Assembly: GCA_903910205.1 (NCBI GenBank)
Contig: CAIVYW010000148.1
Location: 1 to 32,028 of the forward strand
Direction of reading: 5' to 3'
DNA: 32,028 nt
Source: an uncultured Methylococcaceae bacterium
GTDB taxonomy: Bacteria > Pseudomonadota > Gammaproteobacteria > Methylococcales > Methylomonadaceae
This document shows positions 1 through 32,028 of the stretch, piece after piece (within the stretch, counting starts at the first letter, position 1; the number at the start of each line of letters is the position of its first letter). The position numbers and the translations under genes are program-made. The notes under the pieces are model-generated. The model was not told the origin of the DNA and did not search any database. It saw only the letters and a program-made list of their open reading frames with translations.

Positions 1-59
1 TGCCCATCTTTTGGAGATTGGACAGGTTTGATGGGCACGCGTTGCTTTGCCCATCCTAC
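1..59. repeat. Right part of a palindromic MITE/REP-like element (copy 1, truncated by window edge)
   Basis: tgcccatcttttggagattggacaggtttgatgggcacgcgttgctttgcccatcctac is identical to 143-201. Confidence 0.85.
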
Positions 60-119
60 GAGCTGATCAAGAACTCTCAGCGTTGTTGAGGGAAATGCAA
101 GCTAAAACAGATGCTTGAA

Positions 120-201
120 GTAGGATGGGCAAAACGCTAGTGTGCCCATCTTTTGGAGATTGGACAGGTTTGATGGGCACGCGTTGCTTTGCCCATCCTA
201 C
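120..201. repeat. Palindromic MITE/REP-like element (copy 2)
   Basis: Arms gtaggatgggcaaaacgctagtgtgcccatc / gatgggcacgcgttgctttgcccatcctac form a ~30 bp imperfect inverted repeat; recurs at 1-59 and 1148-1230. Confidence 0.85.
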
Positions 202-300
202 AATCTGTTATTTTTAAATATTTTGCTGTAGATTTATTCACAATGCCAGATGAAAAATTAGTAAACTCAATCAAAAATAAAAATTTATTGGAGATGAGTC

Positions 301-498
301 ATGAAACGCAATAAAAAAAGCCCAATTATTGATGCAATTTACGAAACAGCGTGTAATTTGCATAGTTGCGGGGCTTTTACAGATGAGCAAATGAATAAAT
401 ATACGCAACTTGCCCCCAGCCCTATTATTTTGGATGCGGATGTTTTGGCCTGTTTGAATAATAAATGTGATTTTAATCCTGAAAAATGCGGGTTTTGA
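301..498 (+). CDS. Small protein resembling the N-terminus of HigA/XRE-type antitoxins, probably a remnant
   Basis: 'IIDAIYETACNLHSCGAFTDEQMNKYTQL' resembles antitoxin N-termini of the 'DAVHETAxxLHxAG' type, but the HTH region does not follow. Confidence 0.35.
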   Translation: MKRNKKSPIIDAIYETACNLHSCGAFTDEQMNKYTQLAPSPIILDADVLACLNNKCDFNPEKCGF

Positions 499-544
499 TT
501 AACGATGGGTTACGTAAGGAGTTTGAAATCGCGCGGTCTGTTTC

Positions 545-796
545 ATGAACAGCAGGCAGCAAAAAACAAAAAACGCGATTTTCTCAAAACCTATATCAAC
601 ATCAATTGAATGGTCAGATATTGAAAGTTTAATTAGCTCGTTAGGTGGTGAAATTAAACAAAATAAAGGTTCTCGTGTGCGAATAGATTTAAAGGGTTAC
701 TCGCTCAATATTCATTCACCACACCCACAAAAAGAAGTCAAAATATACGTTGTTAAACTGTTACGCGAATTTTTAGAAAAGGCAGGTATTCAATGA
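545..796 (+). CDS. hicA: HicA-family toxin (type II TA)
   Basis: 83 aa with 'IESLISSLGGEIKQNKGSRVRIDLKGYSLNIHSPHPQKEVKIYVVKLLREFLEKAGI'; directly precedes and overlaps hicB. Confidence 0.8.
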   Translation: MNSRQQKTKNAIFSKPISTSIEWSDIESLISSLGGEIKQNKGSRVRIDLKGYSLNIHSPHPQKEVKIYVVKLLREFLEKAGIQ

Positions 797-1050
797 TTTA
801 CAAAAATTATGAAGCTCAAATCAGCTTTAGTGAAGAAGACGAAATTTTTTTTGGGCGTGTGGTCAATATCGAACGCGACATTATTGCCTTTGACGGTTGC
901 TCGGTGCAGGAATTAAAACAGTCGTTTCATCTGGCAATCGAAGAATACTTGCAAGATTGCAAAGACACAGGGAAAAAACCTGAAAATCCCATTCTCACCA
1001 GTCAATCTCAACAGGCTTTTGATTATGGCAATTGGTCACCCACGCGATGA
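793..1050 (+). CDS. hicB: HicB-family antitoxin
   Basis: 85 aa, 'YKNYEAQISFSEEDEIFFGRVVNIERDIIAFDGCSVQELKQSFHLAIEEYLQDCKDTGKKPENP', the canonical HicB pattern. Confidence 0.85.
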   Translation: MIYKNYEAQISFSEEDEIFFGRVVNIERDIIAFDGCSVQELKQSFHLAIEEYLQDCKDTGKKPENPILTSQSQQAFDYGNWSPTR

Positions 1051-1151
1051 AATATCAGGCTTATGCTGAGTATAAAGATTCTGGGGTTGAGTGGTTGGGT
1101 AATGTGCCTACTCACTGGAATTTCACTAAAACAGATGGCTTTTTTAAGTAG
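1047..1151 (+). pseudogene. Truncated 5' fragment of hsdS (34 codons)
   Basis: MKYQAYAEYKDSGVEWLGNVPTHWNFTKTDGFFK*; first ~60 nt nearly identical to the hsdS start at 1278; runs into the palindromic repeat. Confidence 0.8.
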
Positions 1152-1230
1152 GATGGGCAAAGCGATAGCGTGCCCATCTTCGCATAATGGGGCGAGTTTT
1201 GATGGGCACGCGTTGCTTTGCCCATCCTAC
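1148..1230. repeat. Palindromic MITE/REP-like element (copy 3)
   Basis: gtaggatgggcaaagcgatagcgtgcccatc ... gatgggcacgcgttgctttgcccatcctac inverted repeat; same family as 120-201. Confidence 0.85.
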
Positions 1231-1277
1231 AATCTGCTTAGTATTGAAGATATAGAAAATGAATTGGGCGGTGAATT

Positions 1278-2585
1278 ATGAAATATCAGGCTTATCCTGA
1301 GTATAAGGATTCTGGGGTTGAGTGGTTGGGTGAAGTACCAGCGTATTGGAGATTCGCCCGTTTTAAATTTTTTGCAAATGTACAAAAAGGAAAATTACCT
1401 AAAAAAATTGTTGCGGATGAAGATGGAAAATTTCCGCCATATTTAACGATGGATTATTTGAGAACAGGGTATCCAGAAAATTTTGTTGATGATAAAAGTC
1501 TTGTTCCAATTAATGACGGTGAGGTTCTGCTTTTATGGGATGGGGCTAATGCCGGTGAATTTATTAAAAGTCGATATGGCGTAATATCATCTACCGTCGC
1601 ACATATAAAATTTATTAGCCAATTTAATCATAGATTTTGTTGGTATTTAGTTAAATCTCTTGAAATTGAATTGCGTACATCAACAATAGGAATGGGAATT
1701 CCACATGTATCAGGTGAAAAATTAAATAATTTAATTTTTTATGAGCCATTATTTTTAGAACAACAACAAATAGCCAACTTCCTTGACCACGAAACCGCTA
1801 AAATCGATACCCTGATTGAAAAACAACAACAGCTTATCAAGCTGCTCAAAGAAAAACGTCAGGCAGTCATTAGCCATGCCGTGACCAAAGGTTTAAATCC
1901 CAATGCCCCCATGCGTGACTCCGGTGTTGAGTGGTTGGGTGAAGTACCTGAACATTGGATTGTTGCTCAATTAAAATTTAATACCGTAGAAATGCAAACA
2001 GGGCCATTTGGTAGCCAACTTCATGCTGAAGATTATATTGATGACGGAATCCCCCTTGTGAATCCTGCTCACATGACTGATGGAAAAATAGTACCTGATT
2101 TAAAAGTTAGTGTAGATGAAGAAACCTGGCACCGTTTAAAGCGTCATCAACTATTTGAAGGTGATTTAATTTTAGCTCGACGAGGCGAATTGGGACGTTG
2201 CGCGATCGTCACAAAAAAACAAGAAGGATGGATTTGCGGTACAGGCAGCTTAAAAGCTAAGTTAAATAATCGCCTTATTCCAGAGTATTCTTATCTTTTG
2301 ATTACATCAGATGGAGTTGTTTCAGAGTTATCTTTAGAGTCAAAAGGCTCAACTATGGATAACTTAAATACAGAAGCTCTTGGAAGAGTAAGATTGCCAG
2401 TTCCACCTGTAGACGAGCAGAGAAAAATATTAGATTACGTAAATGATGTGTCAGGTAAGTTTAGAAATCTTATTGACAAAGCCAGTTCTGCAATCGCGTT
2501 AATTCAAGAACGCCGCTCCGCCCTAATCTCCGCCGCCGTTACCGGTAAAATTGATGTGCGGCATTGGAATGGAGTGAGCGCGTGA
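1278..2585 (+). CDS. hsdS: Type I restriction enzyme specificity subunit HsdS (two TRDs)
   Basis: 435 aa; internal repeat 'DSGVEWLGEVPAYW' / 'DSGVEWLGEVPEHW' and coiled-coil 'FLDHETAKIDTLIEKQQQLIKLLKEKRQAVI'. Confidence 0.95.
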   Translation: MKYQAYPEYKDSGVEWLGEVPAYWRFARFKFFANVQKGKLPKKIVADEDGKFPPYLTMDYLRTGYPENFVDDKSLVPINDGEVLLLWDGANAGEFIKSRYGVISSTVAHIKFISQFNHRFCWYLVKSLEIELRTSTIGMGIPHVSGEKLNNLIFYEPLFLEQQQIANFLDHETAKIDTLIEKQQQLIKLLKEKRQAVISHAVTKGLNPNAPMRDSGVEWLGEVPEHWIVAQLKFNTVEMQTGPFGSQLHAEDYIDDGIPLVNPAHMTDGKIVPDLKVSVDEETWHRLKRHQLFEGDLILARRGELGRCAIVTKKQEGWICGTGSLKAKLNNRLIPEYSYLLITSDGVVSELSLESKGSTMDNLNTEALGRVRLPVPPVDEQRKILDYVNDVSGKFRNLIDKASSAIALIQERRSALISAAVTGKIDVRHWNGVSA

Positions 2586-2691
2586 AAAAAAGCCGGTTAC
2601 CGATAAAGCAAGCGCTTGAAAATCCTGCCGAAACCCTAGAACCAGCAAATACCGATAAACACAAATATTATAAGTAGCTGAAAATGTCCAA

Positions 2692-2852
2692 GCTGTCATC
2701 CCGGCATGGACTGCCGGGATCCAGAGTACAAGGATGTACTCAGAGATATTACCTTGCGTCCAATAAAATAGAGTATAAAAATCAGTGAGAAGCTACGTTA
2801 CGAATGCCATCCATGGCGACTGGATTCCGGCAGTCCATGCCGGAATGACGGC
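2692..2852. repeat. MITE-like element with ~33 bp terminal inverted repeats
   Basis: gctgtcatcccggcatggactgccgggatccag (2692-2724) versus reverse complement of ctggattccggcagtccatgccggaatgacggc (2820-2852), few mismatches. Confidence 0.75.
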
Positions 2853-2998
2853 TCTACGATTTGTGTTAATATCTATTTATCACGGCACACACTTAGATTT
2901 TTGATCATGTGTTATTGTGTTACCCATTGTAAATCATATAGAGTCAGAAAAATTTGCACCGCATGGTGCAGTTTGCATAAGCTTTTTCCGATGAAAAG

Positions 2999-3023
2999 AT
3001 TGTCGCCACACTGTGGCGACAAT
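2999..3023. promoter_or_regulatory. Perfect inverted repeat upstream of the first VapB-like gene (possible operator or hairpin)
   Basis: attgtcgccacactgtggcgacaat; ~75 bp before the antitoxin start at 3099. Confidence 0.4.
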
Positions 3024-3098
3024 TGAGTTGGTCACATTTTTTCGCTCGATCCAAGCTCCAGCTTGGGAACGAGCAACAAAGAAACAGGAGTATAAAAC

Positions 3099-3305
3099 AT
3101 GCTTGCCGTCCGCCAGATTATTGAAGACCCACAAGACGTGATTGCTGTTCCACCTGAGTTTCGTCACCGTCGTACTGAAGTTATTTTTATTGTACTTGAG
3201 CAGGAATCAACAGCAGTAGAACGTAAACCTGGATTTTTAAAAGGCCAATTAGGAGACGCGTTTTTTGAGCCTTTACCTGATACGGAATTAGACGCATGGG
3301 AATGA
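3099..3305 (+). CDS. VapB-like antitoxin 1
   Basis: 68 aa, 'MLAVRQIIEDPQDVIAVPPEFRHRRTEVIF'; adjacent and overlapping a PIN toxin. Confidence 0.7.
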   Translation: MLAVRQIIEDPQDVIAVPPEFRHRRTEVIFIVLEQESTAVERKPGFLKGQLGDAFFEPLPDTELDAWE

Positions 3306-3703
3306 ATTATTTGCTCGATACCCATGTTTTATTGTGGTGGGTATTTGATGATCCTAAATTGTGTACTGAAAGTCGGGCAATTATTAAAAACCCGGAGCAT
3401 CAAATTTTTGTCAGCAGTGCATCCGCTTGGGAAATTGCTACCAAGTATCGTATAGGTAAAATGCCGGAAGCTAAGACCCTAATGGAAAACTACCCCGCAA
3501 TACTGCAAAAAATGGGATTTCAAGCGTTATCTATGACTACGGCACACGCATTAAAAGCCGGAAGTCTGAATATTAATCATCGTGACCCTTTTGACAGGAT
3601 GTTAATGGCGCAAGCTGAACTGGAAGCAATGCCAATTATTACCTATGATCGAGAATTTTTTACGGGGGCATTTCAAATTATCCCAGCCTTGCGTAGCCGA
3701 TAA
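3302..3703 (+). CDS. vapC: PIN-domain toxin (VapC-like) 1
   Basis: 'NYLLDTHVLLWWVFDDPKL...SSASAWEIATKYRIGKMP...HRDPFDRMLMAQAELEAMPIITYDREF'. ATG at 3302 gives an ATGA overlap with the antitoxin stop; the ORF track starts at 3296. Confidence 0.85.
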   Translation: MNYLLDTHVLLWWVFDDPKLCTESRAIIKNPEHQIFVSSASAWEIATKYRIGKMPEAKTLMENYPAILQKMGFQALSMTTAHALKAGSLNINHRDPFDRMLMAQAELEAMPIITYDREFFTGAFQIIPALRSR

Positions 3704-3752
3704 TTTCCATAAAGTTGATGTCCGTTATTTCAAAGCAACAGGAATATAAAAC

Positions 3753-3983
3753 ATGCTTGCCATCCGCCAGATTATTGAAGACCCACAAGATGTGATTGCG
3801 ATTCCGCCTGAGTTTCGTCACCGCCGCACTGAAGTCATTTTTATGGCTCTTGATTCATTGCCAGAACAGTCTGCACCGACCGTTAAAAAACACACATTGA
3901 TGTCTTTAGCCGGTTGCTGGGAAGGTGAAACGCTAGAGCGAGCGCCTCAAGGCGACTATGAAACACGCCGGGAATTTGAATAA
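3753..3983 (+). CDS. VapB-like antitoxin 2 (paralogous N-terminus)
   Basis: 76 aa, 'MLAIRQIIEDPQDVIAIPPEFRHRRTEVIF', near-identical to antitoxin 1 over ~30 aa, then diverges. Confidence 0.7.
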   Translation: MLAIRQIIEDPQDVIAIPPEFRHRRTEVIFMALDSLPEQSAPTVKKHTLMSLAGCWEGETLERAPQGDYETRREFE

Positions 3984-4381
3984 TGTGGCTACTGGATACT
4001 AATGCCTGGATTGCTTATCTTGAACGAGAACCCAATACGGTCAAAAATCGAATCGCCGCGCTGCCTGAATCAGCTATTTTGCTGTGTGATGTTGTTAAGG
4101 CTGAATTGTTCTATGGTGCTTATAAAAGCTCGCGTGTTGAGCAGAATATCGCCAAACTGGAACTATTGTTTTCATTAATAAACTCGCTGCCTTTTGATGG
4201 TAATGCCGCCCGTGAATTTGGTGAAATTCGCGCCTATCTTGCGCGGCAAGGTACACCAATTGGCCCTTATGATTTGCAAATTGCCGCCATTGCCAAAGTT
4301 CATGATTTAATTTTGGTCACACATAATACCAAGGAGTTTTCTCGCGTGCTGGGCTTGCGCTTGGAAGATTGGGAATTGTGA
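3983..4381 (+). CDS. vapC: PIN-domain toxin (VapC/FitB-like) 2
   Basis: 'MWLLDTNAWIAYLERE...LCDVVKAELFYGAYKS...GPYDLQIAAIAKVHDLILVTHNTKEFSRVLGLRLEDWE'. Confidence 0.9.
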   Translation: MWLLDTNAWIAYLEREPNTVKNRIAALPESAILLCDVVKAELFYGAYKSSRVEQNIAKLELLFSLINSLPFDGNAAREFGEIRAYLARQGTPIGPYDLQIAAIAKVHDLILVTHNTKEFSRVLGLRLEDWEL

Positions 4382-4499
4382 GGCGAGACGGGAAGCTTGA
4401 GCTTACGTTACGCGCCCTTGGTCAGGTTGTTTTATTGAGGCCGGTAAACCGATTAAATAGCTGTATTGCTCGCAATATAAAAACTATAGGGAATAAAAT

Positions 4500-7400
4500 A
4501 TGAGCAGTAAAGCAAGTGAACTGATCTTTCAAAACGACATGATTGCTCATTTGCTTGCCAATGGTTGGCTATTGGGTAAACCAGAAAATTACAATCGTGA
4601 CCTGGCTTTATACCCAGAAGACTTGCTGGGCTTTGTGCAAGAAACCCAAGAAGCACAATGGCAAAAGTTTTGTACCCTGTACCCGAATAACCCAGAAGAA
4701 AAGTTTTTGGAGCGTGTCGCCACTCAGCTCAACAAGGCTGATCCTAATGCGGCCAATAAAGAGCTACGTACCTTTGGCACCTTGGGGGTGTTGCGCCATG
4801 AACTGCGTGATCGTGGTACTCGTTTTAGTTTATGTCAGTTTAAGCCTGAACATGACTTAAATCCCGAGACTTTAGTGCGTTACCAGAAGAACCGTTGTCG
4901 TGTCGTGCCAGAGTTGGTTTATAGCCCATGGGCAAATGAAGCGCATTTGGCTGAAACCGGCGCAAAAGCCAAAGCGTGGCGCATTGATTTGGTGTTGTTT
5001 GTCAATGGCTTACCGATAGCAACGCTGGAGTTAAAATCAGAGTTTAAACAAGCCGTACACAACGCGATTAAGCAATATAAAATCACGCGTCATTCCATAG
5101 ATCCTGCCACCAAAAAGCCAGAGCCGTTATTAACCTTTAAGCGTGGTGCGCTGGTGCATTTTGCCGTCAGTCAATATGAAGTGTATATGGCGACACGTTT
5201 AGAAGGTAATGACACTTACTTTTTGCCGTTTAACAAAGGCACTAAAGACGGTGCTGCCGGCAATGAGGTACCGGAGGACATTAACCAATACGCCACCGAT
5301 TATTTGTGGAATGAAGTGTTGCTACCCGATAATTTACTCAACATTCTTGCTCGCTTTGTACATTTACAAATTGAAGAAAAAGAAGATTGGCAGGGACGTA
5401 AGTATAAAAAAGAGACGCTCATTTTTCCGCGTTATCATCAATGGGATGTGGTTACAAAACTGATTGAAGCGGCTCGTACCGAAGGGCCTGGTCATAAATA
5501 CCTGATTCAACACAGCGCCGGTTCTGGCAAGTCTAATTCTATTGCTTGGGTTGCGCATCAGCTCTCGTCAATTTACGATGCCAGTGGCCATAAGCAATTT
5601 GATTCCGTAATCATTGTGACGGATCGAACGGTATTAGATGACCAGTTGCAAGATACCATCTATCAGTTTGAACATGTCGATGGTGTGGTCGGCCGTATTA
5701 ATAACAAAGAGGGCGATGGATCAAAATCTGAAAAGCTCGCTTATGCACTGGAAAATTCTCAACCCATTATTATTGTCACTATTCAAACCTTTCCGCATGT
5801 TTTAAAAGCGATTGAGAACAGCGTCAGCTTAAAAGAGCGTCGTTATGCCATTATTGCCGACGAGGCGCATTCTTCACAAACCGGTTCTACTGCGCGTCAG
5901 CTAAAAGAAGTGTTGATGATCGATGGACTAAGCAGTGATGATGAGGAAGTGACTGCCGAAGATATTATGGCGGCTACTATCGCTTCACGTCGCGCGTCTA
6001 GCAATGTGAGTTATTTGGCGTTTACCGCGACACCTAAAACCAAAACATTGGAGTTATTTGGCCGTTTGCCCAAGCCTGATGAGGCGCCGTCTAAAACCAA
6101 TCTTCCTCAAGCGTACCATGTTTACAGTATGCGCCAAGCCATAGAAGAAGGCTTTATTCTGGATGTGTTAAAAAACTACATTAATTACAAAGTAGCTTAT
6201 AACCTAGCGTTAAAGATACAGGGTACTGATCAGGAGGTCGAAAGTAAACGTGCTAAGGTAAAATTGAATCAATGGGTCAGGCTGCATGACTATAATATCG
6301 CTCAAAAAGTGCAAGTCATTGTTGAGCATTTTAAAGACAATGTAATGGGGCTATTAAACGGTCAAGCGAAAGCGATGGTTGTGACCAGTTCACGTAAAGA
6401 AGCGGTGCGCTACAAGCATGGCTTTGATAAATACATCAAAGCCCAAGGCTATCAAAACATTCATGCGATGGTCGCTTTTTCTGGTGAAGTGGAATTTAAC
6501 GCTAAAGACCCAAACTCTGAGGGCATGATTGGCGAAAAGTTTACCGAATACAATATGAATCCAAATCTCAAAGGCCGAGATCTGCGTAAAGCCTTTGATT
6601 CTGATGATTACCAAGTCATGATAGTTGCCAATAAATTTCAGACCGGTTTTGATCAGCCCAAGCTCTGTGCCATGTATGTGGATAAAAAGCTCGGTGGTGT
6701 GGAATGCGTGCAAACCTTGTCGCGGCTTAATCGCACTTATCCAGGCAAAGCCGAAATGGGTACCTTTGTGTTGGATTTCTTCAATGATCCAGAAGACATA
6801 CTCAGTGCCTTTCAGCCGTATTACCAAACAGCCGAATTGGCCGATGTATCGGACCCTGATTTAATCTTTGATTTGTTTGAAAAGCTTCGAGCTGCCAAAA
6901 TTTTTAACTGGCAGGAAGTTGAACAATTTTGCGAGGCGTATTTTGTAAAGAGCAAAAGCAATGCGGCCATTGCAAATATCTGCAAACCTGCGGTAGAACG
7001 TTGGCAGAAACGCTATAAATCAGCTATTGAGGCTTACAAATTAGCCAGAGACATGTTTGAGCGTACCAAGAAGACGGCTGATGCTGTGTTAATTGCCAAT
7101 GCCGAAAATAGCTTCAAAGAATGCAAAAAAGAAAAAGATGCGCTTGAAATCTTTAAAAAGGATTTAGGTACCTTTGTACGTTTCTATGAATTCATGTCGC
7201 AGATTGTTGATTACGACAATAAGGAGCTGGAAAAATTAAGTCTGTACGCAAGGAACTTAAGACCTATGCTGCGTGAAACCTTTATGGAAGAAGATGGCAT
7301 AGACTTGAGTAGTGTGGTGCTGAGCCATTATCGCCTTTCCTTGCTACGCCATCAGGACTTGAAGCTAAAAGAAGATTCAGCCGATTACAAACTTGTACCT

Positions 7401-7751
7401 GGCGAAGGCTTGGGTACGGCAAAACCCAAAGACAGGCATGAAGCATTTATTTCTCAGATTATTAGCCGCTTAAATGAGCTCTTTATGACTGACCATTTAA
7501 CGGAACTTGATCTGGTAAATTATGCGCAGACTATCAGAGATAAAGTCAGTGAAAATACGTTGGTTATGAAGCAGATTGCCAATAATTCTACTGAGCAGGC
7601 CATGCTGGGAGATTTTAGCAAAGCCGTTGATGATGCGGTCATGGATAGTAGTGAGGCCCATAATAATCAGATGATGCAATTGTTATCCAATCCTGCAAAG
7701 GCCGCTGATTTTGCAAAGGTGGTGTTTGATTTGTTGACGTTGGCGAATTGA
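4500..7751 (+). CDS. hsdR: Type I restriction enzyme R subunit HsdR (locus 1)
   Basis: 1083 aa; nuclease-like '[25 protein letters not shown]', Walker A 'HSAGSGKSNSIAW', 'IIADEAHSS', 'LAFTATPK'. Confidence 0.95.
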   Translation: MSSKASELIFQNDMIAHLLANGWLLGKPENYNRDLALYPEDLLGFVQETQEAQWQKFCTLYPNNPEEKFLERVATQLNKADPNAANKELRTFGTLGVLRHELRDRGTRFSLCQFKPEHDLNPETLVRYQKNRCRVVPELVYSPWANEAHLAETGAKAKAWRIDLVLFVNGLPIATLELKSEFKQAVHNAIKQYKITRHSIDPATKKPEPLLTFKRGALVHFAVSQYEVYMATRLEGNDTYFLPFNKGTKDGAAGNEVPEDINQYATDYLWNEVLLPDNLLNILARFVHLQIEEKEDWQGRKYKKETLIFPRYHQWDVVTKLIEAARTEGPGHKYLIQHSAGSGKSNSIAWVAHQLSSIYDASGHKQFDSVIIVTDRTVLDDQLQDTIYQFEHVDGVVGRINNKEGDGSKSEKLAYALENSQPIIIVTIQTFPHVLKAIENSVSLKERRYAIIADEAHSSQTGSTARQLKEVLMIDGLSSDDEEVTAEDIMAATIASRRASSNVSYLAFTATPKTKTLELFGRLPKPDEAPSKTNLPQAYHVYSMRQAIEEGFILDVLKNYINYKVAYNLALKIQGTDQEVESKRAKVKLNQWVRLHDYNIAQKVQVIVEHFKDNVMGLLNGQAKAMVVTSSRKEAVRYKHGFDKYIKAQGYQNIHAMVAFSGEVEFNAKDPNSEGMIGEKFTEYNMNPNLKGRDLRKAFDSDDYQVMIVANKFQTGFDQPKLCAMYVDKKLGGVECVQTLSRLNRTYPGKAEMGTFVLDFFNDPEDILSAFQPYYQTAELADVSDPDLIFDLFEKLRAAKIFNWQEVEQFCEAYFVKSKSNAAIANICKPAVERWQKRYKSAIEAYKLARDMFERTKKTADAVLIANAENSFKECKKEKDALEIFKKDLGTFVRFYEFMSQIVDYDNKELEKLSLYARNLRPMLRETFMEEDGIDLSSVVLSHYRLSLLRHQDLKLKEDSADYKLVPGEGLGTAKPKDRHEAFISQIISRLNELFMTDHLTELDLVNYAQTIRDKVSENTLVMKQIANNSTEQAMLGDFSKAVDDAVMDSSEAHNNQMMQLLSNPAKAADFAKVVFDLLTLAN

Positions 7752-7755
7752 ATAA

Positions 7756-7858
7756 CTAAGGAACGAGTACGACACATTTGAGCGCAATGATTTTAAAAAT
7801 CCCTCAGGGTATCTACACAAGTTATTATCCCTGTAGTGAGGAGGTGCTCATTCCTAAG
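7756..7858. mobile_element. Short MITE-like element (family B, copy 1)
   Basis: ctaaggaacgagtacgac ... gtgctcattcctaag terminal inverted repeats; internal atgattttaaaaatccc shared with 12249-12368. Confidence 0.55.
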
Positions 7859-7962
7859 ACTAATAACATCAAGTCAGAAGCGCTTATAATTAACCGCCTA
7901 ATTATGCGATAATAAAAAGTGTAATAATAAACACGCTAATAACGTATAAAAAGGAAATATCA

Positions 7963-8592
7963 ATGTTCTCATTGCAAACTATCTTCGGTAAAGGCGATAA
8001 ATTCTATGGCTTGCTAGAAGCTAGTGCCGAATCGGTACATTTATCAGCTAAATCATTAGTCGAAAGTCTAAATACTCCAGCGACAGAACAATCGTTGGAA
8101 AAGCTTAAGTTGGCGCGTCGACGTGAAAAGGATTTATTCGCACAAATTAGTGAAGAGCTAGTAAATACCTTTGTGACCGTACTTGATCGTGAAGATATTG
8201 AAGCACTTAACAATGCTCTTTATAAGATACCTAAAATTGTGGAGAAGTTTGCGAAGCGTTATGATCTGGCATTACCGCGTATGGGTGACGTGGATTTTAC
8301 CAGTCGAGCAGTGATGCTGGAACAAGCCTGCAAGGTTTTGAAGCAAATGGTTGATCTATTACGAAAAGGCATGGATTTAGATCAAATCAATAAATTAAAC
8401 GATCAGTTACATAGTATTGAAGCAGAAGCCGATCGCCAAATACTTGAGTTGTATCGAGATATTTATGCCAATGAAACCGATGCGATTTGTTACCTAATCA
8501 AAAGGGATTTGTTTGAAATACTCGAAAAAGCAATTGACCGCTGCCGAGATGCTGGCAATGTTGTCTACTATATTGCCTTAAAAAATTCATAA
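7963..8592 (+). CDS. DUF47/PhoU-like phosphate transport accessory protein
   Basis: 209 aa helical DUF47-like protein immediately upstream of a Pit transporter. Confidence 0.8.
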   Translation: MFSLQTIFGKGDKFYGLLEASAESVHLSAKSLVESLNTPATEQSLEKLKLARRREKDLFAQISEELVNTFVTVLDREDIEALNNALYKIPKIVEKFAKRYDLALPRMGDVDFTSRAVMLEQACKVLKQMVDLLRKGMDLDQINKLNDQLHSIEAEADRQILELYRDIYANETDAICYLIKRDLFEILEKAIDRCRDAGNVVYYIALKNS

Positions 8593-8602
8593 AGAGATAT
8601 TC

Positions 8603-9715
8603 ATGCTGATTTTGCTGTTACTCGTCATCGTGGTGGCGCTAATATTCGAGTTTATTAACGGATTTCACGATACTGCAAACTCGATTGCCACCGTTGTTGC
8701 AACAAAGGTCTTAACACCTACGCAAGCGGTAATGCTCGCTGCGATCACTAATTTAGTCGGAGCCTTTTCAGGTACCGCAGTCGCTAAAACTATTTCGTCG
8801 GGATTGGTTGATACGGGTATGGTTAATATGACCTCCGAAATTTTAATCTGTGCGCTGACGGGTGCGATTATCTGGAATCTGATTACTTGGGCTTTGGGGT
8901 TACCATCATCGTCTAGTCATGCCTTGATTGGTGGCTTATGCGGTGCAGCCTTCGCCGCTGGAGGTAATAATATTGATGTGTTGATATGGTCAAAAACAGC
9001 GGCAGTGTGGACAGAAAACAAAGGTATACTCTGGAAGGTATTGATTCCGATGATGAGTTCGCCGCTCATCGGATTTGTTTTAGGTATTACTATCATGGGT
9101 AGCTTGATGGCTATTATTAGCGGCATGAATTCAGCAGGTGGAAGCCTCGCGAGTATGGCGCGTCCAAAATGGGTTAATGCGGTATTTGGAAAAGCTCAGC
9201 TTTTATCCGCCGCTTATATGGGCTTTGCTCATGGCAGTAACGATGCGCAAAAAACCATGGGGATTATTGCCTTAGCCGTGTTTGCTGCAAATGGTACAGG
9301 TACGCTGGATCAGTTGCCTGTTTGGGCTGAGTTTTTAAGGCCAGATGGCGGAGAAAAAGATATAGACTCTTGGATTGTTTTTTCTTGCGCTTTGATTATG
9401 GCACTGGGTACTTCGGTAGGCGGCTGGCGTATTATCAGGACGCTAGGTCACAAAATGGTCAAGTTACACCCGATACATGGTTTCGCAGCGGAAACCAGTT
9501 CAGCGACCATTCTGGTAGTCGCCGCGCATTTCGGTATGCCAGTTTCTACTACGCATAGTATTTCAACAGCCATTATGGGTGTTGGTTTTGCCAAAAATCC
9601 TCACGCGCTAAAGCTTTCTGTCATCGAGCGAATTGTTTGGGCATGGGTATTAACCATTCCGGCTGCGGGCTTAGTCGCGTGGAGCATGGTCAATGCGTTG
9701 TTTTTGTTACACTAG
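8603..9715 (+). CDS. pit: Inorganic phosphate transporter, Pit family
   Basis: 'FEFINGFHDTANSIATVVATKVL', 'GFAHGSNDAQKTMGIIAL' and 'GMPVSTTHSIS' signatures. Confidence 0.93.
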   Translation: MLILLLLVIVVALIFEFINGFHDTANSIATVVATKVLTPTQAVMLAAITNLVGAFSGTAVAKTISSGLVDTGMVNMTSEILICALTGAIIWNLITWALGLPSSSSHALIGGLCGAAFAAGGNNIDVLIWSKTAAVWTENKGILWKVLIPMMSSPLIGFVLGITIMGSLMAIISGMNSAGGSLASMARPKWVNAVFGKAQLLSAAYMGFAHGSNDAQKTMGIIALAVFAANGTGTLDQLPVWAEFLRPDGGEKDIDSWIVFSCALIMALGTSVGGWRIIRTLGHKMVKLHPIHGFAAETSSATILVVAAHFGMPVSTTHSISTAIMGVGFAKNPHALKLSVIERIVWAWVLTIPAAGLVAWSMVNALFLLH

Positions 9716-9744
9716 AATCAGCCCGCTTGTTGCTCGCTGTGCCT

Positions 9745-10140
9745 TTAAGTGGCTCGCCTTTCAAGGCGAACCATGACGCCATATAAAATATGTGACAAGC
9801 CGGTATAAAGAAAGAATGGGGCAAAATTTTCATCAATCGCTACGGCATTAATTTCGCCGTAAAAGTTCATTGAAGCTATCATCATTATTAGGAAAAACCC
9901 TACAGGTATCATGACTTGAAAGTTATGTCTGAAATAACTATAAAATAAGATCATGATTTCAGTCATTGCCAGATAGATCATGATGATGCGCAAATTATTG
10001 TCCAGAGCGCCATAAAGATCCTCGTTAAATTCAAAGAGTGAGTAATTATCTGATATTGATAATAGGCAACCAGTTATGAGTATCATAACGGAAATGTAGA
10101 AATTAACTTCAAGGAGTAATTTGATGCTTTTAAATGCCAT
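9745..10140 (-). CDS. Hypothetical membrane protein
   Basis: 131 aa with several hydrophobic segments; no overlapping alternative ORF. Confidence 0.55.
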   Translation of the reverse strand: MAFKSIKLLLEVNFYISVMILITGCLLSISDNYSLFEFNEDLYGALDNNLRIIMIYLAMTEIMILFYSYFRHNFQVMIPVGFFLIMMIASMNFYGEINAVAIDENFAPFFLYTGLSHILYGVMVRLERRAT

Positions 10141-10279
10141 GCTATTTATCTGCTTTGCCTATGATAGGCACTGGATTAACCGTTAGGTAGATTGAAGACA
10201 TTACAAAATGAACAATCTTGGTAAGCAATTTACCTGCTAATCGTTAGCTTGTCAAAAGATGTTGGGAACTGTGCTGACT

Positions 10280-10310
10280 ATGGCGGATTTTTTAATCAAA
10301 AATCCGCCAT
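10280..10310. terminator. Strong hairpin, likely intrinsic terminator for the adjacent minus-strand gene
   Basis: atggcggattttttaatcaaaaatccgccat, 3' of the 10324-10581 minus-strand ORF. Confidence 0.6.
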
Positions 10311-10323
10311 ATATTTTGTAAGC

Positions 10324-10581
10324 TTATGAGTTTGGCATTGAAGATAGATGGGCGTCTAATTCTGCTCTAATGAGAGCATCGTAATGGCGGTTTAATGTGG
10401 CATCGCTAGGCCGTGGGAGAAGAGTCGCTTCTACTTTTTGTTGTAACTGTGACAAAAATGTATTTTCTGGTGTTATTTGTTCAATGACGTTAAGTTCTGA
10501 GTCGTCTTGATTAACTTCAGTGCGCATTTTGATTAAGGCAATAACTAAGAGTGCTAAGAAAAACACAATAACTTCTAACAT
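10324..10581 (-). CDS. Hypothetical protein with N-terminal hydrophobic segment
   Basis: 85 aa, 'MLEVIVFFLALLVIALIKMRTEV...'; followed by a terminator-like hairpin. Confidence 0.5.
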   Translation of the reverse strand: MLEVIVFFLALLVIALIKMRTEVNQDDSELNVIEQITPENTFLSQLQQKVEATLLPRPSDATLNRHYDALIRAELDAHLSSMPNS

Positions 10582-10613
10582 ATCAATACCTCAGCTAGAT
10601 AAAGTACAGAGAT

Positions 10614-10787
10614 TTAATACCATGAAAGTTGGTCTGCTTTAAAACGATTACTATGGTTTTTAATATTGAAGACAATGATTGCAATGGTAAACAATGTTGT
10701 TGATACGGTATATTCACCGGAAATAAATAGTACGATTGAAAATATAATCAGTGCGGCTGTGCCACTATTTTTAGGTAAAGTTTTCAT
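10614..10787 (-). CDS. Small membrane protein (57 aa), below the ORF track cutoff
   Basis: Hand translation MKTLPKNSGTAALIIFSIVLFISGEYTVSTTLFTIAIIVFNIKNHSNRFKADQLSWY*; two hydrophobic segments. Confidence 0.45.
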   Translation of the reverse strand: MKTLPKNSGTAALIIFSIVLFISGEYTVSTTLFTIAIIVFNIKNHSNRFKADQLSWY

Positions 10788-10925
10788 ATTTGAGCTCGTT
10801 TAAAATTAACTATGGTTAGATTGTATCTGACTTGTTTTTTGAGGGCAATGCTATGATATACGCATGGATTGTATTCAAATTAGAAACAATTGATTCGGCG
10901 TGTCACGTAACAATAGTGTAAGCAT

Positions 10926-12194
10926 TTATTTTATTTTTAAGCTGGCTGATTTGTTTAGCCATTGATTCGCTTTATCGGATAACCAGCTGCCCGCTACGTT
11001 GTCGTTTTTGCAAATATGGTCTAAAAAAGCAATAGAAACGCTGTAAACAACGGCGACTTGGGCATAATCTTGATTACCATTTAATGTAGATCCGCCTCTC
11101 GATTTAGGAGGCATTCTATTTGATGGCTTATCTTCATGAGAGCTTCGTTCAGTGCTACCACCATATGCATTACTAAAGCGTGATCTGCTATTTCTGGATT
11201 CAGTTTCTTCTGGGGATTCTTGTGTAGATTTTAGGTCTTGGCTTTGGATTAAATGATCACCAGACAATAGCAGGTGATTGCCTTTTTTTAAAACTAATAA
11301 ATATTTGTTTCCCGGTGGAGCATATTCCCAGATAGCGGTGCGTGCAAAAGGGGTACTAATCGCGGAAGGATCTTCATCTTCTGCGCCCGTGACAGCAAGA
11401 ATGGGCATGGATATGTTTTGATAGCGTGTACTGATGTCTCCCAATGCCATATCTACGGCAGGACTTAACAAAATAGCAGCTAGTGGTCGAAAATCTGCTG
11501 TTGAGGGTAGGGCGATATTATACGTTTCGCCAATGATAGCCGCTGTTGTTTGTGCGCCTATATCATAACCGGCAATAACGACTCGAGATAAATCGGCCCT
11601 TGCAAATAACCCTAGTCTACTTTGGCTGCGCTGTTTGAGTTGTGCATAAGCCCAGAGCACATGATTTATGCGCTTGCTAAGCTGTTCTTGCGAAAAGTAT
11701 TGATGCCCTACGTAGCGAAGATCATTGTTTCTAACGTCTTTTAAAGCTGCCGAATTGTCATATTCTTTACTAAACCATGAGCTACTTTTAGTGGGTGTCA
11801 CTTTGGATGTCCCTTTAAGTGCTTCACCAAGCGTTATAGGTTGTACACTAAATACAGAATATCCTGCTTTAGCCCATGTTTCTCTCCAGAGTTTACCGGC
11901 CTCGGCAGCTTCACCTAAGCCAGGTAAATAAACAATTAGAGGATAATTGCCCGGAACTACCGGGGCAAGCATAGTTATCTGAATGCCTTGACCATCATGC
12001 TGCCAGGTTTCTGTGATGGACTCTATATCATAGTTGAGTACCGCAGAGTAGCCGCCCTTTGCTATAGATTCATTTATTTTTGTCGATTGCTGTTCAGCTG
12101 TTAAGAGGCTAGGTCTCATAAAACAAGCCGTCATGAAACTAGTGATAAGAAGACTATAAGTTATTGCCAAAAAGTAAGAGGTCATTTTGTTCAT
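10926..12194 (-). CDS. Alpha/beta-hydrolase-like lipoprotein
   Basis: 422 aa; lipobox-like 'ITSFMTAC'; 'YPLIVYLPGLGEAAEAGKLWRETWAKAGYSVFSVQ', 'RVVIAGYDIGAQTTAAI', 'MPILAVTGAEDEDPSA'. Confidence 0.75.
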   Translation of the reverse strand: MNKMTSYFLAITYSLLITSFMTACFMRPSLLTAEQQSTKINESIAKGGYSAVLNYDIESITETWQHDGQGIQITMLAPVVPGNYPLIVYLPGLGEAAEAGKLWRETWAKAGYSVFSVQPITLGEALKGTSKVTPTKSSSWFSKEYDNSAALKDVRNNDLRYVGHQYFSQEQLSKRINHVLWAYAQLKQRSQSRLGLFARADLSRVVIAGYDIGAQTTAAIIGETYNIALPSTADFRPLAAILLSPAVDMALGDISTRYQNISMPILAVTGAEDEDPSAISTPFARTAIWEYAPPGNKYLLVLKKGNHLLLSGDHLIQSQDLKSTQESPEETESRNSRSRFSNAYGGSTERSSHEDKPSNRMPPKSRGGSTLNGNQDYAQVAVVYSVSIAFLDHICKNDNVAGSWLSDKANQWLNKSASLKIK

Positions 12195-12248
12195 GAGATA
12201 ATGCTAAGGTTCTTTTTAAGAGACGGTCAGTATTAAAGCTAAGCTTAG

Positions 12249-12368
12249 CTTAGGAACGAGCACGACACACTTCGGCAACTATGATTTTAAAAATCCCCCC
12301 AATCACCTCTTTTTCAAAGAGGGGAGCTGGATGTTACTTGACTATATTATTTCGTGCCCATTCCTTAG
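12249..12368. mobile_element. Short MITE-like element (family B, copy 2)
   Basis: cttaggaacgagcacgaca ... cgtgcccattccttag imperfect inverted repeats; internal atgattttaaaaatccc as at 7756-7858. Confidence 0.5.
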
Positions 12369-12386
12369 TTAATGTGTTTAATTTAG

Positions 12387-12830
12387 TTATTCTTTTGGCA
12401 ACGTAGGCGTTAAGTCATTATGATTTGGCTGTGTTGGCTTTGCGTTAGGTGTTAAGTTAGGTATAGGCAAGGGAATAGGTGGGTAGGATGATGTTACTTG
12501 AGCAGGCGTAACGCCAGTGAACTGCCCATAAACTGGAACCTGATGGCCTTTAATGTACATGCATTGTATATAAGCCATATCGTAGTGTAGTTGATCTTCA
12601 TCTATAGAAGAAGATCTTGACGAGGCTGCGTTAGCGTTACTATTCTGATTTAAAGTGCCGCTCACTTGGCGTGCGGCAAATTGCTGGCAGATCATATGAT
12701 CATTACTAAAGTGCTCTAATGATAGGCCGATACCTGGTAGTACCATGATACTGGGGCCAGTGGGTATGCTCGCGCAGCCTAGCATCGTTAGTAAAATGAT
12801 GCTTGTAACTATAATAATTAAACGAGACAT
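12387..12830 (-). CDS. Small lipoprotein of unknown function
   Basis: 147 aa, lipobox 'MSRLIIIVTSIILLTMLGCASIPTGPSIMVLPG'. Confidence 0.65.
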   Translation of the reverse strand: MSRLIIIVTSIILLTMLGCASIPTGPSIMVLPGIGLSLEHFSNDHMICQQFAARQVSGTLNQNSNANAASSRSSSIDEDQLHYDMAYIQCMYIKGHQVPVYGQFTGVTPAQVTSSYPPIPLPIPNLTPNAKPTQPNHNDLTPTLPKE

Positions 12831-12845
12831 TAGAAAGCTCCTTGG

Positions 12846-13283
12846 TTAGCGAGGCGGTGGGGTGGGTTCAACTTGCTGCCAACCATTTGGACATTCTCTA
12901 ACATAAGGATAATAGCCTTTTGGATTTTGGCAGTAATACCAATAATTACTTTGATTTTGTTGTACGACAGGTGCTGGGCTTTGCTGAATATAGACCGGTG
13001 GGGCTGTTGGAACGGCGACCACAGCAGGTGGGTAAGCATAACCATAGTTATTATAGCCACCATAATAACTACCGAGCCCGTAGCCCACACCTAAACCCAA
13101 GCCTAAACCGAGTGCTCCGTAGCCATATCCGTTATGATGGCCGCCACGATAGCCATCATAATGATGGCCTCCGTATCCACCGCCATAATGACCGCCACCA
13201 TGACCGCGGTCACCCCATGCAGGATTTATAGCTAGTGATCCAACGAGTGTAGTCGCTAAACATAATGCTGTGATTTTTTTCAT
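12846..13283 (-). CDS. Secreted Gly/Tyr/His-rich protein with a conserved Cys-containing C-terminus
   Basis: Signal peptide 'MKKITALCLATTLVGSLAINPAWG', 'GHGGGHYGGGYGGHHYDGYRGGHH', C-term 'YWYYCQNPKGYYPYVRECPNGWQQVEPTPPPR'. Internal ATG chosen over 13295. Confidence 0.75.
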   Translation of the reverse strand: MKKITALCLATTLVGSLAINPAWGDRGHGGGHYGGGYGGHHYDGYRGGHHNGYGYGALGLGLGLGVGYGLGSYYGGYNNYGYAYPPAVVAVPTAPPVYIQQSPAPVVQQNQSNYWYYCQNPKGYYPYVRECPNGWQQVEPTPPPR

Positions 13284-13521
13284 AATAATCTCCATGCTAG
13301 AGGTGCTAGTGATAGTTAACGTTAGTACGATAAAAAAGAGACTATCGGTATTGATTTTGTTAAGACTTAAATTAAAGTTGATAGTGTATACCTGTTATCT
13401 ATCACTCGTAACTATATTATAAAATAGACTATAACCTCAGATAGATAGAGATGTTTTAAGGATTTTTTTGAGTGCGTGCAAAGTAATTTAGGCTACCAAC
13501 TTAAAGTGGGACATTTTCAGT

Positions 13522-13614
13522 ACAGACGAAAGGCTAAGGGCGAAAGATTAAGTCTAGAAGGCTAGCAACTTACGGCGTGACAGATACTAGATTTAACCCT
13601 TTGCCCTTTGTCTG
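13522..13614. repeat. MITE-like inverted repeat (family C, copy 1)
   Basis: Left arm acagacgaaaggctaagggcgaaagattaagtctag (13522-13557); right arm ctagatttaaccctttgccctttgtctg (13587-13614). Confidence 0.65.
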
Positions 13615-13646
13615 CGCTTAGAAGAACCCTATCTAAAAATGAACGA

Positions 13647-14840
13647 TTAAGTTCCGTCCCGCCTTAAGTTAGTAGCCGTTAAGTCTTTACCTAGATTCAG
13701 CATTTCCAGTGCTAAATTAGCCATGTTTTTGGAGCCACCGCCTTGTCCTAATTTCTCTTTGACCAAAAGTAAGTTTGTACGCATGGCATCAGCGTAGGGT
13801 TTATCTAGCAAAATCCGTTTTACTTCTACAGCGATGTTTTCAGGTGTTGCCGCTTGTTGAATTAGTTCTTTAATAGCAAGCTTGCCTAAAACAATGTTGG
13901 GTAACCCTATAAAAGGCGTATTAATCAAGCATCGACCTAACCAGTAAGTAATGGTCGCTAATTTATAAGTAATCACCATAGGTATAGTCATTAATGCGAC
14001 TTCTAAGGTTGCCGTTCCTGAGCTGGTCATAATGACATCGCAGCATTGCATGACATCATAGGGTTGATTTTTTATAACCGTAATACGACAGCTTGAGGCG
14101 CTTAAATAAGTGTTTAACAAGGCATCACTAATCGAGTCGGCTTGAGGCAATATAAATTGCACATTAGGAATATCGGCATGTAATCGTTCAGCAGCCATTA
14201 ACATAACCGGCAATAAGCGATTGATTTCATTGGCGCGACTGCCCGGCAATAAACCAATAACGGGTTTATGCTCATCTAAACCAAACCGAATACAGTTTTC
14301 AGCTCGACTATGGTTGGCATGGACTTTATCTACAGAAGGATGGCCGACATAACGCACGGGTACATTTTCGGCATCATAGTAAGCCGTTTCAAAAGGGAAG
14401 ATTACCGCCATCATGTCGATTGCTTTACCATAGGTTTTTACTCGACCAGGCCGCCAAGCCCAAACTTGTGGGCTCACATAAAACAATACTTTGATACCTA
14501 AGCGCTTAGCGAAACGCGCCAATTTAAGATTGAATTCTTTATAATCCACACAGACTAGCAAGTCAGGTCTTTCAGTTGAAAGCAACTGTTGCATCAGCGT
14601 TAAGGCGCTACGAATTTCACCATAGTGCTTAATGACTTCAATCACACCGATAACGCCGATAGCCGCTGAATCATAGCGGATATCGATACCCGCCTGTGCC
14701 ATTTTTGTACCACCCATACCGATGCCTTTAATAGTGGGCTGTTGTGCTTTTAGCTCCAAAAACATATTGGCAGCGTGCTGGTCGCCGGAGGATTCTCCGG
14801 CGCTGAAAAGGATAGTTAAGGTTTTTTTTTGTTGAGGCAT
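13647..14840 (-). CDS. lpxB: Lipid-A-disaccharide synthase
   Basis: 397 aa; 'ILFSAGESSGDQHAANMFLELK', 'VLFYVSPQVWAWRPGRVKTYGKAIDMMAVIFPFE', 'VRYVGHPSVD', 'TSSGTATLEVAL'. Confidence 0.97.
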   Translation of the reverse strand: MPQQKKTLTILFSAGESSGDQHAANMFLELKAQQPTIKGIGMGGTKMAQAGIDIRYDSAAIGVIGVIEVIKHYGEIRSALTLMQQLLSTERPDLLVCVDYKEFNLKLARFAKRLGIKVLFYVSPQVWAWRPGRVKTYGKAIDMMAVIFPFETAYYDAENVPVRYVGHPSVDKVHANHSRAENCIRFGLDEHKPVIGLLPGSRANEINRLLPVMLMAAERLHADIPNVQFILPQADSISDALLNTYLSASSCRITVIKNQPYDVMQCCDVIMTSSGTATLEVALMTIPMVITYKLATITYWLGRCLINTPFIGLPNIVLGKLAIKELIQQAATPENIAVEVKRILLDKPYADAMRTNLLLVKEKLGQGGGSKNMANLALEMLNLGKDLTATNLRRDGT

Positions 14841-14864
14841 GGATAAATTTCTCTGGACTATAAA

Positions 14865-17800
14865 TTAATTAATAGCCAATTCATTAGCAATCATTTCCGC
14901 CTGCTTAAGCACGGTTTCAGTGGCAAGTAACTGCATGTCAGGTGGATAGCCGTATTGCCGCAATAGTCGTTTGATAACAACCTTTAGTTTGGCTTTTACA
15001 TTTTCTTTTATTGTCCAGTCAATGGAGGCATTTTCTCTAACTCGCTGCGTTAATACAATCGCTAATTCACGTAATTGATCATGCTGCATAAGCTTTTTTG
15101 CACTGTCATTACTGGCTACTGCCGTATAAAACGCATACTCAAAATCGGTTAAGCCTAGTGTTTTTGCTTGCGAATCAGACGCGACAATTTCTTTACTAAT
15201 CCGAATTAATTCATCCATGACTTCGGCGGCAGTCAGAATTTTGTTCTGGTATTTCTTAATGGCGTTTTCTAACATTTCCATCAAGGATTTGCTTTGCACT
15301 AAGTTCTTTTTGGCACGGACTTTCAACTCATCGTTAAGTAATTTTTTAAGCACTTCCAGTGCGATATTCTTATGTTCCATGCCTTTTAATTCTAGCAAAA
15401 ACTCTTCTGAAAGAATCGAAATATCCGGCTTTTTTATACCCGCAGCATCAAATATATCCACCACTTGTTCTGACACTAAGGCTTTATCAATGACCTGCCG
15501 AATAGTAGTTTCTATTTCTTCATTGGTTTTGCCGGAACCGGTGCTGTCAAACTTTGCCAGCCGCGCCTTGACCGCCTGAAAAAAAGCCACTTCATCTTTG
15601 GCATCCATGGCTTGTTCGTGAGGTATAGCGATCGCAAAAACCTGAGATAAGGCGGTAACTTGGTTAATATAGCGTTTTTTACCCTCATCAAGACCTAAAA
15701 TATGTTCTTCAGCGGCCAGTATGAGTGATAATTTTTGCGAAGTCTCGGCGGCAAAATAATCCTCGTAAGGAAATCCGTGGTACATAGCGGACACCACTTC
15801 AATTTTTTCAAGCATTAGCTGCACAGCTTGTTCCTGCAACAACGTTGGGTCGCCTCTCCCGCCTGCATCAGAATAAAACGATAAGGCTTCTTTAAGGTCA
15901 GAGGCAATACCCAGATAATCCACCACCAAACCGCCAGGCTTATCTAAATAAACACGATTTACCCGTGCAATCGCTTGCATGAGGTTGTGGCCTTTCATGG
16001 GTTTGTCGATATACAGCGTGTGCATACTGGGTGCATCAAAGCCGGTCAGCCACATATCGCGAACGATCACTAGTTTGAGTTCGTCATCATTGTCTTTCAT
16101 ACGTTCCGCCAAAGCTTTACGTTGCTTCTTGGTAGTATGGTGTTTGGCGAGTTTGTGGCCATCCGACGAAGAGGCCGTCATCACCACTTTGATGACACCT
16201 TTATTCAAGTCATCCGAATGCCATTCCGGCTTTAATTTAATGATTTCTTCATATAGGTCAACAGCTATTCGGCGTGACATGTTTACCACCATGCCTTTAC
16301 CGGCAAATACTTCTTGCCTCGCTTCAAAGTGGCTGACAATATCTTGTGCGATATTCTTGATGCGTTGCGCACTTCCTACCAAAGCTTCAAGTTGTGTTCG
16401 CTTGGACTTAGCTTTTTGGGTTTCGGACAATTCGTCTTGGTCCAGTTCTTCATCCAATTGGGCAACGAGTTTTTTTCCTTCATCGCTTAATCCGACTTTA
16501 GCTAAACGGCTTTCATAGAAAATACGCACCGTTGCGCCGTCTTCCACGGCTTGGGCAATGTCGTAAATGTCGACATAATTACCGAATACCGCCGGTGTGT
16601 TCACATCCGTTTTTTCAATCGGTGTGCCGGTAAAGCCTAAATAAGTGGCATTTGGCAAGGCATCGCGCAGATATTTGGCAAATCCATACACTACTTTTTT
16701 GCCTATTACATTGCCGTGCACATCTTTTTCGTCGATGGTTTTAGCATGGAATCCATATTGGGTGCGATGTGCTTCATCTGCAATCACCACAATGTTACGG
16801 CGGTTTGATAATTCCTCATAAACATTGCCCTCTTCAGGCTGAAACTTTTGGATCGTCGAAAAAATCACCCCGCCGGATGCGACTTTTAGCAGGTCTTTGA
16901 GCTGCCCTCGATCTTCAACCTGCTTGGGTTCTTGCCTCAATAATTGAGCAGATGCCGCAAAAGTATCAAATAATTGATCGTCCAGATCATTGCGGTCGGT
17001 AATCACTAACACGGTAGGATTATCCAAAACCAAAACAATCTTTCCGGTATAAAACACCATAGACAGTGATTTGCCGCTGCCTTGGGTATGCCAGACCACA
17101 CCGGCTTTTTTATCCCCTTTCGGTTGGCTTCTGACACCTGTTACACCGTAATTTTCCGGTGATTCCTGAACATCTTTTTCATGACTAAAATTAGCCGCCC
17201 GCAAGGTCGAGACAATGGCTGCATTCACGGCATAATATTGGTGATAAGCCGCCAGTTTTTTAACGGTGCTGATACTAATCACGCCGGTTTGCGAGTCTTC
17301 TTTTTTGGATTTCTCAAATACGATGAAATGACGAATCAAATCCAGCAAGGTGGCCTTGTTCAACATACCGTTAATCAAGGTTTCGAGTTGGCTTACCAAA
17401 TACGAGGCTTCCGCTTTGCCATCGGTTGATTTCCACGTCATAAAACGGCTCAAACCAGCCGACAACGAACCCGCTTTTGCTTCCAGACCATCGGAAATGA
17501 CCAATATGGCGTTATAGGTGAATAAACTTGGAATGGTGTGCTTGTAAGTGTCCAGTTGCTGATAAGCGGATTTAATCGTAGCATTTTCATCAACGGCATT
17601 TTTAAGTTCGATGACCACCAAAGGCAAGCCATTAACAAACAGCACAATATCGGGGCGTTTGTTCTGATTGTTCTCAATCACCGTAAATTGATTGGCTACG
17701 ACAAACTCATTATTTTCCGGATGAGTAAAATCAATCAGCCAGACCAAATCCCCGCGATCCTGGCCGTCTTTTTGGTAATTAACATTTACGCCTTCAGTCA

Positions 17801-18077
17801 ACAGTCGATGGAAGGCTTCATTATTAACCAGTAATTCCGGCGAATGGATGCGTTCGACTACTTTAACGGCTTCTTGTAAAGCGTGATGAGGAACGATTGG
17901 GTTGATACGTTGCACCGCTACACGTAAACGCTCGATAAGCATGATTTCATCATAACGGCTGCGTTCTGGCCGATCACCGTCGGGAGCAATGTCAGGAGCG
18001 TAAATATAGTCGTAACCTAGGTGTTCAAATAGCTTAATGGCGAAGGCTTCAATCGCATTTTCTGTTAGTTTATTCAC
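14865..18077 (-). CDS. hsdR: Type I restriction enzyme R subunit HsdR (locus 2)
   Basis: '[33 protein letters not shown]', '[20 protein letters not shown]', Walker A '[11 protein letters not shown]', '[13 protein letters not shown]'. GTG start at 18077 preferred over the track's TTG at 18125. Confidence 0.95.
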
Positions 18078-18153
18078 GCTGTTTGGGCTCTTTTTTACGG
18101 GTGATTTGCTGCACGATTTTATCAAACTCGTAACGATGGGGTTTATATTGCAT
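18070..18153 (-). CDS. Possible 27-aa leader or micro-ORF overlapping the hsdR start
   Basis: Hand translation [27 protein letters not shown]; stop overlaps the hsdR GTG start by 8 nt. Confidence 0.25.
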
Positions 18154-18238
18154 TACAAGAATCAAACTGCTCGATTTTTTCGAGTAGTTGCCTCTGGCTG
18201 TAATTAACCTGAGCAATAACAATTTAGTTGGGTATGGG

Positions 18239-18784
18239 TTAAGTTAATTTGTTGTTTGCAGTCCAAATATCGATATCCACCCCGCTAAAATCAGCGTCAT
18301 TAGTTACCAATATGCATTGATGTTCCTTACATGTTCTAACGATTAACTCATCATTAAAATCAGTGTTGGCTAAACTGATCGTAGAAATATCAGCTTTATC
18401 AAATAACTTTCCAACCATCTTAAAATGTTTCAAAATTCGATTGTTGACTACTATTTCAATGTCTTGAGAAACTTGAATGCCTTCAGCCGTTGAACGGAAA
18501 CGCTTAAAATTGCACTGATTTCTAGTCAGTCCTTTAGTTTTTAAATAGTTTTCATATTCAAAGCGAAGAAAAGCGTTAATAAATTCAGACAATACAAATA
18601 CATCGACACAAAGAACGTTTTGCATTTTTAAACACTGCGCAAAAATTGCTGTGTAAGCATTAATGGCCCATTGAGTTGAAGGGGCCGCAACTGGACTAAA
18701 TAAATACAACAATACGTTAGTATCAAAAAATAACTGCCTATCTTTAACCTGGGCAACATCCATCGCTTTAATCCTTAAGCTCAT
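18239..18784 (-). CDS. PIN-domain protein (putative RNase) in RM locus 2
   Basis: 181 aa; 'LFFDTNVLLYLF', 'VFVLSEFINAFLRFEY', 'DFNDELIVRTCKEHQCILVTNDADFSGVDIDIWTAN', the PIN acidic residues. Confidence 0.85.
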   Translation of the reverse strand: MSLRIKAMDVAQVKDRQLFFDTNVLLYLFSPVAAPSTQWAINAYTAIFAQCLKMQNVLCVDVFVLSEFINAFLRFEYENYLKTKGLTRNQCNFKRFRSTAEGIQVSQDIEIVVNNRILKHFKMVGKLFDKADISTISLANTDFNDELIVRTCKEHQCILVTNDADFSGVDIDIWTANNKLT

Positions 18785-19140
18785 TCATCTTCTCCCATAA
18801 TAAGCTTAACCGATTCTTCCAGCCATGAAGGATCTTTGTAGTAAAGCTTGGCGGTTTCAATCACTCGGCGCAATAATGCAATGTCCGTATCTGCCATATC
18901 GACAACATTTACCAATTTACGAATCTTTTCTTCAGTAAAGTCCCTGTAAAGTTGGCCAATCGCGGTATTTAAAAACGCTGAGGTCAGCATTTCTACATTA
19001 TGAAATGAAATCTCGACTGATTGTTCTTGCTGCAAGGCTTTGCTAATCGAGTTAAACACGGCATCGCCATCTTTAGCCTCAACACAAAATCCGTTACCTA
19101 CCAGATTGAACACCGATATTGTTATAGGGCTCATAACCAT
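18781..19140 (-). CDS. STAS-like protein (DUF4325 family)
   Basis: 119 aa, 'VEISFHNVEMLTSAFLNTAIGQLYRDFTEEKIRKLVNVVDMADTDIALLRRVIETAKLYY', DUF4325-like. Confidence 0.8.
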   Translation of the reverse strand: MVMSPITISVFNLVGNGFCVEAKDGDAVFNSISKALQQEQSVEISFHNVEMLTSAFLNTAIGQLYRDFTEEKIRKLVNVVDMADTDIALLRRVIETAKLYYKDPSWLEESVKLIMGEDE

Positions 19141-19146
19141 TTCCTC

Positions 19147-20010
19147 TTAAAATAAAGCTGTTTTTTTCGCTTCACTAACCAGCGAATAATTATTTGTGTC
19201 GTCTGTCCGAAACGAAACATTAACAATAGTACCGGGGAATCCCTTGTAAAGTTTCTCTACCTGCTCACCCGAACTATCATATTGATAAAAACCATCACCG
19301 CTAATAATTTGTAACTTACCATTATTACGCAGGATAAATTCACTTAATATAGCCAAGCCGATTCCTCCTGATACACCTATCTTCGTGGTATTTCTATCCT
19401 TAACTGCCCAACGTATGGCTTCAACAGACGAAATTTTTTTGTCAAAGCGCTGTAAAAATTTTTGTTTAAAACCAATTCCCGTATCGACGATACAAAACTC
19501 AATCGTATGGTATTTAGGAAAAAATTGCCCACAAGTATAAACGTGCTTGGTTTCACTGTGGAGTTGTGCATTAACGAATAATTCAAGCATGGCTTCGGTC
19601 ATTTTTTTACGCAAACCCACGCTCATATTGGGTAATTCTGGCCGATTTAGAAACTGGGTACTCACATATTCACGAAAATAACGCCCGTCATCCGGCTTCA
19701 TTTTTTTATATTGAATGGTTGTGCCGTAAGAGTCTACTTGGAGAGGAAAACCAAAATGACTTAAAAAACCATTTTTTTGCAGAATACTTTTAATGCCGTT
19801 ATTAATATGATCAAAAACAACATCGTTTAAATTATCTTCCAGTAAATCCAGCACCGCCCCTAACGGAGCGGCCATATTGGCATTAAACCATTCATACAAT
19901 GAAACAGGGATTTTCTCAAAATACTTTTCTTTATTCTTATCATATAAATTAGCGATTTGAGCATAATCCGATGATGAAGAGTGGATGTTACATAAATTGT
20001 TGCTTGTCAT
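19147..20010 (-). CDS. GHKL/HATPase-domain ATP-binding protein (anti-sigma-kinase-like)
   Basis: 287 aa; N box 'EAMLELFVNAQLHS', G1 'IVDTGIGF', G2 'KIGVSGGIGLAIL'; N-terminal 'YEWFNANMAAPLGAVL' looks STAS-like. Confidence 0.85.
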   Translation of the reverse strand: MTSNNLCNIHSSSSDYAQIANLYDKNKEKYFEKIPVSLYEWFNANMAAPLGAVLDLLEDNLNDVVFDHINNGIKSILQKNGFLSHFGFPLQVDSYGTTIQYKKMKPDDGRYFREYVSTQFLNRPELPNMSVGLRKKMTEAMLELFVNAQLHSETKHVYTCGQFFPKYHTIEFCIVDTGIGFKQKFLQRFDKKISSVEAIRWAVKDRNTTKIGVSGGIGLAILSEFILRNNGKLQIISGDGFYQYDSSGEQVEKLYKGFPGTIVNVSFRTDDTNNYSLVSEAKKTALF

Positions 20011-21128
20011 AAGGCTACGCGTACTTCGCCGCTTATTAATTTAGGTAACAGGTTATCGCGGAGGGTTTCTAGGGTTTGGATTTGTATCTGGTTGATATTT
20101 AATTTTTTAAATAGCAATTTTACTTGCTGGTTAAATTTTTCAATTAGCAATGTTGGAGGAATTTTAAGTTGAATGCCATGAGCCAGATTTTTATTAAGTC
20201 CTGGAACAGCAGAGTCTGAATTCATCTCGCCCAAGTTTAAAGTCTTTAGCAAAAAATATTCAAAAAACAAACCATCTGATTTAATTTTACTGGTTATATA
20301 GAAAGTTGTATCGATGGGGAAAAAATTGTGAAACGAGTAGTTTATTACGCCCAAAGTTCCTTTTCTTCCAGTGATTATTCCAGGTGCTTCCACTAAGTAT
20401 TCATTGTGATAACCGACTATTCCACTAGAACCATAAACGGGAAAGCCGTACCCGCTTCTTTCTTGGTCTCGTAAAGTTTTACCATAATTAAACTCAACCA
20501 AATCGTTTAATGTTCCTTCCTCCCAGTCAGCCCTCGCCTCAACCACAAACCACTGCCGGAACAGCGTTTCAGCCATAGCTTCGAGAGTCTTGTTTTGGCG
20601 GTGCAGTAGGTCTATTTTATCGTCCAAACTACTGAGAACGGCGGCAATGGCTTTTTGTTCTGGGAGTGGCGGAATTAAGATTGGTATATCCTTAATGTTA
20701 TAAATTGGCAATTTAGGCTGAGTTGAACCAACGTTTCTTTTTTCAATCTCTTCTTGACCATTTGGAGATTTTAAAAAATAGTATAGGAAGTGGTTATTAA
20801 TACCTTTTGATTTTTGAACAAATTTTACGCAATTTTCCGTTAAATTTGCGCCATCTAACTCATTTGAAATAATCCCTGTAAATCCAATTGAGCCTACAAT
20901 TGAAAGTATGACATCATCTTTATTAACGATATAACGAGAAATACTTTTCTGGATTTCTTTTGTGACAAATTGAAGCCCTTGTTTAGTTATCCATTTGCTA
21001 CTTAAATCTGTTACCCGTATATATGGATGATTGGTTTCATAATCTACAAGTAAATCACCTTTAGGTAGTCTTTTCCCACCTTTGACATCAAATAAATCCC
21101 CTAATTTATACTCCCGCCACTCACTCAT
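20007..21128 (-). CDS. hsdS: Type I restriction enzyme specificity subunit HsdS (locus 2)
   Basis: 373 aa; 'EWREYKLGDLFDVKGGKRLPKG', 'IPPLPEQKAIAAVLSSLDDKIDLLHRQNKTLEAMAETLFRQWF', second TRD, 'LRDNLLPKLISGEVRV'. Confidence 0.96.
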   Translation of the reverse strand: MSEWREYKLGDLFDVKGGKRLPKGDLLVDYETNHPYIRVTDLSSKWITKQGLQFVTKEIQKSISRYIVNKDDVILSIVGSIGFTGIISNELDGANLTENCVKFVQKSKGINNHFLYYFLKSPNGQEEIEKRNVGSTQPKLPIYNIKDIPILIPPLPEQKAIAAVLSSLDDKIDLLHRQNKTLEAMAETLFRQWFVVEARADWEEGTLNDLVEFNYGKTLRDQERSGYGFPVYGSSGIVGYHNEYLVEAPGIITGRKGTLGVINYSFHNFFPIDTTFYITSKIKSDGLFFEYFLLKTLNLGEMNSDSAVPGLNKNLAHGIQLKIPPTLLIEKFNQQVKLLFKKLNINQIQIQTLETLRDNLLPKLISGEVRVAL

Positions 21129-21144
21129 AACTCAACCCTTGCAG

Positions 21145-21507
21145 TCATAACGCATGTTCCTGTAACCACTCCCGCAACGCCTCATTCATCCGCACTTGCC
21201 AATTATTGCCCGCCGTCCGAAAAGCCGAGATAATATCAGCGTCATACTCAATCGTTGTGGTAACTTTTTGACTGCTCGCAGGCTTGATTAAATGTGGAAA
21301 CAATTCAGCCGCTGTTTTCGCCTCGCTAAACATTGCCGTTGTCCATTCCGGGTTTTCCTCATCAATCAACTCAGGATTAAAAAAACTTTCAACCGTATTA
21401 TTGAATCGTTCTACTGCGCATTGCGCAATAGCTTCATCCATTTCTTCAAGGCTAACACTACACTCTGCCTTTATAATGCCGCATATATCTTTAAAATTGT
21501 CAGTCAT
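21145..21507 (-). CDS. BrnA-like antitoxin-family protein without a BrnT partner
   Basis: 120 aa; 'ENPEWTTAMFSEAKTAAELFPHLI' plus 'TTIEYDADIISAFRTAGNNWQVRMNEALREWLQEHAL'; extra ~45 aa N-terminus. Confidence 0.7.
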   Translation of the reverse strand: MTDNFKDICGIIKAECSVSLEEMDEAIAQCAVERFNNTVESFFNPELIDEENPEWTTAMFSEAKTAAELFPHLIKPASSQKVTTTIEYDADIISAFRTAGNNWQVRMNEALREWLQEHAL

Positions 21508-22553
21508 AATTCAATCCTCGCCAAACTCAACCCATCATTCAATTCTGCTTCAATCGCTTCAATACTTGGCAAAGAAGATTTAAATTCATCGGGCAAACTT
21601 TGAGTAATAATATATTCACTTACGCCAATAGGCTTATGAATATCTTTTAACGCATATTCAACAACAGTCGCATTTTTTGATTTACAAATCAGTATACCAA
21701 TCGTGGCATTATCCGATTCTGATTTTAAAACCCCATCTACAGCCGACACATAAAAATTCAATTGACCGATAAACTCAGGTTTGAATTTAACCGTTTTCAG
21801 CTCCACTACGACATAGCAATGCAATTTGACATGATAAAACAACAAATCAATAAAAAATTCGTCGCCTGAAATGTCGAGTTTATATTGCCGTCCCAGATAA
21901 GAGAAACCCACCCCCAATTCCAGCAATAAACGCGTCACCTGAGCGACTAACGCCGCTTCCAGCTCTTTTTCATTGTGCTTTTCGGTGAGTGATAGAAAAT
22001 CAAAAATTTAGGGGTCTTTTAAGGTTTCACTGGCTAAATCCGATTGCGGCGCGGGTAAGGTTGTTTGAAAATTGCTGATGGCTTTACCTTGTCGCTGATA
22101 AAGATTGCTTTCGATTTGATGCGTCAAAACTACCCGAGACCAGTTGTTTTGTAGGATTTTCTGCACATAAAATACCGCTTCATTCGGATTTTTAATTTTG
22201 CTGAGAATGACGAGATTGTGTCCCCAAGGAATTTGCGCAACAAGTTGTTTCGCAATTGCGGGTTGCTCTGACCAAAACCTGTACCATTGGCGCATTAGCT
22301 CTAAATTTCTTTTGGAAAAGCCTTTCATATCAGGAAACTCAGCCTGTAAATCACGGCTCAGTTGTAATAAAAAACCATCTCCCCATGCTGCAGTTTGCTG
22401 TTGAGTAACAATACGCTCAGCTAAATCCCAATAAAGCTGTAATAAGGCTTGATTAACCATAATCGCTGCTTTGATTTGTACGCTTTGTACCTGCTGTTTG
22501 ATGTCTTGAACAAAGGCTTTGTAATCATCGGTTTTAATGAGGCTGTCAGTCAT
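21504..22553 (-). pseudogene. DUF1016/YhcG-family nuclease gene interrupted by one in-frame TAA
   Basis: N-part ORF 22008-22553 ends '...SETLKDP*'; the same frame continues 'IFDFLSLTEKHNEKELEAALVAQVTRLLLELGVGFSYLGRQYKLDISGDEFFIDLLFYHVKLHCYVVVELKTVKF...'. Stop at 22008-22010. Confidence 0.85.
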
Positions 22554-24118
22554 AACACCACTCTTGCCAAATTCTCTATAATCTCCCGATTCAATTCCGT
22601 TTCTTCCAGCAACTGCGCTTCAAACTCCGCTTTCAGCGCAGTAAACCGCTTCTTAAAATCAAAGTCATCTTCATCATCCGGCAAGCCCACATAACGCCCA
22701 GGTGTCAGCACATAATCAAGTTCTTTGACCCGTGCAATGGGTGCGGAACAACAAAAGCCTTTTACATCTTCATAGTTTCCATCAGGATTGCGCCAGTTGT
22801 GGTAGGTATTAGCGATTTGTTGAATATCTTCTTCTGATAATTCACGGGTGCGACGATTGATTAAATGCCCCAAATTACGCGTATCAATAAACAAAATTTC
22901 TCCGCTCCGGTTTCTAAATTTGCCGTTGCTGCGGTTACGGCTCATAAACCACAAAGCAGCAGGAATTTGTGTATTCAAAAACAGTTTGGCGGGCAGGTTA
23001 ACGATGCAGTCGATCAGGTTGCCGTCTTCAATCAGGGCTTTGCGGATGTCGCCTTCACCGCTGGTTTTAGAGGTCAATGCCCCTTTAGCCAATACGATGC
23101 CCGCTTGGCCGCTAGGGGCAAGGTGATAAGCAAAGTGTTGTAACCAGGCAAAGTTGGCATTTCCGGCAGGAGGTGTACCGTATTGCCAACGGCCATCAGT
23201 GCGTAACAGTTCTCCGCTCCAATCGCTGACATTAAACGGTGGGTTGGCAATGATGTAATCGGCTTTCAAGTCTTTGTGGGCATCGTTCAAAAACGAGCCT
23301 TCGTTGTTCCATCTGACTTGTGAGCTATCAATGCCGCGTATGGCGAGATTCATTTTAGCCAGCCGCCAAGTGGTTTGGTTGCTTTCTTGCCCGTAAATGG
23401 AAATATCATTGACGCGACCTTGATGTTCTTCGACAAACTTTTCCGATTGCACAAACATTCCGCCGGAACCACAGCATGGATCAAACACCCGCCCTTGATA
23501 AGGTTCAAGCATTTTTACCAAGAGTTCGACAATGCTGCGAGGAGTGTAGAACTGTCCACCTTGTTTGCCTTCGGCCAGTGCAAATTCACCCAAGAAATAT
23601 TCAAATACATGCCCTAACACATCCGCACTACGGGCTTTTGCATCACTCAACGCGATATTGCCAACCAGATCAATCAAACCGCCAAGGCTGGCCGGATCAA
23701 GATTTTGCCGTGCAAACACCTTCGGCAATACGCCTTTGAGCGAAGGGTTTTCTTGTTCGAGCGCATCCATAGCTTCATCAACAAACGAGCCAATTTTTGG
23801 CTGCTTGGCTTGGGCTTGCAAGAATGACCAACGTGATTCAGTCGGTACAAAGAACACGTTTTCGGCTTTGTATTCGTCTTTATCTTCGGGGTCTGCGCCG
23901 GCATATTCACCTTCGCCTGCATGCAATTTAACAAAGTGTTCTTCAAAAGAATCAGAAATATATTTCAGGAAGATCAAGCCTTGCACAATGTGTTTGTACT
24001 CGGCGGCATCGATATTTTTCCGCAGTTTGTCGGCGGCTTTCCATAGTTGTTTTTCTAAAGGTTCTTGATTTTCAGCTTTGGCCTTCGCCATATATTTTCC
24101 TTGATTTTTGAGGTGCAT
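22550..24118 (-). CDS. hsdM: Type I DNA methyltransferase subunit HsdM (locus 2)
   Basis: 522 aa; 'GQFYTPRSIVELLVKMLEPYQGRVFDPCCGSGGMFVQ', 'DYIIANPPFNVSDW'. Confidence 0.97.
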   Translation of the reverse strand: MHLKNQGKYMAKAKAENQEPLEKQLWKAADKLRKNIDAAEYKHIVQGLIFLKYISDSFEEHFVKLHAGEGEYAGADPEDKDEYKAENVFFVPTESRWSFLQAQAKQPKIGSFVDEAMDALEQENPSLKGVLPKVFARQNLDPASLGGLIDLVGNIALSDAKARSADVLGHVFEYFLGEFALAEGKQGGQFYTPRSIVELLVKMLEPYQGRVFDPCCGSGGMFVQSEKFVEEHQGRVNDISIYGQESNQTTWRLAKMNLAIRGIDSSQVRWNNEGSFLNDAHKDLKADYIIANPPFNVSDWSGELLRTDGRWQYGTPPAGNANFAWLQHFAYHLAPSGQAGIVLAKGALTSKTSGEGDIRKALIEDGNLIDCIVNLPAKLFLNTQIPAALWFMSRNRSNGKFRNRSGEILFIDTRNLGHLINRRTRELSEEDIQQIANTYHNWRNPDGNYEDVKGFCCSAPIARVKELDYVLTPGRYVGLPDDEDDFDFKKRFTALKAEFEAQLLEETELNREIIENLARVVL

Positions 24119-24168
24119 TGCATTGTTAGAAACAGTGCTTACAGTTAAGTAATCTATGTGCTTCGAGT

Positions 24169-24213
24169 AAAACAGCTTCAGCTGTTTTAAAAGGCAATAG
24201 CTGAAGCTATTGC
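24169..24213. repeat. Two tandem 20-bp near-palindromes with mutually complementary cores
   Basis: aaaacagcttcagctgtttt (24169-24188) and gcaatagctgaagctattgc (24194-24213); agcttcagct and agctgaagct are reverse complements. Confidence 0.6.
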
Positions 24214-24273
24214 TGCACTTAAAACTGTTTTCACTTAACTTAATGGCAATCGGAAGGGATTATTCCTAAGAAA

Positions 24274-25371
24274 CTATACCTTCAAAACACCTCGAATAAT
24301 GTCCACAATCTTGTGAATATCATCATTGCTTAGAAACGGACAAATCGGCAGAGAAAAACAAGTCGCTGAAACGTGTTCGGTAACGGGTAAACTTAGACCA
24401 GCACACTCTTCTTTAAAGACATTTTGCTGATGCAAAGGCACGGGATAATAAACGGCACAGGCAATTTCTTGAGCCTGTAAGGCTTGCATTATTTCATCAC
24501 GATGATCAGATAATAAGGTGTATTGATGATAAACATGCTCGCCTAAACCATCTTCATAAGGGGTAATGAGTGGCAAATCTGCCATGAGTTCTGAATACAA
24601 ATGAGCGACATGACGACGCGCTTGATTGTATTGATCGATGCGTTTTAATTTGGCGCGTAAGATGACGGCCTGCATTTCATCGAGACGACTGTTATAGCCA
24701 ATCACATCATGGTAATAACGCACATCTGAACCGTGATTACGGAGTTGTTTTATTTTAGCCGCTGTTTCATCTGAGTTAGTAACGACTAAACCGCCATCAC
24801 CAAAGGCACCTAGATTTTTGCTGGGAAAAAAGCTGTAGCCTCCCGCGTGACCTATCGCACCTGTTTGTTTGCCATTAATGCTGGCACCAAAGGACTGACA
24901 AGCATCTTCAATTAGTTTTAATTGATGTTGTTCACAAAGCTGCATAATCTCTGTCATATCTGCTGGCTGACCAAACAGATGCACGGGCATAATGGCTTTA
25001 GTTTTAGAGGTAATGGCAAGCTCTATGGCTTCTGGAGAAATATTGAAAGTTCTAGGATCAATATCAACAAAAACAGGAATAGCACCCACATATTTAATCG
25101 CTTCTGCTGTGGCTATAAAGGTAAAGGCACTGGTAATGACTTCATCACCCGCACCGATACCTTCGGCAATTAAGGCTAAATGTAAAGCATCGGTGCCAGA
25201 GGCAACGCCAATGGCATGTTTAACGCCTAGGTAAACTGCGGCTTCCTTTTCAAAAGCCTGTACATTGGGACCTAATATAAAAGCACAGTTTTCTATAGTT
25301 TCAGCCAAGCCGCGCTCAACTTCATCTTTAATTTCAACATATTGAGCTTTCAGATTTACCATGGGTATCAT
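24274..25371 (-). CDS. gnnB: DegT/DnrJ/EryC1-family PLP aminotransferase, likely GnnB-like
   Basis: 365 aa; 'MIPMVNLKAQYVEIKDEVERGLAETIENCAFILGPNVQAFE', 'LIEDACQSFGASINGKQTGAIGHAGGYSFFPSKNLGAFGDGG'. Symbol rests on pairing with a Gfo/Idh oxidoreductase and proximity to lpxB. Confidence 0.85.
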   Translation of the reverse strand: MIPMVNLKAQYVEIKDEVERGLAETIENCAFILGPNVQAFEKEAAVYLGVKHAIGVASGTDALHLALIAEGIGAGDEVITSAFTFIATAEAIKYVGAIPVFVDIDPRTFNISPEAIELAITSKTKAIMPVHLFGQPADMTEIMQLCEQHQLKLIEDACQSFGASINGKQTGAIGHAGGYSFFPSKNLGAFGDGGLVVTNSDETAAKIKQLRNHGSDVRYYHDVIGYNSRLDEMQAVILRAKLKRIDQYNQARRHVAHLYSELMADLPLITPYEDGLGEHVYHQYTLLSDHRDEIMQALQAQEIACAVYYPVPLHQQNVFKEECAGLSLPVTEHVSATCFSLPICPFLSNDDIHKIVDIIRGVLKV

Positions 25372-25462
25372 GTTTTATTGCCTTATATCTTATAGGTAGA
25401 CGTGTCTCTACGAATGATTATGAAACGCTAATAACAGAGTTTATTATTAACTTAATATTTTA

Positions 25463-25515
25463 AAAGGGCGTATGCAATACGCCCCTACGGACATCACCAC
25501 AATAATATCGTTCTT
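25463..25515. repeat. Palindromic dispersed repeat (family D, copy 1)
   Basis: aaaagggcgtatgcaatacgcccctacggacatcaccacaataatatcgttc, similar to 26675-26732. Confidence 0.75.
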
Positions 25516-25534
25516 GTGTGTAATTCCAATCTAA

Positions 25535-26485
25535 CTATTTATCACCAAGCAACTGGGTAATTTGTATCGCTGTTGCCAAGGCTCGTCTGCCGGCCTCGCC
25601 AGAGACTAAAGGTGGATGTCCAGTTTGAATACAATTAATAAAGTGTTTAATTTCTTCAAGCAGCGCATCACCGCCTTCGAATACAGATTCTTCTGTTTCT
25701 ATTTCAGGAATACCTGGAAACATTTCTTTACTACCTGTTTTGTATTTACTTAATATTCGGTTTTGAAAATCAACAGAGATATAGGAACTGGGCCTAAACA
25801 AGCGCATTTTACGTTCTAGCTTCATACTGATTCGGCTGGCGGTGACATTGGCTACACAGCCATTTTTGAAGAGTATTCTGGCATTAGCAATATCGGTGCC
25901 CTGCGTTAAAACGGCTGTGCCACTGGCATCAATGCGCTCTATTTCAGAATCAACTAAGGCTAAAATAATATCAATGTCGTGGATCATTAAATCTAAAACC
26001 ACGCTGACATCATTAGCCCTAGGATTAAAGGGCGATAGACGATGTGACTCAATAAACAGCGGTTTTTCATCTTTATCTAAGCCTAATACCGCTGAATTAA
26101 AGCGTTCTAAATGACCTACTTGCAAAATAAGATTTTTAGTTTTAGCGATGGCGATTAATTCATCCGCTTCGGCAACGGTAACGGTAATCGGTTTTTCAAC
26201 CAAGACATGAGTGCCGGCATTAAGAAAATCCTTAGAGACTTGATGATGCAGGGTAGTTGGCACCACAATACTGACGGCATCAACATTCCCCAGCAATGCT
26301 TGATAATCCGTTAATGCCCGCGCATTATGTTTATCTGCAACCGCTTTGGCGGCTGCTTCATTGATATCGACAACAGCGACTAATTCACAGTCGGGTAATG
26401 AGGCATATTTTTCAGCATGAAATCTACCTAAATAACCGGTACCAATAACAGCACATTTTAATTTCTTCATTTGCTTTAATGACAT
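25535..26485 (-). CDS. gnnA: Gfo/Idh/MocA-family oxidoreductase, likely GnnA-like
   Basis: 316 aa; 'KCAVIGTGYLGRFHAEKYASLPDCELVAVVDI', 'VLVEKPITVTVAEADELI'. Symbol rests on pairing with the aminotransferase and lpxB context. Confidence 0.8.
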   Translation of the reverse strand: MSLKQMKKLKCAVIGTGYLGRFHAEKYASLPDCELVAVVDINEAAAKAVADKHNARALTDYQALLGNVDAVSIVVPTTLHHQVSKDFLNAGTHVLVEKPITVTVAEADELIAIAKTKNLILQVGHLERFNSAVLGLDKDEKPLFIESHRLSPFNPRANDVSVVLDLMIHDIDIILALVDSEIERIDASGTAVLTQGTDIANARILFKNGCVANVTASRISMKLERKMRLFRPSSYISVDFQNRILSKYKTGSKEMFPGIPEIETEESVFEGGDALLEEIKHFINCIQTGHPPLVSGEAGRRALATAIQITQLLGDK

Positions 26486-26674
26486 TCAATTTAACGTAAG
26501 CCGAACAGAGTCTTATAACAATAACGTTATCAGCAGTGAACTATTCGGTGATGGAGCTGGCTTTAGTATTGTAATCTATCAATATTTAATCATAAACTTT
26601 ATCATGCTTTGTTCGCAAAACCCCGTTGTTCAGGCTCCAGCGATGTAAATCTTGCAAACGAAGTTATAAACACC

Positions 26675-26732
26675 GTAGGGGCGTATTGCATACGCCCCTA
26701 CGGACTGGTCATCACCACAATGTTATCGTTCC
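26675..26732. repeat. Palindromic dispersed repeat (family D, copy 2)
   Basis: gtaggggcgtat-tgc-atacgcccctac perfect 12-bp stem, then ggactggtcatcaccacaatgttatcgttcc as in copy 1. Confidence 0.8.
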
Positions 26733-26787
26733 TGATAAATAAAGCGTGTGTAAATACCTATGCTTTAAGTGGGGAGAATGCGAAGTC

Positions 26788-29013
26788 TCATATCCAGCGC
26801 AAGCGGTTAGCATTAGTGACTACGGTCACAGAAGATAAGGCCATCGCAGCGCCGGCAATCATTGGGTTTAATAAAATACCAAATAAGGGGTAGAACAAGC
26901 CAGCAGCGATAGGAATACTAATGATATTATAGAAAAAAGCCCCGATTAGGTTTTGTTTTATATTAATCACCGTCGCTTTTGACAAGGCAATCACCTCTGG
27001 AATTTTTAATAAGGAGCCTTGCAGTATAACGATATCAGCACTCTCAATGGCAACATCGGTACCCGTACCTATAGCCATGCCAACATTAGCTTGCGCCAAT
27101 GCCGGTGCATCATTGATACCATCGCCAACCATGCCGACAATTTCACCTTGTTGCTGCAATTCTAAAACGACAGCGGCCTTATCTTGAGGTAATACCTGAG
27201 CACACACTTCAGAAATCCCCGCTTGTTTAGCAATAGCATGAGCCGTTATTTGATTATCGCCAGTCACCATAATAATACGCAAGCCTAGGTCTTTAAGGTG
27301 TTGTACGGCAAGAGCTGAATCTTTCTTGATGGGATCAGAGACGCCAATAATGCCGACTATTTTGTCATTGACGGCTAATAACATGGGGGTTTGTCCTAGA
27401 GCGGACAATTTCTCTAATTTATTATTGTAACGAGTAAATTTAATCCCTTTAGCATCCATTAAGGCTTTATTGCCGAAGAATATTGGTTGGTCATTGATAG
27501 TCGCCATTACACCAAGCCCCGGTATTGCTTCAAACTGCTGAGTTTTATCTAGCGTAAGCTGTCTATTAGCCGCTGCGGCTACAATAGCGGCAGCCAAAGG
27601 ATGTTCAGAGCCCGATTCTATGCTTGCAGCCCATTGTAAGATTTGATCTTCAGTAAACTCATCAATGGCTATAATGCTTGAAACGATGGGTTTGCCTTCA
27701 GTGATGGTGCCCGTTTTATCGAGAATTAAGCAGCTTATTTTTCCCGCAGATTGTAGCGCATCACCTTTACGAATTAAGATGCCTGATTGTGCCGCCCTGC
27801 CCACGGCGACCATTACAGAAATAGGCGTTGCTAATCCCAAGGCACAGGGACAGGCAATGACTAATACTGTCATAGAGGTGACAAAAGCATAGCCTAACGA
27901 AGGTTCTGGTCCAAATACATACCACATCAAAAAGGTTAGGGCTGAAATAACCAGAACAGCAGGTACAAAAACACTGGAGATTTTATCAGCCAAGCGGGCT
28001 ATTTCAGGTTTGCTATTTTGAGCTTGTCTAACGCTCATAACAATTTGTGCTAAGGCGGTATCGCGTCCTATACGCGTTGCTTTAAATAGAAAGCTGCCGG
28101 TCTGATTGATGGTGCCCGCTACAACTTCTGCGCCAATGACTTTTTCTACAGGTAGTGGTTCACCTGTTAACATCGCTTCATTGACGGTGGAATGACCTTC
28201 CAACAAAATGCCATCGACTGCAATCTTTTCACCGGGTCTGACACGTAAAATATCACCTAAACCCACTTGTTCGATGGGAATATCAATTTCCTCAGCGTTT
28301 CGGATAACGCGAGCGGTACGTGGTTGTAAACCGATCAATTGCCGAATAGCACTCGAGGTTTTACCTCTGGCCAAGGTTTCTAAAGCGCTGCCTAGATTAA
28401 TAAAAGCTAATATGACCACCGCAGCTTCAAAGTAGGCGTGTTTGGCTAAGGTAGGTAAGGTCTCTGCATAATCAATGACTATGCAGGAATATAGCCATGC
28501 TGAACTTGTTCCTAGCGCAATCAAGGTATCCATGTTGGCCTGTTTTAGGCGAAGAGATTTGATGGCGCCACTATAAAAATGCCAGCCAGAATAAATTAAT
28601 ATCGCCAATGTAAGTAGGGCAATTTCCGGCCAAAGCCATAGTCCTGTTGCTGAGCCGATTTCGGGTAGCCAGCTAAAATGTTCAGCGGCCATTAATAGGG
28701 CACCAAAAACACCAGCGACAGAGGCTTTCTTCATTAAGGATCGATAGCGCTGTAATTCTTGATCTTCTTGTTCAGAGGGGTCTTCAATACCTTCCATTAT
28801 TGCCGCATCAAAGCCCGCCTCTTTAACCGCTTGCTTTAACGCAGTTGGATTTGCTAGGCCGGTAATGGTCGCTGTGTGATCAGCAAAATTAACGCTGACA
28901 GAACTAACGTTTTCGACTGCGGCTAAAGCACCTTCAATAGCGCTAACACAACCTGCACAACGCATACCTAAAATGGATAGGCGTATCTCATTAGTCGTCT
29001 CTTTTGTACTCAT
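26788..29013 (-). CDS. copA: Copper-translocating P-type ATPase
   Basis: 741 aa; HMA '[16 protein letters not shown]', '[33 protein letters not shown]', '[12 protein letters not shown]', '[22 protein letters not shown]'. Confidence 0.95.
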
Positions 29014-29046
29014 GGACTTTACCTTTGGTGTGTTATTTGATGGAAT

Positions 29047-29253
29047 TTATACCCCAAAACCGGCCGCTATAATAGTTGCTTTTATGGTGTCGATATCAAC
29101 GAGTTCATTATTATATTCAATGCTGATTTCATTGTTTTTAGCCGATGCAGCGACTGAAATAACACCTGATATAGCACTAAGCTTTCCTTTAATATTACTT
29201 TCACATCCGCCACATTTCATTTCGGTAACGGTTAAGGTCTGAGATTCAATCAT
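29047..29253 (-). CDS. copZ: Heavy-metal-associated domain protein, CopZ-like
   Basis: 'MIESQTLTVTEMKCGGCESNIKGKLSAISGVISVAASAKNNEISIEYNNELVDIDTIKATIIAAGFGV'; 33 bp upstream of the ATPase. Internal ATG preferred over 29340. Confidence 0.8.
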   Translation of the reverse strand: MIESQTLTVTEMKCGGCESNIKGKLSAISGVISVAASAKNNEISIEYNNELVDIDTIKATIIAAGFGV

Positions 29254-29439
29254 TTTTATCCCTGCTATTCCTGCTATTAATGGCAGGCAATTATAGGCTT
29301 TCAGATAACTATTTTCCAAAACAAAAAAACACACCCGCAAAGATAGTCTAAAATGCCAACTAGCAAGTAGGAGATAGCGATCTAAAGAGCATGGATTTAT
29401 GCTGAAGTCATCAGATTAAATTATTGACCTAAACTAATA

Positions 29440-31443
29440 ATGTCCAAATTAAATCCCGAACAACAAACTGCGGTTAAAGCGATAGATCAACCCTTATTAG
29501 TGCTAGCGGGTGCTGGTAGTGGTAAAACGCGAGTGATTACCGAAAAAATCGCTTATCTTATTAAACAAGGCTTACCTGCGAGACATATTGCGGCGCTGAC
29601 GTTTACCAATAAAGCGGCGCGAGAAATGAAAAGTCGCGTTTCTAAATTGATTGATAGCTCTGAAAGTCGAGGTTTACGAGTATCTACCTTTCATTCCTTA
29701 GGGCTGGATATTTTGCGTAAGGAGCATAAGGTCTTAGCTTACAAAGCCGCCATTACCCTGTTTGATGAACAAGATAAACAAACCTTATTAAAGAGTTTGA
29801 TTAATTATGGCGCAAAAGACTGTGATATTGATAATGTCGACCGATATGCTCAACAAATTGGGCAATGGAAAAATGCTTTTATTACTCCCGAGCAGGCGTT
29901 AACGTCAGCAAGCCCAGATCAGCATCCCATCGCCGGGCTATACCAAGAATATACGCGCAGTCTCAAAGCTTATAATGCGGTTGATTTTGACGATCTGATT
30001 TTGTTACCGGTGTTGTTGTTTCAGCAGCACCGTGAGGTATTAGAAAAATGGCAGAATAAAATTCGTTATTTGTTAGTGGATGAATATCAGGATACTAATA
30101 TCACCCAATACCAATTAATTAAATTACTGGCAGGTAGCTTAGGACGCTTTACCGTGGTGGGTGATGATGATCAGTCTATTTATGCGTGGCGTGGCGCACA
30201 GCCAGAGAACTTAGCGCAATTACAAAAAGATTACGCTAGGTTACAGGTTATTAAACTAGAGCAAAATTATCGCTCTACGGGTCGTATCCTGAAAGTGGCC
30301 AATCATCTGATCGCTAATAATCCTCATGTCTTTGAAAAGCGATTATGGAGTGAGCTAGGTTATGGTGATGCACTGCGCGTGTTAAGTCATAGAAATGATC
30401 AAGTTGAAGCGCAACAAGTGGTTTCTGAAATTGTTCATCATAAATTTAAAACGGGGGGCAGTTATCAAGATTATGCAATTTTATACCGTGGCAATCATCA
30501 ATCTCGATTGTTTGAGCAAGCACTTAGAGAAAATAATATTCCCTATTTAATTAGCGGTAGCTCATCATTTTTTAATAACCCAGAAATTAAAGATATATTG
30601 GCTTATTTACGTCTAATGGTTAATCAAAACGATGATGCGGCCTATTTACGTATTATCAATACGCCTAAGCGTGAAATTGGCCCGACGACATTAGAAAAGT
30701 TAGGCACGTATGCAAATGAACGACATATTAGTCTGTTTGCCGCCAGTGCTGAATTAGGTCTCACACAAAAGCTCTCTGAAAAATCAATCATAAGATTACA
30801 GAAATTTTATAATTGGGTGCTCGATACTGCCGGTCAAATTGACCGTGGTGATACCTTTGTGGCCATAGAGCAGGCTATAAATCACATAGCTTATGAACAG
30901 TTTTTAAAAGAAAACAGTAAAAGTAACGAGTCGGCTGCCCGAAAAATCAAGAATGTTAATGAGCTGGTTGAATGGCTTAAGCGTATTGCCGATAAAGATA
31001 GCGAAGTTCAAAAGCCCCTAGCTGAAATTGTCTCTAAAATTATGCTGATGGATATTATGGAGCGCAATCAAGAACAAGAGTCTTTAGATCAAGTTAGTTT
31101 AATGACCTTACATGCTGCAAAAGGACTAGAGTTTCCGCATGTTTTTCTCATTGGTATAGAAGAAAACATATTGCCTCATCAAAGCAGTATAGAGGCTGAT
31201 AATATCGAAGAAGAACGGCGCTTGGCCTATGTCGGTATCACGCGTGCTCAGCGTACCTGTACCTTTAGTTACTGCACACATCGCAAGCGATACGGTGAGA
31301 TTTCTGAATGCGAGCCCAGTCGATTTTTAAATGAATTGCCGGCTGATGATTTGGAATGGGTTAATAAAAAACAATTAACCCCCGACGTTATTAAAGAACG
31401 AGGCAAGGCCAATCTAGCCAATTTAAAAACAATGTTATCGTAA
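29440..31443 (+). CDS. rep: ATP-dependent DNA helicase Rep
   Basis: 667 aa UvrD/Rep-type; 'LNPEQQTAVKAIDQPLLVLAGAGSGKTRVITEKIAYLI', 'VDEYQDTNITQYQLIKLLAG', 'VVGDDDQSIYAWRGAQPENL'. Confidence 0.95.
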   Translation: MSKLNPEQQTAVKAIDQPLLVLAGAGSGKTRVITEKIAYLIKQGLPARHIAALTFTNKAAREMKSRVSKLIDSSESRGLRVSTFHSLGLDILRKEHKVLAYKAAITLFDEQDKQTLLKSLINYGAKDCDIDNVDRYAQQIGQWKNAFITPEQALTSASPDQHPIAGLYQEYTRSLKAYNAVDFDDLILLPVLLFQQHREVLEKWQNKIRYLLVDEYQDTNITQYQLIKLLAGSLGRFTVVGDDDQSIYAWRGAQPENLAQLQKDYARLQVIKLEQNYRSTGRILKVANHLIANNPHVFEKRLWSELGYGDALRVLSHRNDQVEAQQVVSEIVHHKFKTGGSYQDYAILYRGNHQSRLFEQALRENNIPYLISGSSSFFNNPEIKDILAYLRLMVNQNDDAAYLRIINTPKREIGPTTLEKLGTYANERHISLFAASAELGLTQKLSEKSIIRLQKFYNWVLDTAGQIDRGDTFVAIEQAINHIAYEQFLKENSKSNESAARKIKNVNELVEWLKRIADKDSEVQKPLAEIVSKIMLMDIMERNQEQESLDQVSLMTLHAAKGLEFPHVFLIGIEENILPHQSSIEADNIEEERRLAYVGITRAQRTCTFSYCTHRKRYGEISECEPSRFLNELPADDLEWVNKKQLTPDVIKERGKANLANLKTMLS

Positions 31444-31479
31444 TCTGTCATAGGGCAGAAAACTATCTGGAAGAACATA

Positions 31480-31896
31480 ATGAAAAAGCTAACACTATTA
31501 CTACTGTTGCTAATGGTTTCAACGAATGTATTTTCAAAATGGACTAAAATAGGTGGCAATGATGAGGTGACATCTTATATTGACTTTGAGTCTATACAAA
31601 AAGAAGGTAATAACTTATTAGCGTGGGCACTAGGAAATAAAGTAAAAGTGTGGATGTTAAATGATTACAAGCTAAGTCAGATTCAAATTAATGGTATGAA
31701 ATATTATTCAGATATAGTTCATTATGAATTTGATTGTGAAAAAGACAGCCAATTAGTGCTTAGTGCTAAAGGTTTCTCAGGGCATATTGGTTTAGGTGAG
31801 CTTATGAGTAGTGTGGGTGTTTCTAATGCAACTGAAGAAATAGTACCCGGAACTATCAGTGAAATCAGATATAAAACTGCCTGCGATAAGAAATAG
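31480..31896 (+). CDS. Secreted protein, surface-adhesin-E-like
   Basis: 138 aa; signal peptide 'MKKLTLLLLLLMVSTNVFS', then 'KWTKIGGNDEVTSYIDFESIQKEGNNLLAWAL'. Confidence 0.6.
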   Translation: MKKLTLLLLLLMVSTNVFSKWTKIGGNDEVTSYIDFESIQKEGNNLLAWALGNKVKVWMLNDYKLSQIQINGMKYYSDIVHYEFDCEKDSQLVLSAKGFSGHIGLGELMSSVGVSNATEEIVPGTISEIRYKTACDKK

Positions 31897-31938
31897 TCGT
31901 TAATTATTAGGAGTTGTCATCAATAAAGCTATTTTAAT

Positions 31939-32028
31939 GGTTACCACTTAAGGCGTTACAGTTTAAGTTCAGATGAAAGGTTCAAGGCGCAAGGTTCAAG
32001 GCGCAAGGTTAAATCTAGGAGACTAGCA
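31939..32028. repeat. Family C repeat (copy 2, truncated by window end)
   Basis: ggttaccacttaaggcgttacagtttaagttcagatgaaagg...aaatctaggagactagca resembles 13491-13565; contains tandem 'gttcaaggcgcaag'. Confidence 0.55.

What the first reader, a model, noticed from the sequence alone, without database searches (positions are those of the whole stretch)
18239..20010. GHKL ATPase, STAS-like (DUF4325) and PIN-domain cassette embedded in a type I RM operon: candidate undescribed regulatory or effector module
Seen: between hsdS and hsdR lie three same-strand genes. The hsdS stop and ATPase start overlap (ATGA, 20007-20010), the ATPase to STAS-like gap is 6 nt, and the STAS-like and PIN genes overlap (ATGA, 18781-18784), so all appear translationally coupled to hsdS. 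The ATPase keeps N, G1 and G2 motifs and its N-terminus looks STAS-like; the PIN protein keeps its acidic residues. Known: HATPase and STAS proteins form partner-switching pairs (anti-sigma / anti-anti-sigma logic), and PIN domains are commonly RNases. Inference: a nucleotide-gated switch could control a PIN effector, perhaps as a backup when restriction fails or is inhibited. I know of no established description, but I cannot search.
Basis: partly seen in the sequence, partly recalled or inferred. Interest (0 to 1): 0.85.

Follow-up and report, generated by a model that had tools for sequence, protein, structure and literature searches.

The report
VapKSC toxin switch inside restriction operon
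Three genes nested between the specificity and cutting genes of a bacterial DNA-restriction system are a kinase-controlled toxin switch of the recently published VapKSC kind, and the same cassette turns out to be spliced tightly into restriction operons of several unrelated types, which suggests that cutting foreign DNA may help trigger the toxin.

Summary
In detail: three co-directional genes lie between hsdS and hsdR, with the overlaps and motifs described. The trio is not undescribed. It is VapKSC (Chambers et al., EMBO J, June 2026, PMC13373217): VapK, a STAS-GHKL kinase; VapS, a STAS antitoxin; VapC, a PIN toxin. The only significant PDB matches of the DUF4325 and PIN profiles are Escherichia VapS (E 8e-21) and VapC (E 1.5e-14), entry 9z7o. 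The phospho-acceptor Ser (window S54) aligns with VapS Ser48 and is S/T in 80 of 80 homologues. VapC D21 aligns with catalytic Asp28. VapK keeps the SpoIIAB-type E-x3-N-x3-H box in 81 of 81. The trio keeps one order in 83 loci across many phyla, including archaea.

What I found in none of the papers I could read is the recurrent nesting. At least 42 of 87 loci adjoin restriction-modification genes of different types (hsdS/hsdR, type III mod/res, DrmD/DUF1156, type ISP). In 25 of 27 cases the kinase start overlaps the preceding RM gene by exactly 4 nt. In relatives of this type I system the hsdS-hsdR interval carries other effectors (Fic, RloC/PrrC-type AAA_13, reverse transcriptase). Functional coupling to restriction is plausible but untested.

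The parts
19147..20010 (-). vapK: STAS (N-terminal) + GHKL kinase; N-box E143/N147/H151, G1 D176-x-G178-x-G180, G2 G215-G216-x-G218
   Evidence: ATGA overlap with hsdS
18781..19140 (-). vapS: STAS-like (DUF4325) antitoxin; predicted phospho-acceptor S54, C-terminal extension
   Evidence: Pfam DUF4325 6.3e-17; PDB 9z7o_A Escherichia VapS E 8e-21; S54 is S/T in 80/80
18239..18784 (-). vapC: PIN-domain nuclease toxin; acids D21, E67, D142, D145, D163, D165
   Evidence: Pfam PIN 3e-9; PDB 9z7o_C Escherichia VapC E 1.5e-14
20007..21128 (-). hsdS, type I specificity subunit, upstream gene coupled to vapK by ATGA
   Evidence: Methylase_S 5.2e-43, PADLOC Specificity_I
14865..18125 (-). hsdR, type I restriction/translocase subunit, downstream of vapC (start may be GTG at 18077)
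22550..24118 (-). hsdM, type I methyltransferase
21145..21507 (-). BrnA-type antitoxin gene, no BrnT listed beside it
21504..22553 (-). yhcG/PDC-S02 (DUF1016_N + YhcG_C nuclease) interrupted by one in-frame stop

Best explanation
The trio is a VapKSC system placed inside a type I RM operon. In the resting cell VapS binds the VapC dimer and blocks it. When VapK is activated it phosphorylates VapS (here most likely on S54), VapS lets go of VapC, and the PIN nuclease cuts RNA and stops growth, limiting phage spread. Identity and the residues needed are shown here by sequence; the antitoxin and phospho-mimic steps are shown by experiment for the Escherichia homologue (PMC13373217); ssDNA as the VapK trigger was inferred there. 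My further inference: nesting between hsdS and hsdR makes the cassette co-expressed with the restriction enzyme, and restriction cleavage/translocation plus repair is a local source of the ssDNA that would arm VapK, so that restriction and growth arrest act in sequence. The confidence below is for identity and switch; I put the restriction-trigger step at about 0.4.
For: Only significant PDB matches of the DUF4325 and PIN profiles are Escherichia VapS and VapC; Escherichia VapS in turn finds only vapKSC trios in the plasmid and phage collections. Window S54 aligns with VapS Ser48 and D21 with VapC Asp28; S54 is S or T in 80/80, while the position I take as equivalent in VapK's own STAS domain is D/N/H and never S/T in 81, so substrate and sensor STAS domains look distinct. 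E143, N147, H151 81/81; SpoIIAB is among the best fold matches (prob 1.00, TM 0.65-0.70 on the target). Fixed order in 83 loci; VapK, VapS and VapC distances correlate (r 0.91/0.84/0.78). RM nesting: at least 42/87 loci; exact 4-nt overlap with the preceding RM gene in 24/26 plus the window, over hsdS, mod, res and DrmD genes. Mechanism text.
Against: The residue equivalent to VapK F54 (published ssDNA contact) could not be placed. About half of the trio loci show no RM gene in view, so RM cannot be required. None of the 18 nearest type I relatives examined carries the trio, so in this RM family it is one cargo among many.
Confidence: 0.82

Rival explanations
1. Passive cargo: the module is an ordinary, self-sufficient VapKSC that uses the RM operon only as a safe, well-transcribed landing site; there is no functional link to restriction.
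For: About half of the loci lack RM neighbours. The hsdS-hsdR interval of related systems holds unrelated cargo: Fic/RhuM, AAA_13, M78 peptidase, DUF3800, reverse transcriptase, AAA_21, DEAD helicase.
Against: Repeated association with different RM types, always co-directional and almost always with the same 4-nt overlap to the upstream RM gene, is more orderly than random landing; the labels need at least 21 changes on the VapK tree. Yet operon compaction alone could also produce such overlaps.
Confidence: 0.4
2. PrrC-like guard: the RM enzyme itself holds VapK or VapSC silent by contact, and phage inhibition of the RM enzyme (Ocr- or Stp-like) releases the toxin.
For: Same kind of site as PrrC, which is embedded in a type IC locus and fires when EcoprrI is inhibited (PMC12707154; PMC2610378); an AAA_13 (PrrC/RloC-class) gene fills the slot in L183; start codon coupled to hsdS or mod, the DNA-recognition genes.
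Against: VapS is already a dedicated antitoxin, so a second silencer is not needed; the trio occurs without RM neighbours in many genomes and an Escherichia operon on its own protects against Bas42.
Confidence: 0.15
3. The trio regulates RM expression, e.g. VapC cleaves hsdR message to delay restriction on entry into a new host.
For: Position between modification and restriction genes; PIN domains are RNases (established knowledge).
Against: Found without RM in about half of the loci; also placed after a res gene or before methylase genes (L080, L072, L076); the Escherichia homologue is a growth-inhibiting toxin.
Confidence: 0.05
4. A true anti-sigma/anti-anti-sigma circuit controlling transcription.
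For: GHKL-STAS pair related to SpoIIAB/RsbW and STAS anti-sigma antagonists.
Against: The third gene is PIN, not a sigma factor, in 83 loci; neither VapK nor VapS of the window shows a DNA-binding domain in Pfam.
Confidence: 0.02

Closest known systems
VapKSC (Chambers et al. 2026, EMBO J, PMC13373217)
   Same: Three genes, same order and domains; phospho-acceptor Ser, catalytic Asp and kinase box conserved; PDB 9z7o is the only significant match of both VapS and VapC profiles.
   Different: Here nested between hsdS and hsdR with a 4-nt overlap to hsdS. The sections read report 289 operons, 36% within 10 kb of an immune gene, but no nesting inside RM operons (its datasets could not be opened).
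CapK/CapS (same paper)
   Same: GHKL kinase phosphorylating a STAS protein on a conserved Ser; 88 of 443 lie immediately downstream of a predicted RM system.
   Different: CapK has an N-terminal HTH and CapS a C-terminal wHTH; they repress transcription. Neither domain is found in the window pair.
PrrC/EcoprrI and RloC
   Same: RNase effector gene embedded in an RM locus; an AAA_13 gene of this class occupies the same slot in a relative (L183).
   Different: ABC ATPase plus anticodon nuclease in one protein; PrrC is silenced by the RM enzyme; no kinase, STAS antitoxin or PIN domain.
VapBC toxin-antitoxin
   Same: PIN nuclease toxin.
   Different: Antitoxin is a phosphorylatable STAS protein with its own kinase, not a VapB.
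SpoIIAB/SpoIIAA and RsbW/RsbV partner switching
   Same: GHKL kinase fold and STAS substrate with Ser on the second helix.
   Different: Target is a nuclease toxin instead of a sigma factor; the kinase carries its own N-terminal STAS domain.

Membership tests
VapKSC | Three-gene operon in the order STAS-GHKL kinase, STAS protein, PIN protein | tested here: met
VapKSC | VapS homologous to Escherichia VapS with conserved Ser/Thr at Ser48 | tested here: met
   9z7o_A E 8e-21, S54 aligned; S/T in 80/80; direct identity 32% over 88 aa
VapKSC | VapC homologous to Escherichia VapC, catalytic Asp28 and other acids kept | tested here: met
   9z7o_C E 1.5e-14, D21 aligned; acids near-invariant
VapKSC | VapK kinase residues (GHKL N-box, G1, G2) | tested here: met
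   fold match to SpoIIAB
VapKSC | VapS C-terminal region after the STAS domain (residues 94-116 in Escherichia) needed for inhibition | tested here: inconclusive
   Window VapS is 119 aa and has a tail beyond the Pfam domain (24-85), but its inhibitory role is unknown
VapKSC | Aromatic ssDNA contact equivalent to VapK F54 / CapK W68 | tested here: inconclusive
   Escherichia VapK sequence not at hand; conserved W41 (78/81) and F82 (79/81) are candidates
VapKSC | VapC toxic, neutralised by VapS, released by phosphorylation; phage protection | not testable with these tools
   Needs bench work
PrrC/RloC anticodon nuclease | ABC (AAA_13-type) ATPase with Arg-Glu-His nuclease motif | tested here: not met
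   Pfam shows PIN, DUF4325, HATPase only
PrrC/RloC anticodon nuclease | Effector gene embedded in an RM operon | tested here: met
   this is position only, not membership
CapK/CapS | HTH in the kinase and wHTH in the STAS protein | tested here: not met
VapBC | VapB antitoxin next to the PIN toxin | tested here: not met
   Neighbour is DUF4325; NCBIfam VapC model hit is far below cut-off (13.4 vs 80 bits)
Anti-sigma/anti-anti-sigma system | Sigma factor as target, encoded with the pair | tested here: not met
   No sigma factor in the trio or among frequent neighbours

The most novel reading that the evidence does not exclude
RM-nested VapKSC is a distinct, recurrently evolved branch in which the toxin switch is wired to its host restriction enzyme: VapK reads ssDNA made by that enzyme's motor and nuclease (or reads the enzyme's inhibition), making it a convergent counterpart of PrrC that works with type I, type III, ISP and DrmD-type systems.
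Probability: 0.33. Interest if true: 0.75.

Novelty: new variant of a known kind. Interest (0 to 1): 0.45.

Why it matters
The published VapKSC work could not test directly what activates VapK. Copies spliced into restriction operons, with the kinase start overlapping the specificity or modification gene, point to restriction-derived ssDNA as a natural trigger and give compact native systems in which restriction can be switched off by one mutation. It also extends the idea that RM loci carry suicide genes (PrrC, RloC) to a kinase-controlled toxin-antitoxin cassette, an exception to the 2012 generalisation (PMC3506569) that immunity loci do not encode typical antitoxins.

Tried and rejected
(1) 'Undescribed module': rejected after the literature search. 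(2) Paper searches on DUF4325 and on PrrC plus PIN gave no other description. (3) DefensePredictor PIN systems DS-3 and DS-5: different partners; the text has no STAS or GHKL. (4) Search for the Escherichia VapK sequence to place F54: plasmid and phage searches returned only the Deinococcus and MT837343 trios, and the viral-contig scan gave no answer. (5) Distant trio L112 as a bridge for F54: STAS N-terminus too different to decide. (6) A conserved membrane partner in PIN-less HATPase-DUF4325 loci: only L134 and L137 are clearly homologous and the hydrophobic N-terminus is modest, so kept as a note. (7) Dead module: rejected, all catalytic residues are present. (8) Fold library: the strongest E-value (1.8e-5) was an HSP90-family model over part of the chain; SpoIIAB covers more of its own domain and was preferred as the informative match.

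Full report
What is there. Pfam names DUF4325, PIN and, weakly, HATPase_c. The wider operon reads hsdM, a yhcG/PDC-S02 nuclease gene split by one in-frame stop, a BrnA-type antitoxin gene, hsdS, the trio, hsdR. The own genome holds one DUF4325 gene only.

Conservation. A plasmid of Deinococcus gobiensis, an unannotated 'Bacteriophage sp.' contig and a gammaproteobacterial genome carry the same three genes in the same order at 25-43% identity. A scan of 85,462 species genomes returned 80 loci; with the other loci, 83 have all three genes. Where one or two genes of a close VapK homologue are missing the contig usually ends there; the remaining VapK-only loci (L007-L010, L018) are distant GHKL homologues. 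Hosts span Pseudomonadota, Nitrospirota, Campylobacterota, Planctomycetota, Chloroflexota, Acidobacteriota, Poribacteria, Bacteroidota and Methanosarcinales among others. Within the class about 1% of sampled genomes have a close homologue, so it is sparse. Pairwise distances of the three proteins correlate at r 0.78-0.91, as expected of parts that travel together.

Residues. In 80-81 aligned members the GHKL N-box E143, N147, H151 and the G1/G2 glycines are invariant or nearly so, DUF4325 position 54 is Ser (70) or Thr (10), and the PIN acids are near-invariant. The N-terminal STAS part of the ATPase has D, N or H at position 45 of its WFDAN-M motif, which I align by eye with the usual phospho-serine. 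The AlphaFold2 model of the ATPase is confident (pLDDT 90.7, pTM 0.89); SpoIIAB structures are among its best PDB matches, and a profile search links its N-terminus to RsbS (E 0.0045).

Identity. A literature search found Chambers et al. 2026 (PMC13373217), which names this gene trio vapKSC: CapK-like kinase, STAS antitoxin, VapC toxin. They show VapC toxicity lost in D28A, rescue by VapS, loss of rescue and of binding in S48E, a VapS2VapC2 crystal structure, and about 2-log protection against phage Bas42 that is lost in VapC D28A, VapS S48A and VapK F54A. ssDNA activation is shown for CapK and inferred for VapK. My DUF4325 and PIN profiles each have one significant PDB match: Escherichia VapS and VapC of entry 9z7o, with S54 over S48 and D21 over D28 (S48 assigned by subtracting the 18-residue tag implied by the chain length of 134 against 116). 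That settles membership on sequence. The ssDNA-contact residue could not be mapped.

RM nesting. By phmmer with RM representatives, at least 42 of 87 loci carry RM genes around the trio: hsdS-[trio]-hsdR (window, L019, L021, L023, and L006 as far as its contig goes; L057 in another order), type III mod-[trio]-res (for example L046, L047, L050, L052, L055, L056, L058, L071), DrmD-like-[trio]-DUF1156-DUF499 (L076, L078, and L072 up to the contig end), type ISP on either side (L064/L065, L085/L087) and Eco57I-type methylases (L026, L089). Representatives were checked with Pfam. Among immediate neighbours N6_N4_Mtase occurs in 10 of 116 against at most 2 of 123 distal genes, and ResIII in 10 against 4; one PADLOC type III methyltransferase model matches 13 of the 116. 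In 24 of 26 loci with an RM gene just upstream, plus the window, the kinase start codon overlaps its stop by exactly 4 nt. On the other side res starts 3-6 nt after vapC in L050, L052, L055 and L071, and DUF1156 overlaps vapC in L072 and L076. On the VapK tree the RM-type labels need 21 changes; starred branches alone force at least 4 for type III, 3 for type I, 2 for ISP. That implies several associations, though many type III cases are one cassette spread across phyla (Mod 65-82% identical to that of L055), and the counts cannot tell gain from loss.

The slot. In 18 genomes with near HsdR homologues, the interval upstream of hsdR has varied cargo in nearly all, hsdS abuts hsdR with no cargo in one (L196), and none has the trio. 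Ten cargo genes were identified: three RhuM-Fic, one Fic_N/Fic, AAA_13 (the PrrC/RloC class), M78 peptidase, DUF3800, reverse transcriptase, DEAD helicase and AAA_21. Insertion of RNase effectors in type I loci is known from PrrC and the Campylobacter rlo genes (PMC2610378; PMC12707154). So VapKSC is one interchangeable cassette in an effector slot.

Mechanism and limits. Shown here: identity, intact residues, order, RM nesting, 4-nt overlap. Shown elsewhere for a homologue: antitoxin action, effect of the phospho-mimic, phage protection. Inferred: ssDNA triggering of this VapK, translational coupling, and restriction as the ssDNA source. The main rival is that the module is a self-sufficient passenger. 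RM calls rest on phmmer with ten seeds, some hits are fragments, and many 'no RM' contigs are short, so 42 of 87 is a rough figure for this sample and not a population estimate. The loci were found by VapK similarity to four seeds, one of them clearly RM-nested and another (L005) beside res-like fragments, which may favour RM-nested relatives.

Wider family. Of the other DUF4325 loci in Pseudomonadota genomes (28 genomes), three are trios; most of the others have a GHKL protein adjacent to or fused with DUF4325 and no PIN gene found. The kinase-STAS pair is therefore the more widely conserved switch and the third gene is exchangeable, in line with the CapK/CapS and VapKSC comparison in the paper.

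Noticed in passing
L181-L198, interval hsdS-hsdR: In relatives of this type I system the hsdS-hsdR interval is a hypervariable effector slot: RhuM-Fic, Fic, AAA_13, M78 peptidase, DUF3800, reverse transcriptase, DEAD helicase, AAA_21, several unknowns.
   Followed up: partly
L134, L137, L149, L151, L153, L155: GHKL-DUF4325 pairs followed by a ~140-210 aa gene without Pfam match, in some with a hydrophobic N-terminus; L134 and L137 are homologous. Possible sister switches with another effector.
   Followed up: partly
L136:5351-6355 (also L133, L135, L145, L147): Single proteins of ~335-350 aa with DUF4325 and, at least in L136, a GHKL domain behind what looks by eye like an HTH.
   Followed up: no
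L095:3-2885: VapK fused behind a large P-loop protein of ~670 residues in one open frame, followed by VapS and VapC; the trigger input may differ.
   Followed up: no
window 21504-22553 (-): yhcG (DUF1016_N/YhcG_C) reads in one frame but for a single in-frame TAA near 22008-22010; decayed gene or sequence error. A homologue is intact in L021 (3179-4258).
   Followed up: yes
window 21145-21507 (-): BrnA-type antitoxin gene between yhcG and hsdS without a BrnT toxin listed beside it.
   Followed up: no
window 1278-2585 and 4500-7751 (+): A second type I RM system on the other strand of the same window (HsdS-like and HsdR-like, HsdR related to the first at phmmer E 3.9e-22).
   Followed up: no
L046, L055, L069, L071, L073 and others: Type III Mod proteins next to vapKSC are 65-82% identical to that of L055 across several phyla, suggesting transfer of the whole mod-vapKSC-res cassette.
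   Followed up: partly
L003 (MT837343.1), L099, L101: vapKSC trios on contigs filed as viral, so the module may travel on prophages or be misfiled host DNA.
   Followed up: no
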